Positions 1 through 39,599 of a DNA stretch of 39,599 nt are shown here, one piece after another. The stretch's first letter is position 1, and the number at the start of each line of letters is the position of its first letter. Position numbers and translations under genes: made by a program. The DNA lies in the NCBI GenBank assembly GCA_020724775.1, contig DYGG01000004.1:1-39599 (forward strand), in the 5' to 3' direction. Source of the DNA: Ignavibacterium sp. Its GTDB lineage: Bacteria; Zixibacteria; MSB-5A5; GN15; PGXB01. The notes below the pieces were generated by a model. It worked only from the letters and a program-made list of their open reading frames with translations, searched no databases and was not told the origin of the DNA.

Positions 1-126
1 GCCCGTTAATCTTATTTATCCAATACCAAATTTACACAAAAGAATTTACACTACCCGGGATAGTGGAACGGTCAGGGGGATTCCGCACTGACCATTCTTC
101 ACAATAATAATCAGAAAAATAAAGAG

Positions 127-1425
127 TTACAGATAGGTAGCCATCCAGGATTCAACCCAGGCTTTTTTCTCGGCATACTGAATGTGGTCGGGAGTGCGGG
201 GATTCATAACAGGATGGGGCATCTCATAAAAGGAGCCTTCGCCCCGGAGCGCTTTCTCGTCTCCAATCTCGATATAGCAAAATCCCTTGCCATCAAAACT
301 GTCGCTTGTTCCATTCCCCTGGATTGCTCCGGCAATCCGTGACGCCACCGCTCTACCCTGGCGCTCGGCAAATATGCCAGCTTTAGGCAGAACCAGAGGG
401 ATATCGGGCGCGAAACGTTCCGGGAGAGGAACTGATGCCGCATCCCCTATGACAAAAATCTTTCCGGGATGGGGCGTATCGGTCAGTTCCAGAGTTTTGG
501 GGTCAGCCGGAATCCAGCCGGACTCTCTTACCAGCCCACTTTTCCGGATAGCCCGTGGAGCCGTATGGGGCGGTATAGCGAGAAGGAGGTCGTACGGCAC
601 TTTTGTCCCATCGGCAAGCAGAACCGTTCTCCCCGAACCGTCAACCACCTGAATCTGGCTCAGCGGATGAAAACCAATACCGCGCTCTTTCAGAAGCCCA
701 ACGATATACTCTCCGATAGCCGGTCCGGCGGTGGCCATCGGCGCCTTCTCGACCGTGTAGATATCAAGGCTCGACCTGTTTCTAATATTACGCCCTTCCA
801 GAAAGGCGTTGATTAACATGGCCGCTTCGTACGGACCGGGAGGACATTGAAACGGAAGTTGGGGGATAATGATTATAATTTTACCCCCTTTGAATTCTTT
901 GAGGATTCCGCGCAGACGTACCGCCCCGCTGCGGGTATAAAAAGTCTCAGCGGCGCCGGATAGCCCCGGAACAAGGCTCATATCTAATTCCGCCCCCAGT
1001 GCAATCACCATATAATCGGCATTCAGGCGGCTGTCGGATGTTATCGCCTGCATGTTAGAGAGGTCAACTCGCTCGATTTCAGTATGTAGAAGTCGAATCC
1101 CGTGGGCGCTGAGGGCATCAAGTGACCGGGTGACTTTGTCCTGTTCCGCCTGACCCAGCATCACCCAGGTCTTGGTTGCTCCAATCTGGAAGGAACGTTC
1201 CCGGCTTACCACCACAACTCTGTGCTCAGTTGAAAGCGCTCCCCGCAGATGCCAGGCGGTGGCGATGCCGCCAAATCCTCCCCCTAAAATCAGAGTCGTG
1301 GTTCCTTTGCTCATTTCTCCTCCATAAAGGCTGACCCCGGGCAGTGAGGCGACGGCGCCGGCGCTTAAGGCAAGAAAGGCGCGCCGCGAAATCGGGGCAA
1401 TACTGAGATATGACCTGTCCGACAT
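127..1425 (-). CDS. Tat-exported FCSD/SQR-like flavoprotein (sulfide dehydrogenase family)
   Basis: Probable periplasmic FAD enzyme of the flavocytochrome c sulfide dehydrogenase / sulfide:quinone oxidoreductase family, which oxidises sulfide and passes electrons to a cytochrome c or quinone. From the ATG at 1425 it is 432 aa. A twin-arginine signal (S-R-R-A-F-L, residues 13-18) is followed by a hydrophobic stretch. The FAD dinucleotide motif GGGFGG is at about 48-53, the family motif QCPPGPYE has Cys194, and a late FAD motif IGDAAS is near 328. A second Cys (383) sits in GFCYIEIG. These two Cys occupy the places of the redox-active pair in FCSD flavoproteins (inference). An alternative ATG at 1314 has a GGAGGAGA just upstream, but starting there would remove the Tat signal, so 1425 is preferred. 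No fccA-type cytochrome gene is adjacent, but the multihaem operon lies about 0.5 kb away on the same strand. Confidence 0.75.
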   Translation of the reverse strand: MSDRSYLSIAPISRRAFLALSAGAVASLPGVSLYGGEMSKGTTTLILGGGFGGIATAWHLRGALSTEHRVVVVSRERSFQIGATKTWVMLGQAEQDKVTRSLDALSAHGIRLLHTEIERVDLSNMQAITSDSRLNADYMVIALGAELDMSLVPGLSGAAETFYTRSGAVRLRGILKEFKGGKIIIIIPQLPFQCPPGPYEAAMLINAFLEGRNIRNRSSLDIYTVEKAPMATAGPAIGEYIVGLLKERGIGFHPLSQIQVVDGSGRTVLLADGTKVPYDLLLAIPPHTAPRAIRKSGLVRESGWIPADPKTLELTDTPHPGKIFVIGDAASVPLPERFAPDIPLVLPKAGIFAERQGRAVASRIAGAIQGNGTSDSFDGKGFCYIEIGDEKALRGEGSFYEMPHPVMNPRTPDHIQYAEKKAWVESWMATYL

Positions 1426-1679
1426 TTTGCAATATCTATGAGACTTGAATTTGATACGACTGCGATAATGCCGTCTGTAGTAAATATATCGAGGCGAACA
1501 GATACAAATTGGTCTGTTTTCATTGCGCATATAAAGGGCTGAATCAATTTGCGGCAGCGGCTTTCTCCGACTTCCGGATAAAGTTGTCATGACAGAATTT
1601 AGACTCCAAGATTTCGCCGTTAACTTCGTTTAACAATTGTAATTCTGACCGGATAGAAAGAAAAAGGAGATAAGGATTT

Positions 1680-1961
1680 ATGCCGAAATACCTGATTGAA
1701 GTCCCTCATGAAGAAGAAATCGTCGCCTGCGCCAAAGTCATCAAGGTCTTTCTCGCCACCGGCTCTCATTTCCTGGCAAACGCCGAATGGGGTTGTGAAG
1801 ACGGCGAGCACAAAGCCTGGATTATTGTTGATGTTGACAGCAAAGAGGAGGCTCGCTCAGTCGTGCCGCATGCCTTCCGCCAGGATGCCAAAGTTACTCT
1901 TTTGACTCAGTTCACCATGGAGCAGATAGACAATATTATCAAAACCCACTCCGGCGTTTAA
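1680..1961 (+). CDS. Small conserved-looking protein, unknown function
   Basis: 93-residue soluble protein with no signal peptide or membrane segment. The ATG has a clear Shine-Dalgarno sequence (AAGGAGA, 1664-1670). The alternating beta-alpha pattern (KYLIEVPHEEEIVACAKVIK, then a WIIVDVDSKEEA strand-helix, then a C-terminal helix) looks like a single ferredoxin-like alpha+beta barrel domain of the kind found in small dimeric proteins. I do not recognise the family. It is the only plus-strand gene in this part of the window and stands between the sulfide dehydrogenase-like gene and the electron-transfer operon, so it is transcribed separately. It ends 24 bp from the convergent end of the operon. 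Its reality rests on the good ribosome site and on amino-acid composition. Confidence 0.7.
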   Translation: MPKYLIEVPHEEEIVACAKVIKVFLATGSHFLANAEWGCEDGEHKAWIIVDVDSKEEARSVVPHAFRQDAKVTLLTQFTMEQIDNIIKTHSGV

Positions 1962-1985
1962 GGTAGTCTGCCGTCTGGAGATAAT

Positions 1986-3335
1986 TCAAGCGGTGGCGGC
2001 CGGCTGAAAGAACCGCCGGTCGGCTTCAACAAAACTGATAGCGTCGCCCCCAAACGCGATACCGCACTGACGAAGCATCTCGAATGGAGGAATCCCTCCG
2101 GCCTGAATAATTACAAAATCGTTGGGGATTTCGATTTCTCCCTGTGCCGTTGACAGGAGAACAGAATCGGTGCGAATCTCCTTGACCTGCGATTCGAAGA
2201 GCACTTGGACTTTATTTTCTTTTATCATCTGCTTAAGTTTTTCATCATTCTTTTTTTTGATGCGGAAGAAGTTCTTTTTGCGGTAAGAAATGGTCACCTC
2301 ATTCTCCTTCTGTCGCGCCAGCCCGACCGCGGCTTCAACGGCGCTGTCGCCGCCACCGACCACCAGAATTGCCTTGTCGTTGTACGATTGGGCATCGACC
2401 AACTGATAGATCACTTTAGGCAACTCTTCTCCGGGGACATCGAGTTTTCGCGGAGAGCCGCGACGTCCCATCGCCAGCACTACTGCCCCCGACTGGTAAC
2501 TTCCCGCCGTAGTATTGACCTGAAATCTGTCGGCAAGTCGCTCTATCCGCTCTACTTTCTGTCCCGTGGCGATATTGACCTGAAAGCGGCTGACAATATC
2601 GTACCACGCCTCCAGCAAAAACTCCTTGGAGTATTCCTCCTCTTTAAGCCATCCGTAGAGCGGGATTTCGACCGGCTGGGTCATAACCAGTTTGCGGCGC
2701 GGGTAATGGCTGATAGTTCCGCCGACTTCGTTTTGCTCCAGCACCAGATACTGGAGCCGATGGGCAATGGCGCTCAGAGCGGCGCTTAAACCGGCCGGTC
2801 CGGCGCCGACAATGATGACGTCATATCCCTCCTGCCAGGATTCCTTCTGACGACGCCGCGCGATTTCATCAACTACCATCTTTCCCTGCGAGATGGCGTG
2901 GCGAATCAGAGAAATTCCGCTCAACTCACCGGCGACAAATAATCCCGGCACCGATGTTTCATTCTTTTCGCTCAATACCGGAATGTCAGGACGGCTCTTG
3001 ATATCCCCCAGTCCGACTTTAATCGCCCCCACCGGGCAGACCATCTCGCAGAATCCGTGACCGACACATCTTTCGCCGTTGATTACTTCTGCCGCCCCCC
3101 ATACCACACCCAGCACATCTCCCTCCGGGCAGGCCTGCACACAAGAGCCGCATCCGATGCATAAGGAGCGGTTGACTTGCGGGTATTGCGCCCGCGGACG
3201 GTCTATCCCCAGTTCCTTTGCCTCATTCCTGCGACGTTCGGTTTCTTTCTGACTGCGGCGAAATTTGAGCAGGTAAGGGACAAAGACTGTTAGAATCAAA
3301 ACGAGCGCTGCCAGCCAGATATAAGTCTGTTCCAT
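1986..3335 (-). CDS. Membrane-anchored ferredoxin-FAD/NAD(P) oxidoreductase (thioredoxin reductase-like fusion)
   Basis: 449 aa. Residues 5-23 form an N-terminal membrane anchor and a basic linker follows. An iron-sulfur domain has a canonical first cluster site (C59, C62, C65, C69) and an atypical second site, CxxHxxCxxxCP, with His93 where a cysteine would be expected. After a linker comes a thioredoxin-reductase-like flavoprotein domain, with GAGPAGLSAA for FAD at about 175-185, a second nucleotide site VVGGGDSAVEAA, and the closing FVIIQAGGIPP segment. It has no redox-active CxxC of true thioredoxin reductase, so it is more likely to move electrons between NAD(P)H and iron-sulfur centres. 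It is the last gene of the cytochrome operon, 15 bp after the barrel gene, which suggests a cytoplasm-side link between pyridine nucleotides and that system. The exact partner is unknown. Confidence 0.8.
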   Translation of the reverse strand: MEQTYIWLAALVLILTVFVPYLLKFRRSQKETERRRNEAKELGIDRPRAQYPQVNRSLCIGCGSCVQACPEGDVLGVVWGAAEVINGERCVGHGFCEMVCPVGAIKVGLGDIKSRPDIPVLSEKNETSVPGLFVAGELSGISLIRHAISQGKMVVDEIARRRQKESWQEGYDVIIVGAGPAGLSAALSAIAHRLQYLVLEQNEVGGTISHYPRRKLVMTQPVEIPLYGWLKEEEYSKEFLLEAWYDIVSRFQVNIATGQKVERIERLADRFQVNTTAGSYQSGAVVLAMGRRGSPRKLDVPGEELPKVIYQLVDAQSYNDKAILVVGGGDSAVEAAVGLARQKENEVTISYRKKNFFRIKKKNDEKLKQMIKENKVQVLFESQVKEIRTDSVLLSTAQGEIEIPNDFVIIQAGGIPPFEMLRQCGIAFGGDAISFVEADRRFFQPAATA

Positions 3336-3350
3336 AACTAAAGCCTGTTT

Positions 3351-4961
3351 TTAACGAAAGCGATATCCCAGTTCGCCCTGGGCTCGCCACCCTTTGATAT
3401 CATCACCGTCATCCAGTTGGAACGCCGCCCCCACAAAATAGTTGCCCGAAAGACTGATATCGCCGCGCCACTCCGCCCATTGATTGGTGCGATATGCGTT
3501 GCCGGAAGAGGGCTTGTACAAATATCGCCCCAGGGTGATTCCATGTTGCCCGAAATGAGCGGTATGGAATTCGAGCCTAAAGGAGTAATTTATCCCTTTT
3601 TCGAATTCGCCGTTGAATCCGGAGGCAAAAATTGACGTGGAGATTTTTCCGCCCCAGAGACCATGCCGGCTGATATCAGCCGCATAGGTATATGTCGGGC
3701 GGCGGTCGCCGCTTCGTTCATTGAAACCGAAGGCTCCCCCCAGTCGGATACGGCGCGGCAGGCTCCAATCGATACGGAGGCGGGCTCCAGTGCGGATGCG
3801 GTCGTCGAAAAGGCTATCGACCAGAGTCCTGGTTTCGTAACTCCAGTAGTTCTGACGGTTGTCGTAACTTACCCCTACCCGAAAAGAGCCGCTCAGACTG
3901 TAGAAACTGTTGACATAGAGATTCGACAGGGACACGGTTTTGCCGCTTTTCTCTTTTCTCCAGTCATTGTTGATATCGATTTCAGCCGTGTGATACAGAC
4001 CCCAGCGCGAAACGACGTTAATCCGACCCTGCACCAGCAGGTAGTTGCGATTAACCGTTCTCCCATGATATTCCCCGATGGCGGCAACGGTCTGGTCAAT
4101 CAATAATCCCGGATGGTCCCCCAGAGTGAAATTCAGATAGCCACCCCCGCGATTCAGTGAAGCGCGCGGATTATTATATAGCCAGTCGGGATGCAGACCA
4201 CCGAGCAGACCGAGACGCCAGTTTTCTTTCAGCCGTCCCTCGATGACGATGCCGTCGAGATAGCCGATACTTCCGGCGCGCCGGGGAAGAATTCTCCCGA
4301 CTGCAAAATTGAGCGATGCCGAGTTGTCTTCATAACTGAGTGAAAACTCCCACAGACGGTTTTCCCAGGCATGACGGGAGACTTCCGGCGCCGGAGAGCG
4401 GCGCCGATTATCATAGCGACCCCGGGAGCGAATGGAGAGAGTTAATTCTTCTCCCAGAAGTCTCCGCGCCATGAGATTGATACGGGCGGTACTCTGCGTG
4501 AAATCGAGACCGGCGCGACCATTGTCGTCATAATGATAAAAGAGAAGAGAAACGCTTCCGGTTATCTGTGAGGGAGGCCGGGGGGCGTAAGAGATTTCCT
4601 TTGTGACCGGCGTGACAACGGTGTCGGATGGAGTTGCCGCCGGAACGACCGCCTTTGCGGTCGTCGGAGGAACAGCCCGGGAGACAAGCAGAGCGAAATC
4701 CCCTGCGGAAACTGCTCCCGACGACGACAGTATCCGGCATGACGCCGAATGCTCGGCAACATAAACGACTTCCAGGTCCGCCGTCGCGCCTGAAGGATTT
4801 TTGACGCTCAATCTATCGCCGACTACAAGGCTGTCGGCGCGGCCGCCATCAATATAAACATTCTCCGCCGAGAGATATTTGACCCGGAACTCTGTCTCGG
4901 AGGCAAACAGCGGCGCCGCGACGCAAAGGAGAAATGCCATTATATGAATGAAGCGACGCAT
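3351..4961 (-). CDS. Outer-membrane beta-barrel protein of the cytochrome operon (putative electron-conduit porin)
   Basis: 536 aa from the ATG at 4961, which overlaps the preceding stop as TGATG. An upstream in-frame start at 4985 is less likely, because the 4961 start gives a clean signal peptide (MRRFIHIMAFLLCVAAPLFA). Residues of about 22-75 form a small beta domain (VYIDGGRADSLVVGDRLSV, FlgT/SH3-like). A Thr/Pro-rich linker follows. From about 130 to the end the protein has alternating amphipathic strands rich in Tyr, Trp, Arg and Gly and ends in GYRFR, as expected for an outer-membrane barrel. About 400 residues would allow roughly 18-22 strands. The neighbouring 16- and 20-haem cytochromes make a porin-cytochrome role likely. 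There is no clear homology to MtrB that I can see by eye. Confidence 0.75.
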   Translation of the reverse strand: MRRFIHIMAFLLCVAAPLFASETEFRVKYLSAENVYIDGGRADSLVVGDRLSVKNPSGATADLEVVYVAEHSASCRILSSSGAVSAGDFALLVSRAVPPTTAKAVVPAATPSDTVVTPVTKEISYAPRPPSQITGSVSLLFYHYDDNGRAGLDFTQSTARINLMARRLLGEELTLSIRSRGRYDNRRRSPAPEVSRHAWENRLWEFSLSYEDNSASLNFAVGRILPRRAGSIGYLDGIVIEGRLKENWRLGLLGGLHPDWLYNNPRASLNRGGGYLNFTLGDHPGLLIDQTVAAIGEYHGRTVNRNYLLVQGRINVVSRWGLYHTAEIDINNDWRKEKSGKTVSLSNLYVNSFYSLSGSFRVGVSYDNRQNYWSYETRTLVDSLFDDRIRTGARLRIDWSLPRRIRLGGAFGFNERSGDRRPTYTYAADISRHGLWGGKISTSIFASGFNGEFEKGINYSFRLEFHTAHFGQHGITLGRYLYKPSSGNAYRTNQWAEWRGDISLSGNYFVGAAFQLDDGDDIKGWRAQGELGYRFR

Positions 4962-6205
4962 CAATGTTTCCCCTGCGGATGACAACTGTAACAGGCGGCG
5001 CTGGCATACTGGTAATTATTCACCTGCGAATGTTTATTGTCCATATCGGTCTGGTTATGCTCATGGCAGTTGATACATTCGAAGTTGGCGAAATTGGTCG
5101 GGTTGATATGGCAATCGGCGCAGTTATCCCACTTTCCGGCATGTGCCCCGGAATAGATAGGAAAGTACAAGCCGTCATGATCCCAGGTGGTCCCGCTCCA
5201 GTTCGAAGTGGAATGGCAGGTCTGGCAATCGGTCGGGAAATTCGCCGCGGCATGATTGGGGTCAGTGGTGGCGTCATATTCATCCTGATGGCAGGCGACA
5301 CAGGCGGTCGGCGTGCCGGAATAACCGGCGCTGTGACAATCGATGCAGGCGACGGTCAGATGTCGCCCGGTCAGCGGAAACCCGGTGGCGTTATGGTCGT
5401 AGGAGGCCGGTTGCCAGGCTACGGTCGAGTGACAGACCATACAGGTTTGAGGAAAACCACCCTGAACGTGATTCGGGTTTGCCGCCGCCATATAATCATC
5501 GCTGTGACAGTCATAGCAATCGGTCGGAGTTCCGGCGAATGTTGCATCATGACAGACCATGCATTCCAGAAGAGCGTGGGCGCCGGTCAGAGGAAAAGTC
5601 GCCGGATGAGTATAAGTGGCGTTATCCCAGGTGCCGCCGGCGGCGCTGTGACACGGTTCGCAATTCATAGAAAAACCGGCCCGGGAATGGCTCGGATTGG
5701 TGGTAGCGGCAAACAGTGAGCCATGGCAGGATTGACAGTCGGTCGGTGTGCCGGCATATTCCTGGCGCTGGTGTCCGCGGTGGCAGGATTCACAATCGGC
5801 AACGGCATGAATTCCAACCAGCGGAAATCCCCTCTGGGCATGGAGAGAGAGAACATCCTGACGATTCTGCCAGTCGCGGGGAATATGGCAGTTCTGGCAG
5901 GCCAGCCCCAGTTGTCCCTGATGATGGTCGGTGTGACAGTCGGCACAACTGACGCCGACGTGACTGAAAACCGGCTCTTTATGGCAGGCGATACAGGGAA
6001 CCGCCCCATGCGCTCCTTCAAGCAGGAAGCCGGTTTCGGCATGGTTGAAAGCCATCGGTTTTCGAAGCAGTTTCCAGGATTCTGAGGTATGGCAATCCTG
6101 ACAGTCCCATTTGAGTTTCCCGTGCGGATTGCTCCCGGTCTGGCTAACCACCACCACCGCAAAAAGACCGGAAAAAAGCGCTATAGCCGTCATTACAAGT
6201 TTCAT
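4961..6205 (-). CDS. 16-haem c-type cytochrome
   Basis: 414 aa with an N-terminal signal peptide (hydrophobic residues 5-21) and no lipobox, so it is a soluble periplasmic or surface protein. I count 16 CxxCH haem-binding motifs. The modules repeat on the pattern: His, a Phe-Pro-Leu-Thr-Gly-x-His run, then CxxCH. This is the arrangement of cytochrome c3/c7-like doubled CxxCH families, in which extra histidines serve as distal haem ligands. Nearly all residues lie in haem modules, so a wire-like multihaem protein is expected. The start overlaps the stop of the 20-haem gene (ATGA), and its own stop overlaps the barrel start (TGATG). Translation is therefore coupled and the products are probably made in fixed ratio. 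Confidence 0.9.
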   Translation of the reverse strand: MKLVMTAIALFSGLFAVVVVSQTGSNPHGKLKWDCQDCHTSESWKLLRKPMAFNHAETGFLLEGAHGAVPCIACHKEPVFSHVGVSCADCHTDHHQGQLGLACQNCHIPRDWQNRQDVLSLHAQRGFPLVGIHAVADCESCHRGHQRQEYAGTPTDCQSCHGSLFAATTNPSHSRAGFSMNCEPCHSAAGGTWDNATYTHPATFPLTGAHALLECMVCHDATFAGTPTDCYDCHSDDYMAAANPNHVQGGFPQTCMVCHSTVAWQPASYDHNATGFPLTGRHLTVACIDCHSAGYSGTPTACVACHQDEYDATTDPNHAAANFPTDCQTCHSTSNWSGTTWDHDGLYFPIYSGAHAGKWDNCADCHINPTNFANFECINCHEHNQTDMDNKHSQVNNYQYASAACYSCHPQGKH

Positions 6206-7902
6206 AGTCGCATTTTCCTTTCGTCAAACTCCGCTCCGCCATGGCAGGAAACGCATGTTGTATCCAGCGGTTTATATTGAACAAACAGTCTGTCGTCTCT
6301 CTTTACCGGTATGTGACATTTAACACAGGGGACTTTCTGATGCGCTCCTTCCAGCCGGTAACGCGAATCACGGTTATGTACAAATTTTTCCGCCGTCCAG
6401 TTATTGGGCGTATGGCAACGGGCGCAGTCGGTCCATTCGGGCGAATCAGCGGCGGCAAACTGCCCTTCGTGAATGTCGTTGTGGCAGTCCTGGCAGAGTT
6501 TTTTCTTGGAGGCGAAGGCGATGTTGACATCACTCCCTTTTTTCTCCATATGATGACATTTAATGCAAGGAGCGGTTTGATGTTTTCCTTCCAGCGCGAA
6601 TTCCGTCAGACTATGGTCAAAGGAGATCTTTGCCCAGGATTCTTCGATATGGCATGATTCACATCCATCTTTACTGACAAGTCTATCCACCGCTCCGTGG
6701 TGTGGGTCGGCATGACAGACCAGACATCGGATGGAATTGAATTGAAAGCGGTGGCTTCTGACAAGGGTGGCGCGGTCGTTGACAACATGGCAGGCGACGC
6801 AGGGGACCGCCAGGTGCGCCCCGGTGAGAGGATAGTCGGTAGAATCATGCTGGCTCAACCGAAAATTAGCCGGAGTGAAGCCGGCGACCGTATGACACTC
6901 TTCACATTCCCCACGGGACGCGCGATGCGCAAATTCTCCTTGATGGTAATCATTATGGCAATCAAGGCATGCCGCAAACTTGAGAGTCGCCGTCTGCCGG
7001 GGCTTGTGGCATTTCTCACAGGCGATATTTTTGTGTTTCCCCTCCAGCGGGTACCGCGTCCGGCTATGGTCGAAATTGGCGGTACTCACCGTGCGCCAGC
7101 CGTCCGGGGTATGGCAGTTCCGGCAGACCGGTCCAAGGCGCCCTTTGTGGACATCCTGATGACAATCGGTACACTGCGCATGAGGAATAGAAACATATTT
7201 GGTGTACGATTTATCATGAGAGACGGTCTGGTCGGCTAAGACCGGATGGCACTTTTCACAGAGAACGTTGGCATGCTTTCCGAGCAGGGGATATCCGCTC
7301 AGGCTGTGACCAAATCGAGCCGGTTTCCATCCGGACGGATTGTGGCATTGAGAGCAGTCGGACTTTAACTGCCCGCGATGCTCGTCAAAGTGGCAACTGT
7401 TGCAGGCGCGATTCAGTCCCAGATATGTTTTGCTAAGGTCGGTCCGGTCTTTTTCCAGAGCCGTTTTGTCGCGCAGCAATTCCTTGCGATGACATTTCCG
7501 GCAGTCGGCCGCGGCATGTTTTCCTTCCAGCAAAAAGCCGGTCTCGGAGTGGTCAAAGGCTTTCTCTCCCCCTTTGAAATATATCAGTTCATAATCCCGC
7601 CCCTGATGCTCGACATGACAGAGTTGACATTCTTTATAGTCAGGATTGCCGTGCAGTCCTTTCTGCTCGGCCTGTCCGGCAGCAATTGCGGTATGGCAGG
7701 CGAGGCATTTGGAAGGAATCTGCTCGGTCGAGCCGCCATGGCATTTGCTGCAGTTATCAACTCCTTCCAGAAAGGCATGAGCGCGGTGCAGTTCGCCGGG
7801 AGAAATCTGCGCCCGGGCCACGGAAATCAGGAGTGCCCCGGCAATGAGGAGCAGGCTTACGTGGCGGATAAACAACGGAAATTTTGAAATGATGTCAGTC
7901 AT
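6202..7902 (-). CDS. 20-haem c-type cytochrome
   Basis: 566 aa with a cleavable signal peptide ending near SVARAQ (about residue 32). I count 20 CxxCH motifs. The repeating unit contains FDHS...F-L-G-K-H...CxKCH...CxxCHxDxHxG, a doubled-CxxCH/cytochrome c7-type pattern that provides bis-His ligation. Lysine is common around the haem sites, whereas the 16-haem partner is acidic or neutral, so the two may dock electrostatically (inference). The ribosome site GAGGG precedes the ATG, six bases after the stop of the cytochrome b-like gene. It probably accepts electrons from that membrane protein and passes them on toward the 16-haem cytochrome and the barrel. Confidence 0.9.
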   Translation of the reverse strand: MTDIISKFPLFIRHVSLLLIAGALLISVARAQISPGELHRAHAFLEGVDNCSKCHGGSTEQIPSKCLACHTAIAAGQAEQKGLHGNPDYKECQLCHVEHQGRDYELIYFKGGEKAFDHSETGFLLEGKHAAADCRKCHRKELLRDKTALEKDRTDLSKTYLGLNRACNSCHFDEHRGQLKSDCSQCHNPSGWKPARFGHSLSGYPLLGKHANVLCEKCHPVLADQTVSHDKSYTKYVSIPHAQCTDCHQDVHKGRLGPVCRNCHTPDGWRTVSTANFDHSRTRYPLEGKHKNIACEKCHKPRQTATLKFAACLDCHNDYHQGEFAHRASRGECEECHTVAGFTPANFRLSQHDSTDYPLTGAHLAVPCVACHVVNDRATLVRSHRFQFNSIRCLVCHADPHHGAVDRLVSKDGCESCHIEESWAKISFDHSLTEFALEGKHQTAPCIKCHHMEKKGSDVNIAFASKKKLCQDCHNDIHEGQFAAADSPEWTDCARCHTPNNWTAEKFVHNRDSRYRLEGAHQKVPCVKCHIPVKRDDRLFVQYKPLDTTCVSCHGGAEFDERKMRL

Positions 7903-7908
7903 TGTCCC

Positions 7909-8841
7909 TCACTTGACCCAGCCGTAACCGGTCCAGACAGCCACGCCGATATGGATGAACATAATAATGTACATAATAATAGCGAATGGCTTGTGTATCA
8001 CATGCCAGTAATGAAAAACCCTCTGCACATCTGCCAAAGCGGCGATTTTGCGGTGCAGTAACGCCCGTCGAAAGAGTTGATTATAGAGTTCCTCAAAACT
8101 TTCCCCCCCGAGGTTAAGTGTCTCCGTCAGCCGGCGCCGGATACGGCTCTTTATCACCGGGCGACGAATATCGTCAAAGAGAAGCCGTAGCACCGACATG
8201 ACGGTCCCCTTTCCCCGGGGTTCCAGTTCTTTCTCGAAGAGGGTATAGAGGAATTTCAGTTTTTCCTCTTCGATGGCAAACCGCTCCTTGAGCCGCCGTG
8301 TCTGCGCTTCAAGACTCTCTTCCATTTCGCTCAGACTGAGTTCATTGTCCTGTATATTGCGGGGAATCTGGCGGTAGAGATACCGTCCGAAATACCCGCT
8401 GAGCGCCACCGCGACCATCGACCAGAAGCTGATAGCCACCAGCCCCTGGACCTTGAACGATGTATGCAGAACGATGAACAGCGGTCCTATTACCCCCATA
8501 TAGATATGAAAGGCGAGAAAGGGTCGCAGGGTCCGGTTCTTCCCGAAAAAGTTGAGCCGCTTCTGTAAGGAATATACTAACATCAAAAGCATCATCGCCG
8601 AGCCGACAATCCCATAGGTGAGCCCTCTGCTTCCGGCCGGCTTGAATACCCGGTAATCTTCATGACGGGGACGCTCCGCATAAGGAGTGGAATAATATGA
8701 ATACGCCTCGACAAAAAGCGCGATGAGAATGACAAAAGAGAGAAGATAGATAGCCCAGGGGAGAATACGGCGTCCGGATGCCCGGTTTGTCATTTCCTGC
8801 GCCATTTGCTTACTTACTGCTACTTCGGAATTTACCGGCAC
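7909..8841 (-). CDS. Cytochrome b-like membrane protein, likely quinol-side electron donor to the multihaem cytochromes
   Basis: About 310 aa from a GTG at 8841, which has AGGA nine bases upstream. A TTG at 8865 and an ATG at 8805 are alternatives. Five hydrophobic helices are visible: LLSFVILIALFVEAYSYY, then a helix around SAMMLLMLVYSL, then FHIYMGVIGPLFIVLH, then FWSMVAVALSGYFGRYLY, and a C-terminal IMYIIMFIHIGVAVW. Histidines in helices 3 and 5, plus WHVIHKPF just before helix 5, are good candidates for b-haem ligands. A charged coiled-coil of about 70 residues joins helices 4 and 5. It resembles cytochrome b/ferric-reductase-like membrane proteins found before multihaem cytochrome genes. 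As first gene of the operon, quinol oxidation is its most likely job (inference). Confidence 0.65.
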   Translation of the reverse strand: MPVNSEVAVSKQMAQEMTNRASGRRILPWAIYLLSFVILIALFVEAYSYYSTPYAERPRHEDYRVFKPAGSRGLTYGIVGSAMMLLMLVYSLQKRLNFFGKNRTLRPFLAFHIYMGVIGPLFIVLHTSFKVQGLVAISFWSMVAVALSGYFGRYLYRQIPRNIQDNELSLSEMEESLEAQTRRLKERFAIEEEKLKFLYTLFEKELEPRGKGTVMSVLRLLFDDIRRPVIKSRIRRRLTETLNLGGESFEELYNQLFRRALLHRKIAALADVQRVFHYWHVIHKPFAIIMYIIMFIHIGVAVWTGYGWVK

Positions 8842-8865
8842 AATATGCCATCCTTTATGCCTCAA

Positions 8866-9267
8866 GTAAAGAAGCCAATTAAGCAGACAGATTCGTTAGC
8901 AAATAGCCAATAATTTTACACGACCGTTAAGCCGTCCCTTAAAATCTGGAAAATGAATCTGCCTTTTCAACAAATTATCGGCAAAAAAGTGCCAGAAAAT
9001 TACGACTAATATTATCCATTATAACCCCTCATATACCATTTAATTGGTTGAAGTTTAACAATTTACGCAAAAAGCCATATTACTATTTGAAGATTTGTTC
9101 AGCGATTATGGAGGTATAAAGTCCTCGTTAAGGCAATCTGAATTGATAACGGCTTATAGATGAGGAGTACATTTTCTGGGAATAGAGAGTCGGGAGAAAT
9201 TGCGGCATTTAGGTGGAACCGGTACGGTTATACTGAAGCGCTCTGGTCGATTGACTCTGATCTCTGA
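8866..9267. other. 402-bp non-coding gap upstream of the cytochrome operon
   Basis: AT-rich intergenic sequence between the start of the electron-transfer operon and the end of the broken hydrolase. No convincing ORF, tRNA or hairpin terminator was seen. The operon promoter should lie here on the minus strand, but I could not find a clear -35/-10 pair. Confidence 0.5.
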
Positions 9268-10065
9268 CTAATCTGCCACGGAATATGCCCCGTTGCTTAG
9301 TTGCGCCGATAGGAAACGCTCAATCATCCGGTTGACCCAGTCGGGATGGGTCATTGGCGCCATATGGCCCAGGTTGAGAAGTCCTCGCACTTCTGCCTGC
9401 GGAAGCGTTTTCCCCAAAAGCCAGGTTATTTTCTGGGTTGATGCTGGGGAATCAAGACCGTACTGAAGTAGCGTCGGCTTGCTGAAGCCGGCGATATCAT
9501 ACAACGATTGCTGGCTGTAAATGGCGGCGTCAAACTCACTCGGCACCTTTGTCATTCTCTCGGCGACCGCTTTCTTCTGCCAATCCGGGAGCGCCCCCCG
9601 GTTATCGCCGCCGGTTCAGTAATTAACAAATTTTTCCGCCGCCTGCATCGGGTCTTCTTTCTCCATATTCTTTCTGACACTGGTCTGAACTTCCCAGACT
9701 TCCCGCGCCTCTGCCGAGCAGGGGACATCCCCATACAGAAGGTGAAAGAGGACCGGTTCATATACCACCAGACTGGCCACTATGTCGGGATGAAGCAGCG
9801 CGCACGCCATTGCCACCGCCCCGCCGTATGAACGTCCCACCAGATGCGCCGGCTCATCATATGTTGCCAGCGCCGGTTCTATCAGCGCGACCTCATCATT
9901 CAGAGTGAGCATCCGCTCCTCTTTCCATTGCGGTGATTTGCCATAACCGTAGAGGTCAACGGCTATCACGGAGAAACTGGTACTGCTGTGCAGACAGAGC
10001 ACCGGCGGTCCTGAACCGACAACTTGAAAATAAGGACAGGTTTCCGACATCGACATCTCTTTCAT
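9268..10065 (-). pseudogene. Alpha/beta hydrolase, broken by an in-frame TGA and an internal deletion
   Basis: Read through the stop, this is one alpha/beta-hydrolase fold protein in a single frame. The N-terminal part has the HG-type oxyanion region (PPVLCLHSS), the strand AVDLYGYGKS and the nucleophile elbow G-R-S-Y-G. The second part has the C-terminal helix region and the probable catalytic His in LNLGHMAP. A TGA at 9616-9618 interrupts it after FVNY, at a place where relatives normally have Trp (FVDYW-G), so TGG to TGA is the likely lesion. About 20 residues are also missing between the LHSS loop and the VIAVDLYG strand without a frame change. The TTG at 10092 is an alternative start. 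With two independent defects it is most likely inactive. Original substrate unknown. Confidence 0.7.
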
Positions 10066-10202
10066 TACATCTTTTCCCCGACCCGTAGACAACTCAAATC
10101 TTTATGAGACTATCCCTTTGTGGCGATAGCCATAATGGGGGCAATTTGTGAAGGCTTCACGATGAAAGATTACGATTTATTAGAGCGGAATCGGCATACA
10201 AT

Positions 10203-10934
10203 TTATGTTGTAACGGCTTTATCAGGCCGGCTCGCCTGGTACAGATGCTGATAAATGTCTCTGGCGATGGCGGTCATTTCTCGGATATAATCGCCGCTGA
10301 GAGGGCGCTTCTTGCTTAACTGTTTCAGGCTTGTAACATCAAAATAGGAAAGAGTCAACAGATGTCGGTCGGCCGAGAGCATAAGACGACGGTCGGAACT
10401 TTCCAGCCAGCGAAGCATGGGCTCATCCAAAACCTTCTTTATCTCCTCGGGCTGATTTCCAAAGAGATAATACCTGGCGTCAAATTCCGGTGATAGATTT
10501 AACCTGATTGACGGTAGTTGGCGGCTGATGATTTTTTCGCTGAGAAGATTGATGAACCGGCCCAGTCTGCCGCCGAGCGGAATTTTGGGTGAGAGAATGA
10601 ATCGTGGTAGAATCAGTTGTGAGGAGCGGATAACCATTGTTCGATTGTTTGACTCTGACGGCTCCGGGTCAAAGAGATAGAGTTCCATTCCGCCGGTATT
10701 GTAGCGAAACGCTTTGCCGATATATCTGCGATTACGCGGCCGCCTGTCATCGGTCGCCCAGGGACCGTGGAGAGCCGCTCTTATATCGTCGTCAACCTGG
10801 GGAACCTCAAAGTAGCCGCACTCCATAAAGGTGCGCGCTACTGTTTCCTGATGCCGACGGTGGGAGCGTACCGAAAAGATGACCATCGCGATAATCAGCG
10901 CCGCCAGAAGAAAAACCAGATATGCCGGGTTCAT
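10203..10934 (-). CDS. Membrane-anchored protein of unknown function
   Basis: 243 aa with one N-terminal transmembrane helix (residues 4-22) followed by a basic stop-transfer cluster (RSHRRH), so the bulk faces the cytoplasm or stays close to the membrane. The rest is a mixed alpha/beta domain with a strand-rich middle (FRYNTGGMELYLFD) and paired Arg-rich segments. It resembles nothing I can name. No catalytic motif, CxxC or nucleotide site is visible. It stands alone on the minus strand between the broken hydrolase and the dockerin-like genes. Confidence 0.6.
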   Translation of the reverse strand: MNPAYLVFLLAALIIAMVIFSVRSHRRHQETVARTFMECGYFEVPQVDDDIRAALHGPWATDDRRPRNRRYIGKAFRYNTGGMELYLFDPEPSESNNRTMVIRSSQLILPRFILSPKIPLGGRLGRFINLLSEKIISRQLPSIRLNLSPEFDARYYLFGNQPEEIKKVLDEPMLRWLESSDRRLMLSADRHLLTLSYFDVTSLKQLSKKRPLSGDYIREMTAIARDIYQHLYQASRPDKAVTT

Positions 10935-11075
10935 TATGACTGACCTGCCTCTCCCGATATTGATACCGTTTCCATAATTGTCGGCAGGGTGGGAAGAGGA
11001 CTTAATCTGACAGACCCAAAACAGTTACGTCACGGGCTACCGTCGCTCAGTGGCAGGTATATGATATCATCATTT

Positions 11076-12674
11076 CTATAGAGCGGGGCTTCCCAGCCTT
11101 GACCTTATCCAATTGACCGTTTTCGGCGAACCTTTAATATGGAGCCACCAATCCGAGGTCGGATTCTCAAAGAAGACATCATATCGAAGCGTCACCACCT
11201 TCTCAATATCATTAAATTCCCGGGGCGCGCCGAACATCTGCTTGAAAAAGAGGGGATAATTGTACGTGTCGGGCAGTAGATAAGTCTCATCCTGTGACAG
11301 GGAGATCAGAAAGGCGCCGGTAAGCGCCGCCTGATGTAGGAATATTTTTATTTTGGGGTCGTCTTCCGCCAATTGCTTAATTACGGAATCTTTACACAGG
11401 ATTTCAGTGGTATCATTAGAATATCCAACTCTAATATCCATATCCTGAGCGGAGCCAAGAGAAGCGACAGGGGTGCTGTCAGCCAGAACCAAATAGAGCG
11501 CGCCGAGCGGTGCCGGGGTGGTAAGCGAGATTTTACCCTTGTTCTTCTTTATAGTTACCAGTTTTTCGGAATAAATTGGTGGAAAGCGAGGACTTTCTCC
11601 GGAAATGAAGCGTGAGATCCAGACGAGGTCGGATATGGTTAATGGGGCGTGGTCTTTGTTGGCATCGGTGGAAGCGATCTGTGCCGGCCGATTTACTGAG
11701 AAAACCGAATTATCGTGAGTAATTAAATAGTCAACGAATATATCCAGATCGGCTGGTTCAAATGGAAGGCCGTTAATGTTCAAATCTCCCGCCACTTGAT
11801 TGTCCAGATATCCGGCCAAATCGACACCGCCGTTGCGGAAGAGGACGTTGCGTTTCATAGAACCTGTATTTTTGAGGAGAGAATCGCAGTTATTACTAAT
11901 ACCAAAATGGGATGGCAGAGAACTGTCCCGACTGGCGCTGTATCCATAATCCACAAGGGCGCTCATGACTCCGGTGCTCTTTATCCCGGTCTGAGAAGAG
12001 GTCATATCAAGATAGGTTATGGTGTTGCTATGGCAGTTGAGCCAGTAGAATTTGATTGGCAAAGTGGCATTCTCCAAGGCACTTTTGAAAGGAATTTGAA
12101 ATATCAGTGTAAAAAGAATTCTCCTTATCTTATTGGCGCCTGACTTTGATAAAGGTGAGCACCGGTCGGGACTATTTGCGGCGGAAATTCTGATAAGTCC
12201 GCTTGGGCAGGATTGGTCGCACCCTTCGAAGCGGCCGATTTCGTGATGATAAAACTGCCAGAGGTCCCGGTCGCGCGGGTCAGCGCGGGATTTCCACCTG
12301 ACTTCCGGCGATTGAAGGCGCATGGTGTCGAAAGCGATGAGGAAATCGAAACCGAGGAGATCCTCGCCGGTCCCAATGAGAGTAATAGGAATTTCGACCG
12401 GATGGCCGATTCCTGCATCTCTTATTACGGGGATCCTCACTTCGAACCAGTCGCGGGGAAGGGAGTCGGCGAAAGTATCAAGAGGGAAGCGGTCCTGGGT
12501 GAAGGCGGAAGAGAAGATGAAGAAGGCGAAGACGGGAATCAGCCGCCGGATGCGGATGATTTTGCGTCGGGAAAGGGTTCCCGACGCCGCTTTGAGGTGA
12601 CAAATTCGTTCGATTACGCTTCTACCCGCAGATGTCAAAACCCAAGAGGGATTTTGACCTACTCGGAGATTCAT
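11076..12674 (-). CDS. Secreted dockerin-like repeat protein, without a C-terminal sorting domain
   Basis: 532 aa, paralogous to the next gene upstream. Shared features are the central cohesin-like beta domain (LLGFDFLIAFDT, with GCDQSCPSGLI matching GCDSRCPTGQI in the paralogue) and a pair of dockerin-like calcium loops (AGDLNINGLPFEPAD near 295; STDANKDHAPLTISD near 335). A signal-peptide-like segment begins only at residue 35 (SRRKIIRIRRLIPVFAFFIF). The 44 residues before it are partly encoded by a REP-like palindrome (12634-12664), and the ATG at 12674 has no ribosome site. The original start may therefore have been displaced or lost; a TTG at 12638 is an alternative. Unlike the paralogue it lacks a T9SS-like C-terminal domain. 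Extracellular or cell-surface location is inferred. Confidence 0.65.
   Translation of the reverse strand: MNLRVGQNPSWVLTSAGRSVIERICHLKAASGTLSRRKIIRIRRLIPVFAFFIFSSAFTQDRFPLDTFADSLPRDWFEVRIPVIRDAGIGHPVEIPITLIGTGEDLLGFDFLIAFDTMRLQSPEVRWKSRADPRDRDLWQFYHHEIGRFEGCDQSCPSGLIRISAANSPDRCSPLSKSGANKIRRILFTLIFQIPFKSALENATLPIKFYWLNCHSNTITYLDMTSSQTGIKSTGVMSALVDYGYSASRDSSLPSHFGISNNCDSLLKNTGSMKRNVLFRNGGVDLAGYLDNQVAGDLNINGLPFEPADLDIFVDYLITHDNSVFSVNRPAQIASTDANKDHAPLTISDLVWISRFISGESPRFPPIYSEKLVTIKKNKGKISLTTPAPLGALYLVLADSTPVASLGSAQDMDIRVGYSNDTTEILCKDSVIKQLAEDDPKIKIFLHQAALTGAFLISLSQDETYLLPDTYNYPLFFKQMFGAPREFNDIEKVVTLRYDVFFENPTSDWWLHIKGSPKTVNWIRSRLGSPAL
12634..12664 (-). repeat. REP-like palindrome, copy A (GTAG + stem-loop)
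   Basis: A 31-bp unit identical to those at 38761-38791 and 38869-38899. On the minus strand it reads GTAG, then GTCAAAATCC, a CTCTT loop, then GGGTTTTGAC. A GTAG tetranucleotide 5' of an imperfect palindrome is the known layout of REP elements mobilised by IS200/IS605-related TnpA-REP (RAYT) transposases. This copy lies inside the 5' end of the adjacent coding region. Confidence 0.75.
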
Positions 12675-12699
12675 TAAATATATGCCACTCGAATATTCA

Positions 12700-14304
12700 T
12701 TACAGTTTATATATCAGGGTCAGGCGGCCGGATTTGGAAGAGGTGGTGATGCGGGCGTGGTAGATTCCGGCAGGAAGATTTTTCGGTTTCCAGACGGCGT
12801 GGTACAAATATGAGCCGGCAGGGCTGTCAAATTCCCAGACCTTCAGCCCGGAGGTGGCGTAAATCTGAAGACGCCAACTCGAGGAATCGGAAGGTGTGAA
12901 AGCGATGATGGTGGAATCTGAGAACGGATTGGGGTTGGCGATTACGGTCAGCGAGTCGCCTTTCAGAATATCCTCCGGCTTTCCGATGATGATACTTTTG
13001 AAAGCCGCGCCGTGGTAAGAGGCGACCTGAATATCGACCAATCTAATTTCGGAATCAGCCTGCAGAATCTCGCCGTTCGGGATGACATTACGCCCGAAGG
13101 AATAAAGCAACAGCCTGCTCTGAGAATTGACATATCCAGACTTAATCGCTAAGTCCTGGGAATTCGATGTGAGAGTTACAGCGATATCGCCCTCGAGAAC
13201 GACATGGAGAGCGCCGACTGGATGGGGAGCAGAAATAGAAATTATGTTGCTGTCAACGGCAACGAAAAGCGGCTCATAGATTGGCGATGGTACCGGTATG
13301 GCATCCCCCACAATAACTCGCACGAGATAGACAAAATCGGCTAATTCAAGGGGAATTCCGTTGCCATTGATATCAGTGGCGGCGGTTTGAGCATCTATGT
13401 TAATATAAAATGCACCTATTCCCACAACAAAGTAATTGGAGAAGATAACCGCATCGCCGATTTCGCACGGTATTCCGTTGAGATTTATATCACCCATTGA
13501 ATGGGTGTCTATCGAATCGGCGCAGATGATTTGAACGCCGCCATTATGGAAATCGACATATCTTCTTACCGGATGTTGTTCATCGGTTGAATCGCAGGCG
13601 CTGTTGGCGCCGGTATAAGAAGGGAAGGGATTATCAAATTCAACTCTCCTTTTGAATGCATCCCATACATAGCGGGAGATGCCTAATTGATAGGGGTCAT
13701 ATGTTTCCAGAGTGTCATCTTGATAGACCACTTGATTGTCGCTGCAGTCTATCCAGAAGAAATTAATGGGGATAAATTGACATTCGAGAGTTCGGTCATT
13801 GGAAACCAGAAAGTCGAGAGTGAAAAGAGTAGTGCCATCGGGGACTCTGTATTCAAGCGGCTGATGAGGACCATCATTCTGCTCTGCCATGCAGACAAAC
13901 TTGATTTGCCCGGTCGGACATCTGGAATCGCATCCCGGAAGCGGTCCATAACGATAGACAAAATACTCCCATTCAAAGTCGCCGGGCCTGTCGTAAAGAG
14001 GACCTCTGGTTGCCCCCATGAAAGCCAACGGATAGGAATCATACCCAATGGTGAAATCGAGGTAATAAATTCGTTCTTTGCCGGCGATTTTAGTAACGGG
14101 AACGAGAGTGTGATGTCCCTGCAGGACATCGCGGACGGTACCGATTCTAAAAGCGAGAACGGTGTCTTTCACCTCGCTATCATCGGTGCCAGCAAAATCG
14201 TCGGCGCCGCGGTATGGGTAGAGCAGATTCCGCTCGTCACCACATCCGGCAAAGAAAAGACAGGTGGAGACAATTAGCCCAATATATAATATTGCCCGTA
14301 TCAT
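12700..14304 (-). CDS. Lipoprotein with cohesin-like domain, dockerin-like loops and T9SS-like C-terminal domain
   Basis: 534 aa. A lipoprotein signal ends in FAG-C (Cys21). A large beta-sandwich domain binding cohesin/dockerin-like partners is suggested for about 50-200. Two calcium-loop repeats of dockerin type follow (GDINLNGIPCEIGD at 271 and TDINGNGIPLELAD at 310), each followed by a helix ending in a hydrophobic YFV/YLV pattern. The last 78 residues, from NPNPFSDST at 457, are a FlgD/T9SS type-A-like sorting domain, including LPAGIYHARI. Lipidation and a T9SS-like C-terminal domain in one protein is unusual. The homologous gene downstream shares everything except this end. Likely surface-displayed; binding partner unknown. 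Confidence 0.75.
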   Translation of the reverse strand: MIRAILYIGLIVSTCLFFAGCGDERNLLYPYRGADDFAGTDDSEVKDTVLAFRIGTVRDVLQGHHTLVPVTKIAGKERIYYLDFTIGYDSYPLAFMGATRGPLYDRPGDFEWEYFVYRYGPLPGCDSRCPTGQIKFVCMAEQNDGPHQPLEYRVPDGTTLFTLDFLVSNDRTLECQFIPINFFWIDCSDNQVVYQDDTLETYDPYQLGISRYVWDAFKRRVEFDNPFPSYTGANSACDSTDEQHPVRRYVDFHNGGVQIICADSIDTHSMGDINLNGIPCEIGDAVIFSNYFVVGIGAFYINIDAQTAATDINGNGIPLELADFVYLVRVIVGDAIPVPSPIYEPLFVAVDSNIISISAPHPVGALHVVLEGDIAVTLTSNSQDLAIKSGYVNSQSRLLLYSFGRNVIPNGEILQADSEIRLVDIQVASYHGAAFKSIIIGKPEDILKGDSLTVIANPNPFSDSTIIAFTPSDSSSWRLQIYATSGLKVWEFDSPAGSYLYHAVWKPKNLPAGIYHARITTSSKSGRLTLIYKL

Positions 14305-14340
14305 TTTGCCTTACAGAGAAGAGAACGAATCTAATTTCTT

Positions 14341-15114
14341 CTAAAATCCAATCGAAAGCCCCCCATGCAGATAGACCCCCTCAGTGCTCAGGCTCATTCG
14401 AGTAGGGTTGGGGGCATCAACCAGCCAATACCGCTCGTTTTCATCTTTGAGGTCATCTGTCCGGAAATCCCGGTATCCCAATTCGGAGATAAAATCAATA
14501 TGCCGGGAAAGCGGCACAGCTACGCCGACCGTCCCGAATAATCCGTTTCCGGAGGCGGTGTATCTATATGGTTCCCCAGGGATAATAATGAAATCTTCCG
14601 GAAAGCGGGTTCTTATCTCGGCGGTGCCGTAGCAAAGAGCGCCTCCGAAGGTGACAAACAGAGTCGGCTTGCTTGCCATCAGGTTGACTTTCATTTTGAG
14701 ATAGGGGGCGGAGATGGAACCTCTGAGAGTGGTTTTGGCGCGGGCGATAACCTCGTTGCCATCGTAGTCGCCGATGTTGAAATTATCATACCGCTCAATA
14801 TCTGATTTCAGATAATTGTACCCCACAAAAACAGTTACCTGCGGAGCGACCTTGCAGCCCAGTTCGATATATCCGGTGAAGCCGTCATCAAGATTCTTAT
14901 TGAAAATCCCAATTGGAATGGCAACCCGGTCAAGGTAGTAGTCATTTATTTCATGAAAACTGTTATGGGCCCATCCGAGTCCGGCGCCCAGTTCCCATCC
15001 GGTCCCATCAGCGCGATAGCCCCTCTGGTGCCGCTCGACAGCAGGGGTCGTGACGGGAAGCAGGAGCAATACGACTGTAAGAGCAATGCCGAAGCGGAAA
15101 AGATGGCGGGTCAT
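14341..15114 (-). CDS. Small outer-membrane beta-barrel protein
   Basis: 257 aa with an N-terminal signal peptide (MTRHLFRFGIALTVVLLLLP). The rest alternates hydrophobic and polar residues in strands typical of 8-stranded barrels (WELGAGLGWAHNSF, YIELGCKVAPQVTVFVGYNY, VYLHGGLSIGF) and ends in Phe, the outer-membrane assembly signature. OmpW/OmpA-barrel-like; the exact family is not recognised. It is expressed from a near-perfect sigma-70-type promoter (15191-15218) and has a good ribosome site (AGAGGTGA). It probably forms a passive pore or structural barrel. Confidence 0.75.
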   Translation of the reverse strand: MTRHLFRFGIALTVVLLLLPVTTPAVERHQRGYRADGTGWELGAGLGWAHNSFHEINDYYLDRVAIPIGIFNKNLDDGFTGYIELGCKVAPQVTVFVGYNYLKSDIERYDNFNIGDYDGNEVIARAKTTLRGSISAPYLKMKVNLMASKPTLFVTFGGALCYGTAEIRTRFPEDFIIIPGEPYRYTASGNGLFGTVGVAVPLSRHIDFISELGYRDFRTDDLKDENERYWLVDAPNPTRMSLSTEGVYLHGGLSIGF

Positions 15115-15190
15115 ATTTCACCTCTCTATGTTCGTCGCTATCTCTTATACAAATTGACGAGCGAGGAGCCGCGATATCTACTGCATTTTC

Positions 15191-15218
15191 ATTATAATCA
15201 AAAGGGCGATTCTGTCAA
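15191..15218 (-). promoter_or_regulatory. Sigma-70-type promoter of the outer-membrane barrel gene
   Basis: Minus strand TTGACA (15213-15218), 16-bp spacer, TATAAT (15191-15196): both hexamers perfect. It drives 14341-15114, about 75 bp downstream. Confidence 0.8.
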
Positions 15219-15295
15219 CCGGTTATTCTACCTGCCATGCGCGGTTTCTACATTACTGCAGAGATACGCCGGGGCGAGAACTTCCCCGTTTTCCC

Positions 15296-15323
15296 TTGAC
15301 GATAGGCGGATTATCGGTATATT
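15296..15323 (+). promoter_or_regulatory. Probable promoter of rpmH-rnpA-yidD-yidC
   Basis: Plus strand TTGACG (15296-15301), 16-bp spacer, TATATT (15318-15323), 36 bp before the rpmH start. It is divergent from the barrel promoter. Confidence 0.65.
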
Positions 15324-15359
15324 TATGGTTTTGATATTACAAGATAAAGGGTTAACAGA

Positions 15360-15512
15360 ATGAAACGCACTTATCAGCCTTCCAACAGGAAGAAACTCAA
15401 CGACCATGGTTTCCGGAAACGGATGTCGACCGCCGATGGACGCAAGGTATTGTCGCGCCGTCGCGCCAAAGGGCGCAAGCGACTGACTGTCGGAGCCAAG
15501 AAAAGAAAATAG
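15360..15512 (+). CDS. rpmH: 50S ribosomal protein L34
   Basis: 50 aa, [20 protein letters not shown] followed by the basic tail [12 protein letters not shown] typical of L34. Highly conserved, so recognition is certain despite its small size. It belongs to the large ribosomal subunit. A TAG stop (15510-15512) is followed after one base by the rnpA start codon. Confidence 0.97.
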
Positions 15513-15513
15513 A

Positions 15514-15861
15514 TTGCCGCGCCAGAGTATCAAAAGCAGAAAAATGATTCGCTCTCTGCTACAGAACGGCAAGAAATTTCACTCCTCGAACCTGACGGTC
15601 TATCTGGATAAGAGTTATCCGGTTGCGCCGGGAAGATTTCTGAGTTCGTTCCATGTTTCCACGGCTCAAATTCCCCGAGCAGTGGACCGGAACCGTCTGC
15701 GGCGCTGGCTCCGCGAGGACCTGCGCCGGATAGCCCGGCAAAAAGAACTTACCGGCGCCATGATAGTCCGGTTCAAGACAGCGGAAGCGGCAATCGAACA
15801 TCATAGATTAACCGACGAACTGGAAGCGGTTTTGTCGGCGGCATTGAAAAATGAGAATTAA
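15514..15861 (+). CDS. rnpA: Ribonuclease P protein component
   Basis: 115 aa basic protein that assists the RNA subunit in maturing tRNA 5' ends. The start is a TTG at 15514, one base after the rpmH stop. An ATG at 15544 would cut off the conserved N-terminal SRKMIRSLLQNGKKFHS region, so TTG is preferred. The family RNA-binding signature RNRLRRWLRED is present. The 3' end overlaps yidD by 11 bp. Gene order rpmH-rnpA-yidD-yidC is conserved in bacteria. Confidence 0.93.
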   Translation: MPRQSIKSRKMIRSLLQNGKKFHSSNLTVYLDKSYPVAPGRFLSSFHVSTAQIPRAVDRNRLRRWLREDLRRIARQKELTGAMIVRFKTAEAAIEHHRLTDELEAVLSAALKNEN

Positions 15862-16099
15862 CGGCGTCTCCATATTTGCCTATCCCCTGCTTTTGGGAAT
15901 TCTGATTTACCGCTACACACTTTCGCCCGTAGTTGGGCAAGAGTGCCGTTTCTATCCAACCTGCTCGCATTATGCCGAGACGGCGTTGCGAAAGTATGGG
16001 GCACTCAAAGGCTCCTGGCTGGCGGTGAAACGGATTTGCCGCTGCCACCCCTGGCATGAAGGCGGCCTTGACCCGGTGCCGGGATCTGATACCGAATAA
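15851..16099 (+). CDS. yidD: Membrane protein insertion efficiency factor YidD
   Basis: 82 aa with the YidD signature CRFYPTCSHYAETAL and the ending HPWHEGGLDPVP. Hydrophobic N-terminus. It acts at the inner membrane with YidC. It overlaps rnpA by 11 bp and is followed 17 bp later by yidC, which supports one operon. Confidence 0.93.
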   Translation: MRINGVSIFAYPLLLGILIYRYTLSPVVGQECRFYPTCSHYAETALRKYGALKGSWLAVKRICRCHPWHEGGLDPVPGSDTE

Positions 16100-16116
16100 A
16101 CTGATGAGGGAATATC

Positions 16117-17859
16117 GTGGAAAAGAAAACTGTCATACTGATTGTCCTGCTGGCGGCGCTGGTCATTTTCTGGATGCCGATAATGACCAAATTCGGCCTA
16201 ATCAAACCGGCGCCTCCCCGACCGGTACCTACCAAGCAGGTTGACACGGTCTATGCGCAACCGGAGACAATTAAGCGCGACACGGTCGTTCTCCCGGCGC
16301 CTCTTCCCGATACCGCTGCGCCTCTGTTTGTCGCGCAGAATACGAATGAGTCGCTTCCACCGCAAGATTCTGTTATCATCGAAACCGAACTCGGGCTAAT
16401 CACCTTTTCCAATTACGGCGGCGGACCGGTTTCGTTAAAGTTGAAAGAATATAGGTACCCCAGCCGCGGCTCCGGCGAAACCGGCACCGATACCGGGCTG
16501 GTAGAGATGCTTCCCGATTGCCGTCAGGCGACCCCGGAATTCCTCTTCAGTGGAGGGGACTTTAACGCCAACTCTCTGATTTACACCTGCTCGCATCCGA
16601 AGGGGAAATATGACGTCAGTGGCTCCCCCTTTGAACTGCTCTACACCTTTACCAATGAAAACGGCGGCTCCATATCTAAGAAATATCGCTTCTATCCGGA
16701 CCGTTACTCGTACGACCTTATAATAGAGATTAACTCCCGCTCGGCGCTTGGCTTTGAGCGGCGTTATTCGCTCGAGTGGAATAATCCGCTGGCGCCGACT
16801 GAAATTTCGGCAATGGATGATTTTAATTCGACCTGGTCGATGTCGTTCATGGGAACTGACCGGGTCAAATATGACGATTATACCGACAACAAGTACAGCG
16901 TCAGCAATGAAGGGGTCACGCAATGGATTGCTTCGCGCAGCAAATATTTTGCGGCGATACTGATTCCCCGCTCGCGGGAGGCCTCCGGTGCTCAATCGAC
17001 CGGGGTGAAAGAAACGATTCAGACGGCTCGCGAGGCGGTGCAGGCGCGACGGGTCACGGTCGGTCTGATGATGGATATTCAGCCGGGGGAACAGATTCGC
17101 GACAGTTTCACTATTTTCGCCGGACCGATTGACTACGACCTGCTGCGCGGCCTTGACCATAGTGTCGCCGATATCATCGATATCGGCACCACTCCGTTTG
17201 TCGGCTGGATTATCAAGATTTTTGCTATCCCGATAATGTGGCTTCTGCCGCGGATGTACGACTTCATCCCCAATTACGGTTTTGTCATTATCATCTTCTC
17301 TCTGTTTGTAAAGGTTTTGACCTGGCCTCTATCGAAGAAAACGGTCAAATCGATGATGGCAATGAAGGAACTTCAGCCGAAAATGCAGGAACTCCAGAAG
17401 AAGCATAAGAACAATCCGCAGGCGCTGAACCGGGAGATGATGAAATTATATAAAGAAGCGGGGGTCAATCCTTTCTCGGGATGCCTGCCGTATCTTCCGC
17501 AACTGCCGCTCTTTATCGCCCTTTATTCCGTATTCAGCGCGACCATTCTGCTCCGCCAGGCGCCGTTTATTTTGTGGTGGGATGACCTTTCGCGCGGGGC
17601 GCTGTCGCTGACTGACCCGTATATCATTATGGTCATTTTGATGATGGCGCTGATGTTCGTGCAGCAGAAAATGACCATGACCGACCCGAAAAACAAGATT
17701 CTGATATATCTAATGCCGCTTATGATGGGCTTTATCTTCTATCGGGCATCGGCCGGGCTGGTTCTTTACTGGACCTGTTTTTCGCTATTCTCTTTCCTGG
17801 AGCAGTTGTTAGCAAAACCGAAGACGCAGACTTCGACCGATATGACGGTGCAGACATAG
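16117..17859 (+). CDS. yidC: Membrane protein insertase YidC
   Basis: 580 aa, the full size for a Gram-negative YidC. GTG start at 16117 preceded by GAGGGA. Residues 5-23 form the N-terminal membrane helix, then a Pro-rich linker and the periplasmic P1 domain (about 85-340). The conserved insertase core starts near 360 (IPIMWLLP; GFVIIIFSLFVKVLTWPLSK), with the cytoplasmic coiled loop and the GVNPFSGCLPYLPQLPLFIAL segment. It inserts and folds inner-membrane proteins, with or without Sec. Unlike many genomes, mnmE/jag does not follow; the next gene is convergent. Confidence 0.96.
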   Translation: MEKKTVILIVLLAALVIFWMPIMTKFGLIKPAPPRPVPTKQVDTVYAQPETIKRDTVVLPAPLPDTAAPLFVAQNTNESLPPQDSVIIETELGLITFSNYGGGPVSLKLKEYRYPSRGSGETGTDTGLVEMLPDCRQATPEFLFSGGDFNANSLIYTCSHPKGKYDVSGSPFELLYTFTNENGGSISKKYRFYPDRYSYDLIIEINSRSALGFERRYSLEWNNPLAPTEISAMDDFNSTWSMSFMGTDRVKYDDYTDNKYSVSNEGVTQWIASRSKYFAAILIPRSREASGAQSTGVKETIQTAREAVQARRVTVGLMMDIQPGEQIRDSFTIFAGPIDYDLLRGLDHSVADIIDIGTTPFVGWIIKIFAIPIMWLLPRMYDFIPNYGFVIIIFSLFVKVLTWPLSKKTVKSMMAMKELQPKMQELQKKHKNNPQALNREMMKLYKEAGVNPFSGCLPYLPQLPLFIALYSVFSATILLRQAPFILWWDDLSRGALSLTDPYIIMVILMMALMFVQQKMTMTDPKNKILIYLMPLMMGFIFYRASAGLVLYWTCFSLFSFLEQLLAKPKTQTSTDMTVQT

Positions 17860-17889
17860 GGCTCAAAATACAGCGATTATTGACAACAG

Positions 17890-17917
17890 AAGGCGGCTGT
17901 AGTGCCGCCTTTCTCAT
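17890..17917. terminator. Hairpin between the convergent yidC and ABC ATPase genes
   Basis: AAGGCGGC (17890-17897), 6-bp loop, GCCGCCTT (17904-17911), then a T-rich tail on the plus strand. It can act on both converging transcripts, though the tail is short. Confidence 0.65.
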
Positions 17918-17921
17918 TCCA

Positions 17922-18977
17922 TCAGTTTTTAGAAACTGTTAGCCTTCCTGTCGCCGGGTGGAAGAATAACAGCGGGTCGGGGTTGATTGAGAAACGGAGA
18001 TGGTCGCCGACGCCGAATTGACCGGATGAAGCGGTGGCGGTCAGTTCGATACCGGCAAACTCCAGAACAACCACCAGCCGGTCGCCGAGGTATTCCGTGC
18101 TCCGGACAACCGCTTCAAAAGGGGCATTCTCGGAAAAGAGAATATCCTCGGGGCGCAGACCGATAGATACCGCCGATTCTTTATAATCATTCCCAATTGA
18201 AGAAACCGGAAAACCAAACGGCTTAATCACTCCGTTATCTATGGCGCCGGTGATGAGATTGATTTTGGGACTTCCCAGGAATGACGCCACCTCGGTATCG
18301 ACAGGCCGCCTGTAAATTTCTTCAGGAGCGCCAACTTGACGGATTTTACCGGAAAAGATAACCGCCAGACGGTCGGCCATAGTGAGGGCTTCGGTTTGGT
18401 CATGGGTGACATAAACCGTAGTGGTCCCCAGATTCTTCTGCAACTCGACCAGTTCCCGGCGCATCCGCGAACGCAGGTCGGCGTCAAGATTGGAAAGAGG
18501 CTCATCAAGAAGATATATATCTGGCTTGCGGATAATCGCCCGCCCCAGCGCCACTCGTTGACGTTGGCCGCCGGAGAGTTCCGCCGGCCGGGCGTGGAGA
18601 CGGTCTCCCAAGCCAAGCAGGTCTGCGGTTTCTTTCACCCTTTTCTTAATCTCATCTTTGGGGGTTCCGGCTATTTTCAAGGGGAAGGCGAGATTTTTTT
18701 CGACCGTCATATGAGGATAGAGGGCATAATTCTGGAAAACCAGGGCGACATTTCTTCTCTGCGGCGGCAGGGAATCGACGCGGCGGTCGCCGATAAAGAT
18801 CTCTCCCGAGTCGGGCGTTTCCAGCCCGGAAATCAGCCGGAGAATGGTCGATTTACCGCACCCGGACGGTCCCAGAATGACCAGCAGTTCGCCGTCGCAG
18901 GTCTCAATGGTGACATCTTCGATAATCGGTTTACCGCCGAACTTCTTGTAAAGGTTTTTTATTTTCAGAGCGGACAT
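17922..18977 (-). CDS. ABC transporter ATP-binding protein, MalK/UgpC type
   Basis: 351 aa. Walker A GPSGCGKST (36-44), Q-loop VFQNYALYPH (80-89), signature LSGGQRQR (134-141), Walker B IYLLDEPLSNLD, and an H-loop in VTHDQTEAL. A C-terminal extension from about 240 matches the TOBE/OB-fold regulatory domain (GLRPEDI; VRSTEYLGDRLVVVLEF) of carbohydrate importer ATPases such as MalK, UgpC and MsmX. It energises uptake of a sugar or sugar-like solute from the cytoplasmic side. No permease or binding protein lies in the window, so it may serve several transporters, as MsmX does. It follows recF on the same strand with 18 bp between. Confidence 0.88.
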   Translation of the reverse strand: MSALKIKNLYKKFGGKPIIEDVTIETCDGELLVILGPSGCGKSTILRLISGLETPDSGEIFIGDRRVDSLPPQRRNVALVFQNYALYPHMTVEKNLAFPLKIAGTPKDEIKKRVKETADLLGLGDRLHARPAELSGGQRQRVALGRAIIRKPDIYLLDEPLSNLDADLRSRMRRELVELQKNLGTTTVYVTHDQTEALTMADRLAVIFSGKIRQVGAPEEIYRRPVDTEVASFLGSPKINLITGAIDNGVIKPFGFPVSSIGNDYKESAVSIGLRPEDILFSENAPFEAVVRSTEYLGDRLVVVLEFAGIELTATASSGQFGVGDHLRFSINPDPLLFFHPATGRLTVSKN

Positions 18978-18995
18978 ATCGGAATGATAGCGCCA

Positions 18996-20087
18996 TTACT
19001 CCGGAATGACAACTCCCTTTTCAATATGGAATCTTCGCGCCTGGCGCGCCAGACGGTCGGGAATATCGGCCGCCGTGGTCAGGAACAGTTGTCCGAACTG
19101 ACCGAATGACTCAATCAGGCGGTCGCGACGTCCCGAATCAAGTTCGGCAAAGATTTCATCGAGCAGCAGAAGCGGCGGTTCTTCACGATATTTCTTGAGA
19201 TATTCAAAAACGGCCAGTTTCAACGCAATCGCGGCTGTGCGCAGTTCTCCCTGTGAACTATGAGTGCGCGCCGGATATTCGTTTATGGAAAATTCAATCT
19301 CATCCCGATGGGGTCCTATCAGGGAGGTTTCCAGAACCCGCTCCCGCTCGCGGTACTTTGCCAGACGGGCACGAAAGGACTGCTCTATCTTTTCCAGAGA
19401 AGAGGAACCGTCCGGAATCGGCACCGACGGGGAATAGAGCATCTGCAGTTTCTGACCATCAGAAATTTTTTCATAATGACGCGCCGCCGTCTCATTGAGC
19501 GTTTGAATGAAGTGCGTTCGCTCAAGGGTCATCTGTGAGCCATATCGGACAAGCAGGTCATCATAGGGGGTCTCTTTCTCGCTCGATTTCTGCCGCAAGA
19601 AGGAGCGCTTCTGCTCCAGGGCTTTCTGGTAGTCGATAAGGAGCGCGAGATATTTTAGCGACGCCTGAGCGAGATAGATATTGATAAAATCGCGCCTCCG
19701 GGCGGGGGCGCCGGAGAGAATTTCGGAATCATCCGGCGCCGCTGAGACAACGGCGAAATGCTCATAAAGTTCGGCGGTACGGATGCTGCTTTTATTGAGT
19801 GTAATTTTTTTTCTACCGCCGTCGAGATAGGCAACAGCAACCTGATGGTCGCGCCCGGCAGCGGTTACAGTTCCTTCGAGGCGGAAGACGTCGGTCCCCT
19901 CTTTAAGCATAACGGCATCTTTGGCGCCGCGCGGGGAACGGGCTAATAGCAGCACGAAAAGAGCCTCCAGCAGATTGGTCTTACCGGAGCCGTTTTCTCC
20001 ATAGAAGATATTGACGCCCGCGCTGAACTCGGTCTCGGCCGACTTGAAATTGCGGAAAGAGATGATCTTGACGTTTTTGACCTGCAT
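18996..20087 (-). CDS. recF: DNA replication and repair protein RecF
   Basis: 363 aa SMC-like ATPase that loads RecA at single-strand gaps. Walker A GENGSGKTNLL (30-40) follows the RecF opening NVKIISFRNF. The signature region SSQGELRTAAIALKLA and the Walker B PPLLLLDEIFAELD are present at the usual spacing, with the D-loop after them. Normal length. It follows dnaN on the same strand, but a hairpin with a T-run ends just before its start. Confidence 0.94.
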   Translation of the reverse strand: MQVKNVKIISFRNFKSAETEFSAGVNIFYGENGSGKTNLLEALFVLLLARSPRGAKDAVMLKEGTDVFRLEGTVTAAGRDHQVAVAYLDGGRKKITLNKSSIRTAELYEHFAVVSAAPDDSEILSGAPARRRDFINIYLAQASLKYLALLIDYQKALEQKRSFLRQKSSEKETPYDDLLVRYGSQMTLERTHFIQTLNETAARHYEKISDGQKLQMLYSPSVPIPDGSSSLEKIEQSFRARLAKYRERERVLETSLIGPHRDEIEFSINEYPARTHSSQGELRTAAIALKLAVFEYLKKYREEPPLLLLDEIFAELDSGRRDRLIESFGQFGQLFLTTAADIPDRLARQARRFHIEKGVVIPE

Positions 20088-20091
20088 CTGT

Positions 20092-20120
20092 AAAAAAGCC
20101 CCGGCATAAAGCAGGGGCTT
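20092..20120 (-). terminator. Rho-independent terminator between dnaN and recF
   Basis: On the minus strand AAGCCCC (20114-20120), 11-bp loop, GGGGCTT (20096-20102), then TTTTTA. The T-run ends only about 5 bp before the recF ATG. It could be a terminator or attenuator limiting recF relative to dnaN. Confidence 0.75.
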
Positions 20121-20145
20121 GTGCGCTATTTTTTCTAAATATCTG

Positions 20146-21258
20146 TCAATCAGCCAGCCGCAGCGGCATCACCAGGCAGAGAAAATTGTCTTTGGGAACA
20201 GCCGGCGAAAAGATGACCCCGGCGGCAATCGGCGTGGAGAGTTCGAAGATAACCTCTTCCCCGTCAATTTTCCCGAGGATATCCCCGATATAGGTGGCAT
20301 TGTATCCCAATTCAATAGGGTCGCCGGAATAATCACAGGAGATAGTCTCACGGGCATCGCCGCCGACTTCAGCATTGGTGGTCGAAATCGAAAGACTGCT
20401 TCCTTTTACGGAGAATTTCACCTGGTGGGTCAGGGTGCTCGATAAGATTGAAACCCGTCTGACCACGCCGGCAAGTTCATCCTTGTTAACAGTCAGTTTC
20501 TTGTCGTTATCGGCGGGAATTACCTGCTCGTAATTGGGGTATGGTCCTTCGATGAGACGGGAACTCAAAACGACGTCATTGAGGTTGAAAATGATATTGT
20601 TCTCCCCGAAAATTATGCCGATATCGCCATCTGATTCGCTAACAAATTTAGGAATTATGTTGAGAACTTTAGGAGGAATAATAATGTCTTCCGACATTCC
20701 TTTGAGTTTTTTGTTCTCTATTGAGACTTTCGCCAGCCGATGGCCATCGGTCGCCACCATACTCATTAAATCCCCCTTAGTTGACCAGAGGACGCCATTC
20801 AAAGCGGGGCGAGTCTCATCGGTGGAGCAGGCAAAAGTAGTCTTCTTAATCATCGTGACCAGGTCGCCCGCTTCGATATTAATCTGCTTTTTGGGATTAA
20901 CCAGCGGTAGTTTGGGGAAGTCATCGACCGGAAAACAGCCAATCTTATAGGAGCCGTTGGGGACTTTCAATTCCACCCGGCTGGGAGTCCCTTCAATCGA
21001 GATTTCGGTTTCGGGAAGTTCTTTAACAATATCGGAGATATATTTTGCCGGCAGGACCGCCAATCCTTTTTTGGTTACCGCACAATCAAAAGTGGCGGTT
21101 ATAGAAACTTCCAGATCGGTGGCCGATATTTTTAACTTATCTTCAAGCGCTTCGATAAGAATATTAGAGAGAATCGGCATCGTCGATTTGGTCGGAACTA
21201 CCTGTAGAACAGATTGAAGATACCCGCTGAATCGTGACTTGGAGATATTAAATTTCAT
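20146..21258 (-). CDS. dnaN: DNA polymerase III beta subunit (sliding clamp)
   Basis: 370 aa, full length, three similar clamp domains. Typical motifs include MKFNISKSRF at the start, DETRPALNGVLW in the middle domain, MVATDGHRLAKVS, and the C-terminal FLCLVMPLRL, which forms the partner-binding region. The ring tethers DNA polymerase III to DNA. The ribosome site GGAGG lies 9 bp upstream. Second gene of the dnaA-dnaN-recF block. Confidence 0.97.
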   Translation of the reverse strand: MKFNISKSRFSGYLQSVLQVVPTKSTMPILSNILIEALEDKLKISATDLEVSITATFDCAVTKKGLAVLPAKYISDIVKELPETEISIEGTPSRVELKVPNGSYKIGCFPVDDFPKLPLVNPKKQINIEAGDLVTMIKKTTFACSTDETRPALNGVLWSTKGDLMSMVATDGHRLAKVSIENKKLKGMSEDIIIPPKVLNIIPKFVSESDGDIGIIFGENNIIFNLNDVVLSSRLIEGPYPNYEQVIPADNDKKLTVNKDELAGVVRRVSILSSTLTHQVKFSVKGSSLSISTTNAEVGGDARETISCDYSGDPIELGYNATYIGDILGKIDGEEVIFELSTPIAAGVIFSPAVPKDNFLCLVMPLRLAD

Positions 21259-21541
21259 TACCCAGTGCCTCCGGAGCTGCTTTCCACAACTCTTTATAAT
21301 TACTTACCCTTTATCATTTAAATAGGAGTAATAATAGTTCCTGTTAAAATGTGAGTTGTACCGTAAAATCTGTATAATTTCTTCCCTATATGGTTATCTC
21401 AGACAATCTTAATCAGCGCCTCTAAGAATAATTGGAGCGGGGATAAATTGTCAACAAGAGTTTTCATCCCGCCGGTTCCTCCACATCGTTCCGTTTTATA
21501 CCTATTGCCAACAGACCTGAAGACATCTTATCTACATTCCA
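21259..21541. other. dnaA-dnaN intergenic region with weak DnaA-box-like sequences
   Basis: 283 bp, AT-rich. TTATCTACA at 21529-21537 and CTTTCCACA near 21280 each differ from the DnaA-box consensus TTWTNCACA at one base. It may hold a dnaN promoter or a minor part of the origin; nothing firmer is visible. Confidence 0.35.
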
Positions 21542-22900
21542 TCAGTTTAAAAGAAGAGAGGTCAGGTGGCGTATTTTTTCGCGGAATTCCGATTCCGAGG
21601 CGACCCTCTTTTCAATAAGGGTGCAAGCATGAATGACCGTAGAATGGTCGCGCCCGCCGAAAGACTCGCCGATTCCCTTCAAGGAACAGGCGGTATGCTT
21701 GCGCGAAAGGTACATTGCCACCTGACGGGCAAGAGCCACATCGGCTGTCTTCTTCTTGGCGGTCATCATGGCCGGGTCGATATGGAAAAATTCCGAGGTG
21801 CGTTTCTTAATTTCGCTGATGGTTAATTCCCGTTTGGGCCTGATTATCTCTTTTCCCAAAATCCGCATGGCGAAATCGAGGTCAATAGCCGTCTTTTCCA
21901 GTGAAGAGTATGCCGACAGTCGAGTCAGGCAGCCTTCCAGTTCCCGTATATTGGAAGTGACATTATCGGCTATGAAGAAAAGGACATCTTCCGGCAGTTT
22001 TATCCCTTCCTGCTCTGTCCGGCGGCGCAAGATTGCCATTCTTGTCTCCAGGTCGGGAGGCTGAAGGTCTGCCACCAGCCCCGAGGAGAAACGGGAAAGG
22101 AGACGTTCTTCCAGTCCTTTGGTATCTTTAGGATGACGGTCGGAAGTCAGAACTATCTGTTTACCCAACTGGTCCAGGTCGTTGAAAGTATGGAAGAACT
22201 GTTCTTGAGTCGATTCTTTGCCGGAGAAGAACTGGATATCATCGACCAGAAGGACATCGGCACTTCGGTACTGCGTGGTGAAACCGGTAACGGTGCCGTT
22301 GGATAGCGCGCTGATAAAGTCCGAGGTAAACCTTTCGGAGGTGGCATAGATAACCCGTTTATTGGGGGAGTTTTCGTAGATATAGTTTCCAATGGCCTGA
22401 ATCAGATGCGTTTTTCCCAGTCCTGTTCCCCCGTATATGAATAAGGGGTTGTATTTGGTTTTCCCCGGGGCTTCGGCGACCGCAACGGCGGCGGCATGAG
22501 CGAACTGGTTGAAATTTCCGACCACGAACGACTCGAAGCGGTATCGCTCGTTTAAGCCGTAGCCGCTGCCGCTCGGTTTAACCAGGGTCAAGGGGCGGCG
22601 ATGAAATTCGATTTCGGTCTGCGCCTTGGCTTCCTGCGAATCCATTACCAAGAGTTGAAAAAGAAGCGGCGAGCCGTGCACTTCCTTTATGGCATCAGAA
22701 ATGAGATCATGGTAACGGTCCATCAGCCAATCGGCAATGAACTGATTCGGGACAAATATTTTCAGTTCGCCGTCGCCGTTTAATTCACCTCGCGTAGGCT
22801 TAAACCAGGTTTGAAATGAAGATTTTTTGGCTCGCAGGGAGATATAGTTGAGACAATCTTCCCACAGTTTGCAGTTGATACTCTTGCCAGATGACGACAT
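21542..22900 (-). CDS. dnaA: Chromosomal replication initiator DnaA
   Basis: 452 aa. Domain I (about 1-85), a short linker, then the AAA+ domain with Walker A GGTGLGKTH (157-165) and Walker B LLVDDIQFF (217-225), and sensor segments ending in VTSNIRELEGCLTRL. C-terminal domain IV has the DnaA-box recognition helix region ACSLKGIGESFGGRDHSTV. It binds DnaA boxes and opens the origin. ATG preceded by GGGGGAAAA. The region upstream is the best origin candidate. Confidence 0.97.
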   Translation of the reverse strand: MSSSGKSINCKLWEDCLNYISLRAKKSSFQTWFKPTRGELNGDGELKIFVPNQFIADWLMDRYHDLISDAIKEVHGSPLLFQLLVMDSQEAKAQTEIEFHRRPLTLVKPSGSGYGLNERYRFESFVVGNFNQFAHAAAVAVAEAPGKTKYNPLFIYGGTGLGKTHLIQAIGNYIYENSPNKRVIYATSERFTSDFISALSNGTVTGFTTQYRSADVLLVDDIQFFSGKESTQEQFFHTFNDLDQLGKQIVLTSDRHPKDTKGLEERLLSRFSSGLVADLQPPDLETRMAILRRRTEQEGIKLPEDVLFFIADNVTSNIRELEGCLTRLSAYSSLEKTAIDLDFAMRILGKEIIRPKRELTISEIKKRTSEFFHIDPAMMTAKKKTADVALARQVAMYLSRKHTACSLKGIGESFGGRDHSTVIHACTLIEKRVASESEFREKIRHLTSLLLN

Positions 22901-23373
22901 TTTTCCCCCGATCTAAAATCCCGCATTATTACGGGCAAAAGAAGCTTTTTAGGTTCCATCCTTACGAAAATAAACTTCCGGGACATCCGCCCGAAGGCGG
23001 AGTACGCCTTTTACAATTTTATGTGGTTAATTATGACTACGGAAATTCAACAAAGTAATTCACAGGAATTCTTGATGTAGGAACAACTAAGTTGTTGTAG
23101 CATAATTGTCGGCATCCCCACGGTCAATGGTTTTCCACACTCAATTAACAATGTCTCTGTTATTGCCTTTTGACAGGAGGAATAAAAGCATAGAATCGCG
23201 GGACGTCAAGAGGGGGAAATTTAAATAATGGGGAGAAGTGAACTCCTTATCCGATTAATAATTATGGCAGTCAATTGGCGTCGCCAAAAATACCCACCCG
23301 ATTTCCGCTGTCTCAAATAAATTTTCGAAAGTTGTAAGGCGTGAAGGGGCAATAAGTACAGAGTAAGTACAGT
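22901..23373. other. Candidate replication origin (oriC) upstream of dnaA
   Basis: 473 bp with no gene, between dnaA and mrp. DnaA-box-like sites: TTTTCCACA at 23131-23139 (fits TTWTNCACA), TAATTCACA at 23056-23064 (one mismatch), TGTGGTTAA at 23022-23030 (minus strand, one mismatch). Also present are a perfect 7-bp inverted repeat AACAACT-a-AGTTGTT (23082-23096), AT-rich stretches near 23217-23265, and a direct repeat TAAGTACAG (23353 and 23364). Location next to dnaA supports an origin; box density is low. Confidence 0.5.
22986..23001. repeat. GC-rich hairpin upstream of dnaA
   Basis: TCCGCC-cgaa-GGCGGA. Same core as hairpins upstream of ileS (28725-28743) and hprK (36128-36146). Confidence 0.6.
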
Positions 23374-24450
23374 TCACTCGCTCCGCTTTGCAATCTTTTC
23401 GGCGATTCTTAGGAAATAATTCGCCAGCGTTTCATTTTCAGTATAAGCGAGAGGATGACCGTCGTCAGCCGCTTCTCTTATCTCCTGCTTAATCGGAATC
23501 TCTCCGAGAAACGGCACTTTCAATTCCGATGCAAGCTCTTTGCCGCCATCTTTTCCGAAGATATATTCTCTCCGACCGTCCACTTCATAATATGACATAT
23601 TCTCGACAACACCGAGGACCTGCAGTTTGGTTTTTTCTGCCAATCTGGCAACTCTTCCGGCAGTATGAGACGCCACCGGCTGGGGAGTGGTAACCACCAG
23701 CAGTTCGGCATTGGGCAGCGATTGCGCGATGGTCAGAGTTACATCACCGGTGCCGGGCGGCAGGTCGAGGAGAAGAAAATCGGATTTATCCCAGAGGACA
23801 TCGGCCAGGAACTGATTGATTGCTTTATGCAGAAGTGGTCCGCGCCAGATGACCGGGGCATCTTCGGAGACAAAGAAACCCATGGAGATAATCTGCATAT
23901 TTTCTTTTCGAAGCGGCACGATATGTTCATCGATAAGAGTCGGTTGCCCGTGAACGCCGATAATTCGCGGAAAGGAGAATCCGTAAATATCGGCATCTAT
24001 TATGCCGACTTTGTATCCGAGTTTGCTCAGCGCGGCGGCGAGGTTGGCAGTTACGGTCGATTTTCCAACCCCTCCCTTGCCGGAGGCGACCGCAATTACC
24101 CGGTCGGCAAAATCGCCGGCCGTTACAGGATGTTTGCCATCGGCATCTGCCGCCTGCTTGTGGTCTTTTCCATAAAGTCGGACCGGCAGATTTTTCCGCT
24201 GCCGGTCGGTCATTACGCCAAATTCGACTTCCACCGCTTGCACGTCGGGAAGTTCCCCCACCATTCGGGTGATATCATCATTGATTTTTTTCTTTAGCGG
24301 GCAGCCGGGAATGGTCAATGAAATCCCGACTTTCACCTTAGAGCCGTCGATATCAACGAATTTGACCATATCCAGGTCGGTCAGCGGCTTACGCAGTTCC
24401 GGGTCATCGATCTGCGCCAGTATTTTCATCACATCGGACTTATCAATCAT
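23374..24450 (-). CDS. mrp: Mrp/NBP35-family iron-sulfur cluster carrier ATPase
   Basis: 358 aa. An N-terminal DUF59/MIP18-like domain (about 5-80, DPELRKPLTDLDMV and TIPGCPLKKKI) is joined to a ParA/MinD-type P-loop domain with a deviant Walker A, SGKGGVGKST (123-132), and DLPPGTGDVTLT. It delivers Fe-S clusters to apoproteins. The usual CPxC of ApbC after VENMSY is absent here (VVENMSYYEVDGR); Cys-less versions are known from other phyla. Ribosome site GAGG 6 bp before the ATG. Single gene between the origin region and lspA. Confidence 0.92.
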   Translation of the reverse strand: MIDKSDVMKILAQIDDPELRKPLTDLDMVKFVDIDGSKVKVGISLTIPGCPLKKKINDDITRMVGELPDVQAVEVEFGVMTDRQRKNLPVRLYGKDHKQAADADGKHPVTAGDFADRVIAVASGKGGVGKSTVTANLAAALSKLGYKVGIIDADIYGFSFPRIIGVHGQPTLIDEHIVPLRKENMQIISMGFFVSEDAPVIWRGPLLHKAINQFLADVLWDKSDFLLLDLPPGTGDVTLTIAQSLPNAELLVVTTPQPVASHTAGRVARLAEKTKLQVLGVVENMSYYEVDGRREYIFGKDGGKELASELKVPFLGEIPIKQEIREAADDGHPLAYTENETLANYFLRIAEKIAKRSE

Positions 24451-24596
24451 ATCTAACCTCGCGAGTTTTATTCAATCAGTATAACTTTCCAATATACACC
24501 CTGTTCCTCAAAATGCTACGGACAGATTGGGAATTCTTGAAATATCCGGATGAAAAAGAGCCGCAATAGGCGCCGCTGAAAGAATTTGGATAGTTC

Positions 24597-25139
24597 CTAA
24601 CTGTCAGAGACCGACGTTGAAGATGTGGGAGCAGACTCCTGTTTTTTGCGTGAGTGGAAAATGATGTAGAGCACTAACATAACCATGCCGACTGAGATAG
24701 CGGAGTCGGCGATATTGAAAGTCCACCACCGCTCCAGGTGAAAGCCGAGGAGATTTATATCAGGGATATCGACGTCAAGGAAATCGACCACCATTCCGAC
24801 ACGAAGGCGGTCGATAATATTGCCGATGGCTCCCGAGGCAATCAGGGTCAGGGAGTATTTTGTCCAGAGATTATCTTTGTTGGTGATGATCAGGTAAAAG
24901 ACCGCCACGAGAATGATGAGCGAGGAAATGAGATAAAAAGTGCCGCTGCCGAGAGCGGTTCCCATTGCCCCGCCGATGTTATAGATTAATCGGAGTTGGA
25001 AAAAGGTCCCTAAGACCGGGTAAATTTCACCCGGCTCGAGATTAGCAAGGACCCAGAGTTTGGTCAACTGGTCAGCGATGACAATTACGGTGAGCAGGAT
25101 GAACGGGAAAGCCAGACGCCGCAGATAGTCACCGACCAG
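24597..25139 (-). CDS. lspA: Lipoprotein signal peptidase (signal peptidase II), likely CTG start
   Basis: 180 aa, usual for LspA, if translated from CTG at 25139. A perfect AAGAGGAGG lies 6 bp upstream, inside the end of the DksA-like gene. No ATG, GTG or TTG lies in frame near that point, and the upstream extension encodes only the shadow of the neighbouring gene. Four membrane helices; motif ADQLTK (22-27); YNIGGAMG in place of the usual NxGAAFG; catalytic Asp110 in GNIIDR and Asp145 in FNIADS. It cleaves the signal peptide of lipidated prolipoproteins in the inner membrane. The start overlaps the stop of the upstream gene, so translation is coupled. Confidence 0.9.
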   Translation of the reverse strand: MVGDYLRRLAFPFILLTVIVIADQLTKLWVLANLEPGEIYPVLGTFFQLRLIYNIGGAMGTALGSGTFYLISSLIILVAVFYLIITNKDNLWTKYSLTLIASGAIGNIIDRLRVGMVVDFLDVDIPDINLLGFHLERWWTFNIADSAISVGMVMLVLYIIFHSRKKQESAPTSSTSVSDS

Positions 25140-25509
25140 ATTTAGCCTCCTCTTCTTTTTCCTTACATTCGATACAAAGGCGCGCGTGAGGCACCGCTTC
25201 CAGGCGGGCTTTCTGAATCGGCTTGCCGCAACTCTGGCAATTACCGTATTCCCCTTTGCGCAGCCGCCGCAAGGCTTCATCAATATGATACAGCAGCCGT
25301 CCCGATTTGGACGCGAAATGGAACGCTTTTTCCCGCTCCATCGCGTCGGTACCCTGGTCTGCCATATGGTACGAGTAACTGGAGAGGTCGCCGGTGGCAT
25401 CTTTGATGGTTTCGTCCAACTGCGTTTTCCGCAGTTTCAATTCTTCCATCAGTTCTTCCCGTTTCTTAAGCAGAAGTTTCTCGTACTTTTCCAGTTCTTC
25501 CTTTTTCAT
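25129..25509 (-). CDS. DksA/TraR-type zinc-finger protein
   Basis: 126 aa. N-terminal coiled-coil (MKKEELEKYEKLLLKKREEL onward), a DQGTDAMERE turn, then a C4 zinc finger with C91, C94, C112 and C115 (CQSCGKPI ... ARLCIECK). The family binds the secondary channel of RNA polymerase or acts as a related small regulator. The acidic pair DxxDA at the coiled-coil tip of true DksA is replaced by DQGTDA, so regulatory activity is uncertain. It lies between ileS and lspA, 12 bp after ileS, an order seen in several phyla. Confidence 0.88.
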   Translation of the reverse strand: MKKEELEKYEKLLLKKREELMEELKLRKTQLDETIKDATGDLSSYSYHMADQGTDAMEREKAFHFASKSGRLLYHIDEALRRLRKGEYGNCQSCGKPIQKARLEAVPHARLCIECKEKEEEAKSGR

Positions 25510-25521
25510 CCGGTCTCCAAT

Positions 25522-28500
25522 CTATTTCCTGATAACGGCTATTTCAGCATTGATGCCGTTTATATTCCAGTCCTTGGCTCCATTGTCTTTCGGCATATTA
25601 TCGGTCAAATCTATCCGGTCTGCCAGGGTTTCCTGACAGATATAGTCGCTATGTCTCCGCACCGCCGACTGCAGCGGCTCTTCGGTTTTGACCAGTACAC
25701 TGATACGGTCGGTTACGTTGAAGCCCGAAGACTTTCTCATATTCTGGATTTTGTTCACCATTTCCCGGGCATAACCTTCGTCGCGAAGGGTTTCATCGAT
25801 GGTGGTATCGAGCGCCACCGTGACGGCGCCGTCGCTTTCAACCGCCAACCCTTCTTTTTCCAGTTTCTGCACTTCCATCTCTTCTGCGGTCAGTTTCACC
25901 TCCGCGCCGCCGGCGTTCAACGAGATTTCGCCGCCGGCAAGGAAACCTTCCAGTTTCTCACTTGATAAACCGGCCACCAGCGGCCCAAGTTCCTTGACCA
26001 TGCCACCAAATTTTTTGCCGGCGACGGCAAAATTCAGTTTGGCTTTGTAACTGACAACTGCCGAGGCGGTCTTCAGTTCTTCAACCGCTTTGATATTGAG
26101 TTCGTCAAGGATGACCGAAATTTCGGTTCTTAACCTGTTAAACTGATGGGGATCGGCAAAGTGCACCTGGATTCCGTTAAGCGGCTGACGAACCTTCAGA
26201 TTGCGGCGGCTTCGGGCGGCGCGCCCCAGAGAGACAACCTTCTGCGCCAGCGCCATTGACTCTTCCAGTTCCGTGTCGATAGTGGAGTCGTCAAACTTTG
26301 GAAAGTCCACCATATGCACCGACGTTATCTTTTTGCCGTTGCCCGGCTTTACCATTTCCTGCCAGAGGTACTCCGCTGTGAAGGGAGTATAGGGGGCAAT
26401 CAATCGGGTAACGCCGTGCAGCATCCGGTACAGGGTCAAGAAAGCCCGCATTTTCGAGGGGTCATTCCCCGGTCCCCAAAAGCGGCGACGGTTCAACCGG
26501 ATATACCAGTTGGAGAGGTCATCAATGACAAAGCCGTTAATCAGCCGCGCCGGCGGGGTTAAGTCATAATTATCCAGCCGTTCGGTCACTTTTTTGGTCA
26601 AAGAGTTGAAACGGGACTCAATCCAGCGGTCGATTCTTTCCGGTTCGCCGGCAAATTGGTTTAGGAACTGCTCGACTGTTTTCCCGTCCTTGTCGGCACG
26701 TTCGGCGATATTGTCGATGTTGGCATACAGAGCAAAGAAACTGTAGCTGTTTTTGAGGGTATCGAAGAATTTGCGCTGCACTTCAGCCAACCCCTCCTCG
26801 TCGAAACGTTTCGATGCCCAGGGGTTGGAGCATGTAAGCATATGCCAACGAAGCGCGTCGGCGCCAAAGTTATTGACAATATCAAAGGGGTCAACCACGT
26901 TCCCCTTATGTTTGGACATTTTCTTGCCCAGTTTGTCCAAAATCAATTCAATTACAATGACATTCTTATAGGCCGGTTTGTCGAACAGAAGGGTCGAGAT
27001 GGCTAAAAGAGAGTAAAACCATCCTCGGGTCTGGTCCACCCCCTCGGAGATGAAATCGCAGGGGTATTTTATCCCTTTATCGATATAATCTTTATTTTCA
27101 AAGGGGTAGTGCCACTGGGCGAACGGCATCGCTCCCGAATCGAACCAGGTGTCGATGACCTCCGGCACGCGAGTCAAGGAGCCGCCACATTGGGCGCAGC
27201 GGAGTTTGATGTCATCAATCATCGGCCGGTGCAAGTCGAGATTTTCCGGGACTGAAATTCCCTCCCGGCGCAACTGCTCAATTGAGCCTACCGCAGTTAT
27301 ATTACCGCATTTTTCATTGTCGCAGACCCAGAGCGGAAGGGGTGTCCCCCAGAAGCGCTCACGGGAGAGAGCCCAGTCGACATTATTTTCCAGCCAGTCG
27401 AGCATCCGCCCGGTCCGGATTTCATCCGGATACCATTTGGTAATATTGGAATTCTTAATCAACTGCTCCTTAAACTGGGTGGTCTTGATATACCAGCATT
27501 GACGAGATATGTATATAAGCGGCGAATCGCAACGCCAGCAGAAGGGGTAGTTGTGGATGTAGGTCTCTTTCTTGAGAAGTTTTCCGTCTCGTTTCAGATC
27601 TTCAATAATCAGCGGGTCGGCATCTTTAATGAATTTGCCGGCATATTTGCCGGAACCGGGGACAAAGTGCCCATCGGCGGCAACCGCCTGAAGAACCGGC
27701 AGGCTATATTTCTGCCCTATCTCATAGTCATCAGCGCCGTATCCGGGAGCGATATGCACAATGCCGGTGCCATCATCAAGAGTCACAAAGTCGCCGTTTA
27801 TTATATAAAATGCCTGGTCGGCTTTGTCTTTGAAGGTATCGAAGAGAGGAAGGTATTTCCTTCCGGCAAACTCCGCCCCTTTCCTGGCTTCAAGAACGAC
27901 AAAATCGGTTGCCAGGACTTTCATTAAAAGCGCCTCTGCCATTACCAGTTTCTCCCCTTTATATTCGACCAGGGCGTAGGTCGCATCGGGATGCAGGCTT
28001 AAGGCGGCGTTGGAAGGGAGTGTCCAGGGGGTGGTGGTCCAGACCAGGTATGAGAAATCATCATCAGCCGCTTTGACTCGGACAAAAACCGACGGGTCGG
28101 GGACCTCATCATACCCCTGTGCCACCTCGTGGCTGGAAAGTGCAGTCTCACAGCGGGGGCAGAAGGAGACGGTCTTGTACCCCTTGTAGATAAGACCGCG
28201 GTCGTAGAAATTTTTCAGGATCCACCAGACCGATTCGATATAATCATTAGTCAGGGTGATATAGGCATCGGATAAGTCAATCCAATACCCGACCTTGCGG
28301 GTTATTTCATTCCAGTCGTCGAGGTATTTGAAAACCGACTCTTTGCATTTCTGGTTGAATTTGTCGATGCCATATTCGACCACTTTGGCTTTGGTGTCGA
28401 GGTTGAGGGATTTTTCGACCTCGATTTCGACCGGCAAGCCGTGGGTATCCCAGCCGGCTTTGCGGTCGACGCGGAATCCCTGCATCGCTTTGTACCGGCA

Positions 28501-28707
28501 GACTAAGTCTTTGATAGTTCGAGACATGACGTGATGAATACCGGGGCGGCCATTGGCGGTCGGGGGTCCCTCGTAAAAGACGAACTGGGGCCGTTCCCGG
28601 GCGGCAAGAAGCGATTTTTCGAAAATCTGTTCCCGCTCCCAGAATTCCAGGATTCTTTTTTCCATCTCAGGGATGGAGAAATCATCTTTAGGTTGCTCGA
28701 ACTTCAT
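25522..28707 (-). CDS. ileS: Isoleucyl-tRNA synthetase, type 2 (eukaryote-like), GXHH variant
   Basis: 1061 aa, the size of IleRS2. It charges tRNA-Ile in the cytoplasm. The class I signature that normally reads HXGH is G-I-H-H (56-59, in PTANGRPGIHHV), that is, first and third residues exchanged. The second signature is KMSKH (596-600). The CP1 editing domain (about 190-400) has the threonine-rich WTTTPWTLPSN. Cys pairs 462/467 and 504/507 form a zinc-ribbon-like insert. The C-terminal anticodon-binding region continues to the end with the IleRS2 tail. First gene of ileS-dksA-like-lspA. A GC-rich hairpin lies 18 bp upstream; no T-box was seen. Confidence 0.96.
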   Translation of the reverse strand: MKFEQPKDDFSIPEMEKRILEFWEREQIFEKSLLAARERPQFVFYEGPPTANGRPGIHHVMSRTIKDLVCRYKAMQGFRVDRKAGWDTHGLPVEIEVEKSLNLDTKAKVVEYGIDKFNQKCKESVFKYLDDWNEITRKVGYWIDLSDAYITLTNDYIESVWWILKNFYDRGLIYKGYKTVSFCPRCETALSSHEVAQGYDEVPDPSVFVRVKAADDDFSYLVWTTTPWTLPSNAALSLHPDATYALVEYKGEKLVMAEALLMKVLATDFVVLEARKGAEFAGRKYLPLFDTFKDKADQAFYIINGDFVTLDDGTGIVHIAPGYGADDYEIGQKYSLPVLQAVAADGHFVPGSGKYAGKFIKDADPLIIEDLKRDGKLLKKETYIHNYPFCWRCDSPLIYISRQCWYIKTTQFKEQLIKNSNITKWYPDEIRTGRMLDWLENNVDWALSRERFWGTPLPLWVCDNEKCGNITAVGSIEQLRREGISVPENLDLHRPMIDDIKLRCAQCGGSLTRVPEVIDTWFDSGAMPFAQWHYPFENKDYIDKGIKYPCDFISEGVDQTRGWFYSLLAISTLLFDKPAYKNVIVIELILDKLGKKMSKHKGNVVDPFDIVNNFGADALRWHMLTCSNPWASKRFDEEGLAEVQRKFFDTLKNSYSFFALYANIDNIAERADKDGKTVEQFLNQFAGEPERIDRWIESRFNSLTKKVTERLDNYDLTPPARLINGFVIDDLSNWYIRLNRRRFWGPGNDPSKMRAFLTLYRMLHGVTRLIAPYTPFTAEYLWQEMVKPGNGKKITSVHMVDFPKFDDSTIDTELEESMALAQKVVSLGRAARSRRNLKVRQPLNGIQVHFADPHQFNRLRTEISVILDELNIKAVEELKTASAVVSYKAKLNFAVAGKKFGGMVKELGPLVAGLSSEKLEGFLAGGEISLNAGGAEVKLTAEEMEVQKLEKEGLAVESDGAVTVALDTTIDETLRDEGYAREMVNKIQNMRKSSGFNVTDRISVLVKTEEPLQSAVRRHSDYICQETLADRIDLTDNMPKDNGAKDWNINGINAEIAVIRK

Positions 28708-29063
28708 ATTCCCAAGTCACAATGACCCCGCCGAAGGCGGGGTGAAATCGGTCAAAATTTAAGCCTGTTAATTTAAGGGAATTATCGGGTGAAGTAAAGA
28801 GAAAATTGAGAGGGGGAATAGGCGAGCGGTAGGTTCAAGTAGAATGAGAAGTCATCAGTAAAGACTAAATCCCTCTTTCAACTCCCTCCTTGACTTAAAT
28901 GTCCCTTAGGCGGATATTGGAGCGGCAACTTTGGCAAAGGTTATTTTGAACAAGGGAGTGCTCGATCAGAACCAATCCCGAAATACGGCTTTTCCTGAAA
29001 GTTGTTCTTATCACGGGCCTGATTGTCGGCGGATTTGCGGCCCTCTATTTCCCCGGCATTCAG
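28708..29063. other. ileS / GT-C divergent intergenic region
   Basis: Holds the GC-rich hairpin 28725-28743 (ACCCCGCC-gaa-GGCGGGGT). From 28950 on there is an open reading frame continuous with the downstream gene, encoding a hydrophobic helix before the first ATG. AAGGGAG at 28952-28958 looks like a ribosome site. No other feature was seen. Confidence 0.5.
28725..28743. repeat. GC-rich hairpin upstream of ileS
   Basis: ACCCCGCC-gaa-GGCGGGGT, perfect 8-bp stem. Related to 22986-23001 and 36128-36146. Confidence 0.65.
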
Positions 29064-30950
29064 ATGATTATCAAAGACATCTGCGAGGGGCGCTCGCTCC
29101 CCTTTTTGCTCCGCTTGTTTCCCTGCGTCGGCGAAACCGGCGAGCCGCTGGAACTGCTTCGGATAGACCATTTCCTCTGGCGGCATTTTATCCCGAAATC
29201 AACCGCTACTTTCTTATTCTTCTTCGCCGTGTACCGGCTGTTAAGAAATCTTTTCGGGCGACTGCGGAAGTTGGACGAGGAGAGAGGACTCAAACCTCAG
29301 CCGGAGATTCATGGCGGTTCAGATTCCGGACAATTTCGCTTTGACTGGCTGGCCGCTCTGGGGATATATACGGCTATAACGGTGGTCTATTATCTCCATT
29401 ATCTTCCCACCCTGGGGACTTATCTTATCGGTCCTGCCGAAGATAATATGCTAAGCATCCATAATCTCTGGTGGGGATACCGGGCGCTGGTCGAGGGAAA
29501 AGGGAGCCTGACCTTTTCTAATATGCTCTGTTTTCCCGAAGGGGTTTCGCTTTATTATCATGCTCAGACCTTTTACAACCAGTTTTTGTCGCTTCCTTTG
29601 CAGGCGCTTTTCGGGCTGACGGCAACTTGCAATCTGCTATTGCTGCATACTTTCCCAGTTGCCGGGCTGGGAGCGTTTCTTCTGATTCGGTATCTGACCG
29701 GCAACTTCTGGGCGGCGATTATGGGAGGGTTTATCTTTGCTTTCAACCCGGCTCATGCCGAACGGATATATCATCATCTGAATATCAGTTCCATTCAATT
29801 TGTCCCTTTCTTTGTGTTGTACTATATCAAAGCGGCGCGGGGGAAATCGCTCGGGAATGTGGCGCTGGCGGCACTTTTTTTCCTTCTCAATAGTCTCTGT
29901 GACTGGACCTTTATGATTTTCTGCCTTTATTTCATGATTTTTGCCTATATCTACCTGGCGATACGGCGGCGGAAGATAATCCTTTTGGACATTCTCTGGA
30001 AAAGCGCCGTGACAGTCGGCGTGACGCTATTGTTTCTCGGTCCCTGGCTTTACCAGATGGTTGTCATTGGACTTTCGCACCCGACGACATCCGGCGGTGG
30101 GCATGACGGCTTCATTGCCGACCTGGCGGGGCTGATTGCGCCGCCGGAGCATCATCTTCTCGGCGGCAGCGCTCCGGTCAAATGGCTGAACGGGCAGTTT
30201 CATGGCAACCCCTGGGAAAGCACGGTCTATCTCGGCGTGGTGGCGCTGCTCATTGTGGTCTTCAATTTCAAGAAGATCTTTTCGGTTTCCATCAAATATC
30301 TGATTGCCGTTCTCCCGTTTCTTTTCCTGGCGATGGGGGTGCGGATGACAGTCCTGGGGAACCGTCAGGCGATAATGATGCCATATTATATTCTGTCGCA
30401 GATACCGTTTCTTTCCAATATGCGAGCGCCGTCGCGCCATTTCATCTATCTCTATCTCTTTTTTGCAGTGATGGTGGCGCTGGCGATGACGGTAACATAT
30501 AATCATCTGCATTTGAAAAGGTACGGAAAGTTGCTCTTTGCCGGGCTAGCCCTTCTCTTGCTGCTCGATTACTATTCCTTCAATCAGGCGGCGGCGTCAC
30601 CGAAGACGCCGGTATGTTATGACATTATAAAGAAAGAGAGCCCCAAAGCGGCGGTGCTCGATTTGCCGTCGGGTTACGCCAATGTCGCCCGGTATATGAT
30701 GTTTCAAACCAGCCACCGGTTGCCGCTGGTGCAGGGGTATGTTTCGCGCAAGGTTGATTCGACCCTGATTGACCGTCTGGAGATGACGAACCTGGCAACC
30801 CAGAGAGCGCAGTTGTTGGAAAACGGGGTGGGGTATATTGTGATACATAAGAGCTCTCTCACGCCGGACAGTGTGGATGTCGAAGCCTACCGTCAAGTTT
30901 ATGAAACGGTTTACGAGGATGAGGGGAATTTGGTGTTGCGGGTGGAATGA
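29064..30950 (+). CDS. Polytopic GT-C-like membrane protein (putative glycosyltransferase), start uncertain
   Basis: At least 628 aa with about 10-12 hydrophobic helices followed by a soluble C-terminal domain (about 540-628). The acidic pair in the first extracytoplasmic loop (LIGPAEDNMLS) and the general pattern match GT-C-fold lipid-linked sugar transferases of the PMT/ArnT/YfhO-like type. FNPAHAERIYHHLN is a distinctive loop. The first ATG (29064) has no ribosome site. The frame is open back to 28950 and encodes a helix (IRLFLKVVLITGLIVGG) that belongs to the protein. The only codon correctly spaced from AAGGGAG (28952-28958) is ATC at 28965; a CTG is at 28995. Donor and acceptor unknown. 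Confidence 0.7.
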   Translation: MIIKDICEGRSLPFLLRLFPCVGETGEPLELLRIDHFLWRHFIPKSTATFLFFFAVYRLLRNLFGRLRKLDEERGLKPQPEIHGGSDSGQFRFDWLAALGIYTAITVVYYLHYLPTLGTYLIGPAEDNMLSIHNLWWGYRALVEGKGSLTFSNMLCFPEGVSLYYHAQTFYNQFLSLPLQALFGLTATCNLLLLHTFPVAGLGAFLLIRYLTGNFWAAIMGGFIFAFNPAHAERIYHHLNISSIQFVPFFVLYYIKAARGKSLGNVALAALFFLLNSLCDWTFMIFCLYFMIFAYIYLAIRRRKIILLDILWKSAVTVGVTLLFLGPWLYQMVVIGLSHPTTSGGGHDGFIADLAGLIAPPEHHLLGGSAPVKWLNGQFHGNPWESTVYLGVVALLIVVFNFKKIFSVSIKYLIAVLPFLFLAMGVRMTVLGNRQAIMMPYYILSQIPFLSNMRAPSRHFIYLYLFFAVMVALAMTVTYNHLHLKRYGKLLFAGLALLLLLDYYSFNQAAASPKTPVCYDIIKKESPKAAVLDLPSGYANVARYMMFQTSHRLPLVQGYVSRKVDSTLIDRLEMTNLATQRAQLLENGVGYIVIHKSSLTPDSVDVEAYRQVYETVYEDEGNLVLRVE

Positions 30951-31276
30951 GCAGGGAAAAGCCGGGTTCGAAGAGTTAAGTGGTTGAATGACAACAGGTA
31001 ATAGGTTCGTATTCGTTTTGGAATTGAGATTTGCGGTCTTTGTTTTGGGGTATATTGAATAAGTTGGAAGCGTTCCTGTCGCGGGGGAAGCGTTTTCCAT
31101 CTGACCTGGGCTGAGATTGCTTCGGCGTTCATAATTGGTATCGGGGGACCTCCTTCATATATATTTGCCCGTCACAGTCAGCATTGATTTATTGGTGATT
31201 TTGTTGGGGGGCCGTTAGTAGGAAGAGAGGCGGCAGGTTGCGCGTGTAACGGACCTGACAGAGCGAGCAGGTATTT
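30951..31276. other. Non-coding stretch left of the restriction-modification island
   Basis: About 325 bp with no convincing ORF, RNA gene or terminator. GGTTCGAA at 30965-30972 resembles a tRNA T-loop, but no stem or other arms surround it. The stretch may be decayed sequence next to the truncated gene. Confidence 0.4.
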
Positions 31277-31415
31277 TCAATCGTCGTCCTGTTCATCATC
31301 TTCGGCGTCTTCATCGGTGTGTTCGATATCAAGACAATCGGAGATGCAGGAGTCGATGGCGTCGTACCAGCCGAAGTAGTCGCCGATTTTGTCTTCGCTT
31401 CCTATGGCCGTTGGA
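31277..31415 (-). pseudogene. 3' remnant of an unknown gene at the island edge
   Basis: Minus-strand frame ending in TGA at 31277-31279 encodes SEDKIGDYFGWYDAIDSC, continuing into ISDCLDIEHTDEDAEDDEQD and the final acidic residues. Aromatic-rich then strongly acidic, it looks like a genuine protein C-terminus, with GC-richer codon use than the island. There is no start codon or ribosome site; the frame runs back into the shadow of the endonuclease gene. Probably the tail of a native gene cut by arrival of the island. The left boundary toward the island (about 31415) is approximate. Family not recognised. Confidence 0.4.
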
Positions 31416-31421
31416 AGGGAT

Positions 31422-32189
31422 TTATCTCTTTTTTCTTGGCTGTCTCGGCTTCCGAGGTTTAATAGCGGCAGAATTCACCTGTACCAATTTCTCCCAATTT
31501 ACGACACCGTCAATGCAATATTCATTGGTGAATTCATGAGTGAAATTAGTGAATATCTTTGCGTAGGCGGCCTGGAAGGCATCGTTTTTCTCTTTTGCTT
31601 TGTGGCCGAGAGGTTCAATGATTTGGACGTAGAGGTCATTATTCCCGGATATAAATTCCCAGAATTTTTGACCACATAACTTGATATACTCTTCTTTCTG
31701 AGGTTGGGGGCATCTTCCATAGCAACATCCATTGACTGCTACTATATTCTGCTTCGACATGTTGGACCTTAAGATGGATTTCGCCTTTCTGAAGTTCTCT
31801 TTCATTTTTCTTATTTGGCTGGCGTTCCCCCAGTTTGGGCCGGACTTGATTGAAACAATGTACCTAATGTCGTCCCTCTCGAATTCAAGGTCAATACCCT
31901 CGGCGGATGATTTCCTGCCGCCATATACCCGACCATTGATGAAGATTGCCAAACCCTCGAGGAATCTACCGAAGATTGTCTCTTCTTGAGACGACAGGAA
32001 TGCATCTAATAGGGTCTTTACTAGCTCAGGGGCGCTCAATAAATGCTTCGCTCTAAAAAGATACGGATTCTTTCTACATATAATTTTTTCCAATTTGAGA
32101 GATTCAAGGCTCTTACGACGATTACCGTGAAATGAGTCGATATTTCTCTCTACATATTCCGTTACATCCCCCAGACTAATAGGATTCAT
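31422..32189 (-). CDS. PmeII-family-like type II restriction endonuclease
   Basis: 255 aa from the ATG at 32189 (a TTG at 32192 is adjacent). The pattern NIDSFHGNRRKSLESLKLEK, LLDAFLSSQEETIFG, then EGIDLEFERDD, YIVSIKSGPNWGN and VAVNGCCYG matches type II REases I associate with the PmeII family. A PD-(D/E)XK-like core can be placed on D101, S114 and K116. The start lies 4 bp beyond the stop of the TSPPY methyltransferase, so the two are translationally coupled and probably a restriction-modification pair. Composition is AT-richer than the flanking genome. Recognition sequence unknown. Confidence 0.75.
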   Translation of the reverse strand: MNPISLGDVTEYVERNIDSFHGNRRKSLESLKLEKIICRKNPYLFRAKHLLSAPELVKTLLDAFLSSQEETIFGRFLEGLAIFINGRVYGGRKSSAEGIDLEFERDDIRYIVSIKSGPNWGNASQIRKMKENFRKAKSILRSNMSKQNIVAVNGCCYGRCPQPQKEEYIKLCGQKFWEFISGNNDLYVQIIEPLGHKAKEKNDAFQAAYAKIFTNFTHEFTNEYCIDGVVNWEKLVQVNSAAIKPRKPRQPRKKR

Positions 32190-32193
32190 CAAA

Positions 32194-33051
32194 TCAACCG
32201 ACTTTCAAGAGGTCCATAACCAAAGGACTTACTTTATTTTTTACAATCTCACAATATTCGGGAAGAATTTCTATTCCGACAGAATTTCTTCTGAGTTTCT
32301 GTGCGACGACAAGAGTTGTCCCTGAGCCCATAAAAGGATCTAAGACTAAGTCGCCCTCCTTCGTGAATAGCCGAATGAACCACTCAGGCAATTTCTCCGG
32401 AAAGACAGCACTATGGTCCTTATTGCTGCATTCCGTAGCCATATGCAGCACGTTCGGCGGATAGGCTTTTTCCCTGTTGAGCCAGTGAGATATATTCTTT
32501 CCGAACCCACTGCCATTCCTGGCGTTGTCACGTCTCTTATCAGTTTGGCTAAGATTTTTCAAACGGTCTTGCGCCCAATCACCAATAGGGACCATTACGG
32601 CATCCTGATACATGTGGAATTTCTTTGTCTTATTAAACTGCAGTAATCTCTCCCAGGCATCTCTAAATCTATTAGGCCATTTGCCTGGATAGCAGTTCTT
32701 TTTGTGCCAAATGAATTCTTCCGTCCAGAGCCAACCTTGTTTCCGCATTTCGAGGATTAGTTGTAGAACATAGGTATGGCGTTCGCCATTAACGACGCGC
32801 TCCTTGATATTAAGTATGAATGTGCCTGTCGGCTTCAGCACGCGCAATAGTTCTTTTGTTGTCGGCAGGAACCACTCGACATATTTATTAGGATTGACGC
32901 CCCCATAAGTTTTCATCCGTCTATCCGCATAGGGGGGGGAAGTGATGATCAAGTCAACGGAATTTGATGCCATTTTAGGCAGTTCATTTCTGCAATCACC
33001 GCAGATGACGTTCGCAAGAATCTCCATGTGTCTGTTTTTCTGGATATTCAT
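32194..33051 (-). CDS. Beta-class DNA methyltransferase (TSPPY; likely N4-cytosine or N6-adenine)
   Basis: About 285 aa from the ATG at 33051 (AAGGA 8 bp upstream); an ATG at 33069 is possible. In the numbering from 33069, catalytic motif IV TSPPY (43-47) precedes the AdoMet motif DPFMGSGTT (244-252). That order defines beta-class amino-methyltransferases. TSPPY is commonest in N4-cytosine enzymes but also occurs in N6-adenine ones. It protects host DNA against the coupled endonuclease downstream. It follows the HaeIII-like gene by about 100 bp that contains a REP-like palindrome. Confidence 0.88.
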   Translation of the reverse strand: MNIQKNRHMEILANVICGDCRNELPKMASNSVDLIITSPPYADRRMKTYGGVNPNKYVEWFLPTTKELLRVLKPTGTFILNIKERVVNGERHTYVLQLILEMRKQGWLWTEEFIWHKKNCYPGKWPNRFRDAWERLLQFNKTKKFHMYQDAVMVPIGDWAQDRLKNLSQTDKRRDNARNGSGFGKNISHWLNREKAYPPNVLHMATECSNKDHSAVFPEKLPEWFIRLFTKEGDLVLDPFMGSGTTLVVAQKLRRNSVGIEILPEYCEIVKNKVSPLVMDLLKVG

Positions 33052-33080
33052 TGTAATTTTCCTTGTCATAACTTATCTAC

Positions 33081-33106
33081 TCGAAACCGCAAGGGTTTCG
33101 ACCTAC
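33081..33106 (-). repeat. REP-like palindrome, divergent copy D
   Basis: TCGAAACC (33081-33088), 5-bp loop, GGTTTCGA (33094-33101), then CCTAC. On the minus strand GTAGG precedes the palindrome, as in copies A-C. It lies between the two restriction-modification pairs. Confidence 0.6.
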
Positions 33107-33149
33107 GAAACTATAATTCTATTTTTTGCAGATAGCAATTTCTCAAGTC

Positions 33150-34055
33150 CTAGCGAAAACTATAATTCATTTCATTTCTCGAGAGCATGCTGGGCACACC
33201 TACAAGATTAATGTCAAACTTGAGCGAAGGTTCCACTAATGTACTAGCGCTATGAATCCTGAATGACACTTGCCAACCATTGTCCAGCGTCATAATGAGT
33301 GTGGTAGTCGATCGTGGCTTTCTTGTTATTTCAATTATCCTAGTTGGAAGTGGAATACGATTGCCCCACCTAAGGCTCCCCATGATGTTGAACGAAGAAA
33401 CACTTACAACTCCATTCTCTTTAATGATCTTGTAAAAATCAGATGTTCCAAGAAGATAGTGTATCAGTCGTCCTGCTCTTATCTCGCTCTCAGTAGCAAG
33501 GAGGCGGCGAATTTCCCGATCAAATGCAAGCAGTATTGGCGAATAATATCGAGCTCTCTTATCCGATATATGACGCCAAAGCTCTCCATTCCGTTGTCGA
33601 TCCCTTAATTCTTGGAATAATGGACGAATCTCATTCATATATTCGCTTGAACATGGCTCTTGGAGCCAATCATGGCCAAAGTCTATACTGTCAGAGAGCC
33701 TTGAGTGTTTTAATGCATGATGACGATGCTTGGCAGAAATGCCTACAAGGTCATTTGTGACTATATTGGTGACAATAATATCTCTCACATCGCCTGACAT
33801 TCCGACCCGGTCTGTCTGAATCCTAATTGAACATTGACATTGAACTAGGGTGTTGTCACGTTCAATTAAGAATTCTCCGGCGACCCGGGCCGCTTCAGAT
33901 ATATTTTGTTGCTCATTTAGACTACGCCCTTCAAAGCATAACCTCGCCCTTTCCACGGCACCGTTTTGTTCAATTGGTGACTGCAATTGGACGCTGAGGG
34001 CTGCCGCTAATCCGTATTCAAATGCCCTCCCCGATTCATTCTGTGAAGCAGGCAT
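33150..34055 (-). CDS. HaeIII-family type II restriction endonuclease
   Basis: 301 aa. It resembles HaeIII along most of its length: SGRAFEYGLAAAL at the start, IQTDRVGMSGDVRDIIV, GISAKHRHHALKHSRLSDSI followed by DFGHDW, CSSEYMNEIRPLFQEL, a YLLGTSDFYK segment, and the C-terminal WQVSFRIHSASTLVEPSLKF. HaeIII cuts GGCC. Ribosome site AAAGGTG before the ATG, 4 bp after the stop of the D12 methyltransferase, so the two are coupled. HaeIII itself is paired with a 5-methylcytosine enzyme; none is present here. Confidence 0.82.
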   Translation of the reverse strand: MPASQNESGRAFEYGLAAALSVQLQSPIEQNGAVERARLCFEGRSLNEQQNISEAARVAGEFLIERDNTLVQCQCSIRIQTDRVGMSGDVRDIIVTNIVTNDLVGISAKHRHHALKHSRLSDSIDFGHDWLQEPCSSEYMNEIRPLFQELRDRQRNGELWRHISDKRARYYSPILLAFDREIRRLLATESEIRAGRLIHYLLGTSDFYKIIKENGVVSVSSFNIMGSLRWGNRIPLPTRIIEITRKPRSTTTLIMTLDNGWQVSFRIHSASTLVEPSLKFDINLVGVPSMLSRNEMNYSFR

Positions 34056-34059
34056 AGAT

Positions 34060-34932
34060 CTACACCTTTAAATCGCTACTCAAGATCAAGATTTCGCGAG
34101 ACCGTTTTTCCTTTGACATGCCGTAAATCCAAGCAAGCGAGACTATATTATGCTTCCTGTACATATGTCTAATCTTCTCACAATCATTGTAAGATAATAT
34201 CCAGCGTCCGCGCTCATTCAGCATTTCGGCAAGTGCAGTATGATCGAAACCTGTGTGAGTGTCACCCTTGACCCCATATAGGGCTTGTCCATTCATGTAT
34301 GGCGGATCAAGATAAAGGAATGCAGTCTTGTGCTTTGGTATGACTTCCCGGAAATCAGCACACTCTACCTGCAAGTTTTCAATCTTAATACTGCTTAGTC
34401 TCGCTATCGCTGAATGCGTGAATCTCGGATGACCTGGCGACATTCCCCCTGACAGCGTGGTGCCCGAGAATGACGACCTATTCAGCACAAAAAAGGCCGC
34501 CGCGCGTTCTACTTGATCATCCAGTTCAAGATAAGTTTTTTGAAGTTCATAAAATCGCCTCCGGGACAATGGCAAGTAACTTTTGACCCTTTGCACAAGT
34601 TTTGTCTGCTTACCTAATAGGACCTCCCAGAAGTCAATGAGCGGTCGGAAAATATCTGAACCATAGACCTTCATCCTTGTCGTACACGCCAACTCTATTG
34701 ACCCACCGCCCAAAAACGGAGAACAAAGCACTTTTTCATTATGCGGTATTCGGGCAAAAATTGCTCTAACTGCCCTGTTTTTTCCCCCTGGATATCTTAA
34801 AGGAGACCTTGGATAATCTCTCGGAAGTCCTCCCAAAAGGTCTATTGTCTCTCTGCTGCTTGAAAAATATCTCTTCTGTGCAACTCCAGAATTCTCTATC
34901 TCAGCCGCCTTCTGCAGATTACTTGAACTCAT
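34060..34932 (-). CDS. D12-class (Dam-like) N6-adenine DNA methyltransferase
   Basis: 290 aa. Motif X-like LRYPGGK (45-51), AdoMet motif SPFLGGGSIE (71-80), catalytic motif DPPY (209-212), in the alpha-class order. The closing segment SYNDCEKIRHMYRKHN is typical of the MethyltransfD12 family. It should methylate adenine N6 in a short sequence. First gene of the island, reading into the HaeIII-like endonuclease. AGGGGGTGGGGA precedes the ATG. AT-richer than the surrounding genome. Confidence 0.88.
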   Translation of the reverse strand: MSSSNLQKAAEIENSGVAQKRYFSSSRETIDLLGGLPRDYPRSPLRYPGGKNRAVRAIFARIPHNEKVLCSPFLGGGSIELACTTRMKVYGSDIFRPLIDFWEVLLGKQTKLVQRVKSYLPLSRRRFYELQKTYLELDDQVERAAAFFVLNRSSFSGTTLSGGMSPGHPRFTHSAIARLSSIKIENLQVECADFREVIPKHKTAFLYLDPPYMNGQALYGVKGDTHTGFDHTALAEMLNERGRWILSYNDCEKIRHMYRKHNIVSLAWIYGMSKEKRSREILILSSDLKV

Positions 34933-35108
34933 TCCCCACCCCCTATCTCGATTTCTACTCCAATTCTCATCAGAATTAACTTTCTTGTTTACTCTCCGTA
35001 GAGCAGAAGCCTAATTTGCGGACTCAAGTTCGGTTACTATCTAACTACCTCAGTCAATTAGAGAGCCATCAACCAATCTCTGGTAACAAGTCTAATATGC
35101 TAGAATCC

Positions 35109-35136
35109 ACTGACAAACGCTGTCAGTCTTTTTTTT
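35109..35136 (+). terminator. Strong hairpin-T8 terminator at the right edge of the island
   Basis: ACTGACA (35109-35115), AACGC loop, TGTCAGT (35121-35127), C, then eight T. It points in the plus direction, although all nearby genes are on the minus strand. It directly abuts the hprK stop. Confidence 0.75.
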
Positions 35137-36103
35137 ACTCATAATCGGATTCCAGGTAGTCTTCGGTCATCTCCTGGCGGTGCATACGCTCGGAAAGGCG
35201 GCGGGAGAACTCCAGAGCCGAATTTTCACCGTAAACCTTAAGCATATGGTTCATCGCTATCACCTCAGAAATCACGGTGATATTTTTCCCGGGGGAAATC
35301 GGCACATTGACCTGCGGAATCGAAACCCCCAATATGGTGGTGGTGGTATCCTCTATCCCCAGCCGCTCGTATTCGAGGTCATCGGACCAGGGCGTAAGAT
35401 GCACCTCGACCTCAATCCTTTTCTGCAGACGGATGGAGCGGATACCGAAAAGTTTCTCGATATCGATAATCCCGATACCGCGGACTTCCATATGATGCCC
35501 CAGAAGTTCAGAACCGGTGCCGACAATCAGGTCGGGGGCTTTGCGGATAATCTTGACGACGTCATCTGCCACCAGCCGATGCCCCCGTTCGACCAGGTCA
35601 AGCGCGATTTCGGATTTTCCGATACCGGATTTGCCGGCATAAAGGAGCCCAACACCATAGACGTCGACCAATGTGCCATGCATGGTCATAGACGGGGCAA
35701 AGTAGGCGTCAAGCTATGCCGCCAGACGGTTGGTCAAATCGGAGGTGGTCAAGCGGGATGAAAAGACGGCAGTTTTGTGGCGGTCGGCAATCTCGAGGAA
35801 ATCAAGCGGCGGAGTGATACCTTTGGCAATAATCATGAGGGGGATATCGCTGGCAAGAATCCGTTCGGCGGCCGAGAGAAGAGTGCTGTGCCCCATTTTG
35901 ATAAGATAGGTCATTTCGGTTTCGCCGAGCACCTGGGTGCGCTGGCTGGCAAAGCGGTCGGTGAATCCGGCCAGCGCCAGCCCGGGGCGATGGATTTCTG
36001 AATTGGTGATTCTTTTCTTAAGACCGGCTTCGGAGTTGAGAAGGGTCATGTCCAAGTAGTTTTTGCGGTCTTTATATAGTTTTTCGACAGTTAGTTCCGG
36101 CAT
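35135..36103 (-). pseudogene. hprK: HPr kinase/phosphorylase split by an in-frame TAG
   Basis: Read through the stop this is a full-length HprK (322 positions). N-terminal domain 35714-36103: ribosome site AAGG before the ATG, motif RPGLALAGFTDRFASQRTQV. C-terminal kinase domain 35135-35689: P-loop AGKSGIGKSE, VADDVV, and the family signature HHMEVRGIGIIDIEKLFG. A TAG at 35714-35716 separates them after NRLAA, in the linker, with the frame unchanged (next LDAYFAPSMTMHG). The ATG at 35689 has no ribosome site. All recognisable catalytic residues remain, so this may be a recent nonsense mutation, a readthrough site, a true two-piece enzyme or a sequence error. HprK phosphorylates HPr Ser-46 in carbon control; no HPr gene is in the window. 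Confidence 0.8.
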
Positions 36104-36127
36104 AAATTGACCTTGTGTCCGCACCCC

Positions 36128-36146
36128 GTCCCGCCTATGGCGGGAC
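36128..36146. repeat. GC-rich hairpin upstream of hprK
   Basis: GTCCCGCC-tat-GGCGGGAC, perfect 8-bp stem, 25 bp before the hprK start. Confidence 0.65.
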
Positions 36147-36253
36147 GAGGCGAAAAAGTTGGTTCAGTTCAATTTATGAGATGGTGATGCGGGAAGCAAA
36201 TGAAAAAAGAAGTGGAGAGGTGATGGGGCTTATTTGTTGGAAGACCTTATATA

Positions 36254-36513
36254 TGTCAGGAAGGGGTTGCTGACACCGCTTAGGGGAAGGCGTCAGTTCT
36301 CGTTCCGACAGGAGTCGGGATTAGGAGATGACGCAACGGGAGAAATCCTGAGTCCGCAGACGAGGGCGTCTGCGGGCACAGAGTGTCAGGAAGGGGTTCC
36401 TGACACCGCTTAGGGGAAGGCGTCAGTTCTCGTTCCGACAGGAGTCGGGATTAGGAGATGACGCAACGGGAGAAATCCTGAGTCCGCAGACGAGGGCGTC
36501 TGCGGGCACAGAG
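36254..36513. repeat. Tandem 130-bp duplication with two palindromes per unit
   Basis: Units 36254-36383 and 36384-36513 differ, as far as I can see, at one base (G at 36269, C at 36399). Each has GTCAGGAA-gggg-TTCCTGAC (perfect only in the second unit) and CCGCAGACG-aggg-CGTCTGCGG. REP-like structure. Confidence 0.85.
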
Positions 36514-36639
36514 TTGAGATTCCGTCAGGAGTCCGCCGCGGCGGACTGATGCCGGGGCGGTGGAAACAGTCTGCGGAGTTATTTTCAACGGTCTGCTGAG
36601 TTTGCAATCAGCGAGCTACTGAGTTCATCCCTCAGAAGG

Positions 36640-37611
36640 TCAATCTTTGTCTTCAGACTTGAGCCTCATCTCCTCCATCTGCTTCTGAAGAATTTTCATC
36701 TGCTCCTGCAACTGCTTCATCGATTCTTTAAGCCCCTCCATGCTGGGGAGATTGTCGTCAAAATCACCGTGATACAACCCTTTCATTTTGGGCAGATAAT
36801 GGAAATCGAAATTGTCCAAGCCGGGAACGTCAGGAATGACAATATTCGGCATATCGAAGGAGAACTCGGGGCGCTCGTCAATCTCAACCGCCATCTCCAG
36901 ATTTCTCTTTTCTCTCAGGACGCCAATAGTGACTTTGTCTCCCTTGTCTTTCTTGCGAATCGCCTTCTGAATGTCGGAAGGAGATTTTACCGGTTCGCTG
37001 TCAATTGAAACTATGACATCACCGGCTTTGAGTCCGGCTTTCCGGGCGGGAGAATCATCGATGACCTCCGTTACCAGGGCTCCCTCGCCATCTTTCACCC
37101 CAAAATATTCGCCGAGTTGGGCATTGAGGCTCTCCAGATTGATTCCTATGTAGGAATTAGAGAATGACGATTTGTCGTAGAAATAGGAGAGACTTTTCTT
37201 GTAGGCTTTGGGGGATTTGCCTTTTCCCATCATCGTGACGGCATCGTCATCGTCACGGACCCCGATAGCGGCGGTGAGAGTAAGTTCTTTGCCTTTGCGA
37301 AGAACTTTCATTTTGACCTGGTCGCCTTTCTGATACTTACGAATCATCTCGGAAAGTTGGTCGGAGCCGGTCAGTTTGGTGCCATCAATGCTGACAATAA
37401 TATCCCCCTGTTTCAGGCCGGCGTTATCAGCCGGGGAATCATCGACGACATGATTGATAATGACGCCGTAATCGCTCTCCAGATGGAAGGCTTCTTTCAG
37501 GTCGGGGTCAACGGTCTGGGAATAGACACCGAGCCAGCCGTCGGCGGCGACGCTCAGCGCCGGAAATGCCAGAAACAAGACCACCGTCAAAAACTTGGTC
37601 AGTCGCTTCAT
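36640..37611 (-). CDS. Exported double-PDZ protein (no protease domain)
   Basis: 323 aa from the ATG at 37611, which has GGAGG 5 bp upstream; in-frame starts before it would spoil the signal peptide MKRLTKFLTVVLFLAFPALS. Two PDZ domains: one around VIINHVVDDSPADNAGLKQGDIIVSIDG, the other around VTEVIDDSPARKAGLKAGDVIVSID, each with a GLxxGD(I/V)I loop. A short acidic linker lies between them. The tail (about 270-323) is a charged coiled-coil (KESMKQLQEQMKILQKQMEE). It resembles the PDZ half of HtrA/DegP without the serine protease, so it is more likely a periplasmic scaffold or peptide-binding protein. Transcribed alone. Confidence 0.85.
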   Translation of the reverse strand: MKRLTKFLTVVLFLAFPALSVAADGWLGVYSQTVDPDLKEAFHLESDYGVIINHVVDDSPADNAGLKQGDIIVSIDGTKLTGSDQLSEMIRKYQKGDQVKMKVLRKGKELTLTAAIGVRDDDDAVTMMGKGKSPKAYKKSLSYFYDKSSFSNSYIGINLESLNAQLGEYFGVKDGEGALVTEVIDDSPARKAGLKAGDVIVSIDSEPVKSPSDIQKAIRKKDKGDKVTIGVLREKRNLEMAVEIDERPEFSFDMPNIVIPDVPGLDNFDFHYLPKMKGLYHGDFDDNLPSMEGLKESMKQLQEQMKILQKQMEEMRLKSEDKD

Positions 37612-37750
37612 AAATTCCTCCATTGTTTTTTTTACACGCAATTAGTTTTACGCAGGGTCATCAGAGGAGGTTCCGTCAAAAAATTGCGGTCGGCAGGCGG
37701 CCCGGGGACTGGTCAAATTTTGAGCGGGATAAGACCTTTGTCCGGTGCGC

Positions 37751-38647
37751 TCAGTACAGTTTCTCTCTTTTGGCGAGGAAGGCGTAAAGGGCGTAGTCGA
37801 AGGGGATGGAGGTATCTATCAGATGGTAATCGATTCGGCTCTGACGACAGGCGGAGGCGATCTGCTCGGAGAATTCTTTCGACAGACGGGCGAAATGTTT
37901 CTTTATCTGCCACGGGAGAGTGGTCAGTTCTTCGCCGGTCTCGAGGTCTTTGAAAATCGCCTCGGTGGGAAAGGCGAAATCCCGTTCCCGCGGGTCAAGG
38001 ATATGGAACAGGATTACTTCGTGCTTCTTGTGACGGAAATGTTTGAGTCCGGAGATGATTTTTTCCGGGTCATCCAGGAGGTCGGAGAGGATGATGATTA
38101 AGCCGCGGCGGCTGATACGTTCCGCCATTTCGTGCAAGGCGAGGGAGATATCGGTTTTGTCGGAGGGAGTTTGACTGGCTAATTCCTGAAGGAGAATATG
38201 GAGATGTCCCGATTTGCTTCGCGGCGGCAGGTAGCGGCGGATTTTTTCATCGAAAGTCACCAGCCCGACGGCATCCCGCTGTTTGAGCATCATGAACGAC
38301 AGCGAGGCGGCAAGGAGGGAGGCGTAATCGAGTTTGACCGTTCCGCCGCTGGAGTATCCCATGGAGGCGGAGCAATCGAGAAGAAGATACCCTTTGAGGT
38401 TGGTCTCTTCCTCGTACTGCTTGATATAGTAACGGTCGGATTTGGCGAAGACTTTCCAGTCGATATCGCGGATATTGTCGCCCGGCATGTACTGGCGGTG
38501 CTCGGCGAATTCGACAGAAAAGCCATGATAGGGGGATTTATGCAGACCGGCGATGAACCCTTCGACCACCATCCGGGCGCGGAGTTCCATCCCTTTCAGT
38601 TTTCCGACGATTTCGGGGTCAAGATATTTGCGGTAGGAGGCGGGCAT
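37751..38647 (-). CDS. DUF58 / von Willebrand A-like protein
   Basis: 298 aa, soluble. DUF58 hallmark HGFSVEFAEHRQYMPGDNIR followed by DIDWKVFAKSD, then a vWA-like fold with the metal-site motif DCSASM (DxSxS). Family members usually sit beside a MoxR AAA+ ATPase and vWA/BatA membrane proteins and act in assembly or maturation of protein complexes. No moxR gene is in the window; the gene upstream is a small membrane protein beyond a 285-bp repeat region. The ATG at 38647 lies in a GC-rich region with a weak ribosome site. Confidence 0.88.
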   Translation of the reverse strand: MPASYRKYLDPEIVGKLKGMELRARMVVEGFIAGLHKSPYHGFSVEFAEHRQYMPGDNIRDIDWKVFAKSDRYYIKQYEEETNLKGYLLLDCSASMGYSSGGTVKLDYASLLAASLSFMMLKQRDAVGLVTFDEKIRRYLPPRSKSGHLHILLQELASQTPSDKTDISLALHEMAERISRRGLIIILSDLLDDPEKIISGLKHFRHKKHEVILFHILDPRERDFAFPTEAIFKDLETGEELTTLPWQIKKHFARLSKEFSEQIASACRQSRIDYHLIDTSIPFDYALYAFLAKREKLY

Positions 38648-38690
38648 AGGGGGGTTAATCGAGGCGGTTCGATATTCCTGCGCTTTCGTT

Positions 38691-38899
38691 GTTATTCATT
38701 ATTGTTTTGTCAGAATCCAGGTCGCACACGGTTATCATAATTGTTACCCCAGGTCATTTTGTCAAAACCCAAGAGGGATTTTGACCTACTCGCCAGGTGT
38801 TATTCATTATTGTTTTGTCAGAATCCAGGTCGCACACGGTTATCATAATTGTTACCCCAGGTCATTCTGTCAAAACCCAAGAGGGATTTTGACCTACTC
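38691..38899. repeat. 101-bp direct duplication, each unit ending in a REP-like palindrome (copies B and C)
   Basis: Units 38691-38791 and 38799-38899 (period 108 bp) are nearly identical; I see one difference, T versus C in CATTTTGTC/CATTCTGTC. The last 31 bp of each (38761-38791, 38869-38899) equal the copy at 12634-12664, with GTAG before the palindrome on the minus strand. The 285-bp gap 38648-38932 holds nothing else recognisable. Confidence 0.85.
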
Positions 38900-38932
38900 C
38901 ACACAATTTTCTTGGTCGAAGGTGGCCAGGTT

Positions 38933-39511
38933 CTATCTCTTCCTCAAATCCGCAAAGATTCTAAGCGACATATAGAGAATCATCGCAAGGAGCGGGATGC
39001 CGCCGATGTAACTGAGGATTTTGCCGTAAATGCAGGAATCGAGTCCGGCCAGGCCGACGGCGTGCAGAAAAATGGCGACGCCGAAAATCCAGAGAGAGAG
39101 TTTTTTGGTGCGGGGCGCCACCGTGCTAAACAGAAAGATAGCCCCCAGCCCGAAAAAGAGCGCCGTATGGCCATTGAGATGAACATGGGAAAGTTTGAGA
39201 TTATCTTCAAAAGTCTCCCAGGCAGATTCCTCCCCCGGCTCCTTGAATTCCTCAGCATTAGATTCATCAATCGGCTCCTGCTCACCGGAATCGGACCAGT
39301 CGGGAGCGGTAACCGCCTGGTCATCGGAGAGAATTGTCTCCATATCGGCCTGATAGTCGTACTCCTCTGATTTTTCATCTCCAAAGACTCCTGATTCCAC
39401 CGTGGCCAGGGTTGCCGCCCAGAGGAAGACCGCCAGCATCAGAAAGGTAAAGATGCCGACAAAGAGTTTACCGTATGGGGGAAGTTTGGTGAGATTGAAA
39501 TCATTAAACAT
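38933..39511 (-). CDS. Small membrane protein with His-rich helix, unknown function
   Basis: 192 aa. Helix 1 (about 14-34), then an acidic extracytoplasmic loop of about 70 residues (many Asp/Glu, residues 45-105), then three helices: HVHLNGHTALFFGLGAIFLF, a LWIFGVAIFLHAVGLA segment, and IPLLAMILYMSLRIF. Histidines in helices 2 and 3 could bind haem or metal (inference), in the way of small cytochrome-oxidase-like membrane proteins. AGGAGTG precedes the ATG. Family not recognised. The stop is about 285 bp from the DUF58 start, so co-transcription is uncertain. Confidence 0.65.
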   Translation of the reverse strand: MFNDFNLTKLPPYGKLFVGIFTFLMLAVFLWAATLATVESGVFGDEKSEEYDYQADMETILSDDQAVTAPDWSDSGEQEPIDESNAEEFKEPGEESAWETFEDNLKLSHVHLNGHTALFFGLGAIFLFSTVAPRTKKLSLWIFGVAIFLHAVGLAGLDSCIYGKILSYIGGIPLLAMILYMSLRIFADLRKR

Positions 39512-39599
39512 GGTCCACTCCTGTTTTTATTGGATTCCGTTCCGAAATATTTCCATGATTAAACAAATCGGGCTACCCGCGGACTTTGACGTTCTCGAG
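39512..39599. other. Window edge, upstream of the last gene
   Basis: 88 bp of non-coding sequence containing the ribosome site of the preceding entry; no other feature. Confidence 0.4.

What the first reader, a model, noticed from the sequence alone, without database searches (positions are those of the whole stretch)
33150..34932. HaeIII-like endonuclease coupled to an adenine methyltransferase
HaeIII recognises GGCC, which contains no adenine, and its known partner makes 5-methylcytosine. Here the coupled enzyme is a D12 N6-adenine MTase, and no m5C enzyme is in the window. GGCC is common in the window, so if the site is still GGCC something must protect it. Either the endonuclease has changed specificity to a site with A, or the TSPPY enzyme (possibly N4-cytosine) protects across pairs, or an m5C MTase lies elsewhere.
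Basis: partly seen in the sequence, partly recalled or inferred. Interest (0 to 1): 0.65.

Follow-up and report, generated by a model that had tools for sequence, protein, structure and literature searches.

The report
CbeI-type GGCC restriction-modification pair
A bacterial DNA-cutting enzyme of the HaeIII type sits next to a DNA methyltransferase whose database name says 'adenine' but whose closest characterised relative methylates cytosine in GGCC, so this is most likely an ordinary self-protecting restriction system and not a puzzle.

Summary
The genes are real. A HaeIII-family endonuclease (33150-34055, -) lies 4 nt downstream of a D12-class methyltransferase (34060-34932, -). No m5C methyltransferase is in the window or anywhere in the 95.7%-complete genome. 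The best solved relative of the D12 protein is M.CbeI (PDB 7m6b), an alpha-class, DPPY-bearing N4-cytosine methyltransferase of GGCC. M.CbeI was annotated as D12 adenine-specific and is the partner of the HaeIII isoschizomer CbeI. The window D12 falls in a fully supported clade of D12 enzymes, nearly all HaeIII-paired, in at least six phyla; that clade is related to the M.CbeI clade, and Dam enzymes fall outside. The REase clade sits among HaeIII relatives coupled to M.HaeIII-type m5C enzymes. One REase (L023) is 57% identical to m5C-coupled REases yet carries a window-type D12, in a genome with no detected m5C enzyme. The TSPPY enzyme belongs to a second pair, with a PmeII/EcoO109I-family REase. 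Most likely this is a CbeI-type GGCC system protected by N4-methylcytosine: a new, divergent member of a known kind. Base and site are inferred, not measured.

The parts
34060..34932 (-). D12 (alpha-class) DNA methyltransferase, M.CbeI-like; predicted GGCC N4-cytosine MTase
   Evidence: PF02086 E 2.3e-31; best PDB sequence hit M.CbeI 7m6b E 1.9e-33, against Dam about 1e-6 and DpnM 1e-8; tree; Foldseek rank 1 is 7m6b
34297..34308 (-). catalytic motif IV DPPY (residues 209-212 of the D12 protein), equivalent to M.CbeI D179-Y182
   Evidence: alignment; sequence
34702..34716 (-). AdoMet-binding motif FLGGG (residues 73-77)
   Evidence: alignment
33150..34055 (-). HaeIII-family (PF09556) restriction endonuclease, predicted to cut GGCC
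   Evidence: PF09556 E 6.7e-73; PADLOC REase_II E 1.9e-76; AF2 pLDDT 94.8
33729..33782 (-). conserved D92-x14-S107-x-K109 stretch, invariant in 33 relatives; candidate catalytic hairpin (inference)
   Evidence: alignment A4 invariant columns; strands 93-97 and 103-110 in the model
32194..33069 (-). TSPPY (PF01555) MTase of a second, separate R-M pair
   Evidence: best PDB hit M.PvuII m4C MTase; 66% identical to the MTase coupled to a PmeII-family REase on an Aeromonas plasmid
31422..32192 (-). PmeII/EcoO109I-family (PF14511) REase, partner of the TSPPY MTase
   Evidence: PF14511 E 1.3e-87; 51% identical to the Aeromonas PmeII-family REase

Best explanation
This is a type II restriction-modification system of the CbeI/M.CbeI kind. 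The endonuclease is a HaeIII-family enzyme that cuts unmethylated GGCC. The D12 protein is an alpha-class MTase that, despite its DPPY motif and 'adenine' label, methylates a cytosine of GGCC at N4 and so blocks self-cleavage. Shown here: both genes intact and coupled, family membership, the relation to M.CbeI, recurrence of the pair across phyla, no m5C enzyme in the genome. Inferred: the GGCC site, the m4C chemistry, and activity in this organism.
For: (1) Published precedent: M.CbeI was annotated D12 adenine-specific, carries DPPY, and protects GGCC from CbeI, a HaeIII isoschizomer; dideoxy sequencing traces point to m4C (PMC3425538). The genes are adjacent, and genomic DNA that still makes M.CbeI resists HaeIII (PMC3679861). 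(2) M.CbeI (PDB 7m6b, named in PMC8616854) is the best PDB hit of the window D12 (E 1.9e-33) and Foldseek rank 1 of its model. (3) D12 tree: the window is in a 16-row clade (100/100), 15 of them HaeIII-paired; it joins the M.CbeI/Nostoc clade in a group of 25 (95/94) that also holds one cyanophage enzyme, and excludes Dam-type D12s. (4) In 80 genome loci the REases nearest the window (L012-L026) all have a D12 directly upstream; nearly all the rest have an m5C gene. The pair recurs on four cyanobacterial plasmids. (5) The REase clade lies among m5C-coupled HaeIII relatives, and the m5C partners of two that were tested are M.HaeIII-like (E 6e-123 and 1e-63). (6) L023: the REase is 57% identical to m5C-coupled REases and at most 46% to D12-coupled ones, yet its partner is a window-type D12 and its genome has no detected PF00145. 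(7) No PF00145 in this genome, nor in 5 of the 15 other genomes with the D12-coupled REase.
Against: Identity of the window D12 to M.CbeI is only 33% over 249 residues, and I found no window-type D12 with a measured methylation product. Sequence alone does not separate m4C from m6A in alpha-class enzymes. The group uniting the two D12 clades also holds a long-branch cyanophage enzyme of unknown specificity. Foldseek puts Dam close behind M.CbeI. An orphan copy (Bartonella L092) has no annotated REase in the stretches read. GGCC depletion does not single out this system.
Confidence: 0.87

Rival explanations
1. The D12 protein is a true N6-adenine MTase and the endonuclease has shifted to a site that contains A.
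For: DPPY motif and Dam-family profile similarity (TIGR00571, 92.7 bits). The D12-coupled REase clade is distinct from the m5C-coupled ones. AGCT, which contains A, is strongly depleted in this genome (O/E 0.18) but not in the same-genus genome (0.75).
Against: M.CbeI has the same DPPY motif yet is reported as m4C. The TIGR00571 score is below its curated cut-off of 114.85. AGCT is not depleted in seven other genomes that carry the D12-coupled REase (0.81-1.03). L023 pairs the same D12 type with a REase embedded in the M.HaeIII-coupled group.
Confidence: 0.07
2. The endonuclease still cuts GGCC but is protected by another enzyme: the neighbouring TSPPY MTase or an m5C MTase elsewhere; the D12 gene is a bystander.
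For: TSPPY enzymes include m4C MTases, and the best PDB hit is M.PvuII. The genome carries many other PF01555 MTases. The assembly is 95.7% complete, so a gene could be missing.
Against: The TSPPY gene is coupled to a PmeII/EcoO109I-family REase here and on Aeromonas and Acinetobacter plasmids. No PF00145 is found in the genome. The D12 gene directly precedes the REase in all 15 nearest relatives.
Confidence: 0.04
3. The system is a decayed or inactive island remnant.
For: The four-gene block has lower GC (0.436 against 0.51) and no GATC avoidance (11 observed, 12.0 expected, against 24 of 183 outside), as expected of foreign DNA.
Against: All four ORFs are full length; motifs and invariant residues are intact; the REase model is of high confidence.
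Confidence: 0.02

Closest known systems
CbeI / M.CbeI of Caldicellulosiruptor bescii (PMC3425538, PMC3679861; PDB 7m6b)
   Same: HaeIII-like REase coupled to a D12-annotated alpha-class MTase with DPPY; GGCC
   Different: The window MTase is only 33% identical to M.CbeI and lies in its own supported clade; gene spacing is 4 nt here and 45 bases in C. bescii. The CbeI sequence itself was not available to compare.
Nostoc/Aulosira plasmid HaeIII-family + D12 pairs (L007-L010)
   Same: Same two families, directly coupled, no m5C gene in the pair
   Different: REase is first in the operon; REase 25% and MTase 35-37% identical to the window's; the MTase is of M.CbeI type (about 55% to M.CbeI)
HaeIII / M.HaeIII and relatives (L027-L091)
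   Same: Same REase family, about 38-44% identical to the window REase
   Different: Partner is an M.HaeIII-type m5C MTase, unrelated to D12
M.Ssp6803II of Synechocystis (PMC6560206)
   Same: Makes GGm4CC, which blocks HaeIII
   Different: Its sequence was not compared here
E. coli Dam / DpnM (m6A, GATC)
   Same: Same D12 fold and DPPY motif
   Different: Much weaker sequence similarity (E about 1e-6 to 1e-8 against 1.9e-33 for M.CbeI); Dam-type enzymes fall outside the clade

Membership tests
HaeIII-family REase (PF09556) | profile match above the curated cut-off over the full model | tested here: met
   245.9 bits against 25; 1-298 of 298
HaeIII-family REase (PF09556) | family-invariant residues present (D92, S107, K109, H112, H117, R119, K209, R266, H268, K279, D281) | tested here: met
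   A1 and A4 invariant columns
HaeIII-family REase (PF09556) | cleavage of GG^CC | not testable with these tools
   needs the purified enzyme
M.CbeI-type alpha-class m4C MTase | D12 domain with FxGG and DPPY | tested here: met
   residues 73-77 and 209-212
M.CbeI-type alpha-class m4C MTase | groups with M.CbeI to the exclusion of Dam-type D12 enzymes | tested here: met
   95/94 branch, 25 rows, including one cyanophage enzyme; M.CbeI best PDB hit
M.CbeI-type alpha-class m4C MTase | coupled to a HaeIII-family REase | tested here: met
M.CbeI-type alpha-class m4C MTase | N4-methylation of cytosine in GGCC | not testable with these tools
   needs methylome or enzyme assay
Dam family m6A MTase (TIGR00571) | score above the curated cut-off | tested here: not met
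   92.7 against 114.85 bits
M.HaeIII-type m5C partner (PF00145) | a PF00145 MTase in the system or genome | tested here: not met
   0 matches in 3.07 Mb, 95.7% complete; control rings in 10 of 14 genomes

The most novel reading that the evidence does not exclude
The window-type D12 clade makes m6A and its HaeIII-family endonucleases have moved to an adenine-containing site, which would be the first specificity change in the HaeIII family known to me.
Probability: 0.07. Interest if true: 0.55.

Novelty: new member of a known kind. Interest (0 to 1): 0.25.

Why it matters
It removes an apparent contradiction caused by an automatic gene name and shows that the CbeI type of system is widespread (at least six phyla plus cyanobacterial plasmids). 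It also shows that HaeIII-family endonucleases have been coupled, more than once on the tree, to two unrelated protective chemistries (m5C by an M.HaeIII-type enzyme, and a D12 enzyme probably making m4C). Genome annotation that calls such D12 genes 'adenine methylase' will predict the wrong methylome and the wrong protection for transformation.

Tried and rejected
Viral-contig scan with the REase: no relatives. Phages: one weak match. REase against PDB by sequence and by fold: no relative, so no template for base contacts. Site statistics: GGCC depletion is genus-wide and AGCT depletion is private to this genome and not shared by other carriers, so neither identifies the site. AGCT as the site of the TSPPY/PmeII pair: not depleted on an Aeromonas plasmid that carries that pair (21 observed, 25.6 expected). 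The 2011 paper on CbeI is not held. An AU test on 81 rows did not finish; the 40-row test gave p 0.028 against a single D12-coupled REase clade, with the group named after seeing the tree.

Full report
What is there. On the minus strand, in transcription order, lie a D12-class MTase (34932-34060), a HaeIII-family REase (34055-33150), a TSPPY MTase (33069-32194) and a PF14511 REase (32192-31422). Each MTase directly precedes a REase (gaps of 4 nt and 1 nt). The second pair is a known combination: Aeromonas and other plasmids carry a site-specific MTase (66% identical on the one compared) with a PmeII-family REase (51%). So the TSPPY enzyme is accounted for, and the D12 protein is left as the partner of the HaeIII-family enzyme. 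The block has lower GC (0.436 against 0.51) and lacks the GATC avoidance of its surroundings, as expected of an acquired defence island.

Is another protector present? The whole genome (3.07 Mb, 95.7% complete) has no PF00145 m5C MTase, while the same search finds one in 10 of 14 control genomes. It has a single PF02086 gene, this one.

What the D12 protein is. In the PDB its nearest relative by sequence is 7m6b (E 1.9e-33; next DpnM 1e-8, Dam about 1e-6). 7m6b is M.CbeI, the alpha-class N4-cytosine MTase of Caldicellulosiruptor bescii (PMC8616854). Chung et al. (PMC3425538) report that M.CbeI was annotated as a D12 adenine enzyme, carries DPPY, protects DNA from CbeI (a HaeIII isoschizomer, GG/CC), and leaves a sequencing-trace signature of m4C. 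They also cite DmtB of Anabaena as a GGCC m4C enzyme 57% identical to it. PMC3679861 adds that the two genes are adjacent and that DNA from a cbeI deletion strain still resists HaeIII. In a tree of 33 D12 proteins the window protein lies in a clade of 16 (100/100); 15 are HaeIII-paired and one is a Bartonella plasmid copy without an annotated REase in the stretches read. This clade and the M.CbeI/Nostoc clade (97/99) form one group (95/94), together with a long-branch cyanophage enzyme; Dam-type and other D12 enzymes fall outside. The AF2 model (pLDDT 79.5) has M.CbeI as Foldseek rank 1, ahead of Dam by a small margin.

What the REase is. It matches PF09556 over its full length and carries the family-invariant residues. 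A scan of 84,980 species genomes gave 444 relatives, of which the best 80 were kept. The 15 nearest (L012-L026) have a D12 MTase immediately upstream; nearly all others have an m5C MTase. The m5C partners of two were tested and are M.HaeIII-like along their whole length (E 6e-123 and 1e-63), so those REases very probably cut GGCC. In the 87-row tree the D12 label needs three changes: Nostoc-type, window-type, and L023. L023 is the telling case: its REase is 57% identical to m5C-coupled ones and at most 46% to D12-coupled ones, it sits at the base of a mainly Bacteroidota m5C-coupled group (98/92), its D12 is of the window type, and its genome has no detected PF00145. An exchange of that kind is viable only if the D12 enzyme protects the same site (inference). 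The AU test against one D12-coupled clade gives p 0.028, with the group named after the tree was seen.

Site statistics. They do not decide. GGCC is depleted here (0.39) but equally in a same-genus genome without the REase (0.35). AGCT is depleted only here (0.18 against 0.75) and not in seven other genomes carrying the D12-coupled REase (0.81-1.03).

How it most likely works. The D12 enzyme methylates GGCC at N4 of a cytosine; the HaeIII-family enzyme cuts unmethylated incoming DNA. Shown: genes, families, phylogeny, recurrence and absence of m5C enzymes. Inferred: site, base, and activity in this organism. I put 0.87 on this reading, 0.07 on a shifted adenine-containing site, 0.04 on another protector and 0.02 on an inactive remnant.

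Novelty. The type of system has been published since 2011-2012. The window belongs to a divergent clade (33% identity to M.CbeI) for which I found no biochemical data, so it is a new member of a known kind. What may interest specialists is the repeated coupling of one endonuclease family to two unrelated methylation chemistries.

Noticed in passing
whole genome sample (L111-L122) and window: AGCT is depleted about five-fold in all flanking contexts (O/E 0.18), against 0.75 in the same-genus genome G077. This suggests a long-resident AGCT-specific restriction system elsewhere in this genome, which carries many PF01555 MTases (19 matches).
   Followed up: partly
window 31422-34932 against the rest: GATC is strongly avoided in the genome and in G077 (0.17 and 0.12) but not inside the four-gene block (11 observed, 12.0 expected), marking it as recently acquired.
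   Followed up: partly
window 33150-34055, model mc789cb72585b: The HaeIII-family REase gives a very confident AF2 model (pLDDT 94.8), yet neither sequence nor Foldseek finds any solved relative (best E 0.033, TM 0.13). This widely used enzyme family appears to have no solved structure; a D-x14-S-x-K stretch may be a variant PD-(D/E)XK hairpin.
   Followed up: partly
L007-L010 (Nostoc/Aulosira plasmids): GGCC is almost absent around the HaeIII-family + D12 pair on these plasmids (O/E 0.04 over about 30 kb).
   Followed up: no
L095, L096 and other cyanophage records: Cyanophages carry M.CbeI-like D12 MTases (Microcystis phage Mic1 is 59% identical to M.CbeI) with no REase, possibly to evade host GGCC restriction.
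   Followed up: no
L092 (Bartonella harrusi plasmid pBHa): A window-type D12 MTase (about 50% identical) without an annotated REase next to it in the stretches read.
   Followed up: partly
window 31422-33069: The second pair couples an EcoO109I/PmeII-family REase to a TSPPY (probably m4C) MTase; EcoO109I itself, from memory, has an m5C partner, so this may be a second case of partner exchange.
   Followed up: partly
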